Source of the DNA: Betaproteobacteria bacterium
Lineage (GTDB): Bacteria > Pseudomonadota > Gammaproteobacteria > Burkholderiales > SG8-41
Assembly (NCBI GenBank): GCA_021730905.1
Contig: JAKFYK010000061.1
Coordinates: forward strand, 1-64,000
DNA length: 64,000 nt
Direction: 5' to 3'
Every line of letters begins with the position of its first letter. Positions within the stretch are counted from its first letter, which is position 1. The position numbers were made by a program, and so were the translations under genes. The notes below the pieces were generated by a model. It made no database searches. It worked only from the letters and a program-made list of their open reading frames with translations, and was not told where the DNA came from. Positions 1 to 64,000 of the stretch are shown here, piece after piece.

Positions 1-111
1 CATGCCCACCAGGGTGGTGGCCAGCACCAGCAGCGACACGTCGAGATCCCACCAGAACATGCGTGGCGGATCGTTTAACCGTCGCGGGATTTCCAGTGAG
101 ATATCAGCCAT
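1..111 (-). CDS. traL: TraL-like conjugative transfer protein (partial)
   Basis: The window edge cuts this gene; only its first 37 codons are present. The visible N-terminus starts MADISLEIPRRLNDPPRMFW and runs into a hydrophobic stretch (LLVLATTLVG). The IPRRL-DPPR segment followed by a membrane helix is the pattern of TraL (PF07178), a small inner-membrane protein of F-type type IV secretion systems. It lies just downstream of the pilin gene on the same strand, matching the traA-traL order of F-like transfer operons. The remaining operon should continue off the left edge. Confidence 0.7.
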   Translation of the reverse strand, partial: MADISLEIPRRLNDPPRMFWWDLDVSLLVLATTLVGM

Positions 112-144
112 GATGGGTGTCGCTGCGATGTCTGTGCTGGTGGC

Positions 145-432
145 TTAGATCACCGCCGTCATGATGCTGTCGATGATGTTCGGCACGTAGACCATGAAGA
201 GTGCGAACACCACGCCGATCAACGCCGGGATCGGCGAGGAGCGGGCGATACCGACGCCGGCACCGATGATGAAGGCGGCTATGGCGATCGACTTGCCGAG
301 GAAGCCGTTGATCCAGCCCAGCAGCGTTGCATACATGGTCTGAAACTCGGTACCGGTGGTGCCGGCCATTACGCTGCCGGCGGCAAGTGAGAGAACGAGG
401 GCGAGGACTACGGTGTTACGGGTGTTGCTCAT
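145..432 (-). CDS. TraA/VirB2-like conjugative pilin
   Basis: This 95-residue protein has a cleavable signal peptide (residues about 1-23, ending VMA) and two hydrophobic segments (about 45-62 and 70-93). That is the layout of VirB2/TraA propilins, which are processed and assembled into the conjugative pilus. It sits between a TraL-like gene and a VirB1-like transglycosylase on the same strand. A GGAGC ribosome site precedes the ATG. The family is inferred from size, topology and neighbours, because pilin sequences diverge strongly. Confidence 0.7.
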   Translation of the reverse strand: MSNTRNTVVLALVLSLAAGSVMAGTTGTEFQTMYATLLGWINGFLGKSIAIAAFIIGAGVGIARSSPIPALIGVVFALFMVYVPNIIDSIMTAVI

Positions 433-470
433 GATTTGAAGCTCCTTGGTTTGTGTTTGTAGTGCGGGGG

Positions 471-968
471 TTACCGTGACGCCGCCGCAGTGCTGATGCG
501 AGCGGTGAAAGCGGATGGGGTGTTATGCGTTGGCTTGTCGTCGTGTAAATGACGGCGCACTTTGTCGATATAGGTGCGCGCCAGCGCCGGATTGGGTGTG
601 TTATAGGCGCCTACGGCGTCCCACGTGTAGCCGAGACGCTGGATGTTTCCGGCGAGTATCCAGGCGCCGACGTGGATACTGGTGCATGGCTCAAAGAGAT
701 CACGTTCGCTGATGCCGTATCGGGACAGCGCCGGCAGCCACGCTGAGTTGATCTGCATGAGACCGATATCGCGTGAGCCGTTGGTGTTGCGTCCTATGGC
801 TTGCGGGTTCAAACCGGACTCGGTACGGGCGATAGCGTAAAGAAGGGTGCTGTTGACCTGGTAGCGTGTGGCGGCTTCTTCCCAGCAGGCATCGGCCGTG
901 GCGTTTGCGAAGCAAAGTGCCGCGACAGTGAGTCGCATTGACGCCTTCAGATGTTGCCGCTGCCGCAT
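471..968 (-). CDS. VirB1-like lytic transglycosylase
   Basis: The product is a soluble lytic transglycosylase (SLT fold, PF01464) that would open the peptidoglycan for the transfer apparatus. The start at 968 is chosen because AAAGGA lies seven bases upstream; it gives 165 residues. A signal peptide covers about residues 10-27. The catalytic glutamate is E50 in ARTESGLNP, followed by the family's GLMQIN motif and the AVGAYNT segment. It precedes the pilin gene in the same direction and is divergent from the TraI-like gene. A weaker alternative start lies 27 bases upstream. Confidence 0.85.
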   Translation of the reverse strand: MRQRQHLKASMRLTVAALCFANATADACWEEAATRYQVNSTLLYAIARTESGLNPQAIGRNTNGSRDIGLMQINSAWLPALSRYGISERDLFEPCTSIHVGAWILAGNIQRLGYTWDAVGAYNTPNPALARTYIDKVRRHLHDDKPTHNTPSAFTARISTAAASR

Positions 969-1381
969 TTCGATGTCCTTTCTGCCGTTGCACAACGCTT
1001 GTTAGTGAAGCGTGTGCATCGGCGCTTGAGAAACATCGTAAGGTGGCTGAACCGCGATTTATCGGGTGTTCAGACCCTGGGTGTGGTCACAAACATGCCC
1101 CTGAACCGAAATTTAAATTCTGCTAATTCGGCACATCACGGTTCGTGCTCGAACGTGTGATTTTCAGAGGGGAAAATTCATTTCGAGAGGTGTCGTTCAC
1201 CCGCAAAAACAGGTGCCGTAATTCGCCCGTGTTCAGACCCTGCACTGGGGTCTGAACACGGGGGATGTCCTCAAAGTGCCCGTCAATACTTGCGGCATGG
1301 GTAAGGCAAGTATCTTCAGGCAAGACCGGCTACAAGCACGGCAGCCGCGCTGCTGTCATACCGCTGAACGGGGCGACGCTG
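969..1381. other. Divergent intergenic region of the ICE; candidate oriT/regulatory region
   Basis: No convincing gene lies in this stretch between the divergent transglycosylase and TraI-like genes. It contains several small inverted repeats: GTTCG-TGCT-CGAAC at 1141-1154, TTTTC/GAAAA arms at 1161-1176, and the long repeat at 1228-1260. GTGTTCAGACCCTG occurs directly at 1066-1079 and again at 1229-1242. An AT-rich patch (AAATTTAAATT) lies near 1110-1120. Repeat-rich DNA beside a relaxase-like gene is where an origin of transfer is often found, but no nic site could be assigned. Confidence 0.4.
1228..1260. repeat. 13-bp perfect inverted repeat
   Basis: The arms CGTGTTCAGACCC (1228-1240) and GGGTCTGAACACG (1248-1260) are exact reverse complements around a seven-base loop. 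There is no T-tract on either side, so a simple rho-independent terminator is unlikely. A further copy of the left arm occurs at 1066. Possible roles are a protein-binding site, part of oriT, or a dispersed repeat. Confidence 0.8.
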
Positions 1382-2539
1382 ATGCGTGATGACCGCATGC
1401 ATATACAGCGCGCCCGGGTTGCGGGGCTATTGGACCGCCTGCGCATCAAGTCCGGCCTGCCTCTAGAGTTCTACCTGCAGGCCGTGCAGCCGGTGATCGA
1501 AGCGTACGCCGCGCATGTTCATGCGCTGCCTCGACTTGCATGCAATAACGTTGGTCAACCGAACTGTCTCTTTATGGACGGCCTGGAACTTGCCGGGTTC
1601 GCACTGGATTTCAGGCGGGGACGGATTTTGCCGCCGAACGCGGCACCGGAGGAAATCGGTGAACGAGCGCATCGCTGGACCTATGCCGTGTTTATGGCAG
1701 CGCTGCTACACCGGGGGTTGATGTCCGGCGTGTGTTTCCCGTCGCTCGGTTTGTTGCCGGCGCAAACTGTGGCGGGGGCCTTGAACGACCCTATCAAAGG
1801 CAAGGTAAGACAATCCGAAGTGCTGCCCGCAAGTCCGCTATTGCTGTTCAGACGCATGGTTCCGACAGCGATACAGACCTGGCTGGGCACAGACAACGCG
1901 CTCCTCGGGGAATTGCACGCATTTTTGATGAATGAGGAAACGGCACGCAGCGGCACCATCGGTCTTTTGATCGAGAGAGCCGTGGGCGAGTTCGTCCGCA
2001 TTCGTGGAGTAGGTGCCGCCACGTCCCTGCAGGAACGTGGCGACGTAATGATTATGCCGATCAGCGAAAACAAAGATTGCAGGGCCGTGCCTGCACCCAG
2101 TGCCGCGCCGCCCGTCCGCAGTGACTCTGAATGTAACGCCGCGGACCGGTTCATGAACTGGATAGCGGGTGGAATCAAGGATGGCAGCATCCTTATCAAC
2201 GAAGCCCGTGCGCCGGTGCATTTTGTGAGGGAGGGAATGTTGCTTGTCTCTCCGCGTATCTTCCGGGATTTTGCCAGACGCTTTGGTGAAGACGGCAACG
2301 GGGCTGCACAGTCCGGCAATGCAGATGAGCCCAGTCTTGGTAAAGAAATCCAGCGGCTGGTGCTGCGGGCTGGTTGGCACCGCAAAACCGATCACGGTAA
2401 TAATATTCAAAGCTACGAAGTGATCCAGAATGGCCGACCGGTGTCCGGGCTGTACGGCGTGCTGATTACGAAACCGCAACGCTTTCTCAGTCCGGTGCCG
2501 GCAGCGAACCCACTGTTGGTGCGCGAGGTGCCGACATGA
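1382..2539 (+). CDS. TraI/MobH-like protein (TraI_2 and TraI_2_C domains), apparently without catalytic motifs
   Basis: The N-terminal half resembles the TraI_2 domain (PF07514) of MOBH relaxases: LPLEFYLQAVQPVIEAYA, a MDGLELAGFAL segment, then RWTYAVFMAALL. The C-terminal part (FMNWIAGGIKDG to the end) resembles TraI_2_C (PF07515). The gene precedes traD with an ATGA overlap, which is the SXT traI-traD order. The protein is short (385 residues from this start; SXT TraI is about 716). The three-His motif and the HD motif of MOBH enzymes are absent: the equivalent places read LACNNVGQPN and LLHRGLM. It may be an accessory rather than an active relaxase. A longer reading from 1265 is possible, but that start follows directly on the inverted repeat. 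Confidence 0.65.
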   Translation: MRDDRMHIQRARVAGLLDRLRIKSGLPLEFYLQAVQPVIEAYAAHVHALPRLACNNVGQPNCLFMDGLELAGFALDFRRGRILPPNAAPEEIGERAHRWTYAVFMAALLHRGLMSGVCFPSLGLLPAQTVAGALNDPIKGKVRQSEVLPASPLLLFRRMVPTAIQTWLGTDNALLGELHAFLMNEETARSGTIGLLIERAVGEFVRIRGVGAATSLQERGDVMIMPISENKDCRAVPAPSAAPPVRSDSECNAADRFMNWIAGGIKDGSILINEARAPVHFVREGMLLVSPRIFRDFARRFGEDGNGAAQSGNADEPSLGKEIQRLVLRAGWHRKTDHGNNIQSYEVIQNGRPVSGLYGVLITKPQRFLSPVPAANPLLVREVPT

Positions 2540-4503
2540 GTTATCCGCTCGAAGCCCTGCTGCGGCCGGCGTTTGAACTGCGCGCGGCGCTGGCATCGAG
2601 TTTTGCTGCTACCGCAGTGCTGGTGACGCCATCCACGTTCATGCTTACCCGTGATCTTGCGTGGGGCTGTGCAGGAGTATTGGCTTGCCATGCGCTTTGG
2701 CGGGGCTGGGCGGGCTGGCGTGTGCTGCGTTATCGACGCAATCTACGGCGGCTCCAACCCTATGGTGTAAGTCCCGACAAAATCCCGTGCTCAAGCGAAC
2801 GATTGTTTCTGGGCAGGGGATTCCGCTGGGACCAGCGTCATACCCAGCGCTTGCACGAAGCCCGGCTCCCGGAAAATCAATTCTTATTGGAACTCGGGTT
2901 ACTGCGGCGGCTAACGCAAAAGCTGGTCCCTTCGCCTGTGGAGTTGTCCGCAGCTGGAGGAGACCCCGCCATACATGGCGTCGAGCCGCGTGACGCAGAT
3001 GTCTGGATGAATCTGTCGGAACGTGTGGGGCATTTGCTGGTGTTGGGCACAACGCGCGTGGGTAAGACGCGGCTGGCAGAACTGCTGATCGCACAGGACA
3101 TACGGCGCGGAGAAGTGGTGATCGTATTTGATCCCAAGGGTGATATCGATTTGCTGCGTCGCGTCTATGCAGAAGCCAAGCGCGCAGGGCGGGGGGGCGA
3201 ATTCTTCATGTTCCATCTGGGACACCCGGAAGTTTCGGCTCGATATAACCCGGTGGGAAGTTTTTCCAGGATCACTGAGGTGGCTACACGTATTGCCGGT
3301 CAACTGCCATCCGAGGGGCAGTCGGCAGCGTTCAAGGAGTTCGTGTGGCGCTACGTGAACGTGATGGCGCGCGCGCTGGTGGCGCTTGGTCGCAAGCCCG
3401 ACTACGAGCAGATCAATCGCTATGCGTCGAATATCGAGCCCTTGCTGATCGATTATTTCGAGCACTGGCTCGATAAAGAACTGACGGCTGCGGGCTGGCG
3501 CGATGCGATTGAGGCGATGGCGATCGATAAGAAGGATCTGGACAAAGCGCTGCAGACGCGCGGTTCGCGCGCCGTGATGCTGGTGGAGTACGCGAGGCGC
3601 GGCAAGCTCTACGATCCCATCGCGCATGCGCTGTCCTCCACCCTCAATTACGAGAAAAGCTATTTCGACAAACTGGTCGCGTCCTTGTTGCCGCTGCTCG
3701 AGAAGCTGACCACGGGGCGCACCGCCGCTTTGCTGTCACCGGATTTTAATGATTTGTCGGATTGGCGCCCGGCATTTGACTGGGCGTCGGTCATCAACCT
3801 GCGCGGCATTGTTTACGTGGGACTGGATTCGCTGAGCGATTACGAGGTGGCCGCAGCCGTGGGTAATGCCATGTTCGCCGATCTCACCAGCGTTGCAGGT
3901 AGCCTCTACAAATATGGAACGGGCAGAGGACTTCCGGGTGAGACAGCACCACGACGGATAGCAATTCATGCCGATGAGTTCAATGAGCTTATTGGCGACG
4001 AGTTCATTCCGTTGCTCAACAAGGCGGGTGGCGCAGGGTTTCAGGTGACGGCGTATACACAGACCTGGTCGGATGTGGAGGCGCGGATCGGGTCTCAAGC
4101 GAAAGCGGGGCAGATCGCCGGAAACTTCAACAGCATGATCATGCTCCGGGTGAAGGAAGTAGCAACGGCGGAGCTTCTGACCAGTCAACTGACGGAGGTT
4201 CGGGTAGTGTCAACCATTGCTTCCTCTTCAGTATCAGATACCAATGATCCTGGGGATTTTGCGGACTTTGCGAGCCGCAATGAAGACCGCATTACGACCG
4301 AAGGCGCTGCAATGCTATCGCCGAGCGACCTGGTGCAATTGCCGAAGGGGCAGGCCTTTGCATTGCTGCATGGCGGACAGCTTTACAAGATATGCATGCC
4401 GTTACCGGATAGCAGTCATGATTCCCTGATGCCGGTGAATCTTGTGGCGATTGGTGATGAGATCAGATGCCGGCTGACGGGCACGATAGTTTCGTCAACC
4501 TGA
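2536..4503 (+). CDS. traD: TraD-like conjugative coupling ATPase (SXT/TOL type)
   Basis: This 655-residue protein is a type IV coupling protein, which links the relaxosome to the secretion channel. Two membrane segments lie near the N-terminus (about 20-60). A Walker A motif, GTTRVGKT, is at residues 171-178. A VIVFDPKGD strand follows, and the acidic motif IHADEFNEL lies in the second half, followed by a TQTWSD segment typical of VirD4/TraD hexameric ATPases. Length and order fit the SXT/TOL subfamily. Translation is coupled to the TraI-like gene through an ATGA overlap. Confidence 0.88.
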   Translation: MSYPLEALLRPAFELRAALASSFAATAVLVTPSTFMLTRDLAWGCAGVLACHALWRGWAGWRVLRYRRNLRRLQPYGVSPDKIPCSSERLFLGRGFRWDQRHTQRLHEARLPENQFLLELGLLRRLTQKLVPSPVELSAAGGDPAIHGVEPRDADVWMNLSERVGHLLVLGTTRVGKTRLAELLIAQDIRRGEVVIVFDPKGDIDLLRRVYAEAKRAGRGGEFFMFHLGHPEVSARYNPVGSFSRITEVATRIAGQLPSEGQSAAFKEFVWRYVNVMARALVALGRKPDYEQINRYASNIEPLLIDYFEHWLDKELTAAGWRDAIEAMAIDKKDLDKALQTRGSRAVMLVEYARRGKLYDPIAHALSSTLNYEKSYFDKLVASLLPLLEKLTTGRTAALLSPDFNDLSDWRPAFDWASVINLRGIVYVGLDSLSDYEVAAAVGNAMFADLTSVAGSLYKYGTGRGLPGETAPRRIAIHADEFNELIGDEFIPLLNKAGGAGFQVTAYTQTWSDVEARIGSQAKAGQIAGNFNSMIMLRVKEVATAELLTSQLTEVRVVSTIASSSVSDTNDPGDFADFASRNEDRITTEGAAMLSPSDLVQLPKGQAFALLHGGQLYKICMPLPDSSHDSLMPVNLVAIGDEIRCRLTGTIVSST

Positions 4504-4525
4504 TCGCGAGAGATAAAAGGAATGT

Positions 4526-5242
4526 ATGTTGGCGTCCAGGAACGCATCGTTTTACGAAAACGGAATCGGCGGTCTGTTGCTGGCACCCTTGAAGTGGCTT
4601 GGTGTTGGCGTGATGCTCCTCTTTGGCCTGCTTGTGGCAGCATGGGTTATCGATGGATTATTCGTGTTCCAGGTTTGGCCGGACGGAATATTAAGGTTGA
4701 GGAATATTCTCGAGGAGGAACTTGCGCGGACTACCCAAATGTACTGCTGGTGTGGAGATTTGCACCGGCGGGCCGTAGGAACCGCCAATTCACTTTATTC
4801 ATTGATCTTTCGGGCAACTGGCATTCATGACATGAATGCACGGTTTGCGGAGAACACGGCACTTTCCATTCCCGACACCATTGTACGCAACGGGTATTTG
4901 GCAAATTTTGAGGGAATACGGGTCGCCATGCTGGGGACACAACTTATCGGTGTCAGGCTGGCGACAATGGTCGCAGCATTGCCACTGATGGCTTTGACTT
5001 ATGGAGTCGCCATGACAGACGGGATTACCCAGCGCGCTATTCGTCGCGTAAGCGGTGGGCGCGAATCGAGCAGTATTTATCACCGTGCCAAGTATCTCCA
5101 GTTGGCGCTCCTCGTAACGTCTGCGACGATATTTCTGCTATGGCCTTCAACGGTCGATTTGCTTGTGATTTGCAGCATTGCTGCGGGTATTGCAGCCGTT
5201 CTGGTGCGCGTGCAATGGTGCTATTACAAGAAGCATCTTTAA
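4526..5242 (+). CDS. ICE membrane protein, DUF4400 family (PFL_4697 type)
   Basis: The 238-residue product has hydrophobic segments at about residues 15-50, 145-165 and 190-230, and a conserved-looking middle part with GIHDMNARF and MTDGITQRAIRRVSGGRES. This matches the DUF4400/TIGR03747 integrating-element membrane proteins usually encoded just after traD. Its biochemical role is not known. It is 22 bases downstream of traD. It is the last recognisable transfer gene before the metal cargo. Confidence 0.75.
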   Translation: MLASRNASFYENGIGGLLLAPLKWLGVGVMLLFGLLVAAWVIDGLFVFQVWPDGILRLRNILEEELARTTQMYCWCGDLHRRAVGTANSLYSLIFRATGIHDMNARFAENTALSIPDTIVRNGYLANFEGIRVAMLGTQLIGVRLATMVAALPLMALTYGVAMTDGITQRAIRRVSGGRESSSIYHRAKYLQLALLVTSATIFLLWPSTVDLLVICSIAAGIAAVLVRVQWCYYKKHL

Positions 5243-5300
5243 TGCATTCTTATGTTGATGTGGTGTTGTTTTGTGCGATCGGAATCGGCGCACCAGAAAT

Positions 5301-5531
5301 CTACTGGGACCGCTTCGTCTCGTCGCCATGATGACTATGCCCATGTTTGCCATGCATGAAAACGTGCATCAGCGGGCAGGCCAGCAGTACCAGGTAAGGA
5401 AGTACGCCCAGTACGTGCGTCCAGTGATCGACGATTAAAAGCCCCATGGCAATGCCGAACAGGCACCATACTCCCCAATGGATACGTTTCCAGAGAGGCT
5501 TGGGGTCGTTTGTGGCAAGAGGCGTGTTCAT
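5301..5531 (-). CDS. Small membrane protein, DUF2933 family
   Basis: This 76-residue protein has two hydrophobic segments (about 16-36 and 40-58) and a His-rich cytosolic or periplasmic tail (GKHGHSHHGDE). These are the features of DUF2933 (PF11666), often found beside copper and other metal efflux genes. It lies 21 bases after the P-type ATPase on the same strand and is probably cotranscribed. The tail could bind metal; no function has been established. Confidence 0.75.
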   Translation of the reverse strand: MNTPLATNDPKPLWKRIHWGVWCLFGIAMGLLIVDHWTHVLGVLPYLVLLACPLMHVFMHGKHGHSHHGDETKRSQ

Positions 5532-5552
5532 AAAGTTATCTCTTAAGAAGGA

Positions 5553-7928
5553 TCAGGAAAGGCGCGTGCCACGCAGCCGCAGTGCATTAGTAACCACGGA
5601 AACAGAACTCAATGCCATCGCGGCACCGGCAAAAACCGGTGACAACAGAAGTCCCATAGCTGGGTAGAGTACGCCTGCGGCGACCGGAATGCCCAGCGCG
5701 TTATAGCCGAATGCGAAGGTGAGATTCTGTCGGATATTGCGCATCGTTGCGCGCGACAGAACGGCGGCGCGTGCAATACCTCGCAGATCGCCTTTGATGA
5801 GCGTGATGCCGGCACTTTCCATGGCGACATCGGTTCCTGTTCCCATTGCAATGCCTACGTTTGCTTGTGCGAGCGCCGGTGCATCGTTGATACCATCGCC
5901 GGCCATTGCAACTTTGCGCCCTTCGGCTTGCAGACGTTTGACGTGACCAGCCTTGTCTTCAGGTAATACTTCAGCTAGGGCGACATCGATACCGAGTTTG
6001 CGGGCGACGGCCTCTGCCGTGCTGCGCGCATCGCCTGTAAGCATCACAATGCTCATGCCTGCTTGTTTGAGCGATGTTATTGCTTCCGCAGTACTGTCTT
6101 TAATGGGGTCAGCCACGGCTGCAATCCCCGCAGCGTTGGTGTTGATGGCGAAGAAAACCACCGTTTTGGCTTCAGTGCGCCATGCTTCGGCACGTGCGTC
6201 CCATTGCCGGGTATCGACGCCATGTTGCGCGAGAAATGCGCTGCTGCCGACAAGTAGTCGTTTACCGTCAACACTGGCCTGTACTCCCAGGCCGTTAATG
6301 GCATCGAATGCGGTAGCTACGGCAGGACTGAGACCGCGCGCCCGGGCACCCTCGACGATAGCGAGGCCTATGGGGTGCTCGGACAGTTGCTCGACACCCG
6401 ATACCAGCGTAAGTGCTTCGTTTTCGGGTATGCCGTCAGTGACAAAATCCGTCATCACCGGATGGCCCAGCGTTAGCGTTCCGGTTTTGTCCACCACCAC
6501 GGTATCGATGTCCTGCATGCGTTCGATCGCCTCGGCGTCACGAAAAAGAATGCCTCCACGAGCGCCTTCTCCCATGGCAACCGTCATTGAGATGGGCGTG
6601 GCAAGACCCACCGCACAAGGGCACGCGATGATCAACACGGCAATGGCATTGAGCAGCGCATAGACCAGCTTCGGTTCCGGCCCGAAAAACCACCAGACGA
6701 GTGCTGTCGCGATGGCGATGACAACAACGATTTGGACAAAATATGCTGCGATGGTGTCGGCGAGCCGCTGGATCGGCGCACGCGTGCGCTGTGCTTCTCC
6801 AACCATGTGTACGATCCTGGCGAGCAGCGTGTCCGCTCCCACGCGTTCGGCACGGATTGTCAGGGCGCCATTGCCATTGACCGTTGCGCCGGTTACTTTG
6901 TCGCCTGCGGCCTTTGCTACAGGTACGGGTTCACCAGTGATCATGGATTCGTCGACTCTGCTCGTGCCACCAACTACTGTACCGTCGACTGGCAATTTTT
7001 CCCCCGGTTTGACGCGCAGACGGTCGCCCACGATTATTACATCGAGTGCGACTTGCTCCTCGGTATCATCGGCGCGTAAACGCCAGGCGAGATTGGGCGC
7101 GAGTTTAAGCAATTGTTGAATCGCCTGACTGGTTTGCCCCATCGCCCTTAGTTGCAGAAAGTCGCCAAGTATTACTAGCGTTACGATCACTGCGGCTGCT
7201 TCGAAATACGTGCCTACGGCACCATCATGTTCGCGAAATTCCTGTGGAAATACTCCGGGGAATAGCACTGCGGCCAGGCTGAAAAGGTAGGCGAGCCCAA
7301 CGCCCAGTCCGATCAGCGTATACATGTTGAGTGCGCGGTGTGTGAGCGACAGCCAGAACTTTCGCAAAATCGGCCATCCGACCCAAAGCACTACCGGTGT
7401 TCCCAGCGTGAACTCTATCCAGCCACGCAGGCGGGGCTGGATACCAAACAGATCGTGTATCCCGATCATGGGTGACATGGCCAGGATCAGAAGGGGTATC
7501 GACAGTGCAGACCCGACCCAGAACCTGCGCCTTAGATCATGCAGTTCTGTGTCATCGGCTTCGCCGGTGCCGGCAACAGGCACCAGTGCCATGCCGCAAA
7601 GGGGGCAGTCTCCCGGGGCATCACGCAGGATTTCCGGATGCATGGGGCAGGTGTACTGTGTGCCCCGGGCGGCTTTTGGCAATTGCGCCTGCTTTTCCTG
7701 ACCGAGATATTTCGCTGGATCGGCCTGGAATTGTGCAAGGCAATGCTTGCTGCAAAAGTAATAAAGGGTTCCGTCATGCCGATGCGACCCCGCCGCTGAC
7801 TGCGGATTGATTCGCATACCGCAGACTGGATCGGTTTCCTGAGCTGTGGTGTCGTGATTTCCCTTACAACAGGCGCGACCGTGGTGGCTTTCGTGATCAT
7901 GACCATGATGTTGATGTGTTGAGTTCAT
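5553..7928 (-). CDS. copA: Copper/silver-type P1B ATPase with YHS and heavy-metal-binding domains
   Basis: The 791-residue protein starts with a His-rich segment, then a YHS domain (DPVCGMRI...YYFCSKHC, about 34-75) and a heavy-metal-binding domain (CPMHPEI...[10 protein letters not shown], about 94-117). The membrane ATPase core follows. The metal site CPC is at C436-P-C438 in [12 protein letters not shown]. The phosphorylated aspartate is D480 (DKTGT), and the hinge is GDGIND. The CPC class and the N-terminal domains point to Cu(I)/Ag(I) export to the periplasm, like CopA or SilP. A divergent MerR regulator and a 20-bp-spacer promoter lie directly upstream. Confidence 0.92.
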
Positions 7929-7963
7929 CGAGTAATCCCTAGCGTTGAATACATCATGTCAAC

Positions 7964-7995
7964 AGTGTAGAGTCCGTACTCAAGTACGGAGTCAA
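7964..7995 (-). promoter_or_regulatory. MerR-type promoter/operator of the copper ATPase
   Basis: On the minus strand a -35 TTGACT (7990-7995) and a -10 TACACT (7964-7969) are separated by 20 bp. That is the over-long spacer that MerR activators correct by distorting DNA. The spacer contains the dyad CCGTACTTGAGTACGG (7974-7989), seven-base arms around TG, very close to mer and pbr operators. The divergent merR transcript would start through the same region, allowing autoregulation. Confidence 0.88.
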
Positions 7996-8004
7996 GGAGT
8001 ATTT

Positions 8005-8445
8005 GTGAGTATGCTTACTATCGGAAATGTGGCGGAATCTGCTGGCGTGGGGGTCGAAACCATACGATTTTACGAACGGAAAGGGTTGATAACTCAACCT
8101 TCCAAAGCACTGGGAGGCTATCGACGATATGACGCGGGACATGTGGATCGTATCCGGTTCATCAAGCGCGCGCAGGCCCTCGGGTTCAGTCTGGAGGAGG
8201 TCGCTTCATTGCTTAAATTGGAGGATGGTACCGACCGGCGTACCATCAGGCGCATAGCTGCCCTCCGGCTCGAAGAGACACGGCATCGTATCGCTGATTT
8301 GCGGCGCATCGAGCATGTCCTTGCGCACTTGCTGCATGATTGCGAGGCGCACGCCCGTGCGCCTCGCTGTCCAATCATCTCGGCAATTGCCATGGATGGT
8401 GTGACAAAACCCCTGCAGGTCAGTTCGCCGGCTCGATCCGCATAA
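8005..8445 (+). CDS. MerR-family metal-responsive regulator
   Basis: This transcriptional activator has the N-terminal winged helix (TIGNVAESAGVGVETIRFYERKGLI) and a dimerisation helix. AAGGAG at 7994-7999 supports the GTG at 8005; the ATG at 8011 is the alternative. Counting from that ATG, cysteines C111 and C120 match the MerR metal loop (CEAHARAPRC-P). The third MerR ligand, the cysteine in the EDGT region, is missing: the sequence reads EDGTDRRT. CueR also uses two cysteines, but eight apart rather than nine. The regulated gene is very likely the divergent copper-type ATPase. Its 3' end overlaps the convergent cusF-like gene by 26 bases. Confidence 0.88.
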   Translation: MSMLTIGNVAESAGVGVETIRFYERKGLITQPSKALGGYRRYDAGHVDRIRFIKRAQALGFSLEEVASLLKLEDGTDRRTIRRIAALRLEETRHRIADLRRIEHVLAHLLHDCEAHARAPRCPIISAIAMDGVTKPLQVSSPARSA

Positions 8446-8767
8446 CGGTATAAGCTCCACCGATCTTTTCAGCGGTGAACCTGACCTTGTCGCCGGCTTT
8501 CGCTTTGTCGAGCATGGACGGCTCCTTGACCTGGAACACCATGGTCATGGCCGGCATCTCCAAGTTAGGAATGGGCGCGTGGCGCAGCGTGATTTTCTTG
8601 GCATCCATGTCCACTTTTCTGACTTCGGCTTCAACAAAAGGTGCCGATGCCGGGGTTGCTTGCGCTGCACCAGGATGATGTGCGCTGTGATCCGCGGTTT
8701 GTGCGAAGGCGGATACAGATGTGCCAACGAGGAGTGCGAAGCCGAAATTGCGAATGCCGTGTTTCAT
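8420..8767 (-). CDS. CusF-like periplasmic copper-binding protein (W-to-M variant)
   Basis: A 115-residue protein with a signal peptide (ending SAFA) and one CusF domain (PF11604). The metal site of E. coli CusF (H36, W44, M47, M49) aligns with RHAPIPNLEMPAMTM. The histidine and both methionines are kept, but the tryptophan that caps Cu(I) is replaced by methionine. It would carry Cu(I)/Ag(I) in the periplasm. It ends the minus-strand copper gene row and runs convergently into the merR gene. Confidence 0.88.
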   Translation of the reverse strand: MKHGIRNFGFALLVGTSVSAFAQTADHSAHHPGAAQATPASAPFVEAEVRKVDMDAKKITLRHAPIPNLEMPAMTMVFQVKEPSMLDKAKAGDKVRFTAEKIGGAYTVMRIEPAN

Positions 8768-8816
8768 GATGAGTTCCTTTCAGTAACTGATGAATAATTC
8801 GTGATGAATATCTGCG

Positions 8817-9305
8817 TTATTTGACGATGATCTTGCCAATCATTCCTGCTTCGAAATGACCGGGAATGAGACAGCCGTAATAGAACTCGCCTGGCTTGGT
8901 GAATTGCCAGACAATGTGCTGGGTTTTACCGGCGCCGACATGGGCCATGTAAGGCTCATCGTGTTCCATCCCAGGGTGTTTCTTCATGAGATCGGAATGC
9001 TCTTTCAGTTCCTTCATGGTTCCGAGCACGATTTCATGCATGCTTTTGCCCGAATTCTTGGCTTCAATGCGCAGGGTTTCGCCAACCTTTACGGTGATTT
9101 CGGACGGTGAATAGCGCATGGTGTCGGCCATTTCCACCTTGACGGTGCGGGATACATTCTTAGGATCGCCTTCGCGTCCGAATGTTTTTTCTTCAACTTT
9201 CTTTGCCGCACCTGGTTTTTTGACAGAGGGTTTGTCTCCGTGTGCGTAGATACCAGTTGATGCAAGACTCAAGGCTACGGCGATGGCGGTAAGTGCGTGC
9301 TTCAT
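8817..9305 (-). CDS. Periplasmic cupredoxin-domain protein
   Basis: The 162-residue protein has a signal peptide (ending IYA), a lysine-rich linker and a plastocyanin-like domain. The type-1 copper ligands are all visible: H90 (SMHEIV), C145 and H150 (GCLIPGH), and M155 (AGMIGK). The Met-rich insertion between residues 97 and 122 could hold extra copper. It may store copper or exchange electrons with the nearby multicopper oxidase; similar proteins are common in bacterial copper clusters. Confidence 0.88.
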   Translation of the reverse strand: MKHALTAIAVALSLASTGIYAHGDKPSVKKPGAAKKVEEKTFGREGDPKNVSRTVKVEMADTMRYSPSEITVKVGETLRIEAKNSGKSMHEIVLGTMKELKEHSDLMKKHPGMEHDEPYMAHVGAGKTQHIVWQFTKPGEFYYGCLIPGHFEAGMIGKIIVK

Positions 9306-9320
9306 ATAAATCTCCTAAAG

Positions 9321-9518
9321 TTAAAAGGAACGGAATAAAAATTGTTGCCTGTCACGCAAGATATTCAGCAACCAGAATTCCCTTGCAACAGCGAGCATGA
9401 ACACCACTACGGCTGCGAAGGTTCCGGCAATAAGCAAACAGATGACGGTGCGATCGCAAGTCGGGCAGTCACACGCGAGCGGCAGGAGTGCAAGCAACCA
9501 TCCAAGATGCGGCAGCAT
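9321..9518 (-). CDS. Putative small membrane protein with a CDCPTC motif
   Basis: This 65-residue reading frame fills the space between the multicopper oxidase and the cupredoxin on the same strand. It encodes two hydrophobic segments (about 5-17 and 24-46) with the cysteine-rich loop CDCPTC between them, and an arginine-rich end. The ribosome site is weak. Position, strand and topology favour a real small gene, but no family is recognised. Confidence 0.45.
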   Translation of the reverse strand: MLPHLGWLLALLPLACDCPTCDRTVICLLIAGTFAAVVVFMLAVAREFWLLNILRDRQQFLFRSF

Positions 9519-9538
9519 GGTTTCAGCGTCTCGTATGG

Positions 9539-10927
9539 TCAGTGGCCACCATGGGCAGTCGGCTTACGTACTTGCACCTCCCTCGCTGGCGGCGCTGCGC
9601 GGGCAGGTGGCGCCGCACTGGGGGAGGGGCGTGTGGCGACCGGTGCCGCGCCAGTCCATTCGTACGCGACAGTACCCGGCGGGTGCTTGTACCATCCCGG
9701 ATCTTTGTAGTCGTTCTTCGCAAGTCCTTCGCGGATTTTGACGACTGTAAACATGCCCCCCATTTCCAGTGGCCCAAATGGCCCCTGACCGGTCATCATG
9801 GGCAGCGTGTTGTCCGGGATGGGCATTTGCATTTCGCCCATGTCGGCCATGCCGCGTTCACCCATCACCATGTAGTCGGGAACCAGGTTGGTGATTTTCT
9901 GTGCCACGCCCCGATGATCGACTCCGATCATGGTAGGGACGTTGTGTCCCATGGCATTCATGGTGTGATGCGCTTTATGACAATGGATAGCCCAGTCTCC
10001 CGGTACATCTGCAACGAACTCGAATGCCCTCATCTGGCCCACCGCGACATCAACGGTCACTTCCGGCCAACGTGCCGATTTCGGTACCCAGCCGCCGTCG
10101 GTGCAGGTAACTTCAAAATCGTACCCATGCATATGTATGGGGTGGTTGGTCATGGTGAGGTTGCCAAAACGAATGCGGACCCGATCTCCCTTTCGGACTA
10201 CGAAGGGGGAGATGCCTGGAAATACCCTGCTGTTCCAGGACCACAGATTGAAGTCGGTCATCGTTGCGATCTTTGGGGTATAGGCGCCCGGATCGATGTC
10301 GTACGAGTTGATCAGGAACACGAAGTCGCGATCCACCGGCATGAAAGCGGGATTCTTGGGGTGTACAACGAAGAACCCCATCATTCCCATTGCCATCTGA
10401 ACCATCTCGTCGGCATGCGGGTGATACATGAAAGTGCCGGACTTTTTCATCTCAAACTCATAGACAAAAGTCTTGCCTACCGGAATCTGCGGCTGGTTAA
10501 GTCCTCCTACGCCGTCCATGCCATTGGGCAGCAGAATGCCGTGCCAATGAATCGTGGTGTGTTCGGGCAGCTTGTTGGTGACAAAGATACGTACTTTGTC
10601 GCCTTCAACGCATTCGATGGTGGGGCCGGGTGATTGACCGTTGTAGCCCCACAGGTGCGCAGTCATGCCGGGTGCCATCTGGCGACGCACGGGTTCGGCA
10701 ATGAGATGGAATTCCTTCCAGCCGTTGTTCATGCGCCACGGCAGTGTCCAGCCGTTAAGCGTCACCACGGGGTTATAGGGGCGTCCGTTCGGTGGTGCGA
10801 GCGGTGGCTGCGTATCGGGCGTGCTCTGCGTGGGGGCTTCCGGGACTGCCCCCTGCGCAGCTTTGCTGACCGTTGCTGCAGTGAGAAGCGCTCCGGCAGC
10901 GCCAAGAAAATTACGGCGTGAAGTCAT
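9539..10927 (-). CDS. Periplasmic multicopper oxidase (CopA/PcoA-like)
   Basis: The product (462 residues from this start) carries a Tat-type leader (TSRRNFLGAAG) and three cupredoxin domains. All copper-binding motifs are present: HWHG, HPHADE, HPIHMHG near the C-terminus and the type-1/trinuclear motif HCHKAHHTMNAMGH. The start at 10927 is preferred over 10939, because the GGAGCC between them makes a good ribosome site. It should oxidise Cu(I) to less toxic Cu(II) in the periplasm. Met-rich stretches (MVQMAMGMMGF, MADMGEMQM) are typical of cuprous oxidases. Confidence 0.9.
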   Translation of the reverse strand: MTSRRNFLGAAGALLTAATVSKAAQGAVPEAPTQSTPDTQPPLAPPNGRPYNPVVTLNGWTLPWRMNNGWKEFHLIAEPVRRQMAPGMTAHLWGYNGQSPGPTIECVEGDKVRIFVTNKLPEHTTIHWHGILLPNGMDGVGGLNQPQIPVGKTFVYEFEMKKSGTFMYHPHADEMVQMAMGMMGFFVVHPKNPAFMPVDRDFVFLINSYDIDPGAYTPKIATMTDFNLWSWNSRVFPGISPFVVRKGDRVRIRFGNLTMTNHPIHMHGYDFEVTCTDGGWVPKSARWPEVTVDVAVGQMRAFEFVADVPGDWAIHCHKAHHTMNAMGHNVPTMIGVDHRGVAQKITNLVPDYMVMGERGMADMGEMQMPIPDNTLPMMTGQGPFGPLEMGGMFTVVKIREGLAKNDYKDPGWYKHPPGTVAYEWTGAAPVATRPSPSAAPPARAAPPAREVQVRKPTAHGGH

Positions 10928-10947
10928 GTTTGGCTCCATAAAATCGG

Positions 10948-12378
10948 CTAGTGCCCAGCTTGGGCTTCGCCAGCGGCTTGTGTGCCACTTGCGATGCTCA
11001 TACTGGACGGGGATTTACCGGTAAGTGCGAGGTTCAGGTTGGATTCGGCGAGCCAGTAGTCCCGCAGTGATTCGATATAAGCGTTGACACTCGACACTTG
11101 CTGCCGCGCGTCTGCCAGCAATTCGAAAACACTGATTAGCATGCCGTTGTAACGAAGAAGGTTCTCTTCCGAAATGCGCTTGCGAAGGGGCACGATTTCG
11201 TCGCGGTAGTGGCGAGCGAGGTCGTAGGTCGTTCGGTAGGCCCCATAGGCTTCGCGAACTTCAGAGCGTGCCTTGATGGCCGTGTCGGCCGCGCGGTTTA
11301 CCGCCTGCATGTACGTGTGTTCCGCACGCGCTACGCGGGCACCACCCCAATCGAAGATTGGCAACCGAAGCTCTATTTCATACCCGGTCTGACGAGGCTG
11401 ACCGGTTTCGCTGTTGCGCCGGTAGCCCACTTCAAGCACATTGATAAAGCCCGTGGTTTTGACCAACCCCATGGAAGCAGCGAGGTTTTCCGCTTCTTTC
11501 ATGGCACCTAGCACATCAAGGCGTTGCTTGAGTGCCCTAGCTTCCAGATCGGTGATTTCCCGTGCAGATTTTGGCAGATCGGAAAGTCTATCGGGCAGTT
11601 TGAAAGCGATGTCGCTGCCCCACAGCCCCATAAGCCGTGTCAGTCGCTCTCTCTCAGCCAGTGCGACCTGTTTGGTACGGGCGAGTTGGGCGGTTACCTC
11701 GGCATAGAACACCTGATCTCGTGCGTGATCAAGTTTGCTGAAGTTGCCCACGGCAGCCATACGACGTGCCAGTTCGGCACTGGCCTCAGCCGCGGATTTG
11801 ACCTGCTCCATATACTTGGCAGATTCCTGTGCCGCTACCGCGCTGAAAAAGGCGCGGCGGGTATCGGCAGCCACTTGTAGCGTTTCCGCCGCCACGCGTC
11901 CTTGCGTGAGTTCGAAACGTCGTTTTTCCAGGTCAGTGCGTAGTGGCATCGTCAGAAGCCCAAGCACGTTGAACAGAAAGGTGCGGTCGATGGATATGTC
12001 GTCACCTCGACGCAGACGTTCAAAGGTAAAGCCCGGATTGGTGAGTCGTCCCGCCTGAACCAGATCGGATTCGGCTATGCCCAGTTCGGAATACGTAGCC
12101 TGTAATCCTCGATTGTTGAGCAAGGCGATCTGGGAGGCCGAATCGGCGGTTAACGGACTGGCCAGCAGCTTTTTGACCGTTGCCCGCACATCATCGGCAT
12201 CCTTATCAGACTTCACCCACTTCAAATCCTGGGCGATACCCCGTTCCCTGGATGCTGTACCGATGGCACCGAAGCCTCCGTCTTGGGAGAAAGTCGCACA
12301 TCCACCAAGAAATAAGGTCATTACTCCAATAGCGATCGTGCGCCGAGGCTTATGGTTTATATGGATGAAGGCGCTCAT
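10948..12378 (-). CDS. TolC-family outer-membrane lipoprotein
   Basis: A 476-residue outer-membrane efflux protein (OEP/TolC family). Its leader ends in a lipobox (FLGGC, residues 24-28), and long amphipathic helices follow with repeated ASMG/AEAS-type segments. It begins inside the stop of the preceding small gene (ATGA overlap) and is followed by the multicopper oxidase. No RND pump or adaptor belongs to this operon, so its partner is not obvious. It may substitute for PcoB-type outer-membrane proteins. Confidence 0.85.
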   Translation of the reverse strand: MSAFIHINHKPRRTIAIGVMTLFLGGCATFSQDGGFGAIGTASRERGIAQDLKWVKSDKDADDVRATVKKLLASPLTADSASQIALLNNRGLQATYSELGIAESDLVQAGRLTNPGFTFERLRRGDDISIDRTFLFNVLGLLTMPLRTDLEKRRFELTQGRVAAETLQVAADTRRAFFSAVAAQESAKYMEQVKSAAEASAELARRMAAVGNFSKLDHARDQVFYAEVTAQLARTKQVALAERERLTRLMGLWGSDIAFKLPDRLSDLPKSAREITDLEARALKQRLDVLGAMKEAENLAASMGLVKTTGFINVLEVGYRRNSETGQPRQTGYEIELRLPIFDWGGARVARAEHTYMQAVNRAADTAIKARSEVREAYGAYRTTYDLARHYRDEIVPLRKRISEENLLRYNGMLISVFELLADARQQVSSVNAYIESLRDYWLAESNLNLALTGKSPSSMSIASGTQAAGEAQAGH

Positions 12379-12743
12379 TTTTTCATCCCTTCGTGCGCGC
12401 CACCATGCGTCATTGGCGGCGCTGACTGCACAGATGGTTTGGCGTTAGCACCAGGGGGCTGGGCTTGAGGTTTGGCAGCGCCGTGCCCGGCATGGCCAGC
12501 ACCGCTACCAAAGATACCCATGTGGCCGCCGACGCGTGCGGCGTCGTCATTCACTTCCCGCCACGAAACCAGTTTTTCGTCGCGAAATTGTGAGTAGCCG
12601 GTGAATACTGACTCGTACTTTGCCGACGGCACAGCTGCGGCTGGGTCGATAGGGCTGGGGGCTGTTTTGTTTTGTTGTGCGACCGACTCAATTGGTGTGA
12701 GTACGGCAGCACAGTACAGCAATGCTGCAAGCTTGAAATCCAT
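12375..12743 (-). CDS. Exported His/Gly/Met-rich small protein of the copper cluster
   Basis: From the ATG at 12743 the product is 122 residues. A signal peptide (ending SVAQ) precedes a short folded-looking segment (KYESVFTGYSQFRDEKLVSWREVND). The tail is rich in Gly, His and Pro (GSGAGHAGHGA, MTHGGAHEGMKK). Its stop overlaps the start of the TolC-like gene, so the two are translationally coupled. The family is widespread beside copper genes of betaproteobacteria, but its function is not defined; periplasmic copper binding is plausible. Confidence 0.75.
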   Translation of the reverse strand: MDFKLAALLYCAAVLTPIESVAQQNKTAPSPIDPAAAVPSAKYESVFTGYSQFRDEKLVSWREVNDDAARVGGHMGIFGSGAGHAGHGAAKPQAQPPGANAKPSVQSAPPMTHGGAHEGMKK

Positions 12744-12834
12744 GATGATCCTCGTTTTGGGGCGCACAAAGCGTGCGCGACGTAAACGGTGCGCGCAATA
12801 ACGCACGCACCCATTTCACTGGGTCAAAACGTGA

Positions 12835-13218
12835 TCAGGTTCGGGGAGGGCGCAGAAGCCGATCTGGAAAGAACGGCGGAAGAGTGCTGGCTACTTCAGT
12901 TACGGATAAAAACGGTATCTCCGGCGCGGTCAAAATAGCCACTGAAGGTACGCCGGTATACACGTGGTTGCAGCATTTATGTCCCAGCTCATTACTGCCG
13001 GATGTATCCTGTGAGTAGTCGTGCTGGGGCTGCGATGTTGCATGAGCACTATTGTCGTGCTCTTGCGCCCGGCTTTGATGATGCTGGGGAGCAGCATTCA
13101 TTTCCGAATGGCCACTGTCAGTCAAGCAATGCAATGGCATCAATACTGCCGACAGGCCCTGCAAGGGCAGGGTCAGCAGTAGTATCATGGCCAGCAATCG
13201 TCTGAATGACTTGTACAT
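12835..13218 (-). CDS. CopL-like exported His/Cys-rich small protein
   Basis: The 127-residue product has a signal peptide (about 1-23), a His-rich central part (QHHQSRAQEHDNSAH), a CC-H site (GHKCCNHVYTG) and the proline-arginine end PFFPDRLLRPPRT. Small exported proteins of this build are found at the head of copper and cation-efflux operons (CopL, CzcI types). It precedes the copper genes and follows the sensor kinase gene with a 92-base gap. Similar proteins head the Czc and Cus modules in this window. A metal-binding role is inferred. Confidence 0.7.
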   Translation of the reverse strand: MYKSFRRLLAMILLLTLPLQGLSAVLMPLHCLTDSGHSEMNAAPQHHQSRAQEHDNSAHATSQPQHDYSQDTSGSNELGHKCCNHVYTGVPSVAILTAPEIPFLSVTEVASTLPPFFPDRLLRPPRT

Positions 13219-13310
13219 ATTTCCCTAGCTTATCAAATGCTTAGCCGTCGAGCAATGGGGTAGACAGCGGAGCAAAGAAAAAGTATTGAACATATATCTT
13301 AACGCGTGAA

Positions 13311-14648
13311 CTACAACGTGGTTGATTGCAGTGGTTTGGTGATCGGGGGGAAATCGATCGAAACGGCCAGTCCCTTGCCCTCGGGGCCATCGTTTAGATT
13401 GAGAGTAGCTCCAAGTCGTTGAGCTGCCCGGCGAGCGATGGCAAGTCCCAGGCCGGTGCCAGTGGCGTCGGATTCCCGATTTGCTCGAAAGAAGCGGTGG
13501 AAAACTTTCTCCCGTATTTCCAACGGTATGCCGGGGCCTGAGTCGATAATCTGGATTTGCGGTACCGAGTTATTCGTGCCTACTTGCAGCATTACCGTGC
13601 CATTGGCCGGGGTATAACGTATGGCGTTATCCGCTACATTGCGCACAAGTGCCGTCAGGCTGGCCAGATCACCGTTTACCATTACCTTGTTTTCTGCGTG
13701 AATCTTGAAATCGATGGACTTGGAGCACGCGATGTTAGCGTAATCCTCGTAAATATCGCGCACGACCGTAGAGAGGTTAAGTAAAGTAGGTTCTTCAAGA
13801 TTTTCCGGGTCAAGTTTTGCCAGAGTGAGAATTTGCTCGCTAAGCCTACCCATTCTTTCCACGCCTCGTCTCAAATCCTGAGTTGATTCTTCCCGTTCCT
13901 CTGCCGTGGACGCGGTTTCCAGGAGATCGAGTTGTAGGCTAAGAGCAGTGATAGGTGTCCTCAGCTCGTGGGAAGCATCGGCAATAAACGCCCGTTCCGA
14001 CTTCAGTGCACGTTCGAGCCTTTCCAGTAGTGCATTCAGGGAAGTGACGAGGGGCGTGACTTCCGTTGGAAGCTGGGTTGTTTCAATGACTTGTAAACTG
14101 GCCGGATCACGAGATTCCACCTCCTTTGTGACAGTGCGCAGGGGTTTCAATCCGTATCCGATCAGCAGCCAAATAATGAGTCCGCCGATTGGAATAATCG
14201 CCAGAATCGGTATCATGGCTTTTACAGCAATATCTGTCGCCATTCGACGCCGGAGCGATTGGGGTTGCGCAACCTGTAAAACAAGTTCGCCCGCGAGAGC
14301 GGTAAAGGTTCTCCAGCCGTCATTGTTTTTGCCGAAATCTGAAAAACCCGCAGGCATGATGCGATCGGGGCCGTTTCCGGGACGGGATGATACAAGCAGC
14401 CGATTCGATTTGTTCCAGACCTGGGTGACGAAATCATGCTCGACTCGCAGCAAAGGTTCTTCGCTCAGGTTCGGATGCGCCGATATGTGCATGGACAGCG
14501 TCCACGACATTTGTTGCATTTCATAGTCGAATAGTGCATTGATATCTGATCTGGCTTGAAGATAGGTTGCAATGCTCGCCCCCGTAGACAGCGTGATAAT
14601 GGCCAGCAACAATGCCCAGGTGAGTCGGTTGCGGATTGAGAAACTCAT
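13311..14648 (-). CDS. Sensor histidine kinase (QseC/PmrB/CopS-like)
   Basis: This 445-residue kinase has two membrane helices (about 10-30 and 144-166) flanking a periplasmic sensor, then HAMP, the phospho-acceptor H227 in ASHELRTP, an N box (DNAIRYTP) and G boxes (DSGPGIP, GTGLGLAI). It overlaps its response regulator gene by four bases. Location in a copper cluster suggests copper sensing, but the sensor domain has no clear His/Met cluster, so a QseC-like general envelope sensor cannot be excluded. Confidence 0.9.
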   Translation of the reverse strand: MSFSIRNRLTWALLLAIITLSTGASIATYLQARSDINALFDYEMQQMSWTLSMHISAHPNLSEEPLLRVEHDFVTQVWNKSNRLLVSSRPGNGPDRIMPAGFSDFGKNNDGWRTFTALAGELVLQVAQPQSLRRRMATDIAVKAMIPILAIIPIGGLIIWLLIGYGLKPLRTVTKEVESRDPASLQVIETTQLPTEVTPLVTSLNALLERLERALKSERAFIADASHELRTPITALSLQLDLLETASTAEEREESTQDLRRGVERMGRLSEQILTLAKLDPENLEEPTLLNLSTVVRDIYEDYANIACSKSIDFKIHAENKVMVNGDLASLTALVRNVADNAIRYTPANGTVMLQVGTNNSVPQIQIIDSGPGIPLEIREKVFHRFFRANRESDATGTGLGLAIARRAAQRLGATLNLNDGPEGKGLAVSIDFPPITKPLQSTTL

Positions 14649-15304
14649 TTGACGTCTATTCGATAACCGACGCCCCGCAGGGTAACAATTCTGCCCGCTC
14701 CAAGTTTCTTTCGGAGATTGGAGATGTGCACTTCCACCGCGTTACTTTCGACCTCTTCTCCCCAGCCGTAAATACTTTCCTCAAGGTTCGATTTGGAGAC
14801 AATCGCTCCCGGGCGGCGCATCAGATGGTCAAGGAGCGCCAATTCGCGTTGAGACAATACAATTTGGTTGCCTTTGACCCGTACTTCCCGTGTTTGCGGG
14901 TTCAGCTCCAGGTCGCCAGCGACTAAAATCGTGTCGGCTCTGCCGAAACTGCGTCGTAAAAGTGCTCGAACACGGGCGCTTAGTTCGGACATGTTGAACG
15001 GTTTAACCAGATAGTCGTCTGCGCCGGCGTCGAGCCCCATCACCCGGTCATCAACTTCGCTTTTCGCAGTGATAATCAGGACAGGCATTATTTTTCCCGC
15101 GGCGCGAATCGCGGAAAGTACTGCCAGCCCATCTTTTCGCGGCAATCCCAGATCAAGGATCAGCAAATCATGGGATTCAGATTTAGCAGATTGTTCTCCT
15201 GCCCAGCCATCGCGCACCCAATCAACACCATAGCCTTCTCGATGCAGTCCTTCCCGAATGCTCTTCCCGATCATTGGATCATCTTCTATGAGTAGCAGTC
15301 TCAA
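14645..15304 (-). CDS. OmpR-family response regulator (QseB/PmrA-like)
   Basis: A 219-residue regulator with a receiver domain (acidic pocket ED at 7-8, phosphorylated D51 in LILDLGLP, K in VKPF) and a C-terminal winged helix (about 125-217, ending TLRGVGYRID). The sequence style is that of the QseB/PmrA group. It is cotranscribed with the kinase downstream. PmrA-box-like repeats at 15858-15897, upstream of the neighbouring small exported gene, are a candidate binding site. Confidence 0.92.
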   Translation of the reverse strand: MRLLLIEDDPMIGKSIREGLHREGYGVDWVRDGWAGEQSAKSESHDLLILDLGLPRKDGLAVLSAIRAAGKIMPVLIITAKSEVDDRVMGLDAGADDYLVKPFNMSELSARVRALLRRSFGRADTILVAGDLELNPQTREVRVKGNQIVLSQRELALLDHLMRRPGAIVSKSNLEESIYGWGEEVESNAVEVHISNLRKKLGAGRIVTLRGVGYRIDVK

Positions 15305-15367
15305 GGCGGAATCTCAGTTCGTCGAAAGCGGGCTAGGTAAGTATAGAACGTACAAAATTCTTCCGCA

Positions 15368-15402
15368 CCAACACCTCACATCTCATATGCAATAGGTGTT
15401 GG
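15368..15402. repeat. Hairpin between the small YW protein gene and the response regulator
   Basis: The arms CCAACACCT (15368-15376) and AGGTGTTGG (15394-15402) are exact complements around a 17-base loop. There is no clear T-tract, so it may be an operator or a weak attenuator between the two genes rather than a strong terminator. Confidence 0.5.
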
Positions 15403-15446
15403 CGTGGAGGAAATCGGACAGCCGTTCGAGATGTCGTTTTTCTTAA

Positions 15447-15791
15447 TTAATAATACTGAAATGGGGGGAAGAACTCGTCCGGCTTTGACGGGCGCTCTCT
15501 TAATTCCTTTGCGAGATCCGCTTCGCGTTGTTTCCAGTAGCGAATTTCCTCTGGCGTATACTGACGCCGCACCCCCCCTTGATAAATGGGGAAAAGGTCT
15601 TCGCTTGGTGTCGATCTTGTCGGAGCACGGGCCTCGCGCTCTTTCCAGTATTGAATTTGGGCGGGGGTCTGCCAGTAGTGGTCCTCGGGAGGGGGTTGTA
15701 TGCTGCCCTGACCGTTATACGCTTGGGCGGCTGTGACAGTAACTAGTGCGAGTACGGTTGACGACATGATTTTTGCGATGTGGCTTTTCAC
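15447..15791 (-). CDS. Exported protein with tandem YW-K-RE repeats
   Basis: The GTG at 15791 is chosen because AAGGAG lies seven bases upstream; it gives 114 residues with a signal peptide ending AQA. The mature protein contains two similar units, TPAQIQYWKEREA and TPEEIRYWKQREA, each followed by a Pro-rich segment with DLFPIYQ or DEFFPPFQY. No cysteines or His clusters are present. The family is not recognised. The gene lies directly upstream of the two-component genes on the same strand and has PmrA-box-like repeats in its promoter region. Confidence 0.7.
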   Translation of the reverse strand: MKSHIAKIMSSTVLALVTVTAAQAYNGQGSIQPPPEDHYWQTPAQIQYWKEREARAPTRSTPSEDLFPIYQGGVRRQYTPEEIRYWKQREADLAKELRERPSKPDEFFPPFQYY

Positions 15792-15857
15792 AATGGATCT
15801 CCTTTTTGGGTTAAGAGATATCGAAATCGATATCACAAGTCCATTGTCTAGCCATTA

Positions 15858-15897
15858 CCTTAAGGCGCTCTTAGGGCAACGTTAAGCCAAACTTAAG
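15858..15897 (-). promoter_or_regulatory. Candidate response-regulator (PmrA-box-like) sites
   Basis: On the minus strand CTTAAG-TTTGG-CTTAAC (15881-15897) matches the spacing of PmrA-type boxes, two YTTAA half-sites five bases apart. A palindromic CCTTAAGG lies close by at 15858-15865, and a partial CTCTTAGG is between them. The sites lie 67-106 bases upstream of the YW-repeat gene. The regulator encoded beside them is of this subfamily. Confidence 0.55.
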
Positions 15898-16005
15898 AGC
15901 GTTGGACAATCTAATTTAATGCAGCTTCCAATGCGTCGGCATTCCAGGAACATATGTTTGTATCGTCCGTACACTGGGTAATGCATGACGTGCATATCTG
16001 GAGTA

Positions 16006-16419
16006 TCAGTGTTTATGTCCCTTGTGTTCCTGCTTGGCGCCCAATGAAAATCTTGCTTGTTCCGTTTTTTTGCCCGGTGGCGTAAACGAAACGACAATTT
16101 TAGCGTCAGCCCCAATAGGGAAAGGCGTTTCACCTTTCATCATGTTACCGCCGGCCGCTGCTAACACTATATTCCCTTTATCCTTTCCCGAAAACACATT
16201 GGCCGTTGCCTTCGCGCCCTTCATGTCGATGGGCTTGTCATCATGACCATTGACGTAAAATGTCAGCGACTTGTCCTTGGCAACCAGTTCCACGTGATAG
16301 GTACCCGCTTCGACGGCGACGCCGCCGTGCTTTGCATGGGCGTCATCATGTTTTTCGGCGGCTCCAACAGACAACGAGAGCGAGGTCATTGCAGCAAACA
16401 GCAGGGCTTTCAGTTTCAT
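16006..16419 (-). CDS. Periplasmic His-rich protein at the end of the czc operon
   Basis: This 137-residue protein has a signal peptide (ending GAA), a His-rich mature start (EKHDDAHAKHGG), a beta-rich middle and a His/Lys tail (KQEHKGHKH). Its start overlaps the czcA-like stop (ATGA), so it belongs to the same operon. Small periplasmic proteins in this position are common in betaproteobacterial cation-efflux operons and are likely metal-binding. No enzyme motif is visible. Confidence 0.7.
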   Translation of the reverse strand: MKLKALLFAAMTSLSLSVGAAEKHDDAHAKHGGVAVEAGTYHVELVAKDKSLTFYVNGHDDKPIDMKGAKATANVFSGKDKGNIVLAAAGGNMMKGETPFPIGADAKIVVSFTPPGKKTEQARFSLGAKQEHKGHKH

Positions 16420-19400
16420 GATTTCTCCTTTTGACTAAAACGGTAATTTGCAAGACGGGATTCGACCCATTCATAAATCACGGGCAGGATGAGCAACGTG
16501 AGTGCCGTGGAGGTGAGCAGGCCGCCGACCACCACGGTAGCGAGCGGGCGCTGGGTTTCAGCGCCGACGCCACCCGACAGCAGCATCGGCACCAGTCCCA
16601 GTATTGCCACACTTGCGGTCATCAGCACAGGTCGTAGTCGCAATAGGGCGCCTTCGCGGACGGCATCCTGTAGACTCAGATCGCGCGTGACACGCAACTC
16701 ATTGATGAACGACACCAGCACAATGCCGTTCAGCATGGCGACGCCGAACACCGCGATAAAGCCGATGGCGGATGGAACCGACAGGTACTGCCCCGTGATC
16801 GCCAGCGCCAGGACGCCACCGATGATCGCGAAAGGGACGTTGGCAATAATCAGGGTTGCGTAGACGAGTGAATTGAAGGCCGTATAGAGCAGCAGGAAGA
16901 TCAGCCCGATGGTGATGGGCACGATGATCGCGAGCCGCGCGAGAGCCCGTTGCTGGTTCTCAAACGCACCACCCCATTCGATCCAGTAGCCTTCTGGCAG
17001 CTTAACCTCACTGCGGAGCTTGGCTTCTGCTTCCTTGACGAAACCGTCCACGTCCCTGCCACGCACATCCATCTGGATCACTGCGTAGCGCTGGAGTTGC
17101 TCGCGCCTGACGAAGGAATATCCTTCTTCCGTTTCTATAGTTGCGAGTCTCGATAGCGGAACCAGCGCGCCACTGCTGGTGCGCACGGGCAGTGCGCGCA
17201 GCGCGTCGATGCTGGAACGATGTGACTCATCGAATCGCACGCTGATATCGAAACGGCGAACACCGTCAATCAGTGTCGACACAGCTTTGCCGCCGATTCC
17301 TGTTTGCACCAGTTCCAGTACTTCGTCAGCATTGACGCCATAACGGGCCGTAGCTTCGCGATCCACTCGAATCACAATCTGAGGCTTACCCTGATTGGCT
17401 TCCAAGGACAGGTCCGCGACGCCGGACACCTTTCCCAATGAGCGTTTCATCTCGCCGGCCAGGCGATCCAGAGTAGCAAGGTCCGTGCCGTAGACCTTGA
17501 GTGCCAGGGTTGCCCGCACCCCGGAAATAAGCTCCTCCACCCGCATCTGGATAGGTTGAGTTGCGCCTGCTACCACGGTGGGCAATGCCTGCTCCAGGGC
17601 CTCCTGCATTTCGCGCGATAGTTCCGGCATCGACATGCGTTTAGGCCATTCCGATTCGGGTTTGACGTCGATCAGGACTTCCATGTAGTTCACGTCAGCC
17701 GTTTCGCCTTTTTCTGCGCGACCGATGGTCGCCACCACCGACTTGGTCTGCGGAAACTGCTTTTTAAGAGCGGTATTCAACTGTTGCGATACGCGAACCG
17801 ATTCATCGAGCGAGGTGGCGGGAATTCCGGTCACGCGAAACATGATTTCCCCTTCCTGCAGCGTGGGCATGAACTCCTTGCCGAGGAACGGGAAAATCGA
17901 CAGTGAAACAGCGAGTAATACAACGGCAGTCCCCACGACGGTGCGGCGATGGGAAAGCACCCAGTCCAGCATGGGGGTATAGGCTCGTCGCGCCAGTGAA
18001 AGCAGCCAAGTATCCTTTTCAGCTTGCGGCTTGAGCAGCATCGAGGCCAGTACCGGCACCAGCGTGAGGCTCAATATCAGGGAGCCAGCCATGGCGAACG
18101 TGATGGCATAGGCCATGGGTTTGAATAGCTTGCCTTCCAGCCCGGTAAGCGCAAACAAAGGCAGGAATACGACGATGATGATCAGGATCGCGAACGAGAT
18201 GGGTTGTGCCATTGCCTGCGCCGCATGCAACACGACTTCTCCCTGCGAGGCGCCGGCGTGTTTGTGTGCGAGCTGGCGGAACGCGTTTTCGACCATCACC
18301 ACGGCACCATCGACCATCATGCCGATGCCGATGGAAAGCCCGGCAAGCGACATCAGGTTCGCCGACATGCCGAAGCGTTCCATGCAAATGAAGGCAAATA
18401 GCATGGCGAGCGGTAGCGTAACGATGACCACCAGTGCGGAACGGAATTCACCCAGAAAGAGAAACAGGATGATGGCGACGAGTATGGCGCCCTCGATCAG
18501 CGTGTTGCGCGCCGTATTGAGCGCCTTATCCACGATATCGGTGCGGTCGTAGACCGGATTGATGGTCACGCCTTTCGGTAATGACTGCTGGGCAATGGCC
18601 AGTTTCTTTTTGACGGCCTCGACGACATTCGCTGCGTTCTCCCCGATACGCGCGAGTGCGATGCCGAGCACGACTTCTTCTCCGTCACGGGTGACAGCGC
18701 CAAAGCGTGGAGCAGGGCCTTCCACGACTTTTGCCACATCCCGGACATAAATAGGTGCCCCTTCTCTGGTGGCAAGTACGACATTGCCGATATCGGTAGT
18801 TCCGGACAGCAGCCCAAGACCGCGGACTAAATACTGTTCTGATCCCAGGTTGACCGTTTGCCCACCGACCTGCCGGTTGTTTGCGGTCAGCTTTTCCATG
18901 ACTTCCTTGAATCCGATACCGAACTTGACCAGTTTTGCGGGGTCGATCAGCACCTGATACTGTTTCTCGTGACCGCCCCAGGTGGTGACATCGTCAACAC
19001 CGGGAGCGGTACGCAGCAGCAACCGCACGCTCCAATCGTGCAGTGTTCGCAACTCCATGGCGGAGAGTTTTTTGTCAGCGGATTCGATGGTGTACCAGAA
19101 CACCTGACCGAGTCCCGAACTGTTAGGGCCAAGCTCCGGCTCGCCGTAGCCCTGGGGAATGCGCTCCTTGGCTTCGATCAGTTTTTCACCCACGAGGCGC
19201 CGGGCAAACCAGATGTCCACGTCGTCCTTAAAATACACACCCACGTACGACAGGCCGAATAAGGAGACCGAGCGGATGACCTCAACACCGGGCAAGCCGG
19301 CCAGAGCAGTCTCGATGGGGAAGGTGAGTAGTTTCTCTACGTCCTCTGCTGCAAGGCCGGGAGACTCGGTGTAAACGTTGACCTGGTTTGGTGTTACATC

Positions 19401-19520
19401 GGGAAATGCGTCGACGGGCACTTTCCGTAACGACTGAATGCCTACAAATACCAAGCCGACAAACAATACGAGGACCAGCACGCGATAGCGCAATGAAGCG
19501 GAAACAATCCAGTTAAGCAT
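16416..19520 (-). CDS. czcA: CzcA-like heavy-metal RND efflux pump
   Basis: The 1034-residue protein is a full-length HME-RND transporter (12 membrane helices, two large periplasmic loops) driven by the proton motive force. The TM4 motif reads GIGMMVDGAVVMVEN with D404 and E411. HME1 pumps (Zn/Co/Cd) have DFG and HME4 pumps (Cu/Ag) have AIG at the first triplet, so this one fits neither exactly. The CusA methionine triad is incomplete, which favours divalent cations. It is preceded by adaptor and outer-membrane genes. Confidence 0.9.
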   Translation of the reverse strand: MLNWIVSASLRYRVLVLVLFVGLVFVGIQSLRKVPVDAFPDVTPNQVNVYTESPGLAAEDVEKLLTFPIETALAGLPGVEVIRSVSLFGLSYVGVYFKDDVDIWFARRLVGEKLIEAKERIPQGYGEPELGPNSSGLGQVFWYTIESADKKLSAMELRTLHDWSVRLLLRTAPGVDDVTTWGGHEKQYQVLIDPAKLVKFGIGFKEVMEKLTANNRQVGGQTVNLGSEQYLVRGLGLLSGTTDIGNVVLATREGAPIYVRDVAKVVEGPAPRFGAVTRDGEEVVLGIALARIGENAANVVEAVKKKLAIAQQSLPKGVTINPVYDRTDIVDKALNTARNTLIEGAILVAIILFLFLGEFRSALVVIVTLPLAMLFAFICMERFGMSANLMSLAGLSIGIGMMVDGAVVMVENAFRQLAHKHAGASQGEVVLHAAQAMAQPISFAILIIIVVFLPLFALTGLEGKLFKPMAYAITFAMAGSLILSLTLVPVLASMLLKPQAEKDTWLLSLARRAYTPMLDWVLSHRRTVVGTAVVLLAVSLSIFPFLGKEFMPTLQEGEIMFRVTGIPATSLDESVRVSQQLNTALKKQFPQTKSVVATIGRAEKGETADVNYMEVLIDVKPESEWPKRMSMPELSREMQEALEQALPTVVAGATQPIQMRVEELISGVRATLALKVYGTDLATLDRLAGEMKRSLGKVSGVADLSLEANQGKPQIVIRVDREATARYGVNADEVLELVQTGIGGKAVSTLIDGVRRFDISVRFDESHRSSIDALRALPVRTSSGALVPLSRLATIETEEGYSFVRREQLQRYAVIQMDVRGRDVDGFVKEAEAKLRSEVKLPEGYWIEWGGAFENQQRALARLAIIVPITIGLIFLLLYTAFNSLVYATLIIANVPFAIIGGVLALAITGQYLSVPSAIGFIAVFGVAMLNGIVLVSFINELRVTRDLSLQDAVREGALLRLRPVLMTASVAILGLVPMLLSGGVGAETQRPLATVVVGGLLTSTALTLLILPVIYEWVESRLANYRFSQKEKS

Positions 19521-19529
19521 CTTGCCCTC

Positions 19530-20786
19530 TCAGTGTGCGTGGCCTTCGCCGATTTGTGATTTCAGTTGCCTCGCCTTGAGGGCATACACCCCTTCGACCA
19601 CGACCAACTCGCCGGCTTTTACCCCAGATTTGACGACGACACGGCCGCCTTGCTGTTCCGCGATTTCGATGGCGCGCGCGCCAAACCCTTCGCCTTCCTC
19701 CACAAATACCGTGGGCAGGCCCTGAATCAGCGTGACGGCGGAGGCGGGCAAGGCCAACACCTTGCGCGTGCTGTCCGTTGCTATGGCAGCCGTGGCGAAC
19801 ATCTCCGGCTTCAATTCGCCCTTCGGATTGGGCACTTCGATACGAGCGCGGACTGTGCGCGTTTCCTTGTCCATCATTGCGCCGACGTAGGTAACCCTGC
19901 CCGTAAATACCGTGTTGGGATAGGCGGTGACGCTGACTTTAGCGGCAGCGCCGGCGTGTACACGCGCCAAGTCTTTTTCCACGATGTCCGCTTCGATCCA
20001 CAGCACCGAAAGATTGGCGATTGTGAATATCGGGTCATCAGGTCGCGCGAGTTCACCGATACGCGCTTTCTTTTCGATAATCACACCGGCCAGAGGTGCG
20101 ACCAGCGAGAAGGTGGAGACGGCGGATTCTCCGGGCGCTCCCCGTGCCGCGATGCCGAGCATGCGTAGTTTGTCTGTTGTTGCGACAAGCTGCGCTCGCG
20201 CTTTATCGTGCTCCGCGCGTATGCGCTGGTATTCCTTGGTGGCGATGATCTGATCGGCGTGCAGCCGTTCAGCCCGTTCAAGGGCCGTGGCGGCGAGCCT
20301 GGATTCTGTGACAGCCAACAGGTAGGCCGAGTGGGCCTCGCCCACCTCGATACTGTCGAGCACCGCCAATACCTGCCCCGCTTTAACCGCGTCCCCCAGG
20401 CGCGCGGGCGCCTGCACCAGTCGTCCCGGCACGCGGGGTGCCATTCGCACTACGGCATCCTGATTAGGTTTTACCGTGGCAGTGACGACGAGTTCGTCCT
20501 TTATTTCGGCTTCTTCCAGTGTTTCGCTGCGGATACCAGCGCGCTGAATTTCCTCCTGCGAGAGTTTCAGAAGTCCTTCATCGCGGTGTTCATCTTTTTT
20601 GGCACCCGCTTTTTCGGCCTTGCCGTCGTGGCCGTACTTGTCTTCCTTGGTGGCGGATTTTCCCGCGGCGTTCGAGGACTGAGGAGTGTCTGATTTCCCG
20701 CAGCCAGTCAGGACTATGCTCAATGCAAGCACGGCAGTAGTGGTGCTGATCAATAAATGGCGCATGTTCTTGTTCCTGATATTCAT
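19530..20786 (-). CDS. czcB: CzcB-like periplasmic adaptor lipoprotein
   Basis: The ATG at 20786 overlaps the czcC-like stop (ATGA) and gives 418 residues. The leader ends in a lipobox (LTGC). A charged His/Lys linker (KYGHDGKAEKAGAKKDEHRDE) follows, then the membrane-fusion-protein core with lipoyl halves and a long hairpin (about 150-250). It would link the RND pump to the outer-membrane channel. An upstream reading frame extends into czcC and was not used. Confidence 0.9.
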   Translation of the reverse strand: MNIRNKNMRHLLISTTTAVLALSIVLTGCGKSDTPQSSNAAGKSATKEDKYGHDGKAEKAGAKKDEHRDEGLLKLSQEEIQRAGIRSETLEEAEIKDELVVTATVKPNQDAVVRMAPRVPGRLVQAPARLGDAVKAGQVLAVLDSIEVGEAHSAYLLAVTESRLAATALERAERLHADQIIATKEYQRIRAEHDKARAQLVATTDKLRMLGIAARGAPGESAVSTFSLVAPLAGVIIEKKARIGELARPDDPIFTIANLSVLWIEADIVEKDLARVHAGAAAKVSVTAYPNTVFTGRVTYVGAMMDKETRTVRARIEVPNPKGELKPEMFATAAIATDSTRKVLALPASAVTLIQGLPTVFVEEGEGFGARAIEIAEQQGGRVVVKSGVKAGELVVVEGVYALKARQLKSQIGEGHAH

Positions 20787-22096
20787 TGAGGTTTTTCCGA
20801 TATCCAGCCGGCGGCGCGTTCCAGCGCAATCTGTGTGAGTCGCAGTTCTGTTTCGACTTCCAGCATGTCGCGTCGGCCATCCAGCACTTGGCGATTGACC
20901 AGCAACAGATCGGTGAGATTGATTTCGCCCGCCTGGAACGCGATTTGCGAAAGGCGCAGGTTGTCCTCCAGAGGCGGCAGGACGCGGCTCCTTAACCCTT
21001 GGGCACGCGACACAAGCTGCTGATAGCGGGTCCACTGCGTCAGGACGGCAGCACGAATATCCCGTTCGCCGGCCTGGCGTTCGATTTGTATCTGGGTCAG
21101 CTCTGCGGTGGCTTTGCCAATACCGGACTGATTGCGTTTGAATAGTGGAAGGGGAACGGATACCGACAATCCGATGACACGTTCACGCAAATCCGACGGG
21201 CCATCACGTGCGACGTTGATGCCCAGTGTCACATCCGGATAAACGCTTGCGCGCTCAAGATCGAGCCGGCTGCGGGCCGCACTTTCGCGCTTTGCCTGTG
21301 CGGTGAGTTGCGGTCGTTGCGCTGCCTGCGCCACCAGCGCGTCTCGTTGATAGCTGACAGGGCGTAACAGTTCCCCGCGTAACTGTGGCCGCGCGGCTGG
21401 TTGTAACTGGAGCAGTTGCGCAAGTTCAGCCTGCGCTGTGACCAGTTGCTCATCCAGTGCCGCGAGTTGATTGCGTGTGCGTTCCGCCTCGACCTTGGCG
21501 ACATTGCCTTCGATTCGGCTTGCTTCGCCTGCAGAAACGCGTTTACCTATTGCCTGAGAGGCATTTTCAACGAGTTTCAGGTTCTCGCGTTCGATAGCGA
21601 TGCGGCGTTGCAGTGCCAGCACTTTGACGAAACGTTCTTCAACATCTGCGCGTAGCTGCTGGCGCAATTCGGCAATTGCGTCATCAACCGATGCGAGATC
21701 ATCCCGCGCGGCGTTGAGCCGGTGCGTCTTCTGTCCGGCTATCTCGAACGTTTGCGAAAGGCCCAAGGCCCACTCGCGATAGCGTTGATCTGACCCTCCC
21801 GCTTGGGGTGCAGTGCGACGATTGAGTTCGTAGGCGAGTTCAGGGTTGTGCCAGAGTAACGCGTGACTGTCTGCGTATTGTCCCTCTGCGGCAATTTTTC
21901 CGGCGCGAGCGGATTGCAGTGCAGGGTTCGACTGTTCCGCCAGCCGCCATGCTTCTTCCAGCGTCAGTGCAGCGGTGGATACCGATGCCTCGGCCTGACG
22001 CAAAGTCGCGGGTGCTGCATCATGCGTTTGTGCATAAATACCATTTGAAATCAATGCTGTGGCATAAAAGCCCAGCAAAACCACCTTGCGTTTCAT
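20783..22096 (-). CDS. czcC: CzcC-like outer-membrane efflux protein
   Basis: A 437-residue TolC/OEP protein with a signal peptide (ending IYA). The helical repeats include TLEEAWRLAEQSNPALQSARA and, in the second half, RASVYPDVTLGINVARDGP and SVPLPLFKRNQ, typical of CzcC and CusC. It forms the outer-membrane duct of the tripartite system. It is first of the three structural genes and lies 91 bases after the CzcI-like gene. Confidence 0.9.
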   Translation of the reverse strand: MKRKVVLLGFYATALISNGIYAQTHDAAPATLRQAEASVSTAALTLEEAWRLAEQSNPALQSARAGKIAAEGQYADSHALLWHNPELAYELNRRTAPQAGGSDQRYREWALGLSQTFEIAGQKTHRLNAARDDLASVDDAIAELRQQLRADVEERFVKVLALQRRIAIERENLKLVENASQAIGKRVSAGEASRIEGNVAKVEAERTRNQLAALDEQLVTAQAELAQLLQLQPAARPQLRGELLRPVSYQRDALVAQAAQRPQLTAQAKRESAARSRLDLERASVYPDVTLGINVARDGPSDLRERVIGLSVSVPLPLFKRNQSGIGKATAELTQIQIERQAGERDIRAAVLTQWTRYQQLVSRAQGLRSRVLPPLEDNLRLSQIAFQAGEINLTDLLLVNRQVLDGRRDMLEVETELRLTQIALERAAGWISEKPQ

Positions 22097-22187
22097 CGCC
22101 TTCTCCAGAAATAAACACAGAGATTCGGCGAAACGAGGCCGGCTAACCGCTATTCAGGTGCCGATGATCAATACCCGTCTCGCCACA

Positions 22188-22547
22188 TTAAGCGGCGACG
22201 GGCCATTTGGGACGTTCGGGTTCGTCCGGAAGGAGAGAAGAGAAGGGACCGGTGTCCGAAAGCCAGGACACGGAAGTCGATATCGGCAAATTGCCGAGGG
22301 TGTCGTTGCTTACCGGAAATGCCGAGCAGAAAGTGTGGCTGATGCTGCAATGGGCATGGGGTTTACTCGTGCCATCGCCATTTTCCGGGTCGGGAATCGT
22401 GGAGGACCCATGATCACGATCTGTGTGGTGGCCGGGGTGATTTTGTTCGGTTGGCGCGGTTTCATGCTTGCAGTACGCCGCAACGGCAGTCGTCGTCCAC
22501 GCCAGTGGCAGGGCAATCAACAAAACTATTGCGAGTAACCTCTTCAT
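22188..22547 (-). CDS. czcI: CzcI-like exported His/Cys-rich small protein
   Basis: The 119-residue product has a signal peptide (about 1-23) followed by YCKHETAP, a His-rich segment (NHPGHHTDRDH), HCSISHTFCS and the end DEPERPKWPVAA. This arrangement matches CzcI of Cupriavidus czc operons, a periplasmic protein thought to influence czc expression. It is the first gene of the czcICBA-like row and lies 81 bases after the CadA-type ATPase gene. Confidence 0.75.
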   Translation of the reverse strand: MKRLLAIVLLIALPLAWTTTAVAAYCKHETAPTEQNHPGHHTDRDHGSSTIPDPENGDGTSKPHAHCSISHTFCSAFPVSNDTLGNLPISTSVSWLSDTGPFSSLLPDEPERPKWPVAA

Positions 22548-22628
22548 GTTCAGTACTATAACCTATTTTGATTTCTTCGTGATTTCTGAATGGCTGAAGT
22601 AAGCTGGTTTAGATCTTTTGTAGTCAAC

Positions 22629-24845
22629 TCATACATCCTGGGTTGCCCGTACGACATTCGTAGGATCGCGCAGCAACCGCAATCCGTTGAATACTACGAT
22701 GAGGCTTGCCCCCATATCCGCGAATACGGCGAGCCACAAACTGGTATGGCCAGTAAAGGTAAGCGCGAAGAAGACTACTTTGACACCGATGGCAAAAACA
22801 ATGTTCTGCCAAAGAATTCCAGACGTTTTCCGGGACAGGGCAATGAATTCCGGCAGCTTGCGCAGATCGTCCTGCATCAACGCTACATCTGCGGTTTCTA
22901 TCGCAGTGTCGGTGCCTGCTGCGCCCATCGCAAACCCGATGCTCGATTTGGCGAGCGCCGGCGCATCGTTCACCCCGTCGCCCACCATGCCGACCGGCCC
23001 GCGTTCGAGCAGCGTGGTAATGACCGAGAGCTTGTCTTCCGGCAGCAACTCGCCCTGAACTTCGGTGATGCCTACTTGTTTAGCGATCGCCTGTGCGGTT
23101 TTGACGTTGTCGCCTGTCAGCATGACAGGTGTAATCCCGAATGCCCGCAGCGATGCCACGGCTTCTCGAGTGCTATCGCGCACCGTATCCGCGACCGCCA
23201 GCACCGCAATCGGGCCGTTTATGTTGCTGAGAATCACTGCGGTCTTGGCCTCGGCTTCGAGGCGATCCAGGGTGCGTTCCACCTCCGGAGTACACTTTCC
23301 GAGTTCCTCGATCAGCCGATGATTGCCGATGTAGTAAGTCTGGCCGTCGATGCCTCCCTTGACGCCGCGTCCAGGCAGTGCCTCGAAACCAGTTACGGAG
23401 GCATGTGGGCGATTTTCGTATCCGGCAACGATGGCTGCCGCCACCGGATGCTCGGAGAGCGCATCAAGGCTTGCCGCGATCCGTAGCACTTCCTCCCGCG
23501 TCGCGGCGCCGAACGGGATCACGTCAGTCAGCACTGGCTTGCCGTGCGTGATTGTTCCGGTTTTGTCGAGCGCGACCGATTTCAGAAGTCGGCCCTGTTC
23601 AAGATAGATCCCGCCTTTTACGAGTATGCCGCGCCGCGCCGCCGCTGTCAGTCCGCTTACCACGGTTACCGGCGTGGAAATTACCAATGCGCACGGACAG
23701 GCGATGACCAGCAGCACCAGCGCTTTGTAAATCCAATCAAACCATGGCGCGGCGAACGCGAGCGGCGGTACTATGGCTACCAGCAGCGCGATTGCGAATA
23801 CGATTGGCGTGTAAACGCGTGCGAACTGATCGACGAAGCGCTGCGTGGGCGCGCGCTGGCTCTGCGCTTCCTGCACCGCGCGTGCGATGCGGTCGAGCAT
23901 GGTGGCGCCCTTGGCAGCGCTGACACGGAATTCGAGGACACCACGCTCGTTGATGGTACCGGCGAACAACGGATCCCCGGCACGCTTTTCGACGGGCATG
24001 CTCTCGCCTGTGATGGGTGCCTGGTTGACCCATGACTGCCCCGTCACTACCGCGCCGTCGAGCGCCAGCCGCTCGCCGGGCTTTACGCGTACGGTTGCGC
24101 CCACTGCCACGTACTGCGCGCTCGTTTCCAGCCACGATCCATCGGCCTGCAGTACCATGGCAGTCTCTGGCGCGAGTGCCATCAGTCCGCGAATGGCGTT
24201 GCGCGCGCGGTCGAGGCTCATCGCTTCGATCATTTCCGCGAGGCCGAAAAGCCAGATCACTACAGCGGCTTCGGGCCACTCTCCGATCAGCACTGCGCCG
24301 ATCACGGCGACCGTCATCAGAAGATTGATGTTGAGAGTGAAGGTCTTCAGCGCGATCCAGCCCTTCTTCAGCGTGTGCAGCCCTCCTGCCAGGACTGCGA
24401 TGATCGCGAGGACGCCCACGGCTATGGACGTTTCATTGCCGGTTGCGTAGGCGGCTACTTCCGCGCTGATTGCCGCTACACCTGCAACAGCCGTCAGAAG
24501 CCACTGCTTGCGGGACACGGCGGGTGCCGTCTCCACAGTACTGGCCGTTACCGAACCATCCGGCTTCTGGAGCACAGGGGCCATGCCCAGCCCCGTGATC
24601 GCGGACGTGATCGGCTCTAGGTTATCCAGGGTGTGCTCGACTTTGAGTATTCGATCCATCAGGTTGAACTCAAGAGCGTTTACACCCGCGATGTTTCCAA
24701 GTGCCTTGCGCAGCAGCGCTTCCTCGGTCGGGCAATCCATCTGCTCAATAAGGAAAATTGCCCGGTTTGCCTGCCGCGAGCGATCCGGCGGAGCAACGGA
24801 CGATGGCGCTTGCGCTGCGCAACAACTGGGTTCGCATTTTTCCAT
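22629..24845 (-). CDS. cadA: CadA/ZntA-type P1B ATPase (Zn/Cd/Pb export)
   Basis: The 738-residue protein starts with a cysteine cluster (CEPSCC) and one HMA domain whose metal motif is MDCPTEE (C38). The core has CPC at C383-P-C385 (IACPCALVISTP), phosphorylated D427 (DKTGT) and GDGVNDAP. The MDCPTEE motif and the C-terminal SLWLAVFADMGASLIVVFNGLRLL are typical of divalent Zn/Cd/Pb exporters. A CadR-type regulator is divergent, with a MerR-type promoter between. The czcI-like gene follows it on the same strand. Confidence 0.93.
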   Translation of the reverse strand: MEKCEPSCCAAQAPSSVAPPDRSRQANRAIFLIEQMDCPTEEALLRKALGNIAGVNALEFNLMDRILKVEHTLDNLEPITSAITGLGMAPVLQKPDGSVTASTVETAPAVSRKQWLLTAVAGVAAISAEVAAYATGNETSIAVGVLAIIAVLAGGLHTLKKGWIALKTFTLNINLLMTVAVIGAVLIGEWPEAAVVIWLFGLAEMIEAMSLDRARNAIRGLMALAPETAMVLQADGSWLETSAQYVAVGATVRVKPGERLALDGAVVTGQSWVNQAPITGESMPVEKRAGDPLFAGTINERGVLEFRVSAAKGATMLDRIARAVQEAQSQRAPTQRFVDQFARVYTPIVFAIALLVAIVPPLAFAAPWFDWIYKALVLLVIACPCALVISTPVTVVSGLTAAARRGILVKGGIYLEQGRLLKSVALDKTGTITHGKPVLTDVIPFGAATREEVLRIAASLDALSEHPVAAAIVAGYENRPHASVTGFEALPGRGVKGGIDGQTYYIGNHRLIEELGKCTPEVERTLDRLEAEAKTAVILSNINGPIAVLAVADTVRDSTREAVASLRAFGITPVMLTGDNVKTAQAIAKQVGITEVQGELLPEDKLSVITTLLERGPVGMVGDGVNDAPALAKSSIGFAMGAAGTDTAIETADVALMQDDLRKLPEFIALSRKTSGILWQNIVFAIGVKVVFFALTFTGHTSLWLAVFADMGASLIVVFNGLRLLRDPTNVVRATQDV

Positions 24846-24877
24846 TGGAATACCCTATTTGCGTAACTTCGCTTGCT

Positions 24878-24908
24878 ATTTGAAACCTTGTAGCCGGTTC
24901 AGGGTCAA
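24878..24908 (-). promoter_or_regulatory. CadR-type promoter/operator of the CadA ATPase
   Basis: On the minus strand a -35 TTGACC (24903-24908) and a -10 TCAAAT (24878-24883) are 19 bp apart. The imperfect dyad ACCTTGTAGCCGGTTCAGGGT (plus-strand reading, 24885-24905) fills the spacer and resembles PbrR/CadR operators. The divergent cadR start is at 24942. Confidence 0.8.
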
Positions 24909-24941
24909 GCATTAAAATAGGGCACATGATTGGAGGTAATT

Positions 24942-25397
24942 ATGCGCATTGGTGAACTTTCGGAGGCGACCGGCGTGGATGTCGAAACCATCCGCTACTA
25001 CGAGCGCGAAGGACTGCTTGCAGCGCCTGTGCGTCAGGCAAATGGCTACCGCGCCTATGGCACCAGTCAACTTGAACGGCTGGCGTTTATCCGCCATTGC
25101 CGTGCGCTTGAAATTCCCCTGGCGGAGATCCGCCGCCTGCTGGATTTTGCCGCTCAACCTGCGGCGGAGTGCGGCGACATCAACCGTCTTATCGACGAAC
25201 AACTGCTCAGGGTTCGGGCGCGGCTGAAGTCGATGCGGGCATTGGAGCGGCAACTCGCGGAATTGCGTAAGCGCTGCGATGTACAACACGTGGTAGGCGA
25301 GTGCGGCATCCTGCATGAACTGGTTGCTGCGGCGCATGGCGAGGCCTGCGCCTGCCATGGTGATGTGCTTTCTGCGGCTAGAAGGAAGAGCAAATGA
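24942..25397 (+). CDS. cadR: CadR/PbrR-type MerR-family regulator
   Basis: GGAGGT six bases before the ATG fixes the start; the protein has 151 residues. It has the MerR winged helix ([25 protein letters not shown]) and the divalent-metal cysteines C77 (AAECGD), C112 (RKRCD) and C121 (GECGILHEL). A C-terminal CACH site (136-139) is like the second metal site of CadR. It would activate the divergent CadA-type ATPase in response to Cd, Pb or Zn. It overlaps the ynfA-like gene by four bases. Confidence 0.92.
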
Positions 25398-25735
25398 TTG
25401 AATTCACAAAAACTGCCGGATTGTTTTGCTTGACCGCGATAGCGGAAATTGTGGGCTGCTATCTCCCTTATCTGTGGCTGAAGCAGGACAAGTCCGCATG
25501 GTTGCTGATCCCGGCAGCGTTGTCGCTGGTGATATTTGCGTGGCTGTTAACGCTGCATCCATTTACAGCGGGGCGCACATACGCAGCATACGGTGGAGTC
25601 TACGTCGCGGTCGCGATTGGCTGGTTGTGGTGGGTCGAGCGCATTGAGCCGACACGCTGGGATTTGATTGGTGCCGCAGTGACGATTGCAGGTATGGCGA
25701 TCATCGTCTTGCAACCACAGCACATTAGAATGTGA
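25394..25735 (+). CDS. YnfA/UPF0060-family small membrane protein
   Basis: A 113-residue protein with four membrane helices, matching YnfA (PF02694): [40 protein letters not shown] and [17 protein letters not shown]. The fold is related to small multidrug transporters. The gene is joined to cadR by an ATGA overlap, so it is expressed with the metal regulator; a role in cation tolerance is plausible but unproven. Confidence 0.85.
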
Positions 25736-25737
25736 TC

Positions 25738-26799
25738 CTAATGCTCGTGCCGATGATGGAGATCGGGCATGTGTGGGTGTGAGTGCTTCATCTTTTCGTG
25801 CACGTGTTCGTGCGCGTGAGGTACGGAACCTTCGTTTCCTTGATGCGTATGCAGATGATGCTCATCGTGAACGTGGCGATGGGAGTGAGCCAGCGGTTCG
25901 TGTTCATGCTTGTGGGCATGCGATTCAGTCAATACCAGCCACGTTGCGATGGCCATCAGCGCTGTGGCAGCAATCAAGTCTGGAGTAATTGACTCACCCA
26001 GCAGCGGTACGGCAAGTGCCGCTCCGATGAACGGTGCGGTGCTGAAATGCGCACCGGTACGCGCGGCGCCAAGGTGACGCAATGCGTAGATGAAGAGCAC
26101 CAGACTGATGCCATAAGCAAAAAATCCAAGCGCAAGTCCGTTGGCTACCGTTCCCAGATCGGGTAACTTTTGACCCAGGGCAAATCCAAGGCCAAGATTG
26201 ATGCTACCGGCAGCGAGTCCCTTGATCATGGCGGTCACAAGCGGGTCGGCGCCAGAGACTTTGCGGGTCAGATTGTTGTCGATTGCCCAGCACAGGCAGG
26301 CGCCGGCAATTGCCAGTGATTGAGGCGAGATCGCAATAGGCGCGCGTGGATCATAGGCAAGAACCATTCCCCCACCAAGCATCACAAGCACTGCGATCCA
26401 CACGCGCACGCTGACTGCTTCGCGGAAGAGCGCAGCGGCAACCAATGTAGTGATCACGCCTTCAAAATTGAGTAGCAGCGACGTCGTGGTGGCGCTGCTA
26501 GTGGACAATCCCCACAGCAACAAGACGGGTGCTGCCACGCCACCCGCGACGATGGCGCCGGCAAGCCATCCCCAATCACTGGCAGTGAGCCGTGCTTCAC
26601 GAGAATGGTCACTGGTTGCACGCGCAAAGCGCAATATAGCGAGGCCCAGCCCGCTGCCAAGGTAAAGCAGACCTGCCAGTACGATTGGAGCGATTTCTCC
26701 GAGCAACAACTTGGCGAACGGCACACTCGCTCCAAAGAGTGCCGCTGCAGCAAGTGCCAGCAGTGCGTAGCGCTGGGCTTGTAAATCTATCCGGATCAC
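25738..26799 (-). CDS. EamA/DMT-family transporter with a long His-rich tail
   Basis: The 353-residue protein has ten predicted membrane helices in two EamA repeats (PF00892) over residues about 10-290. After that comes a roughly 60-residue C-terminal tail packed with His (for example HAHKHEHEPLAHSHRH and HSHPHMPDLHHRHEH). Such a tail suggests binding of Zn, Ni, Co or Cu. The start is a GTG. It is tail-to-tail with the ynfA-like gene. The transported substrate is unknown; metal or metal-complex export is inferred from the tail and context. Confidence 0.8.
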   Translation of the reverse strand: MIRIDLQAQRYALLALAAAALFGASVPFAKLLLGEIAPIVLAGLLYLGSGLGLAILRFARATSDHSREARLTASDWGWLAGAIVAGGVAAPVLLLWGLSTSSATTTSLLLNFEGVITTLVAAALFREAVSVRVWIAVLVMLGGGMVLAYDPRAPIAISPQSLAIAGACLCWAIDNNLTRKVSGADPLVTAMIKGLAAGSINLGLGFALGQKLPDLGTVANGLALGFFAYGISLVLFIYALRHLGAARTGAHFSTAPFIGAALAVPLLGESITPDLIAATALMAIATWLVLTESHAHKHEHEPLAHSHRHVHDEHHLHTHQGNEGSVPHAHEHVHEKMKHSHPHMPDLHHRHEH

Positions 26800-26924
26800 T
26801 TGATCTTCTGCGCGATGGTGTGTGGGTGTTCCGCTCCGGTTGCAGTACGGAAAATCACCACTTGGTAAGTCCGTTGCTGCTATGGTCGGTCCGGCGGTGT
26901 TGCAGCCGGACGAAACTGTCCCTT

Positions 26925-27263
26925 TTACTTTACTGCGGTCACCAAATACTCCTTACCCTGTTGAACGAACTCGAAACTGACTTTCTTGCCCGGCGGTAGC
27001 TTATCGAGCAATGTCTTGTCTTTGACCTGGAACGCCATGGTCATCGACGGCCAATTTAGGCTTTTGACCGGTTCATGTGCGAAGGTTACAGAGCCTTTAG
27101 CTTGATCTACAGCTTTTACGACACCCACTGCATTGTGCGTTGCTTTATCAGACTTGGATGACATATCCATGTTGCCTTTGTCATCCATCTTCATTTGGGC
27201 ATTCGCGGAAAGTGCCGTCATCGTGCCGATAGTAAGAATTGCGAGAATTTTTGTGGCTTTCAT
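26925..27263 (-). CDS. cusF: CusF-like periplasmic copper/silver chaperone
   Basis: A 112-residue exported protein with one CusF domain. All metal-site residues are conserved: H in FAHEPV, W in LNWPSMTM and the two methionines after it. The signal peptide ends SANA. It follows the cusA gene by 26 bases and would deliver Cu(I)/Ag(I) to the CusCBA complex. Confidence 0.9.
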   Translation of the reverse strand: MKATKILAILTIGTMTALSANAQMKMDDKGNMDMSSKSDKATHNAVGVVKAVDQAKGSVTFAHEPVKSLNWPSMTMAFQVKDKTLLDKLPPGKKVSFEFVQQGKEYLVTAVK

Positions 27264-27289
27264 GTTTTCTCCTTGCGGTTAATAATAAA

Positions 27290-30200
27290 TCAATCGTGTG
27301 TGAGTTTCCTGCGCCGCATCAGCAGATACGCTGCGGGTATGACCAGCATGGAAAGCAAAGGTGCCGTGATCATGCCGCCCACCATGGGCGCGGCGATACG
27401 CTGCATGACTTCGGCGCCGGTGCCGCTCGACCACATGATAGGAAGCAGGCCGGCGAGGATTACCGCCACAGTCATGGCCTTGGGCCGCACGCGAAGCACG
27501 GCACCCTCAGTGATGGCATCCATCACCATTTGCGGGTTTGGGGTTTCGCCAGCGGCGATACGCTTCTCCAGTGCCTGCCGCAGATAAAGCAGCATGATGA
27601 TGCCGAATTCCGCTGCAACGCCCGCTAGCGCGATGAAGCCGACTGCCGCAGCGACCGACAGGTTGTAGTCCAGTAGCCACATCAGCCAGAAACCGCCGAT
27701 CAGCGCAAACGGTACCGTTGCCATGATCAGTAGCGCCTCGCCGGCGCGGTTGAACGTGAGATAAAGCAGTACAAAGATAATCGCCAGTGTGAAAGGGATG
27801 ACGAGAGCCAGACGCTTCTTCGCGCGTTCGAGGTATTCAAACTGCCCCGACCACGACACCGAATAGCCAGCCGGGAGTTTTACCTGTTCGCGCACTGCTT
27901 TTTGTGCGTCATCGACTACTGCCTGCAGGTCGCGTCCGCGCATATCCACATAGACCCAGCCAGAGAGCCGGGCATTCTCGCTTTTGAGCATAGGCGGACC
28001 ATCCACGAAAGCAAGCTCAGCCAGCGTGCCTAGCGTGATTTGTGCGCCACGCTCGGTGACGATAGGCAGGCTACGCAACTTTTCCAGGGAATCGCGCAGT
28101 TCGCGCGGGTAACGCACATTGATCGGGAAACGCTGTAAACCTTCGACCGTCTCTGCAACGTTCTCGCCGCCGATGGCCGCCGAAACGATGGTTTGCACGT
28201 CGGCGATGCTCATGCCATAGCGCGCGGCAGCCAGCCGATCGATTTTGATGTCGATATAGCGCCCGCCGGTGAGCCGTTCGGCGAGCGCGGAAGTGACACC
28301 CGGCACATTCTTTACCGCGCGCTCGATGTCCTGCGTGACGCGCTCGATTTGCACGAGATCGGGGCCGGACACCTTGATGCCGAGCGGACTCTTGATACCG
28401 GTGGCGAGCATGTCGATGCGGTTGCGGATCGGCGGCACCCAGATGTTGGTGAGGCCAGGAACCTTGACAGTGCGGTCGAGTTCCTCGATCAGTTTGTCCT
28501 GCGTCATGCCTGGGCGCCATTCGCTCTTCGGCTTGAACTGGATGGTGGTTTCGACCATTTCCAGCGGCGCCGGATCGGTAGCGGATTCGGCACGGCCGAC
28601 TTTGCCAAACACGCGCGCGACTTCCGGTACGGTTTGAATGAGGCGGTCGGTCAGTTGCAGAATTTCTGCTGCTTTGCCCGCGGAGAGGCCGGGCAGGGCG
28701 GTCGGCATGTACAGCAGATCACCTTCGTCCAGCGGCGGCATGAATTCGCCCCCCAGGCGGGAAGCAGGAAAGGCGCTCACAGCAAGCAGCACAACGGCGA
28801 CTATCAGTGTGCTCGTGGGAAAGCGCAATACCGCCGCCAGAATCGGCCGATAAATAAAAACAAGCAATCTATTGATTGGATTGGTTTTTTCATCGGGTAT
28901 GCGTCCGCGTATCCAGTAGCCCATCAGCACCGGCACAAGCGTTACGGACAATCCTGCCGCTGCTGCCATCGCGTAAGTCTTGGTGTACGCCAGCGGCGCG
29001 AACAAACGTCCTTCCTGCGCTTCCAATGCGAATACCGGCACGAACGAGAGCGTGATGACGAGTAGGCTGAAGAACAATGCAGGTCCGACCTCTACCGCCG
29101 CGTCGCCGATCAAATGCCAGCGCTCTTCGTTTGCAAGAGATTCATTCGGGTGTGCGTGACGCCACGATTCGAGGTGCTTATGCGCGTTTTCGATCATCAC
29201 CACCGCGGCATCCACCATGGCGCCGATGGCGATGGCGATGCCACCGAGCGACATGATGTTGGCGTTTACCCCCTGATAGCGCATCACGATGAAGGCGATG
29301 AGTATGCCCAGCGGCAGCGTGATGATGGCAACGAGGCTGGACCGCAGATGAAACAGAAACACCATGCATACCAGCGCAACGACGACAAACTCCTCGATCA
29401 GCTTGTCGCGCAAATGATCGATGGCGCGCACGATCAGTCCTGAGCGGTCGTAGGTCGGCACGATTTCCACCCCCGGTGGCAAACCGGGTTTCAGCGCTTC
29501 GAGTTTCGCTTTTACGGCGGCGATGGTTTCGAGCGCGTTCTTGCCGCTGCGCATGATGATGACACCGCCGACGGTCTCACCTTCGCCACCCAGTTCGGCA
29601 ATGCCCCGGCGCAGTTCCGGCCCCACCTGCACGCGAGCTACGTCTTTCAACAGCACCGGTGTGCCGCCGTCGCCGACGGCGATGGGAATGGCGCGAAAGT
29701 CGTCCAGTGATTTCAGATAGCCGCGGGCGCGTACCATGTACTCGGCTTCACCCAATTCCAGCACCGAACCGCCGGTTTCCTGATTGGCATTCTTCACCGC
29801 CTGGATCACGCGCGAAACCGGTATCGAATAAGCGCGCAGCCGATCCGGGTTGAGGACGATCTGGTATTGCCGAACCATGCCGCCCACCGACGCGACTTCC
29901 GCGACGTTGGCTACCGACTTGAGTTCGTATTTCAGGAACCAGTCCTGCAACGCACGCAGTTGGCTTAGATCATGGCGTCCGCTGCGGTCGGTCAAGGCAT
30001 ATTCGTATATCCAGCCTACACCGGTGGCGTCCGGCCCCAGCGCCGGTTTAGCCTGTGCCGGCAAGCGGCCCTGCACCTGGTTGAGGTATTCGAGCACTCG
30101 TGAGCGCGCCCAGTAGAGATCGGTGCCGTCCTCGAACAGTACATAGACGAATGAATCGCCGAAGAACGAGTAGCCTCGCACGGCTTTGGCGCCCGGCACC

Positions 30201-30424
30201 GATAACATGGTCGTCGTCAGCGGATAGGTGACCTGGTCTTCGACGATCTGCGGTGCCTGCCCCGGATAAGTAGTACGGATGATGACCTGCACGTCGGACA
30301 GATCGGGAATCGCGTCCAGCGGGGTCTTCATCATCGACCATACGCCCCACGCCGTGACCATGACGGTTGCTATCAGCACCAGGAAGCGGTTGGCAATAGA
30401 CCAGCGGATCAGTTGCGCAATCAT
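27290..30424 (-). CDS. cusA: CusA-like copper/silver RND efflux pump
   Basis: The 1044-residue HME-RND pump has the monovalent-metal TM4 motif [15 protein letters not shown] with D405. The three methionines that bind Cu(I)/Ag(I) in E. coli CusA all have counterparts, in [29 protein letters not shown] and [12 protein letters not shown]. It would take metal from CusB/CusF or the inner membrane and push it through CusC. Its start overlaps the cusB stop by four bases. Confidence 0.95.
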
Positions 30425-31971
30425 TTCGCCGCCTTAGCGGATTTTCTGGTGATGCGCGTGATCGTGTAATCCCCATCTTTGTCGGGCTCGCCACGCAACT
30501 CGAATTCGATCTCGTCGCCCGGTTTTATATTGGACAGTTGCGATTTGTCCTCGACGCGAAAGCCCATGCTCATCGCCGGCCATTTCATTGAGGGAATGGG
30601 GCCGTGATTCAAGTCGATTTTGCCTTTGGCGGCATCGATCACGTTGACCTTGGCGCTGCCGGTATGTTTGCCGGGCGCGGCATCATTCGTGCCGGGACTC
30701 TGTGCGCTTTCCAGTCGCGTCAGGGTGGTCTTCAGGCTGGCTTCGGAATCGATCAGGAACTGACCGGAGGCGACCACCTTCTGCCCCGCAGTGAGCCCTT
30801 TGCGTATCTCCGTCATGTCGGAGCTTTCGCGCCCGGCTTCCACGTCAACGGGCCGGAATTTTCCGCCATCCTCTGCGACGATGACTACCGTACGCTTGCC
30901 GGTATGGATCACGGCCTCGCTGGGGACCATCAGCGCCGGCTTTGCAGCACTGCCAAACTCGACGGTTGCAAACATGCCCGGCTTCAGCCGACCATTGGCA
31001 TTGGCCAGCACGATCCTCGCCTTGATCGTGCGTGTCGTGGCGTTGACGTCAGGCAGGAGTGCTGCGACCGTTCCTTTGTAGATCGCATCTGGGAACGCGG
31101 AGGTGCGAGCCGTGACTGGTGAGCCGGGACGCACAAGTGCGGCTTCGGTTTCCGGTACTTCGGCATTGACCCAGACTGATCCCAGAGCGGCTAACCGAAG
31201 GAGGGACATACCTGGGTTGACCGACATACCCTCCCGCACAGCCAGTTCCCACACGATACCGCTGTCGGGGGCGTGCACCGTTACGCGGGGTGCTGGCTGG
31301 CCGGACTGCTCGATACGCTGGATTTGCGCTTCAGAGATACCAAGCAGCACCAGCCGCTGGCGTGCCGCCTGAGCCAAGCCGTCCGCGCCGGGTAGCGTGC
31401 TGCGTTTGAGCACCAGATACTCTTCCTGCGCCGCCAGCCAGTCGGGTGAGTAAATATCGGCGAGGGGTTGTCCGCGCGTGACCGTGTCGTACTGCGCGCG
31501 CACGTACAGTTTTTCGATGTAGCCGTTGACGCGCACCTGCACCGCGGTCAACGAGCGTTCGTCCACGCTTACCGCACCGGTGGCAGTGAAGCCCATTTCC
31601 ATGTGGCCTTCCTTCACGTCCGCGATGCGTATGCCGAGGTTCTGCAGCGTGCGCGAATTGATTGTTATCTTGCCCTGATCGGCACCCTCGTCGGCATAAA
31701 CAGGTACCAGTTGCATGTTCATGAACGGCGACTTGCCGGGCTTGTCGAATTTGGGACCTGGCACCATCGGGTCATGCCAGTAAAGAACCTTGCGGTCGGT
31801 TGAGGTCTCAGTCTTATCGGCTGGTGTCGTGGTCGGTGAGTCTGTTGGCGTGGCAGGTGGCGCGGACATCTCTGTATGCATGCGGCGCATTGCGTACCAG
31901 TAACCGCCACCCGCGCCGATGCCTGCGATCAGCAGGACAGTTAAAATTCCCCAAAAAACGTTGCGTTTCAT
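30421..31971 (-). CDS. cusB: CusB-like adaptor with fused C-terminal CusF domain
   Basis: This 516-residue membrane-fusion protein has an N-terminal anchor, a heavy-metal-binding segment ([20 protein letters not shown]), lipoyl, hairpin and barrel domains. The C-terminal CusF domain (about 440-510) has the metal site [15 protein letters not shown]. coli CusB lacks that last domain; fusions like this are known in other proteobacteria and keep the chaperone next to the pump. It overlaps both neighbours in the operon by four bases. Confidence 0.93.
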
Positions 31972-33236
31972 TTGGCATGCTCCTCAGGCAGAAAGTAGAG
32001 GAGTTGGGCGCGTGCGCGGCCCTGCTCGGCAGCAAGCTGCAATTTTTGCAATCGTAAGTCGATCTCCGTGCGACGCGCTTCCAATACCGTCGCCAGTGTG
32101 CTGAGGCCCCCTCGATAGGCCGCGAGCGCGATTGCTACCTGATCCCGCGCGAGTCGTAGCAATGCATCATCAAAGCGTTTCAGGCGTGCAGTAGCTGCTT
32201 CCCACTCCACTCGCGCAGTTGCCGCTTCGGCTATATGCTGGCGCAAAGCGTCTTCGCGCAGCGCGCGTGCCTGCTCCACTTGCGCGAGCCGCGACGCTGC
32301 TTCGCGATTCTGACGTCGGTCCGCAAACAATGGCAGGTCTATGGATACCTGTAGCGACACCATGTTGGAATAGGCAGCGCCGCGCTGTTGGTAGCTTAAC
32401 TCCATACCCCAGTCGGGCTTGCTGGCGGCCTTCGCCAGATCGGCCTCGCTTTGCGCGATGTCGATTTGCCGTTCGAGCGATTGCAGGTGCGGATGATGAG
32501 TTACATGCGTCTCTACAGCTTGGGGTTGAGTGGGCGCATCAGGTGGGCTCGCCAGTGGACGGCGGCCAGCCTCACCGAGCCAGCGCGTGAGCATGACTTT
32601 TGCACGCGCTGCCTGTTTGTCAAATTCAGCACGCCGATCGAGCAGCCTCTGCAACGTTGCGTCCAGTGCAATGCGTTCCGAAAGCGTCGTACGATTAGCG
32701 GCTACACCTGCTTGCAGTGCATCGCGTTGCAGCAAAGATTCCGCATATTGTTCGTCGACGACTTTTATCATTTGCTCGGCGAAATAGCGTTCCATCCATG
32801 CAACCGCAACGTCGCGCCGCAATGCTGCTTGCGCATCGGCGAGCATTGCCTGTTCGCGCCCAAGTTGATGTTCCGCGCGGCGTCCCTTGATCTCGCGCTT
32901 TTCGGCGCGTGGGAATTCCTGCGCTACGCCAATTTTGCGCATGGTCATGAAATCGCGCGTGACGCTGTAGCGGTCGGGGCCGTTCACCGGCAGGTTGTCG
33001 ATGCCGAGCCTGAGTTTGGGGTCGGGCAGCTCGCGAGCCGACACCGTTGACTCCTGTGCCGCGAAAATCGCCGAGCGCTGTGCCGAAAGCAGAGGAGAAT
33101 CACGCGTCGAGATTGCGAGGGCTTCGGCGAGTGAGAGCGTAGGCTCTGCCGCAAGTCCCGTCCTGCATAAAACGAATGATATGAGTAACAGAAATGACGG
33201 TCGTGCAACCGCCTTCAATAGCAACGGGTGGAACAT
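31968..33236 (-). CDS. cusC: CusC-like outer-membrane efflux protein
   Basis: A 422-residue TolC/OEP protein with a signal peptide (ending GLAAE) and the repeats TLSLAEALAISTRDSPLLSAQRSA and PDWGMELSYQQRG. It is the outer-membrane channel of the CusCBA complex. It starts the structural genes, 66 bases after a small CopL-like gene, and its stop overlaps the start of cusB. Confidence 0.9.
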   Translation of the reverse strand: MFHPLLLKAVARPSFLLLISFVLCRTGLAAEPTLSLAEALAISTRDSPLLSAQRSAIFAAQESTVSARELPDPKLRLGIDNLPVNGPDRYSVTRDFMTMRKIGVAQEFPRAEKREIKGRRAEHQLGREQAMLADAQAALRRDVAVAWMERYFAEQMIKVVDEQYAESLLQRDALQAGVAANRTTLSERIALDATLQRLLDRRAEFDKQAARAKVMLTRWLGEAGRRPLASPPDAPTQPQAVETHVTHHPHLQSLERQIDIAQSEADLAKAASKPDWGMELSYQQRGAAYSNMVSLQVSIDLPLFADRRQNREAASRLAQVEQARALREDALRQHIAEAATARVEWEAATARLKRFDDALLRLARDQVAIALAAYRGGLSTLATVLEARRTEIDLRLQKLQLAAEQGRARAQLLYFLPEEHAK

Positions 33237-33302
33237 AAGACCTCCGCAAGTTCGTCAATGGGACGACACCGGCGAGATACCGGTGTTATCTGCGGAGGGG
33301 GA

Positions 33303-33695
33303 TCAAATCAAAAGACGACCGTAAACCAGTATGAGCGGGGGAGGGGCGCCAAGTTCAACAACTTGATAATTGCGCACGTCACGCGGGGCAGCGGGTACAA
33401 AGACCAGAGCAGAAATCGTAAAGAATGGCAGTTCATCAAGGGCGGGCAGGTGAACCTTTGCGGATTCGAACCAGGCATTGTGTGACTGACAACGTTTTTG
33501 ACAGTCGGTTTGTTGCGCGGGACTGCTGGTGCTATCTGTTGCCGCCTGATGGCAAGGTGCACTGGTGGCAACTTCTTCCGCCGGGGTAGTCATTGCGATT
33601 AATCCCGCCTGTGCAACTGCCGAAGTCTGACACCACACCAGCATGAGTATGGCGAGACAGGATACAACTCGGCGAAGAAAGGAGGACCGCATCAT
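33303..33695 (-). CDS. CopL-like exported small protein heading the cus operon
   Basis: The 130-residue protein has a signal peptide (about 1-29), APCHQA and DCQKRCQSHN as possible metal sites, a hydrophobic segment near residue 90, and a Pro-rich end (LGAPPPLILVYGRLLI). Architecture and position are those of the small exported protein ahead of the copper and czc genes in this window. The start may be the first or second of two adjacent ATGs; a TATAAT lies only four bases upstream (33699-33704). Confidence 0.65.
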   Translation of the reverse strand: MMRSSFLRRVVSCLAILMLVWCQTSAVAQAGLIAMTTPAEEVATSAPCHQAATDSTSSPAQQTDCQKRCQSHNAWFESAKVHLPALDELPFFTISALVFVPAAPRDVRNYQVVELGAPPPLILVYGRLLI

Positions 33696-34070
33696 CTGAT
33701 TATAATAACGTTGGTTGATGGAAAGAGTATAAGTCTTTGTATTTAGGGGATTTGTATTGAAAGCAATCCTTTAAATCAATAGAGATCCGTGGGTACCTGT
33801 CAAGTAGCCGGTTCTACCTGCTAGTCAGGGCAGCGTCACAGTTTCGATCCAGTGCCCAGATTCATCCCGTGGGGACGCCAAGCTTCCAAAATGCACTAGT
33901 ATGACGACGTAGCGATAGATTCTTTTATTTGCAGTGAAATACTCTTCGAAAGTTTGAAAATTCCAAGGTCTACCTGTAGACCTTTTCTGATCAAAAGAGG
34001 TATAGAATTTTCAAACCGAGCCTGAATTACACATTGAATATCATAATGTTACGCTGCGTTACCTAGCATT
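33696..34070. other. Right end of the element: non-coding, with inverted repeats
   Basis: No gene is supported here. The stretch is AT-richer than its surroundings. It holds a nested inverted repeat at 33952-34016 and three copies of TACCTG (33794, 33815, 33971). It separates the cus operon from the tRNA fragment and probably contains the end sequences used for excision and integration. Confidence 0.6.
33952..34016. repeat. Nested inverted repeat near the element end
   Basis: The outer arms GTTTGAAAATTC (33952-33963) and GAATTTTCAAAC (34005-34016) are perfect 12-base complements. Inside is the 20-base palindrome AAGGTCTACCTGTAGACCTT (33965-33984). It lies 55 bases from the tRNA fragment, a position suited to recombinase or excisionase binding. 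Confidence 0.75.
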
Positions 34071-34117
<47 letters not shown>

Positions 34118-34173
34118 AATAACAGGTCTGGAATATCCCGAAGCGGGGTAACGTGCAATTCGTACTGCGCGTT

Positions 34174-35340
34174 CTAGTAAGACTTGGGCAACCCCAGCAC
34201 CTTCTCCGCGATAAAGCACAGAATCATCTGCGAACTCACCGGCGCCAGACGCGGGATCATCGCTTCGCGGAAATAGCGCTCGATGTGAAATTCCTTGGCA
34301 TAGCCCATGCCGCCGTGCGTCAGCATCGCCGTTTCACAGGCACGAAAGCCGGCTTCGCCCGCCAGGTATTTGGCCGCGTTGGCTTCGGCGCCGCAGGGTT
34401 GCTGCTGGTCGTAGAGCCATGCCGCCTTGTAGGTCATGAGTTCGGCGGCTTCGAGTTCCATCCAGCGTTCGGCGAGCGGGTGCTGAATCGCCTGATTCTG
34501 GCCGATGGGGCGGTCGAACACGATGCGTTCCTTGGCATACGCGGCGGCGCGCTTTAATGCGACTTTGCCCAGACCCACGGCTTCGGCGGCGACAAGGACG
34601 CGTTCGGGGTTGAAACTGTGCAAAATGTAATGAAATCCCTTGCCTTCCTCGCCGATGCGGTCCGTCACCGGCACCTTGAGGCCGTCGAGAAACACCTGGT
34701 TTGAGTCGACCGCCTTGCGGCCCATTTTTTCGATCTCGCGTACTTCGACGTGCTGGCGATCCATGTCGGTGTAGAACAGCGTGAGTCCGTCGATCGGGCG
34801 TTGGGTATTTTCAATCGGCGTGGTGCGCGCGAGCAGCAGAATCTTGTTGGTGACTTGCGCGGTGGTGGTCCAGATTTTTTGGCCCGACACGACGTAGTGA
34901 TCGCCGTCGCGCACGGCCTTCGTTTTCAGCATCGCGGTGTTGAGGCCGGTGTTGGGCTCGGTGACGCCGAAGCACGCTTTGTCTTTTCCGGCGATCAGCG
35001 GCGGCAGAAATCTTTTTTTCTGCTCGTCGCTGCCATACACCACCACGGCGTGCAGGCCGAAGATATTCATGTGCAAAGCCGACGCGCCGGAGAATCCCGC
35101 ACCGGACTCGGCGATGGCCTGCATCATCAACGCGGCTTCGGTAATGCCGAGACCGCCACCACCGTAGTCTTGCGGCATGGCGATGCCGAGCCAGCCGTCG
35201 CGCGCGAACGCCGCGTGAAAATCCGCTGGAAAGCCGCCTTCGCGATCTTTTTTCAGCCAGTACGCATCATCGAACTGCGCGCAGATTTTTTCGATGGCGG
35301 CGCGGATGGTGCGTTGCTCTTCTGTGAATAAAAAATTCAT
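34174..35340 (-). CDS. Acyl-CoA dehydrogenase
   Basis: This 388-residue FAD enzyme has the three acyl-CoA dehydrogenase domains, with signatures FGVTEPNTGLNTAMLKT, the middle beta domain (GQKIWTTTAQVTNKI) and the C-terminal AMLTHGGMGYAKEFHIERYFREAM. It would oxidise an acyl-CoA to the enoyl-CoA. The following CaiB gene suggests a pathway that activates the acid by CoA transfer. The first ATG of the conserved N-terminus (MNFLFTEEQR) is used. It is the first resident gene beyond the element. Confidence 0.9.
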   Translation of the reverse strand: MNFLFTEEQRTIRAAIEKICAQFDDAYWLKKDREGGFPADFHAAFARDGWLGIAMPQDYGGGGLGITEAALMMQAIAESGAGFSGASALHMNIFGLHAVVVYGSDEQKKRFLPPLIAGKDKACFGVTEPNTGLNTAMLKTKAVRDGDHYVVSGQKIWTTTAQVTNKILLLARTTPIENTQRPIDGLTLFYTDMDRQHVEVREIEKMGRKAVDSNQVFLDGLKVPVTDRIGEEGKGFHYILHSFNPERVLVAAEAVGLGKVALKRAAAYAKERIVFDRPIGQNQAIQHPLAERWMELEAAELMTYKAAWLYDQQQPCGAEANAAKYLAGEAGFRACETAMLTHGGMGYAKEFHIERYFREAMIPRLAPVSSQMILCFIAEKVLGLPKSY

Positions 35341-35357
35341 ATAAAACAAATAGTTAC
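35341..35357. repeat. Recurring AT-rich intergenic motif, copy 1
   Basis: ATAAAACAAATAGTTAC lies directly at the start of the acyl-CoA dehydrogenase gene. It is nearly the same as copies at 43123 and 49242 and, inverted, at 57575. Confidence 0.45.
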
Positions 35358-35363
35358 GATAGG

Positions 35364-36560
35364 TTACGCATTGGTTACACCGACTGCGCGCAGATCGTTG
35401 ATTTCACGCTCAGTGTAGCCCGCTTCACGCAGCACTTCGGTGCTGTGTTCTCCCAGACGCGGCGCGTGCCTGCGTAACTCCGGCTGCGATTTCGACCACG
35501 TGGTTGGAATATCCATCTCGCGTATGCGGCCCTCGCTGGGGTGATCCGAGATTCTAAAAAAGCTTGTCGCAGCGTGATGCGGATCGTCGAGCAGGTCGTC
35601 CAGTGAATAGAGTGGCATCACGGGAATGTCGGCTTTGGTTAAAGCGTCGAGCCATTCAGCAGAGGTTTTCGTCGCAAGTTCGCGCGCGACCCATGCGTAC
35701 GCTTCGTCGAAATGACGCGCACGGTTGCCATGGGTGTTGAAACGCTCATCGCTGTCAAACTCCTGTTCGCGGCCCAGCAATTTGTAAAAATTGCGCCACT
35801 GCTTGTCATTGTAAATCAGCAGGCACAGGTAGCCGTCACGTGTTTTATAGGGTTTGCGATGCTTGGTCAGCAGGCGCGGATAGCCCATCGGCGCGATCGG
35901 CGGCTCGAAGGTGCGGCCGCCCATATGATCGCTCAGAATGAATTGTGTCAATCCTTCGAACATCGGAATTTCGATGGCCTGTCCTTCGCCGCTGCGTTCG
36001 CGGTGAAACAACGCGGCGAGAATGGCATGTGCCGTGTTAAGCCCGGTAATGCGATCTGTCAGCGTTGAAGGCACGAAGCGCGGTTGATCGGCGCCTGCCT
36101 GCACCAGCATCGACGGCAGTGCGACCATGCCCTGAATGATGTCGTCGTAGGCGGCTTTGGCTGCATACGGGCCGTTCTGCCGAAAGCCGGTGGAACCTGC
36201 GTAGATGATGCGCGGATTCACTGCCGCGACATCTTCATAAGAGAGGTTCAGCCGCGCCATAGCCTGCGGGCGCACGTTGTAGGCAAGGACGTCGGCGGTC
36301 TTGAGCAATCGCAGCAGTGCGGCGTGGCCCAGCGGGTTTTTCAGATTCAAAACGATACTGCGCTTGTTGCGGTTCAGGTGCAGGAAGTTCGCTCCCATGC
36401 CCGGGTTGCGCTGGGCGGCAACGTAGCGCGTGTTGTCGCCTTCGGGCGCCTCGACTTTGACGACGTCGGCGCCGTAGTCGGCGAGTATTTGCGTGGCGTA
36501 AGGGCCGAGTATGACCGAGGTGAGATCGATGATACGTACGCCAGCGAGGGGACCGCTCAT
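35364..36560 (-). CDS. CaiB/BaiF-type (family III) CoA-transferase
   Basis: The 398-residue protein begins [35 protein letters not shown], the conserved start of family III CoA-transferases, and contains [16 protein letters not shown]. These enzymes move CoA between an acyl-CoA and a free acid via an aspartyl intermediate. It lies 24 bases upstream of the acyl-CoA dehydrogenase gene on the same strand, likely in one operon. Substrate unknown. Confidence 0.9.
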
Positions 36561-36662
36561 TTTCAGGGCATCTCAAGGTTTGAGCCCGATAGCGGGCGTG
36601 AACGCTATCGTATCATTCGCGCCATCGATGGTAATAGCCGCGGGCGCGCTGGCGTGCAATGT

Positions 36663-36668
36663 TATAAT
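36663..36668 (+). promoter_or_regulatory. Possible -10 element for surE
   Basis: TATAAT lies 71 bases before the surE ATG in the divergent region with the CoA-transferase gene. No good -35 was found, so this is tentative. Confidence 0.3.
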
Positions 36669-36738
36669 TTTCTTGCCCCATGATGACCCTTTGCTCAAAC
36701 TGCGCGCCTCATTTCGCGATTCACCGCCTGGAACTGGA

Positions 36739-37488
36739 ATGACCCTGCGTATTTTGCTGAGCAACGACGACGGTTATTTCGCACCGGGCATCGAGGCGCT
36801 GGCGCGCGCCCTGTCGGCGCTGGGCACGGTGACGGTGGTGGCACCCGAGCGCGACCGCAGCGGCGCCAGCAATTCTTTGACGCTGGATCGCCCGTTGACG
36901 GTGCGCAAGGCTTCCAATGGATTTCACTATGTCAATGGCACGCCCACAGATTGTGTGCATCTGGCGGTGACGGGGCTGCTGGGTGCGTTGCCGGATGTGA
37001 TCGTCTCCGGCATCAATCACGGCGCCAATATGGGCGACGACACCATTTATTCGGGCACCGTGGCGGCGGCCACCGAGGGCTTCCTGCTCGGCATACCGTC
37101 GATAGCGATATCGCTGGTGGCGGCGGGCAACGATCATTTCACCACGGCAGCCGAAGTCGCGAAAGCGCTGGTGGAGCGCCACACGCGGCAATCCCTGAAC
37201 GAGCCGGTGCTGCTGAACGTGAACGTTCCCGATGTGCCGCATGCCGATCTGCGCGGCATGGAAGTCACGCGTCTGGGCAAGCGGCACAAGGCCGAGCCGG
37301 TGGTCAAGGCAACGAACCCGCGTGGCGAGCCGATATACTGGGTGGGTGCCGCGGGCAGCGCGCAGGATGCCGGCGAAGGCACGGATTTTTACGCGGTGTC
37401 GCAGCGTCGTGTGTCGATTACGCCACTACAAGTGGATCTGACGCGCGTGCAGCAGATGGATGCCGTGCGGCAATGGCTGAAGTCCTGA
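36739..37488 (+). CDS. surE: 5'/3'-nucleotidase SurE
   Basis: The 249-residue product has the SurE metal motif near the start ([14 protein letters not shown]), [10 protein letters not shown] and [25 protein letters not shown]. SurE dephosphorylates nucleoside monophosphates and acts in stationary-phase survival. The ATG at 36739 gives the usual length. pcm follows after one base, and nlpD after that, in the conserved proteobacterial order. Confidence 0.96.
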
Positions 37489-37489
37489 A

Positions 37490-38158
37490 ATGCCCCCCAT
37501 GAGCATCCGCCATTCCGGCATCGGCATGACGTCGCAGCGTACACGCATGCGCATGGTCGAGCGTTTACGCCAGCAGGGCATACGCGATGAAATCGTGTTG
37601 TCGGTGATGGGAGAAGTGCCGCGGCATCTGTTCGTGGACGAAGCGCTGGCGCATCGCGCTTATGAGGATATTTCGCTGCCGATCGGCTTCGGGCAGACGA
37701 TTTCCAATCCGCATACGGTGGCGCGCATGACGGAACTTGCGCGTGCCGGCGGTGATCTTAACAAGGTGCTGGAAATCGGCACGGGATGCGGTTATCAATG
37801 TGCGGTTATGGCGCGGGTAGCGAAAGAGGTGCATTCGGTGGAACGACTGCTACAATTGACGGCAAAGGCGCGCAAACATCTGCGCGATGCGCGCGTGATC
37901 AACGTGCGACTGCGTCATGGCGATGGGCATGCCGGCGTGCCGACCGCTGCGCCGTTCGATGTGATTTTGATGACGGCGGCCACGACACATGTTCCCAAGG
38001 CGTTGCTGGAGCAGCTCAAGGTCGGCGGCAGAATGATTTTTCCGATGACCAAGGGCACTACGCAGCATCTTTCGGTGATCGAACGCACAGCGCAGGGCTA
38101 TACCGAAAAGAAAATGGATGTGGTGAATTTTGTGCCGTTGTTGCCTGGAACGGGATGA
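37490..38158 (+). CDS. pcm: Protein-L-isoaspartate O-methyltransferase
   Basis: This 222-residue enzyme repairs isoaspartyl residues with S-adenosylmethionine. It has GFGQTISNPHTVARMTEL and the SAM motif VLEIGTGCGYQCAVMA, then RMIFPMTKG. The reading can begin at 37490 or at the in-frame ATG at 37499. It sits between surE and nlpD with almost no gap. Confidence 0.95.
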   Translation: MPPMSIRHSGIGMTSQRTRMRMVERLRQQGIRDEIVLSVMGEVPRHLFVDEALAHRAYEDISLPIGFGQTISNPHTVARMTELARAGGDLNKVLEIGTGCGYQCAVMARVAKEVHSVERLLQLTAKARKHLRDARVINVRLRHGDGHAGVPTAAPFDVILMTAATTHVPKALLEQLKVGGRMIFPMTKGTTQHLSVIERTAQGYTEKKMDVVNFVPLLPGTG

Positions 38159-38162
38159 CCTG

Positions 38163-39125
38163 ATGGGGCTGAAAAAATCTCCGGCAATCCGTGAAGCCGC
38201 ACTGGCGTTGTGCGCCGTGTGTATGCTTCTGATCGCTGGCTGTGCGGCGATTTCGCCTGCGCCGGTGTCGGAGCGCACGCCGCCGCCGAAACCCGGTGCC
38301 AAGCCGGCGCCGCCCACTCTTGCAGCGAAGCCTGATGCGGGTGTTCACGCGACACCGCTGCCGCCGTCAGGGCCGACGCACACGGTCAGGCAGGGCGACA
38401 CGCTGTTCAGCATCGCCAAGGCGCATGGCGTGGATTATCGCGAACTCGCGGCGTGGAACAATGTCGATCCGGCGAGCATCAAGGTAGGGCAGCAGTTGCG
38501 CCTGACGCCGCCCGACGGCGTTGCCACGGCGCCTATGAAGCCGGCGCCGGGCGGCGTTGAAGTGCGTCCTCTGGACGGCAGCGCACCGAGCGCCGATCCG
38601 AATATGAAAACCCAGCCGCTGGCGCAGCGCGTGCCGTACAGCGATGACGCTTACGCCCGCATGGCGAAGGTGCAGCCCGCCGCAAAGCCGGAACCCAAGC
38701 CTGAACCCAAAGCGGAGATCAAGCTGGACGCAAAACCTGAAGCGCCGCGCGGCGACGGCGAAGTGGACTGGAGTTGGCCGGCTACGGGCAAGGTGATCGG
38801 CAATTTCAACGACGGTTCTAGCAAGGGGGTAGCCATTGCCGGCAAGATGGGGCAACCGGTGCACGCGAGCGCGGCGGGCCGTGTGATTTTCAGCGGTACC
38901 GGCATACGCGGGCTGGGCAAGCTGGTGGTGATACGCCACAACAGCAACTACCTGAGTGTGTACGCGCACAACAACACGCTGCTGGTCAAAGAGGGACAGA
39001 ACGTCGGCAAGGGGCAAAAAATCGCGGAGATGGGCAACTCTGATACCGATCAGGTAAAGCTGCATTTCGAAATCCGCCGTCAGGGAAAACCGGTGGATCC
39101 ACTTAGTCTGTTGCCGCCCTCCTGA
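38163..39125 (+). CDS. nlpD: NlpD-like murein hydrolase activator (LysM + degenerate M23)
   Basis: From the ATG at 38163 the product has 320 residues: a lipoprotein signal (LLIAGC), a Pro-rich linker, a LysM domain (HTVRQGDTLFSIAKAHGVDY), a Lys/Pro/Glu-rich spacer and a C-terminal LytM/M23 domain. In that domain the first zinc ligand of active peptidases is replaced (SKGVAIAG), while YAHNN and LHFEIR remain. It is thus likely an activator of an amidase, like E. coli NlpD. rpoS, its usual neighbour, is not downstream. Confidence 0.9.
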   Translation: MGLKKSPAIREAALALCAVCMLLIAGCAAISPAPVSERTPPPKPGAKPAPPTLAAKPDAGVHATPLPPSGPTHTVRQGDTLFSIAKAHGVDYRELAAWNNVDPASIKVGQQLRLTPPDGVATAPMKPAPGGVEVRPLDGSAPSADPNMKTQPLAQRVPYSDDAYARMAKVQPAAKPEPKPEPKAEIKLDAKPEAPRGDGEVDWSWPATGKVIGNFNDGSSKGVAIAGKMGQPVHASAAGRVIFSGTGIRGLGKLVVIRHNSNYLSVYAHNNTLLVKEGQNVGKGQKIAEMGNSDTDQVKLHFEIRRQGKPVDPLSLLPPS

Positions 39126-39133
39126 CCTGCGCG

Positions 39134-41107
39134 TTAAGCAGAAAACGCTTTAACGTATTGTTGCAGTTTTATTAAGTATTGGTTTTTATTTTCTTGATCG
39201 TGTCCATATCGCAGTGACACGTAAAGCCGGGTGATTTCACCCGCAGCGCTGGCGAATTCAGGCCGCGTTTTCGCAATGCGTGTGGCGAAATCGCGCGGCC
39301 CTTCCGCATCGCCACGTGTAATGCCCGCCTGCGCCATTTTTTCGCAGAATTTTCGGTACTCCGCCAGCACCGGCTCGCGCGTGCGCCGGCGTTGGGTCAG
39401 TGTGACGAGCGCGAGGATCAGTGTCGCGACTATGGTTGCAATGATCAGCAGCATGGCCAGCGTGCGCATCGTGTCGCCATCAAATCCGGCGCGATACAGT
39501 AGCGCGCGCTGGCTTTCGAGGTTGTAGCCGAGCACTGTCTGGTTCCAGGTATTGGCGAGGGAGTCCAGGGTCAACGCCAGTTGGTGCATCAGCGCGTTGC
39601 CGCCGCTGCGCGCGCGGCGCGGCAGCAGCGCGCTGTCCGGCAGCGCGGCGGCAAGCCCGCCTTCCGCCCGTGCCGGTGATACCGAATTGGTGGGATCGAT
39701 GCGCACCCAGCCGCGATTTTCGATCCACACCTCGGCCCACGCGTGCGCATCCGACTGGCGCACGATCAGGTAATTTCCCAGCGGATTGTATTCGCCGCCG
39801 AGATAGCCGGTGACCACGCGCGCGGGCACGCCCGCTGCGCGCATCAGCACCACGAACGCGGACGAAAAATGCTCGCAGAAACCCTGGCGCGTATTGAAAA
39901 TGAACTCGTCCACGGAATGCCGTCCCAGCAGCGGCGGCTCCAGCGTGTAGATGAATTTTTGCTCGCGGAACAGCGTGAGCGACGCGTTCATGATCGCTTC
40001 ATTGTCGCCGTGACGGCTGCGCAGTTGGCGGCCCAGTTCCAGCGTGCGCGGGTTGAAGCCCCGCGGCAGTTGCAGGGCGCGCTGCAGCATGAATTCATTG
40101 CTGTTCGCGCCGAATTCATAGTCGAGATAGGACGACAGGTCGTAGCGCATGCGGCTGGTGACCGGCATATGCGACAGCAGCAGGTAATCCGGTGTGATCG
40201 ACGCGCGCGGCGGAAGCGTGCCTGGCATATCGAGCGCAAACAGCCAGCGCCGGTTATGCGGCTCGACGGTGACGCTGTAACGCACCGGGTTGGCGCGCCG
40301 TTCCAGATCGACACGGTTGAGGAAAGGACGCGGCGGCGCGGTCCAGGTCAGTCCATCGAAGTCCAGCATCACCGGGCCGCGCCAGTACAGCTTGGTGGGG
40401 GGCGGAACCGCGCCGGTAAATTCGGCGCGCAACGCCACGTCATCCGAAAACACCAGTTGGTTGATGGTGCCCGGACTCATGCTATCCGACAGCCCGGTAA
40501 CGCCGGCAAACGCATCGGACGGCATGCCCCACAGCGGTCCCTGCACTCGCGGGAACAGAACGAAAAACACCACCATCAGCGGCACCGATTGCGCGAGCAT
40601 TATTGCGGAGGTGCGCAGTTGATGACGCAACTGCGCGCGATAGCCCGCCGGCTCGCGCGTGTATTGCAGGCCGATCATGGCCGCGGTGATGAACCACACG
40701 CAGGCGAGCAGATAAAGCGCGGTCGGGATGGACTGGGTGTAGAAGAAATTGGTAATCACTAGAAAATAGCCGATGAACGCCAGCACCATGCCGTCGCGCT
40801 GGGTGCGGGTCTCCAGCAGCTTGAGCGAAATCATCAGCACCAGCAGCGCGACGCCGGCATCGCGCCCGAACAATGTGCGGTAGTTCAGGTAAATCGCTGC
40901 TGCGCTCGCCATGACGATGGCCACCAGCAACCAGCGTGCCGGCAGCGCAAGCCGCGTGCGCGCGAGATACAAACGCCACACGCACATCGCGCCGGCCAGC
41001 ACGCTCAGCCACAGCGGCAGCCGCTCGACGTGCGGCGCCGCCACCAGCACCAGCGCGGTGGTGAGCCATACCGTGTTACGCAGGCTGATGGCGGGTATGG
41101 TCGTCAT
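39134..41107 (-). CDS. TgpA-like membrane transglutaminase
   Basis: About six N-terminal membrane helices are followed by a periplasmic transglutaminase domain with the Cys-His-Asp triad visible: GFCEHFSSAF, SDAHAWAEVW and RIDPTNS. A further membrane helix (about 555-580) and a cytosolic DUF4129-like end follow. The start at 41107 (MTTIPAISL) is preferred; earlier in-frame ATGs lie at 41116 and 41134. It overlaps the DUF58 gene by about 30 bases. The MoxR-DUF58-transglutaminase trio is a conserved operon of unclear envelope function. Confidence 0.9.
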   Translation of the reverse strand: MTTIPAISLRNTVWLTTALVLVAAPHVERLPLWLSVLAGAMCVWRLYLARTRLALPARWLLVAIVMASAAAIYLNYRTLFGRDAGVALLVLMISLKLLETRTQRDGMVLAFIGYFLVITNFFYTQSIPTALYLLACVWFITAAMIGLQYTREPAGYRAQLRHQLRTSAIMLAQSVPLMVVFFVLFPRVQGPLWGMPSDAFAGVTGLSDSMSPGTINQLVFSDDVALRAEFTGAVPPPTKLYWRGPVMLDFDGLTWTAPPRPFLNRVDLERRANPVRYSVTVEPHNRRWLFALDMPGTLPPRASITPDYLLLSHMPVTSRMRYDLSSYLDYEFGANSNEFMLQRALQLPRGFNPRTLELGRQLRSRHGDNEAIMNASLTLFREQKFIYTLEPPLLGRHSVDEFIFNTRQGFCEHFSSAFVVLMRAAGVPARVVTGYLGGEYNPLGNYLIVRQSDAHAWAEVWIENRGWVRIDPTNSVSPARAEGGLAAALPDSALLPRRARSGGNALMHQLALTLDSLANTWNQTVLGYNLESQRALLYRAGFDGDTMRTLAMLLIIATIVATLILALVTLTQRRRTREPVLAEYRKFCEKMAQAGITRGDAEGPRDFATRIAKTRPEFASAAGEITRLYVSLRYGHDQENKNQYLIKLQQYVKAFSA

Positions 41108-42086
41108 GGTTGGCATCGTCGTCAGGCAGATCAAACAGCGCGAGCGCTTCGAGACAGCGTTCGCGGTGCGCGTCGCCGCTGGCCATCGCTATCGTGGTTT
41201 CCGGCAAGCGCAGTCCGTAGTTGAGCCGCTGCGCGTCGGCGTCCAGTACCCAGCGCGTCAGGCGCGAGAGTTTTTCCTCGATGCCCATGCGTGGCGGGAG
41301 TTGATCCCACGCCAGCCAGATTTCACTGGCGGCCTGTCCGCTGAATTGTTTGGTGTACAGACCCTGGCCGCGCGCGGCGGTTTTCCATGCGATGTGGCGC
41401 GGTGGATCGCCGAGGTGATAGGGACGCAGGCCGGCGAAGTCTTCCTGTCCCTGGCCGTGTGCCGCGCCGATACCCTGATTGGCTTCGGCAGGCGGCAGCG
41501 GCAGACCCGCCGGCGCGGGACGCGGGTAGACGATGCAATGCATGTCAGGCTGCACATAACTCCAGGCGTAATAAAGCCCAAGCGGAAAACGCGTAAACAG
41601 CGTGAGCCGGCCCGGCCGCAGCTTGCCGCGGCGCGGAGCCGGTACCGTGACGCTGACTTGTGCCGTGGCGCCGGCGGGAACATCGGTGAATTCGACGTCA
41701 GAGCGGCCGCGTCGATCCAGCGAAAGGCCGATGCCGTGACGTTCGCGCTCTCCATGGTTGGCAAGGTTCAGCGTGAATTGCGCGCTGTTCCCCGCAAATA
41801 CCGCATGTGTCCTGCCGCCCGACACGTTGAGCCGCGCAAGATTGCGAAACGTGAACAGCATGCCATTGAACGCCATCGCTACCAGCAGAAACGTCAGCAC
41901 GAAACCGAGACTCAGGTTGTAGTTGATTGCGCCGAGCAGCATCATCAGCAGCACGGCGGCAAACACCACGCCCTGACGCGTGGGCAGGATGTAGACACGG
42001 CGCTGCACCAGCACGATAACACCGGTCTCCGGCGCACGCGGCCGGATGTACCAGTCGGTGAGGCGGGACTTAAGGGTGGCGAGCAT
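41076..42086 (-). CDS. DUF58 family membrane protein
   Basis: This 336-residue protein has two membrane helices (about 38-58 and 60-80), a beta-rich region and the DUF58 signature (PF01882) FAGLRPYHLGDPPRHIAWKTAARGQGLYTKQF. Such proteins are encoded with MoxR ATPases and may be their clients. It precedes and overlaps the transglutaminase gene. Confidence 0.9.
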   Translation of the reverse strand: MLATLKSRLTDWYIRPRAPETGVIVLVQRRVYILPTRQGVVFAAVLLMMLLGAINYNLSLGFVLTFLLVAMAFNGMLFTFRNLARLNVSGGRTHAVFAGNSAQFTLNLANHGERERHGIGLSLDRRGRSDVEFTDVPAGATAQVSVTVPAPRRGKLRPGRLTLFTRFPLGLYYAWSYVQPDMHCIVYPRPAPAGLPLPPAEANQGIGAAHGQGQEDFAGLRPYHLGDPPRHIAWKTAARGQGLYTKQFSGQAASEIWLAWDQLPPRMGIEEKLSRLTRWVLDADAQRLNYGLRLPETTIAMASGDAHRERCLEALALFDLPDDDANHDDHTRHQPA

Positions 42087-42100
42087 GTTAGTGATTTGAA

Positions 42101-42184
42101 GTGCGGGAGCTTGCTGCTCCGCTGCAAGTGTTCCCTTGTACCGCTTTTAAAAGCGGCGGCAACAAGGGAACACTTGAGCCGCAC
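42101..42184. repeat. Large composite hairpin between moxR and the DUF58 gene
   Basis: Three nested complementary arms are present: GTGCGG/CCGCAC (42101-42106, 42179-42184), AAGTGTTCCCTTGT/ACAAGGGAACACTT (42126-42139, 42162-42175) and CCGCTTTTAAAAGCGG (42141-42156). On the minus strand it lies between moxR and the DUF58 gene and would form a stable RNA structure. Confidence 0.8.
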
Positions 42185-42191
42185 TCCATAT

Positions 42192-43112
42192 TCACGGAAT
42201 GGCCACGCTTTGTATCAACCGCGCAGCGACATCCGCATTGGTGACAGTGGTTTCGCGCGCGGTACCGGTGGTACTCAGGCGATGCCCGACCACGCCCGGC
42301 AGCACGGCCTGCACGTCTTCAGGTACCACGTGCTTGCGCGCATCCAGCAGGGCCCACCCGCGCGCCGCCTGCACCAGCGCAAGCGCGGCCCGTGGTGACA
42401 AGCCGCTCACATAGTCGGCGCTGCGGCGCGTGTGGCCCACCAGCGCCTGCACGTAATCGAGCAGCGCGTCGGACACGTGCACTTGTTGCGCTTCGCGCTG
42501 CAGGGCCAGCAACTCGGCGGGCAGCATGCAGGGACTGATCCGCTGCAGCAGATCGCGGCGGTCTTCGCCGCGCAACAGGGCGCGTTCGGCGTCGAGGTCG
42601 GGATAGCCCAATTCGATGCGCATGAGAAAACGGTCGAGTTGCGATTCCGGCAGCGGAAAGGTGCCGATCTGGTGCGACGGATTCTGCGTGGCGATCACGA
42701 AGAACGGATCCGGCAGGCGGCGCGTTTCGCCTTCAATTGTGACCTGATGTTCTTCCATGGCTTCCAGCAGCGCGCTTTGTGCTTTCGGCGTTGCGCGGTT
42801 GATTTCGTCAGCCAGTACTACCTGCGAAAAAATCGGCCCTGGATGAAATTCAAATTTCGAGCGGTCGCTGTTGTACACTGCAACACCGAGCACGTCGGCG
42901 GGCAGCAGATCGCTGGTGAACTGGATGCGATGAAAATTCAGGCCGAGCGAGGCCGCCAGCGCATGCGCCAGCGTGGTCTTGCCGACGCCCGGGACGTCTT
43001 CAATCAGCAAATGGCCGCGCGCAATCAGGCACGCCAGTGCGAGTCGAATCTGGCGTTGCTTGCCGAGAATGATGCTGCTGACCTGCCGTGCGACCTCTGC
43101 GATTTTAGTCAT
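42192..43112 (-). CDS. MoxR-family AAA+ ATPase
   Basis: A 306-residue ATPase with Walker [15 protein letters not shown], Walker [23 protein letters not shown], sensor 1 [13 protein letters not shown] and a C-terminal lid domain. MoxR proteins act as chaperones for metal-cofactor or envelope proteins. It heads the row moxR-DUF58-transglutaminase on the minus strand. Confidence 0.93.
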
Positions 43113-43122
43113 AAATAATTCA

Positions 43123-43140
43123 ATAAAAACAAATAGTTAC
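43123..43140. repeat. Recurring AT-rich intergenic motif, copy 2
   Basis: ATAAAAACAAATAGTTAC lies just upstream of the moxR start. Close copies are at 35341, 49242 and, inverted, 57575. Confidence 0.45.
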
Positions 43141-43152
43141 ATTTTTCGTGTA

Positions 43153-43686
43153 TCAGGTTAAACTTTTTTCAGCGCGCATCATGCGCGGTTCGTGAGGGTC
43201 GAATGCAGTGCTGAATCCCAGCCTTTGCATCAGCGCGAGCATCTTGCTGTTGCCGGGCAGCACATCGCCGTACATCAACGTCAAGCCCCGCATGCGCGCG
43301 GCGGCGATCAGTTGCTCCATCAGCAATTTTCCCACGCCGCGCCGCTGCCAAGCATCTGCCACCGCCAGGGCAAATTCGCACTGCAAGGTGCCGGGCAGCA
43401 CGACATAACGCGCAACGCCGATCTGTTTTTCCGTACCGCCATCATCAAACGTCGCAATCAGCGCCATATGATCGTGGTAATCCACCTCGGTAAAATGCGA
43501 CAGCATTTTCGGCGCCAGCTCGCGCAGGTGATCCATAAAACGGTAGTAGCGCGATTCATCGGACAGGTTACGCACGAAATCCGCTTCGATGGCGGCGTCT
43601 TCCGGGCGGATCGGGCGCAGCTTTACCACCGCGCCGTCGCGCAGTGCGAGCGTCTGAACCCATTGCGCGGGGTACGGAAATGGCAT
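43153..43686 (-). CDS. GNAT-family N-acetyltransferase
   Basis: The 177-residue product resembles the acetyltransferase domain of Pat-type protein acetylases: LRDGAVVKLRPIRPEDAAIEADFVRNLSDESRYYRF at the start, and the acetyl-CoA loop QRRGVGKLLMEQLI. The ATG at 43686 has GGGAAG in front and a TATAAT (43729-43734) about 43 bases upstream, so it is preferred over earlier ATGs. Substrate unknown. Confidence 0.8.
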   Translation of the reverse strand: MPFPYPAQWVQTLALRDGAVVKLRPIRPEDAAIEADFVRNLSDESRYYRFMDHLRELAPKMLSHFTEVDYHDHMALIATFDDGGTEKQIGVARYVVLPGTLQCEFALAVADAWQRRGVGKLLMEQLIAAARMRGLTLMYGDVLPGNSKMLALMQRLGFSTAFDPHEPRMMRAEKSLT

Positions 43687-43771
43687 GTAGCTTCCCGTTG
43701 TGTGCAGCCGAGGTAACAACATGGCAGTATTATACGTGTCCTGATCCAAACCCAAGTTCCGGAGCATCACG

Positions 43772-44695
43772 GTGACTACTGTTTTCATCACGCATCCCGA
43801 CTGCCTGCTGCACGACATGGGCGCGCATCATCCCGAGTGTCCGGCGCGGTTGTCGGCGATCCAGGATCAGCTGATTGCGTCCGGCCTGATCAATCATGTG
43901 CAACAGAGCGAAGCGCCGAAAGCCACGCGCGAGCAACTCGAGCGTGTGCACGAGCCGGGCTATCTCGACGCCATCGAGGAAGCCTCGCCGGGCCGTGGCC
44001 TTATTCATCTCGATCCCGATACCGCGATGTGCCCGCACACGCTGGATGCGGCGTTGCGTGCCGCCGGTGCGGGCGTGCTGGCCACTGATCAGGTGATCGG
44101 CGGCCAAGCAGAAAACGCGTTCTGCGCGGTACGCCCGCCGGGACATCACGCCGAGCGTGATCGTGCCATGGGTTTTTGTGTCATCAACAGCGTTGCCGTG
44201 GCCGCCGCACATGCGCTGGATCATCACGGGCTCGAGCGCGTAGCGATAGTCGATTTCGATGTGCATCACGGCAACGGCACCGAGGAGATTTTTCGTGACG
44301 ATGAACGCGTGCTGATGGTATCCACCTTCCAGCATCCGTTTTACCCCTACAGCGGCACCGAAGGACGCTCGGAGCGCATGGTGAATATACCGCTTGCGGC
44401 CTACAGCGGCGGCAAGGAATTTCGCGCAGCGGTGGAGACGTACTGGCTGCCGGCTCTGGAAGCGTTCAAGCCGCAGATGCTGTTTATTTCAGCGGGGTTC
44501 GACGCGCACCGCGAAGATGATTTGGCGATGCTGCAGTTGGTGGAAGCCGACTACGCCTGGGTCACTGAAAAACTCAAGACCGTGGCGGACAAACACGCCG
44601 GCGGGCGCATCGTGTCGCTGCTGGAAGGCGGCTACTCGCTGAGCGCGCTGGGACGCAGCGCGGCGGTGCATATGAAGGCGCTGGCGGGTTTGTGA
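43772..44695 (+). CDS. Histone deacetylase-like amidohydrolase
   Basis: A 307-residue member of the arginase/deacetylase superfamily. The active-site pair H125-H126 is in RPPGHHAERD, and zinc ligands are D161/D163 and H165 in VDFDVHHGNGT. Bacterial members include acetylpolyamine and acetoin-linked enzymes; the natural substrate is not evident. The start is a GTG with GGAG seven bases upstream. It is divergent from the acetyltransferase gene, an intriguing pairing of acetylating and deacetylating enzymes. Confidence 0.9.
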   Translation: MTTVFITHPDCLLHDMGAHHPECPARLSAIQDQLIASGLINHVQQSEAPKATREQLERVHEPGYLDAIEEASPGRGLIHLDPDTAMCPHTLDAALRAAGAGVLATDQVIGGQAENAFCAVRPPGHHAERDRAMGFCVINSVAVAAAHALDHHGLERVAIVDFDVHHGNGTEEIFRDDERVLMVSTFQHPFYPYSGTEGRSERMVNIPLAAYSGGKEFRAAVETYWLPALEAFKPQMLFISAGFDAHREDDLAMLQLVEADYAWVTEKLKTVADKHAGGRIVSLLEGGYSLSALGRSAAVHMKALAGL

Positions 44696-44712
44696 TTTGC
44701 TGAACAGACGTC

Positions 44713-45081
44713 TTAAACGATAATTGCTGCAATCACGTTGCGGCCTTCCGCCATCAAAATATTGAACGTGCGGCATGCGGCGGGCGTGTCCATGGTTTCA
44801 ACACCGATCTGCGCGCGCGCGAATTCGCGCAGGGTTGTCGGCCCCGGAAAGCGGTGCGTGGCGCCGGTGCCCAGCAGCAGAATTTCCGGCTTCAGTGTGA
44901 GCAGAAATTCCAGTTCGCCTGCGCCCATCGAATCAACGCCCGCTACGCTCCAGGTTTCGTGGATGACTTCCGGCGTCACCACCAATGAGCGTTCGTAGCG
45001 CTGGTTGTTCACCGCGACGTAGCCTTTGCCGTATCCCGTGAACTGGTTTTGCCCTGCGAACTTCGCCAAATGAAGTTTCAT
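44713..45081 (-). CDS. Mth938/DUF498-domain protein
   Basis: The 122-residue protein contains the DUF498 pattern (PF04430): NQRYERSLVVTPEVI, KPEILLLGTGATHRFP and GVETMDTPAACRTFNILMAEGRNVIAAI. Homologues include NDUFAF3-like assembly factors; its bacterial role is not settled. The start at 45081 (MKLHLAK) gives the usual family length. Confidence 0.85.
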   Translation of the reverse strand: MKLHLAKFAGQNQFTGYGKGYVAVNNQRYERSLVVTPEVIHETWSVAGVDSMGAGELEFLLTLKPEILLLGTGATHRFPGPTTLREFARAQIGVETMDTPAACRTFNILMAEGRNVIAAIIV

Positions 45082-45168
45082 GAGAGTTTCATAAGTTTTT
45101 GATTTGCTTGATGTTCCTTGCTCGGATAAAATTATACGCTTTCGTGCTGCATAAATAGAAATCCACTC

Positions 45169-46353
45169 ATGGAAGAGTTTCCCAGAATCAAACGGCTGCC
45201 GCCGTATGTGTTTAACGTCACCGGCGAGCTGAAGCTCGCGGCGCGGCGGCGCGGCGAGGACGTCATCGACTTCAGCATGGGCAATCCCGACGGGCCCACG
45301 CCGCGGCACATCGTCGACAAGCTGATCGAATCGATCCAGCGCCCGGATACGCACGGCTATTCGGTGTCGAAGGGCATCCATCGCCTGCGCAAAGCCATTT
45401 GCAACTGGTATCAATCGCGTTACAAGGTCGATCTCGATCCCGACACCGAGGCCATCGTTACCATCGGTTCCAAGGAAGGCATCGCCCACCTGGCATTGGC
45501 GACATTGGAGCATGGCGACGTAGTGTTGGTGCCGAACCCGAGCTATCCAATCCATATTTACGGGCCAGTCATCGCCGGCGCCGATATCCGTCATGTGCCG
45601 ATGCAGGCGGACGTCGATTTCTTTGAGGAGTTGGAGAAGGCGATTCGCGACGGTTATCCCAAGCCCAAGATGCTGATCGTGAATTTTCCGAGCAACCCGA
45701 CCACGCAGTGCGTTGATCTCGCGTTCTTCGAGCGATTGATCGCGATTGCGCGCGAGCACGACATTTACGTGGTGCATGATCTGGCGTACGCCGATATCGT
45801 GTTCGACGGCTATAAAGCGCCGTCGATACTGGAGGTGCCGGGCGCGAAAGAGATTGCCGTCGAATTTTTCACCATGTCGAAGAGCTACAACATGGCGGGC
45901 TGGCGCGTGGGGTATATGGTCGGCAACCGCGAGCTGGTGAATGCGCTGGGACGCATGAAAAGCTACCACGATTACGGCACCTTCACGCCGATCCAGGTGG
46001 CCTCGATCATCGCGCTCGAAGGTCCGCAGGCATGCGTGGAAGAAGTGCGCCAGACTTATCAGGACCGCCGCGATGTGCTGTGCGCGGGGCTGCATGCAGC
46101 AGGCTGGATGGTGGATATTCCGAAGGCGACGATGTACGTGTGGGCGCCGATACCCGAACCTTACAAAAAAATGGGCTCGCTGGAGTTCTCCAAGAAACTC
46201 TTGGCCGATGCCAAGATTGCCGTCGCGCCGGGTACCGGCTTTGGGCACTATGGGGATGGCCACGTTCGATTCGCCATGATTGAAAACGAAGCCCGGACAC
46301 GACAAGCGGTTCGAGGCATTAAAGAGATGTTCAGAAAGGACGGCTTGCTATGA
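45169..46353 (+). CDS. alaC: Alanine-synthesising transaminase AlaC
   Basis: A 394-residue class I/II PLP aminotransferase. The PLP lysine is K238 in [18 protein letters not shown], with NFPSNPTTQ and [12 protein letters not shown] around the cofactor. It makes alanine from pyruvate and glutamate. It precedes hom and thrC, a conserved betaproteobacterial order. Its stop overlaps the start of a short linking reading frame. Confidence 0.92.
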
Positions 46354-46478
46354 GCCGCACAATGCAGGGCTTCGTTTCGGCGAAGGCTAACTTTCGCGCA
46401 GCGAAAGTTAAGACCGGCGGAACGCCGGTCGGCCGTAGCCAAAATGAAGTGGTCGCATGCACGGAAGGCCTGCTATGA
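46350..46478 (+). CDS. Short linking reading frame between alaC and hom, containing two hairpins
   Basis: A 42-codon frame begins in an ATGA overlap with the alaC stop and ends in an ATGA overlap with the hom ATG at 46475. Inside are two tight hairpins: TAACTTTCGC/GCGAAAGTTA (46388-46410) and GACCGGCG/CGCCGGTC (46412-46430). The peptide is basic, with no recognisable domain. It may be a real coupled peptide, or an inserted palindromic repeat that keeps the frame open by chance. Confidence 0.4.
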
Positions 46479-47788
46479 AGCCGATCAATGTAGGTTTGCT
46501 CGGCATCGGCACCGTCGGCGGCGGCACGTTCACTGTGCTTGAACGCAACCGCGAGGAAATCTCGCGGCGCGCAGGCAGGGCGATTGCGATCACGGTGGTG
46601 GCGGACAAGGATTTGACTCGCGCCAACAGCATTGTGAATGGCCGCGCAAAAGTCATCGACGATGCGCTCAAAGTGGTTAACGACCCCAACATCGACATCG
46701 TGGTGGAATTGATCGGCGGCACCAAGATCGCCAAGGATTTGATGCTCAAGGCCATCGACAACGGCAAGCATGTGGTTACCGCCAACAAGGCGCTGCTGGC
46801 GCAGCACGGCAACGAGATTTTCGCGGCGGCACAAAAAAAGGGCGTGATGGTGGCGTTCGAAGCGGCAGTCGCCGGTGGTGTGCCTATCATCAAGTCGTTG
46901 CGCGAAGGGTTGGCGGCGAACCGCATCGAATGGATCGCCGGCATTATCAACGGCACATCCAACTTCATTCTGTCGGAAATGCGCGAAAAGGGCGCCAGCT
47001 TCGATGATGTGCTAAAGCAGGCGCAGAAGCTGGGTTATGCGGAAGCCGATCCGACATTCGATATCGAGGGTGTGGATGCCGCGCACAAACTCACTATCAT
47101 GGCGGCCATCGGCTTTGGTATTCCGATGCAATTCTCGGCGGCGTACACCGAGGGCATTTCAAAACTCACGCGCGACGACATACGCTACGCCGAAGAACTC
47201 GGCTACCGCATCAAGCTGCTGGGCATCGCCAAGCGCAAGGCCAACGGTATTGAGTTGCGCGTGCATCCGACCCTGATTCCTACCAAACGCCTGATCGCCA
47301 ACGTCGAAGGCGTGATGAATGCGATTCTGGTCAAGGGCGATGCCGTTGGTCAGACCATGTATTACGGCGCAGGGGCGGGTGCGGAGCCTACGGCCTCGGC
47401 TGTGGTGGCTGATCTGGTGGATGTTGCGCGCACCATGACAGCCGATCCGGAACATCGGGTGCCGCATCTCGCGTTCCAACCCGACCAGTTGTCCGATATT
47501 GCCATCCTGCCGATGGGTGAAGTCGAGACCTCGTATTACCTGCGCCTGCGCGTAGTGGACAAGCCGGGTGTGCTGGCGGATATCACGCGCATCCTCGCCG
47601 ATCTCGGTATTTCAATAGATGCGATGGTGCAGAAAGAGCCGCACGAGGGCGAAGAGCAGACGGACATCATCATGCTGACGCACCGGACCATCGAGAAAAA
47701 CGTCAATGCGGGGATCGCCAAAATCGAGGCGCTGCCGGTGGTGGCGGGCAAGGTTACGCGCATCCGTCTCGAAGAACTGGATAAGTAG
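46475..47788 (+). CDS. hom: Homoserine dehydrogenase
   Basis: The 437-residue enzyme reduces aspartate semialdehyde to homoserine. It has the NAD(P) motif GLLGIGTVGGG, the catalytic region GIINGTSNFILSEM and EADPTFDIEGVDAAHKL, and a C-terminal ACT domain (about 350-430) for threonine feedback. The ATG at 46475 is preferred over 46457 because the conserved start follows directly. thrC begins on its last base. Confidence 0.95.
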   Translation: MKPINVGLLGIGTVGGGTFTVLERNREEISRRAGRAIAITVVADKDLTRANSIVNGRAKVIDDALKVVNDPNIDIVVELIGGTKIAKDLMLKAIDNGKHVVTANKALLAQHGNEIFAAAQKKGVMVAFEAAVAGGVPIIKSLREGLAANRIEWIAGIINGTSNFILSEMREKGASFDDVLKQAQKLGYAEADPTFDIEGVDAAHKLTIMAAIGFGIPMQFSAAYTEGISKLTRDDIRYAEELGYRIKLLGIAKRKANGIELRVHPTLIPTKRLIANVEGVMNAILVKGDAVGQTMYYGAGAGAEPTASAVVADLVDVARTMTADPEHRVPHLAFQPDQLSDIAILPMGEVETSYYLRLRVVDKPGVLADITRILADLGISIDAMVQKEPHEGEEQTDIIMLTHRTIEKNVNAGIAKIEALPVVAGKVTRIRLEELDK

Positions 47789-49206
47789 TGCGTTACATCA
47801 GCACCCGCGGCGGCATGCCGCCGCGCTCTTTCCGTGAAATTCTGCTGGAAGGCCTGGCCACCGATGGCGGGCTGGCGCTGCCGGAGTCGTATCCGCGCTA
47901 CGCGCCGACGGACCTCGCGCGGCTGCGCACACTCAACTATCGCGATCTGGCGTTCGATATTCTGTCGCGCTATATCGATGACATTTCTGCAACTGACCTC
48001 AAGCGGCTGATCGATAAAACTTACACCGCCAGTGTTTTCGGCAGCGAAGATATCACGCCGCTGCGGACGTTGGATACGCTGGAAGGCGGCCTGCACTTAT
48101 TGCAACTGTCAAACGGACCGACACTGGCGTTCAAGGATATTGCGTTGCAATTGCTCGGCAATTTGTTCGAGTACGTATTGGCTGAGAACAAAGGCGAGCT
48201 CAATATTCTCGGCGCCACATCGGGCGATACCGGCTCGGCTGCCGAATACGCGATGCGCGGCAAGCGCGGCGTGCGCGTGTTCATGCTGTCGCCACTGGGC
48301 AAGATGAGCCGCTTTCAGACGGCGCAGATGTTCAGCCTCACCGATCCGAATATTTTCAATATCGCGATCAAAGGCGTTTTCGACGACTGCCAGGATATTG
48401 TCAAGCGGGTGTCAAACGATGAGTCATTCAAGACCCGTTATCACATCGGTACCGTGAACTCAATCAACTGGGCGCGCGTGGCAGCGCAGATCGTGTATTA
48501 CTTCAAAGGCTATTTCGCGGCGACCAAAGCCGATACGGACGAGGTGTCGTTTGCTGTGCCGTCCGGGAATTTCGGCAACATTCTCGCGGGGCACATTGCG
48601 CGCATGATGGGACTGCCGATACGCCGGCTGATACTGGCGACGAACGAAAATAACGTGCTGGACGAGTTTTTCCGCACAGGGCGCTACCGGCCGCGCGCGT
48701 CTGCCGAAGTGCATCAGACGTCGAGCCCGTCGATGGATATTTCGAGAGCGTCGAACTTCGAGCGCTTCGTCTTTGATTTGACGGGCCGCGACAGCGCGCT
48801 GTTGCGCACCTTGTGGCAGGCGGTGGACGGCGGCAGCGAATTCAGGCTGGCGGACACGCCGCTGCACGAAAAAATTCGCGAGTTTGGTTTCGTTTCGGGT
48901 TCGAGCACGCACGCCAATCGCATCGCGACGATACGCGATATTTACCAGCGCTTTGGCGTGATGATCGACACGCACACCGCTGACGGCGTGAAAGTGGGGC
49001 TTGAGCACCGCGAAGCCGGTGTCCCGCTGATTTGTCTTGAGACCGCGCAGCCGGTGAAATTTGCCGACGTGATACGCGATGCACTGGGTCGTGAACCGGA
49101 CTGTCCGGAGCGTTGTCGTGGCCTTGAACAGTTGCCACAGCGTGCGGAAGTGATGGATGCAGATACCGTTGCGGTCAAAGATTACATGGCGCAGCATTGT
49201 GCATGA
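47788..49206 (+). CDS. thrC: Threonine synthase
   Basis: A 472-residue PLP enzyme that makes threonine from phosphohomoserine. The N-terminus is YISTRGGMPPRSF, the PLP lysine is K116 (TLAFKDIALQ), and the phosphate loop is LGATSGDTGSAAEYAM. The GTG start shares one base with the hom stop codon. Confidence 0.95.
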   Translation: MRYISTRGGMPPRSFREILLEGLATDGGLALPESYPRYAPTDLARLRTLNYRDLAFDILSRYIDDISATDLKRLIDKTYTASVFGSEDITPLRTLDTLEGGLHLLQLSNGPTLAFKDIALQLLGNLFEYVLAENKGELNILGATSGDTGSAAEYAMRGKRGVRVFMLSPLGKMSRFQTAQMFSLTDPNIFNIAIKGVFDDCQDIVKRVSNDESFKTRYHIGTVNSINWARVAAQIVYYFKGYFAATKADTDEVSFAVPSGNFGNILAGHIARMMGLPIRRLILATNENNVLDEFFRTGRYRPRASAEVHQTSSPSMDISRASNFERFVFDLTGRDSALLRTLWQAVDGGSEFRLADTPLHEKIREFGFVSGSSTHANRIATIRDIYQRFGVMIDTHTADGVKVGLEHREAGVPLICLETAQPVKFADVIRDALGREPDCPERCRGLEQLPQRAEVMDADTVAVKDYMAQHCA

Positions 49207-49241
49207 AGCAGTGTGCATCTAAGCAGGTATAAAAATAGTTA

Positions 49242-49260
49242 ATAAAAACAAATACTTACA
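49242..49260. repeat. Recurring AT-rich intergenic motif, copy 3
   Basis: ATAAAAACAAATACTTACA lies between thrC and the cupin gene; see also 35341, 43123 and 57575. Confidence 0.45.
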
Positions 49261-49289
49261 TTAACACATCAACCCAAAAGGAGAGTGCC

Positions 49290-49691
49290 ATGCCGTTTTA
49301 TCAGCTCGATGATCTGGAGAAGAAGAAATCCAGCGTTAATTCAAAAGTGGAAACCGGAGCCGTTCCCGGCGAATTCATGAAGTTCGGCATCGTGACCAAG
49401 CCGGAAGGTGAAGGGCCACCGTTGCACGAACATCCGAACGAAGAGCAGTTCAGCGTGGTGCTTTCCGGCCAGATGCACTTCGTGCTTGGCGACGAGGATC
49501 GCGTGGTGGGTCCCGGAACCCTCATCCACATCCCCCGCAATACGCGCCATCGTTCGCGCCCGGTGAATGGCCCCGCAACGTTTATCACGGTAAAGAGCCC
49601 CTGTGGCAACGGTGAACTCGCGCAAGACTACAACCTGCGCCCGGAAGCCAAAGAGATCGAGGCGCTTTATCCAGGGAAGGACCTTAAATGA
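49290..49691 (+). CDS. Cupin-domain protein
   Basis: This 133-residue single-cupin protein has the metal motif PPLHEHPNEEQFSVVLSG and the second motif GPGTLIHIPRNTRHRSRP. It is preceded by AAAGGAGAG and overlaps the next gene by four bases (ATGA), so the two act together. It may be a metal-dependent isomerase, dioxygenase or sensor; no specific activity is evident. Confidence 0.85.
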   Translation: MPFYQLDDLEKKKSSVNSKVETGAVPGEFMKFGIVTKPEGEGPPLHEHPNEEQFSVVLSGQMHFVLGDEDRVVGPGTLIHIPRNTRHRSRPVNGPATFITVKSPCGNGELAQDYNLRPEAKEIEALYPGKDLK

Positions 49692-50641
49692 GCAAACCCG
49701 TCTGTGTCATCCGGGTGAATGACGCCGAAGCCTACGCGCAAGCGCTTACGCGCATGGGTCTCGCCGACCGGTTCGAACTGCATACCCTGAAGGTCGATCA
49801 GCCGCTTCCTGATGATCTTGCCGCACGTGCCGACATACTGGTCGGCTGGCGGCCGGGAAACTATCTCAAACGCATGCCGAGACTGCGCTGGCTCCAGGCG
49901 ATGACCGCTGGAGTCGATCCGTGGCTCGCAAGTCCGGATCTCAGTCCCGGGGTGACGCTATGCTGCGCCCGCGGTTCGCATCGCATATCGATGCCCGAGA
50001 ATATCCTCGGCGCATTGTTTCACCTGACCAAGCCCTACATGCCGATTGCGCTCGATCAGCGGGAGAGCCGCTGGACCAAACGCCTCTCGGTGCCGCTCGC
50101 CGGCAAGACGCTCGGCATACTCGGGCTCGGGGCGATCGGGCAGGAGCTTGCGCGCAAAGCGGCGGCGCTCGAGATGCGCGTGATCGGCACCAAGCGCACG
50201 CCCGAACCGCTGGCGCACGTGGCGAAGGTCTATGCGCAGGAACAGACCGACGAGGTGCTGGGCGCATCGGACTTTGTATTGCTGCTGCTGCCCTCGACGT
50301 CCGAGACCGAAAATTTCATCAATGCGAAGCGTCTGCGCGCGATGAAGCCGACGGCGTGGCTGCTGAATTTCGCGCGCGGCGCGCTGATCGTCGATGCGGA
50401 CCTGATCGCCGCGGTGCAAGCCAAGACCATCGCCGGCGCCGTGCTGGATGTGTTCCGCGAGGAACCGTTGCCGGCGGCGCATCCGTTCTGGAAGACCGAA
50501 GGCATCCTTGTGCTGCCGCATCTTGGTGGCGGACATCCTGAGCGCAGTGCAGCTGTTGCCGAGATCTTCGCCGACAACGCGCGGAGATTTCTCGCTGGCG
50601 AGCCACTCAATGCCGTGGTGGATCGGGCGCGAGGATATTAA
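49688..50641 (+). CDS. D-2-hydroxyacid dehydrogenase
   Basis: The 317-residue enzyme has the NAD-binding motif LGILGLGAIGQELARKAA, the catalytic Arg in NFARGALIVDADLI, Glu in VFREEPLP and His in LPHLGGGHPE. It is like GhrA/phosphoglycerate-dehydrogenase relatives that reduce 2-oxoacids. It is translationally coupled to the cupin gene, suggesting a joint pathway. Confidence 0.9.
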   Translation: MSKPVCVIRVNDAEAYAQALTRMGLADRFELHTLKVDQPLPDDLAARADILVGWRPGNYLKRMPRLRWLQAMTAGVDPWLASPDLSPGVTLCCARGSHRISMPENILGALFHLTKPYMPIALDQRESRWTKRLSVPLAGKTLGILGLGAIGQELARKAAALEMRVIGTKRTPEPLAHVAKVYAQEQTDEVLGASDFVLLLLPSTSETENFINAKRLRAMKPTAWLLNFARGALIVDADLIAAVQAKTIAGAVLDVFREEPLPAAHPFWKTEGILVLPHLGGGHPERSAAVAEIFADNARRFLAGEPLNAVVDRARGY

Positions 50642-50676
50642 GAGCGCATAACAAATTGGTTTAGCCCGCCGTTCAT

Positions 50677-50738
50677 GGTTCGACAAGCTCACCACGAACG
50701 GCTCTAAAAATCACCGTTCGCCCTGAGCTTGTCGAAGG
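50677..50738. repeat. Imperfect inverted repeat of the TTCGACAAGCTC type
   Basis: GGTTCGACAAGCTCACCACG (from 50677) and CCGTTCGCCCTGAGCTTGTC (from 50714) are the parts of two imperfectly complementary 25-base arms around a 12-base loop. Repeats with GACAAGCTCA/TGAGCTTGTC cores are widespread between genes in proteobacteria. It lies between convergent genes and may act as a bidirectional terminator. Confidence 0.75.
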
Positions 50739-50806
50739 GTGAAGAGTCATTTTGTTAGGCACTCTTGGCGAGCCGAAGCGGGTACGTGTGTTGCTCACCC
50801 GATGAT

Positions 50807-51643
50807 TTAACCTGGCCCAAAACGCATCGACAGGTCAACGGCCTTGATGTCCTTGGTCAGTGCGCCGATGGAAATGCGATCCACGCCGGTCTCCGCAATG
50901 GCACGCACATTGTCCAGCGTGATGCCGCCGGAGGCCTCGAGACTGGCGCGTCCGGCGGTGATGCTTACCGCTTCGCGCATCTGCGCTGTGCTCATGTTGT
51001 CGAGCAAAATCATTTCAGCGCCCGCAGCGAGCGCCTCGCGCAACTGATCCAGCGTTTCCACTTCGATTTGTATCCACACGCCGGGGGGCGCGAGTTTGCG
51101 CGCGGCGGTGAGCGTGGCGGTGACACTGCCAGTGGCGGCGATGTGGTTTTCCTTGATTAAAATGCCGTCGTAAAGTCCCATGCGGTGATTCATGCCGCCG
51201 CCGGTTTTGACGGCGTACTTTTCCGCAACGCGCAGGCCGGGCAGGGTCTTGCGCGTGTCGAGGATGGCGGCACGCGTGCCGCTGACCGCATCGACATGGC
51301 GGCGCGTTACCGTGGCCACCGCTGACAGCATTTGCAGAAAATTCAGCGCTGTGCGTTCGCCGGTGAGCAGCGCGCGTGCGGCGCCTGACAGCGTGCAAAG
51401 CGTGGTATCCGGCGCGACTGCTTGTCCTTCATTGACTTGCCACGCAATGGTCATGCCGGCATCCAGTTCGCGGAATACCGCGTCAAACCACGGCCGGCCG
51501 GCCACGATTGCGGCAGTGCGGCAGACGACGGTTGCGCGCGCAGTGGCGCTGGCAGGGGTCAGCAGCGCCGTCCAGTCGCAGGCACCCACGTCTTCAGCGA
51601 GGGCGGCGGCCACATTGCGCTTGATTTCGGATACGATATCCAT
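50807..51643 (-). CDS. nadC: Nicotinate-nucleotide diphosphorylase (carboxylating)
   Basis: From the ATG at 51643 the product has 278 residues. Motifs include LLTGERTALNFLQMLSAVAT, ILDTRKTLPGLRVAEKYAVKTGGG, HRMGLYDGILIKENHI and GVDRISIGALTKD, all typical of QPRTase. It converts quinolinate to nicotinate mononucleotide in NAD synthesis. An upstream extension to 51742 is not conserved-looking and was not used. Confidence 0.95.
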   Translation of the reverse strand: MDIVSEIKRNVAAALAEDVGACDWTALLTPASATARATVVCRTAAIVAGRPWFDAVFRELDAGMTIAWQVNEGQAVAPDTTLCTLSGAARALLTGERTALNFLQMLSAVATVTRRHVDAVSGTRAAILDTRKTLPGLRVAEKYAVKTGGGMNHRMGLYDGILIKENHIAATGSVTATLTAARKLAPPGVWIQIEVETLDQLREALAAGAEMILLDNMSTAQMREAVSITAGRASLEASGGITLDNVRAIAETGVDRISIGALTKDIKAVDLSMRFGPG

Positions 51644-51777
51644 GAATTGCTCTATATTCCGGTAGCAAACTAAAAAAATCAGGTTCGCCGAAGTAAAGAC
51701 TATGCAATCAACGAACGCCGGGATTTGAACATCGCCTGCCATGCAGGCGGCAGGATGCCGGCGATTCTATCAGGGGA

Positions 51778-53289
51778 ATGGGGGCGGGTATGGATGGCAT
51801 GATGGGGGTAGTGTCCTACGGTATCGGCACGCTGATTGCTTTTAGTCTGATCGCGTGGCTGGTGATTGCGATTATTCAGGACGTTACGCAGAAAAAGCAC
51901 ACGGTGCTGCGCAACTATCCGGTGATCGGGCGGTTGCGTTTCTTTTTCGAGGATCTTGGCGAATATTTCCGGCAGTACTTTTTCGCCGGCGACCGCGACG
52001 AGATGCCGTTCAATCGCGCCACGCGCGGCTGGGTGTACAAGGAAGCCAAAAACGAAGGTGGCATCATCGGTTTCGGCTCGACCAATGATTTGCGCGAACC
52101 CGGCAATATCCTGTTTGTGAATCATCCCTATCCGGTGCTGGAGGACGACCGGCTGCCTACACCGTCGCTGATCATCGGCGAGGGTTACTGCGAAAAGCCG
52201 TTCGAAGCGCGCTCTGTTGTCAATGTGAGCGGCATGAGTTTTGGCGCGATCTCAGAGCCGGCAGTGCGTGCGCTGTCGATGGGCGCGGCGGAAGCCGGCT
52301 GCTGGATGGACACCGGCGAAGGCGGTCTTGCACCGCATCACCTTGAAGGCAAATGCGACATCATCATGCAGATGGGCACCGCCAAATATGGCATGCGCGA
52401 TCACGATGGAAACTTTTCGCCGGAAAAGGTCAAGGAACTCGCCAAATCCGTCAAAGCGTTTGAAATCAAGCTTTCTCAAGGCGCCAAACCGGGCAAGGGC
52501 GGCGTGCTGCCCGGGGCGAAAGTGACCGAGGAAATCTCGCTGATCCGCGGTATCCCGGTCGGCGAAGATTCGATCAGTCCGAATCGTCATCGCGATATCG
52601 CCAACGTCAACGACTTGCTCGACAAAATTGCCTATATGCGCGAGTTGACCGGACGCCCGGTGGGCGTAAAAACCGCGATCGGCGGCTGGGAATTTACCAA
52701 TGACCTGTGCGACGCAATTCTGCGGCGCGGCCGCGAATACGCGCCTGATTTTCTGGCGATTGACGGTGCGGAAGGCGGCAGCGGCGCGGCGCCGCAAACG
52801 CTGTTCGATCACATGGCGCTGCCGATTGCCGAAGCGCTGCCGCGCGTAGTCGATTCGTTGATACAGTCCGACCTGAAATCGCGCATCCGTGTCATTGCCG
52901 CGGGTAAATTGGTGACCTCGGCGCGCGCCTCCTGGGCATTGTGCGTGGGGGCGGATTTTATCAATACCGCGCGTGGTTTCATGTTCGCGCTGGGTTGCAT
53001 ACAAGCGCTGCGCTGCCATCAAAACACCTGCCCGACGGGCGTGACCACGCACAACAAACGCTTGCAGCGCGGACTGGTGGTCGAAGAAAAATACCTGCGC
53101 GTTGCCAACTACTGCAAAAACATGAACAAGGAAATCGACATGATCGCGCACTCGTGCGGCTTGCGTCAGGCGCGCGAATTCAAGCGCGAACATGTGCGTA
53201 TCGTGCAAACCGCAAACCAGAGTATCGCGCTCAACATGCTGCATCCGTATCCAGCGGTGGGATCGCGCGGGCCGGCGCGGGCAGCGTAG
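51778..53289 (+). CDS. FMN-binding glutamate-synthase-like protein
   Basis: This 503-residue protein has an N-terminal membrane helix (about 13-33) and then the FMN/synthase domain of GltB (PF01645), with MSFGAISEPAVRALSMGA, GEGGLAPHH and SQGAKPGKGGVLPGAKV. A 3Fe-4S cluster motif is visible in CIQALRCHQNTCPTGV. The glutaminase domain is absent, so it is not classical glutamate synthase. Its electron partner and substrate are unknown. Confidence 0.88.
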   Translation: MGAGMDGMMGVVSYGIGTLIAFSLIAWLVIAIIQDVTQKKHTVLRNYPVIGRLRFFFEDLGEYFRQYFFAGDRDEMPFNRATRGWVYKEAKNEGGIIGFGSTNDLREPGNILFVNHPYPVLEDDRLPTPSLIIGEGYCEKPFEARSVVNVSGMSFGAISEPAVRALSMGAAEAGCWMDTGEGGLAPHHLEGKCDIIMQMGTAKYGMRDHDGNFSPEKVKELAKSVKAFEIKLSQGAKPGKGGVLPGAKVTEEISLIRGIPVGEDSISPNRHRDIANVNDLLDKIAYMRELTGRPVGVKTAIGGWEFTNDLCDAILRRGREYAPDFLAIDGAEGGSGAAPQTLFDHMALPIAEALPRVVDSLIQSDLKSRIRVIAAGKLVTSARASWALCVGADFINTARGFMFALGCIQALRCHQNTCPTGVTTHNKRLQRGLVVEEKYLRVANYCKNMNKEIDMIAHSCGLRQAREFKREHVRIVQTANQSIALNMLHPYPAVGSRGPARAA

Positions 53290-53309
53290 CTTTTTGATGG
53301 AGGAAAATA

Positions 53310-54536
53310 ATGAATGAAAACAAATACATAGTAAATACTTCGCGGCGGGATTTTCTGGCGCGTGCGGCGGCGGCGGGTGCCGCGATGTCGTCAACCGCTG
53401 CATTCGCGCAGGAGGCGGCAAAGCCGCCGGCGGAGCCGGCCGGAACGGTAGCCAATAACGCGGTGATGGCGGAAAAATTTTCCGGCATGCCCATGCACTC
53501 CGAACGGCCGCTGACGGGCAGTATCACCGCTGAATATCATCACTTTGCCGCCACGCCGAACGACCGCATGTTCGTGCGCAACAATCTGCTGACGCCGGAT
53601 ATCGATGCGTCGAAACACCGGCTGACGGTCAAGGGCCTGGTGGATCGTGAGATGACGTTTTCCCTTGATGAATTGAGAAAGAATTTCCAGCCAGTGCGTA
53701 CCCAAGCCATGCTGGAATGCGCGGGCGCGGGCCGCACCGGATTTATTCCGCGTCCCAGCGGCACGCCTTGGCCGCCGACGGGCGGCATGGGCTGCCCGGT
53801 GTGGAACGGCGTGCGGCTGCGTGATGTGCTGCAAGCGGCCGGTGTCAAATCCAATGCGGCGCACGTGGCGGGGCAGGGCGGCGATTTCGGGGTGATAGCC
53901 ACCGTCACGCCGGTGATTCGTTCGATTCCCATGGCGAAAGCGCTGGAGGAACATACGTTGATCGTGTTCGGCATGAACGACGGGCCGCTGCCCAAGGTTC
54001 ATGGCTATCCGTTGCGCCTGCTGGTTCCCGGCTGGGCCGGTTCGGCGTCTACCAAATGGCTGCACACGCTGACCGTGCTGGATGCGCCGTTCAAGGGCAC
54101 CTACATGGATACCAGTTACCGCATTCCGCGCAACGCGGTAAAACCGGGCGAAAAAATGCCGCCCAATGCAATGGTGACCGAGGGGTGGCCGGTGAAATCG
54201 ATGATCACGTACCCGGTGCCGAATGCCGTATTCAAGATGGGCAGGCCGGTGTTGATCGAGGGACGGGCATGGGTGGGCGAAGGCGCGATAGAGCGTGTCG
54301 ATGTGTCGTTCGACGAAGGCGTAACCTGGCAGCGGGCCGCGCTTAACAGCGGCGGCGACAAATACGCATGGCGTATATTCAGTTATGAGTATTCGCCGAA
54401 ACACAGCGGCTACGTCACAGCGCTTGCGCGTGCAACCGATGGTCGCGGTAACACGCAACCGATTGTTGCGACCTGGAATCCGCTGGGCTATTTCTGGAAC
54501 GGCATGCATCGCGTAGGTTTCATGGTCGAGGCGTGA
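53310..54536 (+). CDS. Sulfite-oxidase-family molybdoenzyme (SorA/SoxC-like)
   Basis: The 408-residue protein has a Tat signal (SRRDFLARAAAAG), a molybdopterin domain with the Mo-binding cysteine C137 (AMLECAGAGRTGF), GWAGSASTKWL and a C-terminal dimerisation domain. The partner gene encodes a c-type cytochrome, so it likely oxidises sulfite (or a similar compound) in the periplasm and passes electrons to cytochrome c. GGAGG lies ahead of the ATG. Confidence 0.9.
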   Translation: MNENKYIVNTSRRDFLARAAAAGAAMSSTAAFAQEAAKPPAEPAGTVANNAVMAEKFSGMPMHSERPLTGSITAEYHHFAATPNDRMFVRNNLLTPDIDASKHRLTVKGLVDREMTFSLDELRKNFQPVRTQAMLECAGAGRTGFIPRPSGTPWPPTGGMGCPVWNGVRLRDVLQAAGVKSNAAHVAGQGGDFGVIATVTPVIRSIPMAKALEEHTLIVFGMNDGPLPKVHGYPLRLLVPGWAGSASTKWLHTLTVLDAPFKGTYMDTSYRIPRNAVKPGEKMPPNAMVTEGWPVKSMITYPVPNAVFKMGRPVLIEGRAWVGEGAIERVDVSFDEGVTWQRAALNSGGDKYAWRIFSYEYSPKHSGYVTALARATDGRGNTQPIVATWNPLGYFWNGMHRVGFMVEA

Positions 54537-55120
54537 TGCGAGGCGTTGCGGTCGCAGGTGTCCTGGCGCTGGTTGCGGTCAGCGGTGTTGCTGTCGCGCC
54601 CGCGCAGGAGTCTGAGCCTTCCCGCACGCTGATGCCCGGCAAGGGCGTTGAAATCACCACGGCCCGTTGCGTGATCTGCCACGATGCCCAGCACATCACG
54701 CGCACCAAACTCTCGCGCGGCGAGTGGGAATTCAACATCAAAAACATGATCGAACGCGGTGCGCCGATAGCGCCCGCCGAGATTCCGCCGATACTCGAAT
54801 ACCTGGCGACCTACTACAACCGCGACAGCGCGCCGCCGGCTGCCGATGCATCGGCTCCAGCGGAGCCCGGCGATGCCGTCACGCGTCTGCTCACCGCCAA
54901 TGCGTGCGTGGCCTGTCATCAGCTTGACAAGCGCATGGTGGGCCCGTCGTTCAGGGAAGTGGCGGCGAAATACGCCGGTGATGCCGCAGCGGCAGGCGCG
55001 CTCGCAAAAAAAATCAAGGAAGGCGGCGCAGGAAGCTGGGGCACCGTGCCCATGCCGCCGAACGCCGCCATTTCCGACGCTGATCTGACACAAGTGGTCG
55101 GCTGGATACTGCGGCAATAA
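54536..55120 (+). CDS. Diheme cytochrome c subunit (SorB/SoxD-like)
   Basis: The 194-residue protein has a signal peptide (ending APAQ) and two haem sites: CVICH (45-49) and CVACH (124-128). The second is in a typical cytochrome c domain, with GTVPMPPN as likely Met ligand. The ATG at 54536 shares a base with the stop of the molybdoenzyme gene, so the two subunits are coupled. Confidence 0.9.
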   Translation: MRGVAVAGVLALVAVSGVAVAPAQESEPSRTLMPGKGVEITTARCVICHDAQHITRTKLSRGEWEFNIKNMIERGAPIAPAEIPPILEYLATYYNRDSAPPAADASAPAEPGDAVTRLLTANACVACHQLDKRMVGPSFREVAAKYAGDAAAAGALAKKIKEGGAGSWGTVPMPPNAAISDADLTQVVGWILRQ

Positions 55121-55147
55121 TGCGGCTTGCTGTTGAAGCGTCGATGC

Positions 55148-56323
55148 TTACTGCTTCCACATCAAAATACTGATGGCCGTCAGATTGACCGCATTCAGCC
55201 AGAACACCGGCGCCGCGCCCAACGCCGTGCCCAGCACGCCGCACACCATCGGGATTACGACGCGCGCCACATTGTTCGCAGTAAGACGCAGGCCCGTGAC
55301 CTCGCCCGCGCGGCCCGCGGGCGAACGGTTATAGGCGATCATCATCGACAGCGGTTGTCCACAGCCGAGTCCCAGGCCGAGGCAAAATGCTATGGACAGC
55401 ATGTAATATAAATTCGTGGACACGGGAAATGCCGCGAACGCGCATGCGGCGAACAGCATGCAGGCGAACATCACGCGCTCGCCGCGCCAGTGTTTGAGCA
55501 GTACGGGCATGGCAAAGCGCGTGATGAAGGCAGCAAAAGCATAAACGCCCAGCAGTACGCCGATCAGCGTCGCGGAAAAGTTGAGTGTATGCGCATACAC
55601 CGGAAGGTAGAACGCGAACAAATCCCAGGCCGCGACGATCAGGCCGCTGATGATCACGACACTGCGCACTTGCGGCAAACGCAACAGCGCCAGCGCGCTG
55701 CGATTTTCCTCGGTGTTCTTATTGCCGTTAATGAAGTTAAAGCTTTTGACCAGCAGCAGCCCGATGACCGGCGGCACGGTAAACAATGCCAGCATCAGAA
55801 ACGCATTTGCATGTCCGAAATAATCAATCGCGAGTCCCGCCGAGACCGGGCCGACAAACGTCGATATCGAGTAGCCTATGGATAACAAGCTGAAATTTCT
55901 CGCGCGATCCTCAGGCGAGCCAAAGCCGCCGGTGAGCGTCTGGATGGACACGTTGAAGAATACAAAGCCCGCGCCGGCCACTACCGCGGTGGCGAACAGT
56001 GCGCTCATGCCGTTCGAAAAAAAGCTTACCAGCATGCCCGCGCACATGACCGCCGCACCGCCGAGCAATGGCCACCGCGTGCCTTTGCTATCGACCAGAC
56101 GTCCGGAATAAATACCCAGCATCAGCGGTACCGCGGCATACAGCGCGGCGAGCACGCCGATGGTGACCTGGCTTGCGCCGAGATGCAGCGCGTACAGCGA
56201 TACCACGATCTTGCTGCCGAGATAACAGGCGTGAACAGCGATGCTGAAGGCGACGATGAGATACACGGGATGGAGGATACCGTAATGCAATGTGTTGCCG
56301 CGCGCCGACTGGCGGCTGCGCAT
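55148..56323 (-). CDS. Major facilitator superfamily transporter
   Basis: A 391-residue transporter with about 12 membrane helices in two halves, and the loop GIYSGRLVDSKGTRWPLLGG after helix 2. AGGA six bases before the ATG at 56323 supports this start; an extension to 56371 is possible. It is divergent from the hydroxyacid dehydrogenase gene, so it might move the same substrate; this is inference. Confidence 0.85.
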   Translation of the reverse strand: MRSRQSARGNTLHYGILHPVYLIVAFSIAVHACYLGSKIVVSLYALHLGASQVTIGVLAALYAAVPLMLGIYSGRLVDSKGTRWPLLGGAAVMCAGMLVSFFSNGMSALFATAVVAGAGFVFFNVSIQTLTGGFGSPEDRARNFSLLSIGYSISTFVGPVSAGLAIDYFGHANAFLMLALFTVPPVIGLLLVKSFNFINGNKNTEENRSALALLRLPQVRSVVIISGLIVAAWDLFAFYLPVYAHTLNFSATLIGVLLGVYAFAAFITRFAMPVLLKHWRGERVMFACMLFAACAFAAFPVSTNLYYMLSIAFCLGLGLGCGQPLSMMIAYNRSPAGRAGEVTGLRLTANNVARVVIPMVCGVLGTALGAAPVFWLNAVNLTAISILMWKQ

Positions 56324-56398
56324 CTCACATCCTGAACCTCCGATCGCGTAGAGCCGCTCTGCTATACTCAAATTGAAACATTATTCGACGCGCGGATC

Positions 56399-57577
56399 AT
56401 GCACTACAGCGAAGCCTACAACATCGACGACCTGCATCGTATCGCGCGCAGCCGTCTGCCGAAGGTCTGCTATGAATTCATGGCTGAAGGCACTGAGGAC
56501 AACGTGGCTTTGCGCAACAATCGCGAAGTGTTCGAGCGTATCCGCCTGCAGCCGCGCATGCTGGTCGGCGTGTCCAAACGCACGCAGCAGGTGACCATTC
56601 ACGGCAAGACTTTCAAATCGCCGTTCGGCATCGCGCCTACGGGTGCGGCGGGACTGTATGGTTTCGATGCTGATGTGGCGCTCGCGCGCGTGGCGGCGAA
56701 GGCTGGCGTGCCGTTTGTGTTGTCCACGGCGTCGTTTGTGCCGCTGGAGCGCATTACCCGAGAAGTGCCCGACGGCACTAACTGGTTCCAGCTTTACATG
56801 GCCAAGGAGCATGAGGGCGCGGAGAAACTGATCCTGCGCGCGCGCGATGCGGGATACGAAGCGCTGGTGGTCACCACCGATATACCGGTGAGTGCTGCGC
56901 GCGAATACAACAAGCGCAACGGCTTTGAAGTGCCGTTCAAAATGCGCTTCGGCAGCATGATCGACGGCGCCATGCATCCGCGCTGGATGTTCGGCGTATT
57001 TCTGCGCACTTTGCTCGATTCGGGCGTGCCGCGCCTGCAGAATGTGGATTCCAACGTCGGCGGTCGCATCGTCTCAAAAAGTCTCTCGGATTTTCGTCTG
57101 CAGCGCGATGCGTTGAACTGGAGTGATATGGAATGGGTGCGCTCGATCTGGCCGCGCAAGCTTTATATCAAGGGCATCATGACGGCTGCGGACGCGCGCG
57201 AGGCCGAACGCATCGGTGCAGATGGCATATTCGTGTCCAATCATGGCGGTCGCCAGCTCGACGGCGCGGTGTCGCCGATGGAAGTGCTGCCGGAAATTGT
57301 TGCGGCAGTCGGTGGCCGGTTGGCCATCATGACCGACAGCGGTTTTCGCCGCGGTACCGACATCGTCAAGGCATTGGCACTGGGTGCGAACATGGTATTT
57401 CTGGGGCGCGCCACGTTGTTTGGCATCGCCGCCGGTGGAGAGGCGGGTGCATCGCGCGCGCTGGAGTTGCTGCGCGGCGAAGTGGATCGCACGATGGGAC
57501 AACTGGGTGTGAACAGCGTGCATGAAATTTCGCGCGAGCATCTGGTGCTTGACAAAACAATGTTCGCCAAGAATTAA
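56399..57577 (+). CDS. FMN-dependent alpha-hydroxyacid dehydrogenase (LldD-like)
   Basis: The 392-residue enzyme has the conserved TIM-barrel motifs PFGIAPTGAAGLYG, TTDIPVSAAREYN, KGIMTAADA, the active-site His in VSNHGGRQLDG, and DSGFRRGTDIVKALALGA. It oxidises L-lactate or another 2-hydroxyacid to the oxoacid. It is followed by a PrpF-like gene. The exact substrate cannot be read from the sequence. Confidence 0.9.
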   Translation: MHYSEAYNIDDLHRIARSRLPKVCYEFMAEGTEDNVALRNNREVFERIRLQPRMLVGVSKRTQQVTIHGKTFKSPFGIAPTGAAGLYGFDADVALARVAAKAGVPFVLSTASFVPLERITREVPDGTNWFQLYMAKEHEGAEKLILRARDAGYEALVVTTDIPVSAAREYNKRNGFEVPFKMRFGSMIDGAMHPRWMFGVFLRTLLDSGVPRLQNVDSNVGGRIVSKSLSDFRLQRDALNWSDMEWVRSIWPRKLYIKGIMTAADAREAERIGADGIFVSNHGGRQLDGAVSPMEVLPEIVAAVGGRLAIMTDSGFRRGTDIVKALALGANMVFLGRATLFGIAAGGEAGASRALELLRGEVDRTMGQLGVNSVHEISREHLVLDKTMFAKN

Positions 57578-57590
57578 GTATTTGTTTTTA
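57575..57590. repeat. Recurring AT-rich intergenic motif, copy 4 (inverted)
   Basis: TAAGTATTTGTTTTTA begins at the stop codon of the hydroxyacid dehydrogenase gene and lies ten bases before the prpF-like ATG; it is the reverse complement of the copy at 49242. Confidence 0.45.
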
Positions 57591-57600
57591 AAGGATAATT

Positions 57601-58797
57601 ATGAAACAACTCAGACTCCCTGCCGTGTTCATGCGCGGCGGCACCAGCAACGCCGTGGTTTTTCATGCCAAAGATTTGCCGCGCGATCGCGCGCAATGGG
57701 ACGAAATTTTTCTCGCGGCCATCGGCAGCCCCGATCCGTACGGTCGCCAACTCGACGGCATGGGCGGTGGCGTGTCGTCGGTGTCAAAGGTGTGCGTGGT
57801 CGGGCCATCCAGCCGGCCCGACGCCGACATCGACTACACCTTCGCGCAGGTGCAGGTGAAAAAGGCTGAAGTCGATTACAGCGCCAATTGCGGCAACATG
57901 TCGTCGGCGATGGGGCCGTTTGCGGTGGACGAGGGCCTTTTCAAGGTGGCGGGTGCGGAAGCCGTGGTGCGCATTCATAACACCAACACCAAAAAGATTA
58001 TTCAGGCGCGCTTCAACATGGACGAAGGCCTGTCCGAGGTCGATGGCGACCTGGCGATCCCGGGCGTATCGGGCACAGGTTCGCCGGTGCGTCTGGAGTT
58101 TCTGCAGCCGGGCGGCGCCACTACCGGCAAGCTGCTGCCGACCGGAAACGTGACCGATGTGCTGGAGGTGCCCGGTGTTGGCAAACTCACCGTGTCGATG
58201 GTCGATGCGGCCAATGCGACCGTGTTTGTGCGGGCGGCCGATCTGGGACTTAAAGGAACAGAAATGCCCGACGTGCTGGAAAACAACGCCGGGATCATGA
58301 AAAAACTCGGCGCGATACGCGTGGCCGCATCGGTGGCGATGGGCATCGCCAGAAACCCCGAAGAGGCGGCGAAGAAATCCGCCGTGCCTTTCGTCGGCTT
58401 TGTGTCGGAAGCGCAGGACGCAATGCTGCTCACCGGAGAAACCATCCAAGCCGCGGACATTGATTTGACCGCACGCATGCTGTCGAACGGCCAGCCGCAT
58501 CGCGCACTACCGCTGACGGTGTCGCTATGCACGGCGGTCGCTGCGCGTATCGAAGGATCGGTGGTGCATCAGGCCACGCGCGCCACTGGCGATCGCAATG
58601 CGCCGATACGTATCGGCATGCCGTCGGGCATCTTGACCGTGGCGGCAGACGTGCAAATGAAGGACGGCCTATGGCACGCCGAGCAGGGCGCGTTTTATCG
58701 CACGCAGCGGCGCTTGTTCGAGGGCTATGTGTATGTGCGTGCAGCGCTGGTGCCGGGGTTGGTGGCAGCGACGCGGGGTAAACTCAAAGCGGCCTGA
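57601..58797 (+). CDS. PrpF-family protein (isomerase/tautomerase)
   Basis: This 398-residue protein starts RLPAVFMRGGTSNAVVFHAKDLP and has YSANCGNMSSAMGPFA and HQATRA, the signatures of PrpF/DUF453 (PF04303). Known members isomerise methylaconitate or 4-oxalomesaconate. The Lys and Cys residues expected in the site are present (SSVSKVC, NCGN). With the adjacent hydroxyacid dehydrogenase it may act in tricarboxylate or aromatic-ring breakdown. Confidence 0.88.
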   Translation: MKQLRLPAVFMRGGTSNAVVFHAKDLPRDRAQWDEIFLAAIGSPDPYGRQLDGMGGGVSSVSKVCVVGPSSRPDADIDYTFAQVQVKKAEVDYSANCGNMSSAMGPFAVDEGLFKVAGAEAVVRIHNTNTKKIIQARFNMDEGLSEVDGDLAIPGVSGTGSPVRLEFLQPGGATTGKLLPTGNVTDVLEVPGVGKLTVSMVDAANATVFVRAADLGLKGTEMPDVLENNAGIMKKLGAIRVAASVAMGIARNPEEAAKKSAVPFVGFVSEAQDAMLLTGETIQAADIDLTARMLSNGQPHRALPLTVSLCTAVAARIEGSVVHQATRATGDRNAPIRIGMPSGILTVAADVQMKDGLWHAEQGAFYRTQRRLFEGYVYVRAALVPGLVAATRGKLKAA

Positions 58798-58810
58798 GGT
58801 TGCGGCGGAT

Positions 58811-59812
58811 TTACACCGTGCAATCCACGACGACGGTGCCGCGCTTCGCCTGAGACTCCACCGCTTCATGCGCCTCACCCGTGCGCGCGAGCGGATACAC
58901 GGCTGAAACCGTATGCTGCATGCCGCCTTGTTTCAGCCATTGCACGATGTCCGATTGCGCGCGCTTGCGCGCAGCGTGCGGTGCGCCGTTGAGCAGCACG
59001 CCGTGCACGGACAGGTTCTTGCGCATGAGATCGGGTGCGGTGATGGCAGGCGTGACGTTGCCTTTGGTCGCATAGTAGGCGATGGAGCCGTTGGCGGCGA
59101 GCAAGGGCAAGGTCGTGGCGAGATTGCCGCCGAAATCGACATCCACCACGTGATGCACGCCGGCGTTGGCAGTGAATTCGCGTACCCGCGCGATCACGTC
59201 TTCGTTACGGTAGTTGACGGTGAAATCAGCGCCTGCCGCCATTGTGTGCGCGGCCTTGTCGGGTGAACTTACCGTTGCGATGACGCGTGCGCCGAAACGC
59301 TTGGCCCACTGCACGGTGTAGTGGCCGACTGCGCCGGCGCCGCCGGTGACGAGCACGGTTTTACCTTTGAGATCGCCACTGGTGTTGCCAAACAAGGTAA
59401 CGCAGCGGTGCGCGGTCATGCAGGGAATACCGAGGCAGGCGCCTTCGTTGAAGCTGGTGTTTTCCGGCAGCTCGGATACCAGATCGACATTGAGTGCGAT
59501 GTACTCGGCGGCAGTGCCCAGCAAACGTCCGCCGCGCTGTCCGTTGTAAAGCCACACGCGGCGATTGAGCCATGACGCATCCACACCGGCACCGACTTCA
59601 TCGACGATGCCTGCGCCGTCGCTGTTGGGAATAATGAGCGGGCCTTCCATCGCATAAGTGCGGCCCACAGTGCGATTGCTGTCGGCGGGGTTGACGCTGG
59701 ATGCGTGCAAGCGCACGCGCACTTCACTGGCGCCTGCATGGGGTGTGGGTTGCTCGCCGAATTGCATCACTTCGGTGGGTTTGCCCTGGCGGGTGTACCA
59801 AACGGCTTTCAT
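58811..59812 (-). CDS. NADPH:quinone reductase (zinc-free MDR family)
   Basis: From the ATG at 59812 (MKAVWYTRQGKPTEV) the product has 333 residues. It has the NADPH loop GKTVLVTGGAGAVGHYTVQWAKRFGARVIATVSS and SSVNPADSNRT, typical of quinone oxidoreductases of the MDR superfamily. No catalytic zinc cysteines are seen. It is three bases from the Bug receptor gene on the same strand. Confidence 0.9.
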   Translation of the reverse strand: MKAVWYTRQGKPTEVMQFGEQPTPHAGASEVRVRLHASSVNPADSNRTVGRTYAMEGPLIIPNSDGAGIVDEVGAGVDASWLNRRVWLYNGQRGGRLLGTAAEYIALNVDLVSELPENTSFNEGACLGIPCMTAHRCVTLFGNTSGDLKGKTVLVTGGAGAVGHYTVQWAKRFGARVIATVSSPDKAAHTMAAGADFTVNYRNEDVIARVREFTANAGVHHVVDVDFGGNLATTLPLLAANGSIAYYATKGNVTPAITAPDLMRKNLSVHGVLLNGAPHAARKRAQSDIVQWLKQGGMQHTVSAVYPLARTGEAHEAVESQAKRGTVVVDCTV

Positions 59813-59814
59813 GC

Positions 59815-60777
59815 TTACTCCACGCGCATGCCGGCGGCTTTGACCACTTTGCCCCACTTGACGATTTCCGTGCGCAGATGCTCGGCAAAGGCTTCCGGAT
59901 TTTTGTCCACCAGTTCCGCGCCCAGGGCAGTGAAACGGTCGCGCACGTCGGCTTCGCGCACGCCGCGCCGGACTTCGCTGTATAGGCGCTGCACGATATC
60001 GCGGGGCGTGCCTGTGGGCGCAAGCAGGCCGTACCATGCGCCGAGTTCATAACCCTTCAAGCCTGATTCAGACAGCGTCGGAACATCGGGTGCGCTGGGC
60101 TGACGTTCGAGCGTGGTGACGGCTATCGGACGCAGTCGCTTGGCGCGTATCGCGGTAAGTCCCGTCGAAAGACTGTCGAACAGCATCGATACCTGTCCGC
60201 CGATGGTGTCGGTCTGCGCGGGAGCCATGCCTTTGTACGGGATGTGCGTGAGCTTCACGCCCAGCATCATATTGAAGAGTTCGCCAGCCAGATGCCCCGC
60301 CGTACCGTTACCCGCCGAGGCGTAGATCAGACTCGATGGTTGTTTTTTGGCGAGGGCCAGCAATTCCTGCACGTTGCGCGCCGGCACTGACGGATGCACG
60401 ACGAGGATGTGCCCCACCGACGCATACATGATGACAGGCGCGAAGTCGCGCATCAGGTCATAGGGCAGCTTGGTGTAGAGGCTGGGATTTACCGCAATCG
60501 AAAACGAAGGCAGCATCAGTGTATAGCCATCGGGCAGCGATTTAGCAACGATATCCGCGCCGATGTTGCCGCTGGCGCCGGGGCGCGCGTCCACGATGAC
60601 GGGTTGTCCCCACGCGGCAGTGAGCTTCTGGCCGATCAGGCGCGCGTAGATGTCGGTGGGTCCGCCGGGCGCGAAGCCTACGACGATGCGTATGGGTTTT
60701 ACGGGATACTGCTGGGCCTGCGCGACGATCGGCGCAAACAGGCAGGCAACAAGCCACAGGCTTCTACAACGCATCAT
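59815..60777 (-). CDS. Bug-type tripartite tricarboxylate receptor
   Basis: This 320-residue solute-binding protein (PF03401) has a signal peptide (ending AQAQ) and the family motifs YPVKPIRIVVGFAPGGPTD, DARPGASGNIGADIVAKS and VTTLERQPSAPDVPTLSESG. Bug proteins bind small carboxylates. No TctAB transport genes are adjacent, which is usual for these receptors in Burkholderiales. The start was set at the first of two adjacent ATGs before the signal peptide. Confidence 0.9.
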   Translation of the reverse strand: MMRCRSLWLVACLFAPIVAQAQQYPVKPIRIVVGFAPGGPTDIYARLIGQKLTAAWGQPVIVDARPGASGNIGADIVAKSLPDGYTLMLPSFSIAVNPSLYTKLPYDLMRDFAPVIMYASVGHILVVHPSVPARNVQELLALAKKQPSSLIYASAGNGTAGHLAGELFNMMLGVKLTHIPYKGMAPAQTDTIGGQVSMLFDSLSTGLTAIRAKRLRPIAVTTLERQPSAPDVPTLSESGLKGYELGAWYGLLAPTGTPRDIVQRLYSEVRRGVREADVRDRFTALGAELVDKNPEAFAEHLRTEIVKWGKVVKAAGMRVE

Positions 60778-60963
60778 CTGTTCCCGGCATTTCTTGCGTG
60801 GATAAAAAGTGATTGCAGCGAACAGCAAGTGTAGCATTGCGCCATGATCAGGCGGCTGCGCGGCACAATCAGGATTGCGCCCTGCTGGCTTGTGCGCAAT
60901 GGGTGCAGGCGAGTTGCGCTAACGCGCATGGGTGAGTCACGGATTGCTACTGCGCGTCCGCAA

Positions 60964-60989
60964 ATAAAAAGCCGGCTTGCGCCGGCTTT
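60964..60989 (-). terminator. Rho-independent terminator of the glycine-zipper gene
   Basis: On the minus strand AAAGCCGGC-GCAA-GCCGGCTTTTTATTTG forms a tight GC stem with a T-rich tail. It starts 21 bases after the stop of the gene ending at 61010. Confidence 0.85.
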
Positions 60990-61009
60990 GTGTCGAAGCT
61001 GAATAAACC

Positions 61010-61618
61010 TTAGCGAATAATTGCCGAAGGCGGTGGCGGTGCCGAACCCGGCGGTGGCGGCGCGCCGTAATACGGTTGTTGCGGCGGGGGCGAGTACGTC
61101 GGCGCGGGCGCCTGATCCGTGTAGTAAGGTTGTTGCGGCGCAGGTTGCGCTGGCGCCTGTACCTGGCGCGATTGCGCCATGCCACCGGGCACCGGCACGC
61201 GATGGCCCTTGGCATACATGCACTGCACGTATCCGTTGTCGTAGCGGCGCTGTACGATGTAGCCCGACTGATCGCCCGCCGCGGCGCCAGCCAGCGCGCC
61301 CATCAACAGTCCCACGCCTGCGCCGGCGGCGGCGCCATGCGAACCGCCGCCGATAGCCGCGCCCGCTACCGCGCCGATCGCGGTGCCAACGACGGCGCTT
61401 TTCACTGCGCTATTTTCCTGCGACTCGGTCGGCGTTGCACCCGAGGTCTGCAACGCAAACTGGCGGCACGAGGCATCGTCCACGCGGAACTGATCAAAAT
61501 CCTTGCCGCTGCCCGGCAATGCCATGCGGCTGGGGCCGGTGGGGATGGTGGTGCAGCCCGCGACGCCCAGCGCCAAAAAGGCCAGCACAGGGATCATTTT
61601 ACGGTTCATCTGTTTCAC
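61010..61618 (-). CDS. Glycine-zipper lipoprotein
   Basis: A 202-residue protein with a lipobox (LGVAGC), a cysteine-containing region (DDASCRQFA), a glycine zipper (AVVGTAIGAVAGAAIGGGSHG, about 80-110) and a Pro/Gln/Tyr-rich tail. Such outer-membrane-associated proteins are common in betaproteobacteria; function unknown. A terminator follows it. The preceding gene on the strand is another small envelope protein seven bases away. Confidence 0.85.
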   Translation of the reverse strand: MKQMNRKMIPVLAFLALGVAGCTTIPTGPSRMALPGSGKDFDQFRVDDASCRQFALQTSGATPTESQENSAVKSAVVGTAIGAVAGAAIGGGSHGAAAGAGVGLLMGALAGAAAGDQSGYIVQRRYDNGYVQCMYAKGHRVPVPGGMAQSRQVQAPAQPAPQQPYYTDQAPAPTYSPPPQQPYYGAPPPPGSAPPPPSAIIR

Positions 61619-61624
61619 CTGAAT

Positions 61625-62014
61625 TTAACGGGGCGCATGCGGAATCACCTGCTGCCACGGCGTCGCGCAATTTTGCACGTGCGGATAGTACGTCTGCGTG
61701 TCCTGACAGAAGTACCAGTACGGTTGCTGCGTCTGTGCTTGCGGCGCAGGCGCGGTGGCGCCGGGCGGTTGCTGTTCCACATACACGACCGGCTGCTCGC
61801 GCACGACGACCGGACGGTAATAGTAGGGGTCATGGTAATAAGGGCGCGAATAGTATCCCCACGGTGCCAACAGCAAGGGCGCACCGATATAGACGCCCAC
61901 GCGGGCGCCATGATGGTGGTGGCGATGGCGCTGCGCTTCGGCGTGCGTTGCGGCAAAAGCCAGCGCGCCAAAGACACCGAGGCCGGCTAACAGCGTGGAC
62001 AAGAATCGTTTCAT
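61625..62014 (-). CDS. Exported Tyr/Pro/Gln-rich small protein
   Basis: From the ATG at 62014 the product has 129 residues: signal peptide (ending AEA), a His cluster (QRHRHHHHGA), a Tyr-rich stretch (SRPYYHDPYYYRP) and the end PYWYFCQDTQTYYPHVQNC. The C-terminal motif recurs in exported proteins of Burkholderiales, usually of unknown role. It is likely cotranscribed with the glycine-zipper gene. Confidence 0.75.
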   Translation of the reverse strand: MKRFLSTLLAGLGVFGALAFAATHAEAQRHRHHHHGARVGVYIGAPLLLAPWGYYSRPYYHDPYYYRPVVVREQPVVYVEQQPPGATAPAPQAQTQQPYWYFCQDTQTYYPHVQNCATPWQQVIPHAPR

Positions 62015-62089
62015 GGCTAACCTCTGATTTCCGTTACTCCAATAACGCACGATGATAGGCGTACGGCTGACACTCCGTGCATCGTTTTT

Positions 62090-62104
62090 GTTACAAAATG
62101 TAAC
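62090..62104. promoter_or_regulatory. Palindromic candidate operator
   Basis: GTTACAAAATGTAAC has six-base arms around AAA and lies in the AT-rich 62015-62223 gap between divergent genes, a good place for a repressor or activator site. No matching regulator gene is in the window. Confidence 0.4.
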
Positions 62105-62223
62105 ATATTGTTTTTAAAGAAAAATTTGTCATGTGATAATGGTGTTCGAGGGCGCGGCTTGATCCGGGTGCGCCGCCCGTGACACAGTGCGTCCCGAATT
62201 AAAAAGAGAATAAAAGGAAGCCC

Positions 62224-63990
62224 ATGAATCCCGTAGACAACGCCAGCAGCGCCATTGTTCACGACAAGCCGGTCGCCAGCCGTCCCGGCGAAACCTTTTG
62301 GGGCAGTGACGCGGTCGCCATGATGCTGCGCGAACTTGGCATGCCGTATATCGCGCTGGTGCCCGGCGCGAGTTATCGCGGCCTGCATGACAGCATCGTC
62401 AATCTGCTCGGCAACCGCGCGCCGCAAATGGTGCTGTGCGTGCATGAAGAAACGGCAGTGGCGATTGCGCACGGCTACGCCAAAGTCACCGACAAAATGA
62501 TGGCAAGCGGGCTGCACGCCAACATCGGCCTGATGCGCGCCACCATGTCGATTTACAACGCGTGGTGCGATCGCGCGCAGATACTGCTATTGGGCGCAAC
62601 CGGGCCGTGGGATGCCACCCAGCGCCGGCCGTGGATCGACTGGATCCACACCACCAGCGATCAGGGCGGGCTCATCCGCAACTTCACCAAGTGGGACAAC
62701 CAGCCGGGTTCGGCGGGGGCCGCGACGGAGGCTTTGCTGCGCGCATCACAAATCGCGCAGACCGCGCCCAGGGGGCCGGTGTATATCAATCTCGAAGTGG
62801 CGATGCAGGAAGGCAAACTCGGGCCGATGCCGGATTTGCCCGATCCCGCGCGCAACGCGCCGCCGCAGTCGCCACAACCGTCGGCGGAGTTGGTGGCGGC
62901 AGCCGCGACATTGCTGTCGAACGCGAAAAATCCGGTGATCCTGATGGGACGCTGCTCGCGCAGCGTAGCCGGCTGGAAAGCGCGCATTGCTCTCGCTGAA
63001 AAACTCAACGCACCAGTGATCACCAACATCAAGCTTGCGGCGGCGTTTCCGACCGATCACCCGTTGCATGCTGCGCCGCCGGGTTCCTATCTCACGGACG
63101 AGGGACGCACGCTGGTGCGCGAGGCCGATGTGGTGCTGTCGCTCGATTACCTCGATCTTGCGGGCACGCTGAAGCAGGCCTATGGTACCAATGGCGACAA
63201 ACCGATCCGCGCGAAAGTGATTCAGGTGTCGTGCGATGCGCACAGTCATCGCGGCGGCGGCGCCGATCATTTCGGGTTGCCGCCAATGGATGTGTACATG
63301 ATGTGCGAAACCGACGCGGCAGTGCCGTTGCTGCTCGACGCGGTGAAGGCGCGCGCGACACCTGCAAAAATTCCCGCCGCACCCGCATTGCCTGTACCGC
63401 CTGATGCGGTGTCACTGCGTGGCGTGGGTCTTGCATTGGAGCAGGCAACGAAAGGCGTCGATGTTTGCTACACGCGTTTTCCGCTCGGCTGGAACGGCGC
63501 GTATACGCATTTCCGTCATCCGCTCGATTACATCGGCCACGACGGTGGGGCGGGCGTGGGTTCCGGACCGGGCATGACGGTAGGCGCTGCGCTGGCGTTG
63601 AAAGGCAGCGGACGCATTCCCATTGGCCTGCTCGGAGACGGCGATTTTCTGATGGGCAACACGGCGATATGGACGGCCGCGCATTACCAGATACCGTGTT
63701 TAATCATCGTGTGTAACAACCGCTCGTTCTACAACGATGAGCGCCATCAGGGCCGCATGGCCGCGAATCGCGGACGCCCCGAAGAAAACCGCTGGATCGG
63801 CCAGCGCATCGACGATCCGCCGGTGGACATCGCAGCGATGGCACGCTCGCAGGGCGCGGTTGGCATCGGTCCGGTTGAAAAACCGCAAGACGTGTTGCCG
63901 GCGGCGCAGCAAGGCCTTGCCGCCGTGCGCGACGGCAAGGCGTGCGTGATCGATATGCGGGTGTTGCCGGGGTATGACACTCGCTCATAA
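62224..63990 (+). CDS. ThDP-dependent enzyme of the acetolactate synthase/benzaldehyde lyase family
   Basis: The 588-residue enzyme has the three domains of POX-type ThDP enzymes. The activating glutamate lies in LCVHEETAVAIAHGYAK (E75 or E76), and the ThDP/Mg motif is GDGDFLMGNTAIW...IIVCNN near 475-500. It might be a decarboxylase, carboligase or lyase; the substrate is not clear. It is not classical IlvB, since no IlvH partner is adjacent. It ends ten bases before the window edge. Confidence 0.88.
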   Translation: MNPVDNASSAIVHDKPVASRPGETFWGSDAVAMMLRELGMPYIALVPGASYRGLHDSIVNLLGNRAPQMVLCVHEETAVAIAHGYAKVTDKMMASGLHANIGLMRATMSIYNAWCDRAQILLLGATGPWDATQRRPWIDWIHTTSDQGGLIRNFTKWDNQPGSAGAATEALLRASQIAQTAPRGPVYINLEVAMQEGKLGPMPDLPDPARNAPPQSPQPSAELVAAAATLLSNAKNPVILMGRCSRSVAGWKARIALAEKLNAPVITNIKLAAAFPTDHPLHAAPPGSYLTDEGRTLVREADVVLSLDYLDLAGTLKQAYGTNGDKPIRAKVIQVSCDAHSHRGGGADHFGLPPMDVYMMCETDAAVPLLLDAVKARATPAKIPAAPALPVPPDAVSLRGVGLALEQATKGVDVCYTRFPLGWNGAYTHFRHPLDYIGHDGGAGVGSGPGMTVGAALALKGSGRIPIGLLGDGDFLMGNTAIWTAAHYQIPCLIIVCNNRSFYNDERHQGRMAANRGRPEENRWIGQRIDDPPVDIAAMARSQGAVGIGPVEKPQDVLPAAQQGLAAVRDGKACVIDMRVLPGYDTRS

Positions 63991-64000
63991 AATGTGTTTA

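Follow-up and report, generated by a model that had tools for sequence, protein, structure and literature searches.

A plasmid or island is usually called mobile on the strength of a relaxase gene. The stretch of DNA analysed here, referred to as the window (64,000 nucleotides), starts at the first base of contig C24, within a conjugation cluster in which the place of the relaxase gene traI is taken by a short open reading frame resembling MOBH relaxases. This raises the question whether the encoded protein can still nick DNA and, if not, what the gene is retained for. The features on which the following sections draw are:

145–432, minus strand: traA pilin gene, divergent (NCBIfam profile)
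471–995, minus strand: ltgX-like lytic transglycosylase gene, divergent (Pfam profile)
1226–1262, no strand assigned: perfect 15-bp inverted repeat with a 7-nt loop in the ltgX–traI intergenic region (repeat search)
1285–1299, plus strand: AATACT-N6-ATG signature, its ATG at 1297 out of frame with traI
1382–2539, plus strand: short degenerate traI (putative MOBH-like pseudo-relaxase), 385 aa (ORF, profile searches and alignment)
1406–1711, plus strand: TraI_2 or HD-like half, residues 9–110 (Pfam, 45.6 bits, cut-off 23.9)
1544–1552, plus strand: residues 55–57 (N N V), replacing the HHH motif (alignment)
1577–1579, plus strand: residue 66 (D), replacing the fourth invariant His (alignment)
1709–1714, plus strand: residues 110–111 (H R), replacing the HD motif (alignment)
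2138–2518, plus strand: conserved TraI_2_C winged-helix domain, residues 253–379 (Pfam, 84.3 bits, cut-off 27.3)
2536–4503, plus strand: traD, type IV coupling protein with Walker motifs (conj_TOL_TraD, 849.6 bits), overlapping traI by 4 nt
4526–5242, plus strand: yaa-type gene (DUF4400, 77.5 bits, above cut-off; TIGR03747, 83.8 bits, below cut-off)
34085–34115, plus strand: tRNA 3'-end-like sequence (by eye), sole copy in the assembly; no intact tRNA in the window

The gene order is GGI-like, with LtgX-TraA divergent from TraI-TraD-Yaa. As a first, sequence-only reading of this DNA had stated, the short gene occupies the traI place before traD and its product displays the TraI_2/TraI_2_C layout. 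The gene overlaps traD, and both domains score above their gathering cut-offs, indicating MOBH homology at the profile level. The NCBIfam MobH model gives the protein 85 bits, and the curated cut-off of 200 is not reached; six short proteins score 78–156 bits versus 321–329 bits for four intact MobH proteins. Compared to intact TraI, roughly 200 residues or more are missing between the HD domain and the C-terminal domain. The body of the gene is a single open frame continuing into traD, and a second in-frame ATG at position 1265 extends this frame to 424 aa. A sequence search of the PDB with the window protein yielded two weak matches (3kq5 and 2ipq), which begin in or near the winged-helix part, and a structure prediction for this protein, made with three relatives (mean pLDDT 49), was too poor for use. 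No match to TraC_F_IV was found in the assembly of the window, the contig of which begins inside the transfer cluster.

Further downstream, the tRNA 3'-end-like sequence at 34085–34115 is likely to represent an attachment site and the edge of the element. As integration site of the window element guaA was rejected, the 3' end of guaA from genome G321 being absent from the window within 4 mismatches in 20 or 6 in 26 positions. Between positions 5553 and 30424 the window carries metal-resistance cargo, comprising CopA-type and ZntA-like P-type ATPases, two CusA/CzcA efflux pumps and a sensor histidine kinase.

Pocket residues and the short-TraI family

Residues 54–62 of the window protein read CNNVGQPNC, where the intact protein of locus L004 reads SHHHANAGG, and residues 108–112 read LLHRG, where L004 has LLHDV. 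The replacement of the HHH and HD motifs, already noted from the letters alone, is thereby confirmed. For a wider comparison, 11 short proteins were aligned with 26 long MobH comparators (from genomes, one Burkholderiales MAG and three plasmids), and eight pocket columns of our own choice were scored (H1, H2, H3, H4, H5, D5, H6 and D). All eight are invariant in 26 of 26 comparators; the long protein of G129 was set apart once its ligand loss was seen, and if it is counted, 26 of 27 long ORFs keep all eight. In the window protein, H5 is the sole residue of the eight retained. None of the ten short proteins still having the region keeps the complete ligand set: HHH is present in 0/10, versus 26/26 comparators, and H6 and the last Asp are lost or deleted in every case. 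The ligands lost differ from member to member, with four of the eight surviving in G026, and no conserved new set of His, Asp or Glu residues replacing them is visible across the ten aligned sequences. The same ten proteins all retain the core Trp and Leu beside the pocket; likewise, the winged-helix residues Trp, Gly, Asn and His are retained in the 10 short proteins having that domain.

Beyond the alignment, a motif search detected HHH and HD in G112, G304, G415, the second copy of G191 and one copy on C31 of G160, and no motif region in the examined stretches of G210 and another G160 copy. Both motifs are also intact in nine comparators with traI near traD (G481, G660, G584, G613, G700, G581, G345, L030 and L031). 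The protein set apart from the comparators (L016, 1279–3030; contig C55 of G129) is a long MobH with HHH and HD lost, located before an ORF that is traD-like by eye; with 227.8 bits it passes the NCBIfam MobH cut-off.

The short form is found in 11 genomes (that of the window, G026, G078, G147, G171, G233, G244, G270, G307, G321 and G382), which belong to nine genera in seven families of a single order. Searches gave matches in 13 genomes among 199 relatives and in 37 among 399 genomes of the order, the own genome being counted in both; the remaining matches are intact, degenerate in another manner (G129) or, as matches of the 399-genome search without loci, outside inspection. In 11 of 11 genomes the short traI directly precedes traD or the start of traD. 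Among the ten copies besides that of the window, the fold core and the C-terminal winged helix are each retained in nine; the winged helix is missing from the G321 protein and the HD-like half from that of G147. A class-wide search with TraD, which gave a match in 29 of 369 genomes (own genome included), added G772 and G799. Only the last 73 codons of traI are on the contig in G772, where an HD-like tail joins the final residues without a winged helix. In G799 traD is cut short and traI was not found there; this traD remnant (L135, 34.5–38.8 kb of C21) lacks its N-terminal part and, by eye, adjoins guaA. Since three loci have lost a domain (G321, G772 and G147), none of the domains is required by all elements. 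When viral contigs were scanned, no relative was found with the short family and two with intact MobH. Sequence comparison supports the view that the short degenerate MobH-like proteins form a distinct subfamily; no description of an inactive MOBH family was found among the papers listed by searches of open-licence PMC literature.

Overlap with traD, the leader and selection

A 4-nt overlap between traI and traD is found in the window, G147, G307, G321 and G772, even where domains have been lost. In a tree of 30 TraD sequences, short loci were represented by ten of the eleven genomes and by G772, G171 being omitted due to a TraD cut by the contig end. The 11 short-locus TraDs form one branch (100/100), present in all of 200 bootstrap trees. 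This branch is sister to G345, L030 and L031, all with intact TraI, and is nested among intact-TraI elements. Identity among ten members amounts to 65–95% for TraD and 17–85% for TraI. The topology fits a single ancestral turn to the short form, followed by further loss; several losses inside the clade may have occurred instead, since G026 still has four ligands. Of the distinct accessory subfamily proposed at first reading, the subfamily has held up: its 11 loci belong to a single TraD clade, none of the 10 proteins with the region retains all ligands, and core and winged helix are conserved in most.

Upstream of traI, the pattern [AG]ATACT-N6-[AG]TG occurs in all nine examined short loci with a retained leader. 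It was not found in the 1.1 kb preceding each of eight intact traI genes, nor in the 0.3 kb examined of a ninth (G613). In 1.59 million strand-bases of loci longer than 15 kb the pattern is present ten times, five of these being short-traI sites and five lying elsewhere. A sequence model built from the nine leaders ranks those nine top, as expected by construction, and detects a weaker second site in the same intergenic region of G270 (E 0.0002). In two of the nine, G321 and the window (ATG at 1297), the ATG typical of the clade does not share the reading frame of traI, so that the start codon or 5' end of the window traI is uncertain. The inverted repeat beats the best of 100 shuffles of its own leader in only three cases, at 15 bp in the window, at 19 bp in L030 and by a narrow margin in L031. 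A hairpin common to all leaders was rejected, as single folds disagree between members. In the GGI, the oriT is located in the ltgX–traI intergenic region, according to the portion of PMC4207684 used here. The leader region of the window, together with its inverted repeat, may contain an oriT, an operator or a promoter.

Pairwise dN/dS values are 0.07–0.15 for traD (six pairs), 0.17–0.34 for yaa (six pairs) and 0.31–0.50 for traI (seven pairs), and are to be taken as rough, since some sequences recur in several pairs and dS approaches saturation in the distant ones. Within traI, the winged helix gives 0.20–0.39, with a bootstrap range below 1 in five of five pairs, and the HD-like half 0.35–0.61, with a range below 1 in four of five pairs; for G307/G147 it spans 0.26–1.32. 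The best reading of these values is that traI is presumably under weak purifying selection and less constrained than traD.

With moderate confidence, the traI product is regarded as an inactive MOBH pseudo-relaxase of a GGI-like F-type system on an integrative element, which could serve as a non-catalytic partner coupled to TraD. With the HD metal pocket gone and the middle deleted, the protein would no longer nick DNA, while the winged helix and the HD-like shell would persist as a non-catalytic link of TraD to DNA or the relaxosome; such a structural link is suggested by analogy with IncC TraI in SGI1 transfer. Translation of traI might also couple that of traD. Any transfer would need another nickase, on the element or in trans, to cut oriT.

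The main rival, and a close one, is a decaying relaxase gene, the ORF of which stays open only through translational coupling to traD, leaving the protein idle. The persistence of the 4-nt overlap despite domain losses, the much faster evolution of TraI than of TraD, the variation of pocket residues between members and the out-of-frame ATG in two of nine leaders are all in line with such decay. However, the bootstrap range of dN/dS lies below 1 in nine of ten domain-by-pair tests, albeit with pairs that are not independent, and the core and winged-helix residues are invariant among divergent members having them. Decay to an idle protein appears possible, though on the unlikely side. As for the accessory part of the initial proposal, a function of this kind we only infer: dN/dS exceeds that of traD, though it stays below 1 in most tests, and three loci have lost a domain.

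Transfer machinery and the search for another relaxase

If the short TraI is an inactive partner of TraD, both the state of the transfer machinery and the presence of other relaxases become relevant. In three relatives on long contigs the systems are GGI-like and F-type, and the islands bearing them carry defence genes. In G078, NCBIfam models match TraG, TraH, TraF, TraN, TraU, TraW, a TraF-type peptidase, TraC, TraB and TraK, some below curated cut-offs, TraL, TraE and TraV lying outside this search. The ten-gene set is matched by blastp in G321 and G233, TraG of the latter running off its contig. It is also matched in G382, but there traU and traG are broken and lie in several frames, so that at least one short-TraI system is itself decaying. 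On contig C7 of this genome traU/traG are situated at 278–292 kb (L081–L082), and a second, fragmentary traD-yaa copy is found at 233–238 kb, about 30 kb off. All four TraC proteins examined contain Walker motifs, as does TraD of the window, and the ORFs of G321 include a TrbC_Ftype match.

Genes of the G321 element run from yaa (15.2 kb) as far as an integrase (72.5–73.8 kb) that adjoins guaA (recognised by eye), and include ParA and ParB, both resembling annotated plasmid genes, as well as DUF2857, DUF3577, RadC and DUF932. The element looks like a whole ICE, with the left edge not mapped. A CBASS-type E1-E2, a SAVED-HNH effector and a TIR protein are encoded on C25 of G321 (L084–L086), in the element or its surroundings. 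Other defence genes in or around short-TraI elements are Gabija GajA and GajB in G147 (L042), Wadjet JetABCD in G382 (L080) and GajA in G078 (L034).

The whole-genome relaxase search covered MobH, TrwC and PF03432. MobH above cut-off, TrwC and PF03432 (E 0.001) gave no match in any of the 11 short-TraI genomes, and the genome of the window contains no second MobH-like gene above cut-off. From the G321 element, 17 proteins scanned singly and 25 ORFs scanned together (two in both) matched no relaxase family. Since the contigs bearing short loci are mostly small or broken, this absence is informative mainly for G321 and less so for G078 and G382; in the window it means little, because the element is cut off at the contig end. 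The initial suggestion that a different relaxase is encoded elsewhere thus found no backing in the 11 genomes or in the scanned ORFs of G321, the only element that looks complete.

A takeover by another relaxase on the element, for instance a PF12834/PF12835 tyrosine recombinase acting like MpsA, MobK or TcpM, is improbable. Such a recombinase shares a contig stretch with the T4SS in G078, G321 and G382, with DUF932, RadC and DUF3577 genes nearby, and PF12834 is found in 6 of 11 short-TraI versus 0 of 14 intact-MobH genomes (Fisher p 0.0026). Moreover, a related protein occurs in 194 plasmid records, of which 118 are typed as non-mobilizable. However, PF12834 is also present in 6 of 16 relatives without TraI (p 0.45 versus the short group) and is therefore not specific. 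The recombinase is missing from five of the 11 short genomes, including G233 (98% complete) and G270 (99%), is broken into two frames in G382, and in G000 both copies are found on other contigs, where the stretches examined contain none of the other module genes. The tyrosine-recombinase-like relaxases MpsA, MobK and TcpM are devoid of the core-binding domain of integrases. The linked recombinase P0005, however, matches PF12834, an integrase N-terminal domain which we take to be the core-binding domain.

That the short TraI still nicks DNA via displaced ligands is very unlikely: activity might have faded gradually, with G026 keeping four of eight ligands, but the window protein is left with one, and the alignment reveals neither a displaced HHH/HD set nor a conserved substitute across the ten. 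An assembly or sequencing error, or the splitting of a longer relaxase, is hardly credible, for although the window starts at a contig end and a frame change may be present at the 5' end of the ORF, the traI body is one open frame into traD and the short form recurs in ten other, independent genomes.

Tentatively, the broader picture could be that a MOBH relaxase became a non-catalytic TraD adaptor, with transfer begun by a nickase of unrecognised kind or with the T4SS being used other than for transfer of its own DNA. In short-TraI elements the profile indicates a MobH-like protein while the active site is gone; the coupling protein, like several of the transfer genes, is well conserved. A MobH profile match does not show catalysis; G129 passes the cut-off with its motifs lost. 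Two testable questions follow, namely whether MOBH TraI has a non-nicking job and whether an F-type T4SS can be fed by something else.

Comparison with known systems

The window cluster resembles the GGI in the arrangement of Yaa-TraD-TraI divergent from LtgX-TraA and in an HD-type TraI with a C-terminal domain, and relatives such as G078 share F-type transfer genes with the GGI, as far as these are described in the consulted parts of PMC4207684 and PMC12857230. According to the same parts, GGI TraI contains the 3H and HD motifs, both of which are required for cleavage (PMC4207684, PMC12857230); in contrast, the short TraI lacks both and its centre is deleted.

MobH of the Burkholderia plasmids (L030, L031) and of G345 is comparable with regard to the sister position of TraD and to a traI that precedes co-directional traD and yaa genes. 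However, their ORFs of 683–718 aa have HHH and HD intact, and L030 and L031 score above the MobH cut-off. The degenerate MobH of G129 likewise has lost HHH and HD and directly precedes a traD-like ORF (by eye), but is a long form of 583–587 aa above the MobH cut-off and looks like a separate lineage.

A GGI-like T4SS without an identified relaxase has a parallel in Dechloromonas aromatica, for which the section of PMC4207684 consulted names none and the authors suggest sharing of the relaxase of a second system. In the SGI1/IncC pair, IncC TraI is needed for conjugation of the plasmid itself and SGI1 supplies MpsA and MpsB, which distinguishes it from the short TraI (PMC6414798, PMC9299015, in the parts available). 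For SGI1 mobilisation, however, IncC TraI is not essential, and its loss lowers mobilisation by about 3 to 5 logs (same part of PMC6414798). Like the role proposed here for the short TraI, this is a MOBH TraI that aids transfer without being the essential nickase, as portrayed in those parts of PMC6414798 and PMC9299015.
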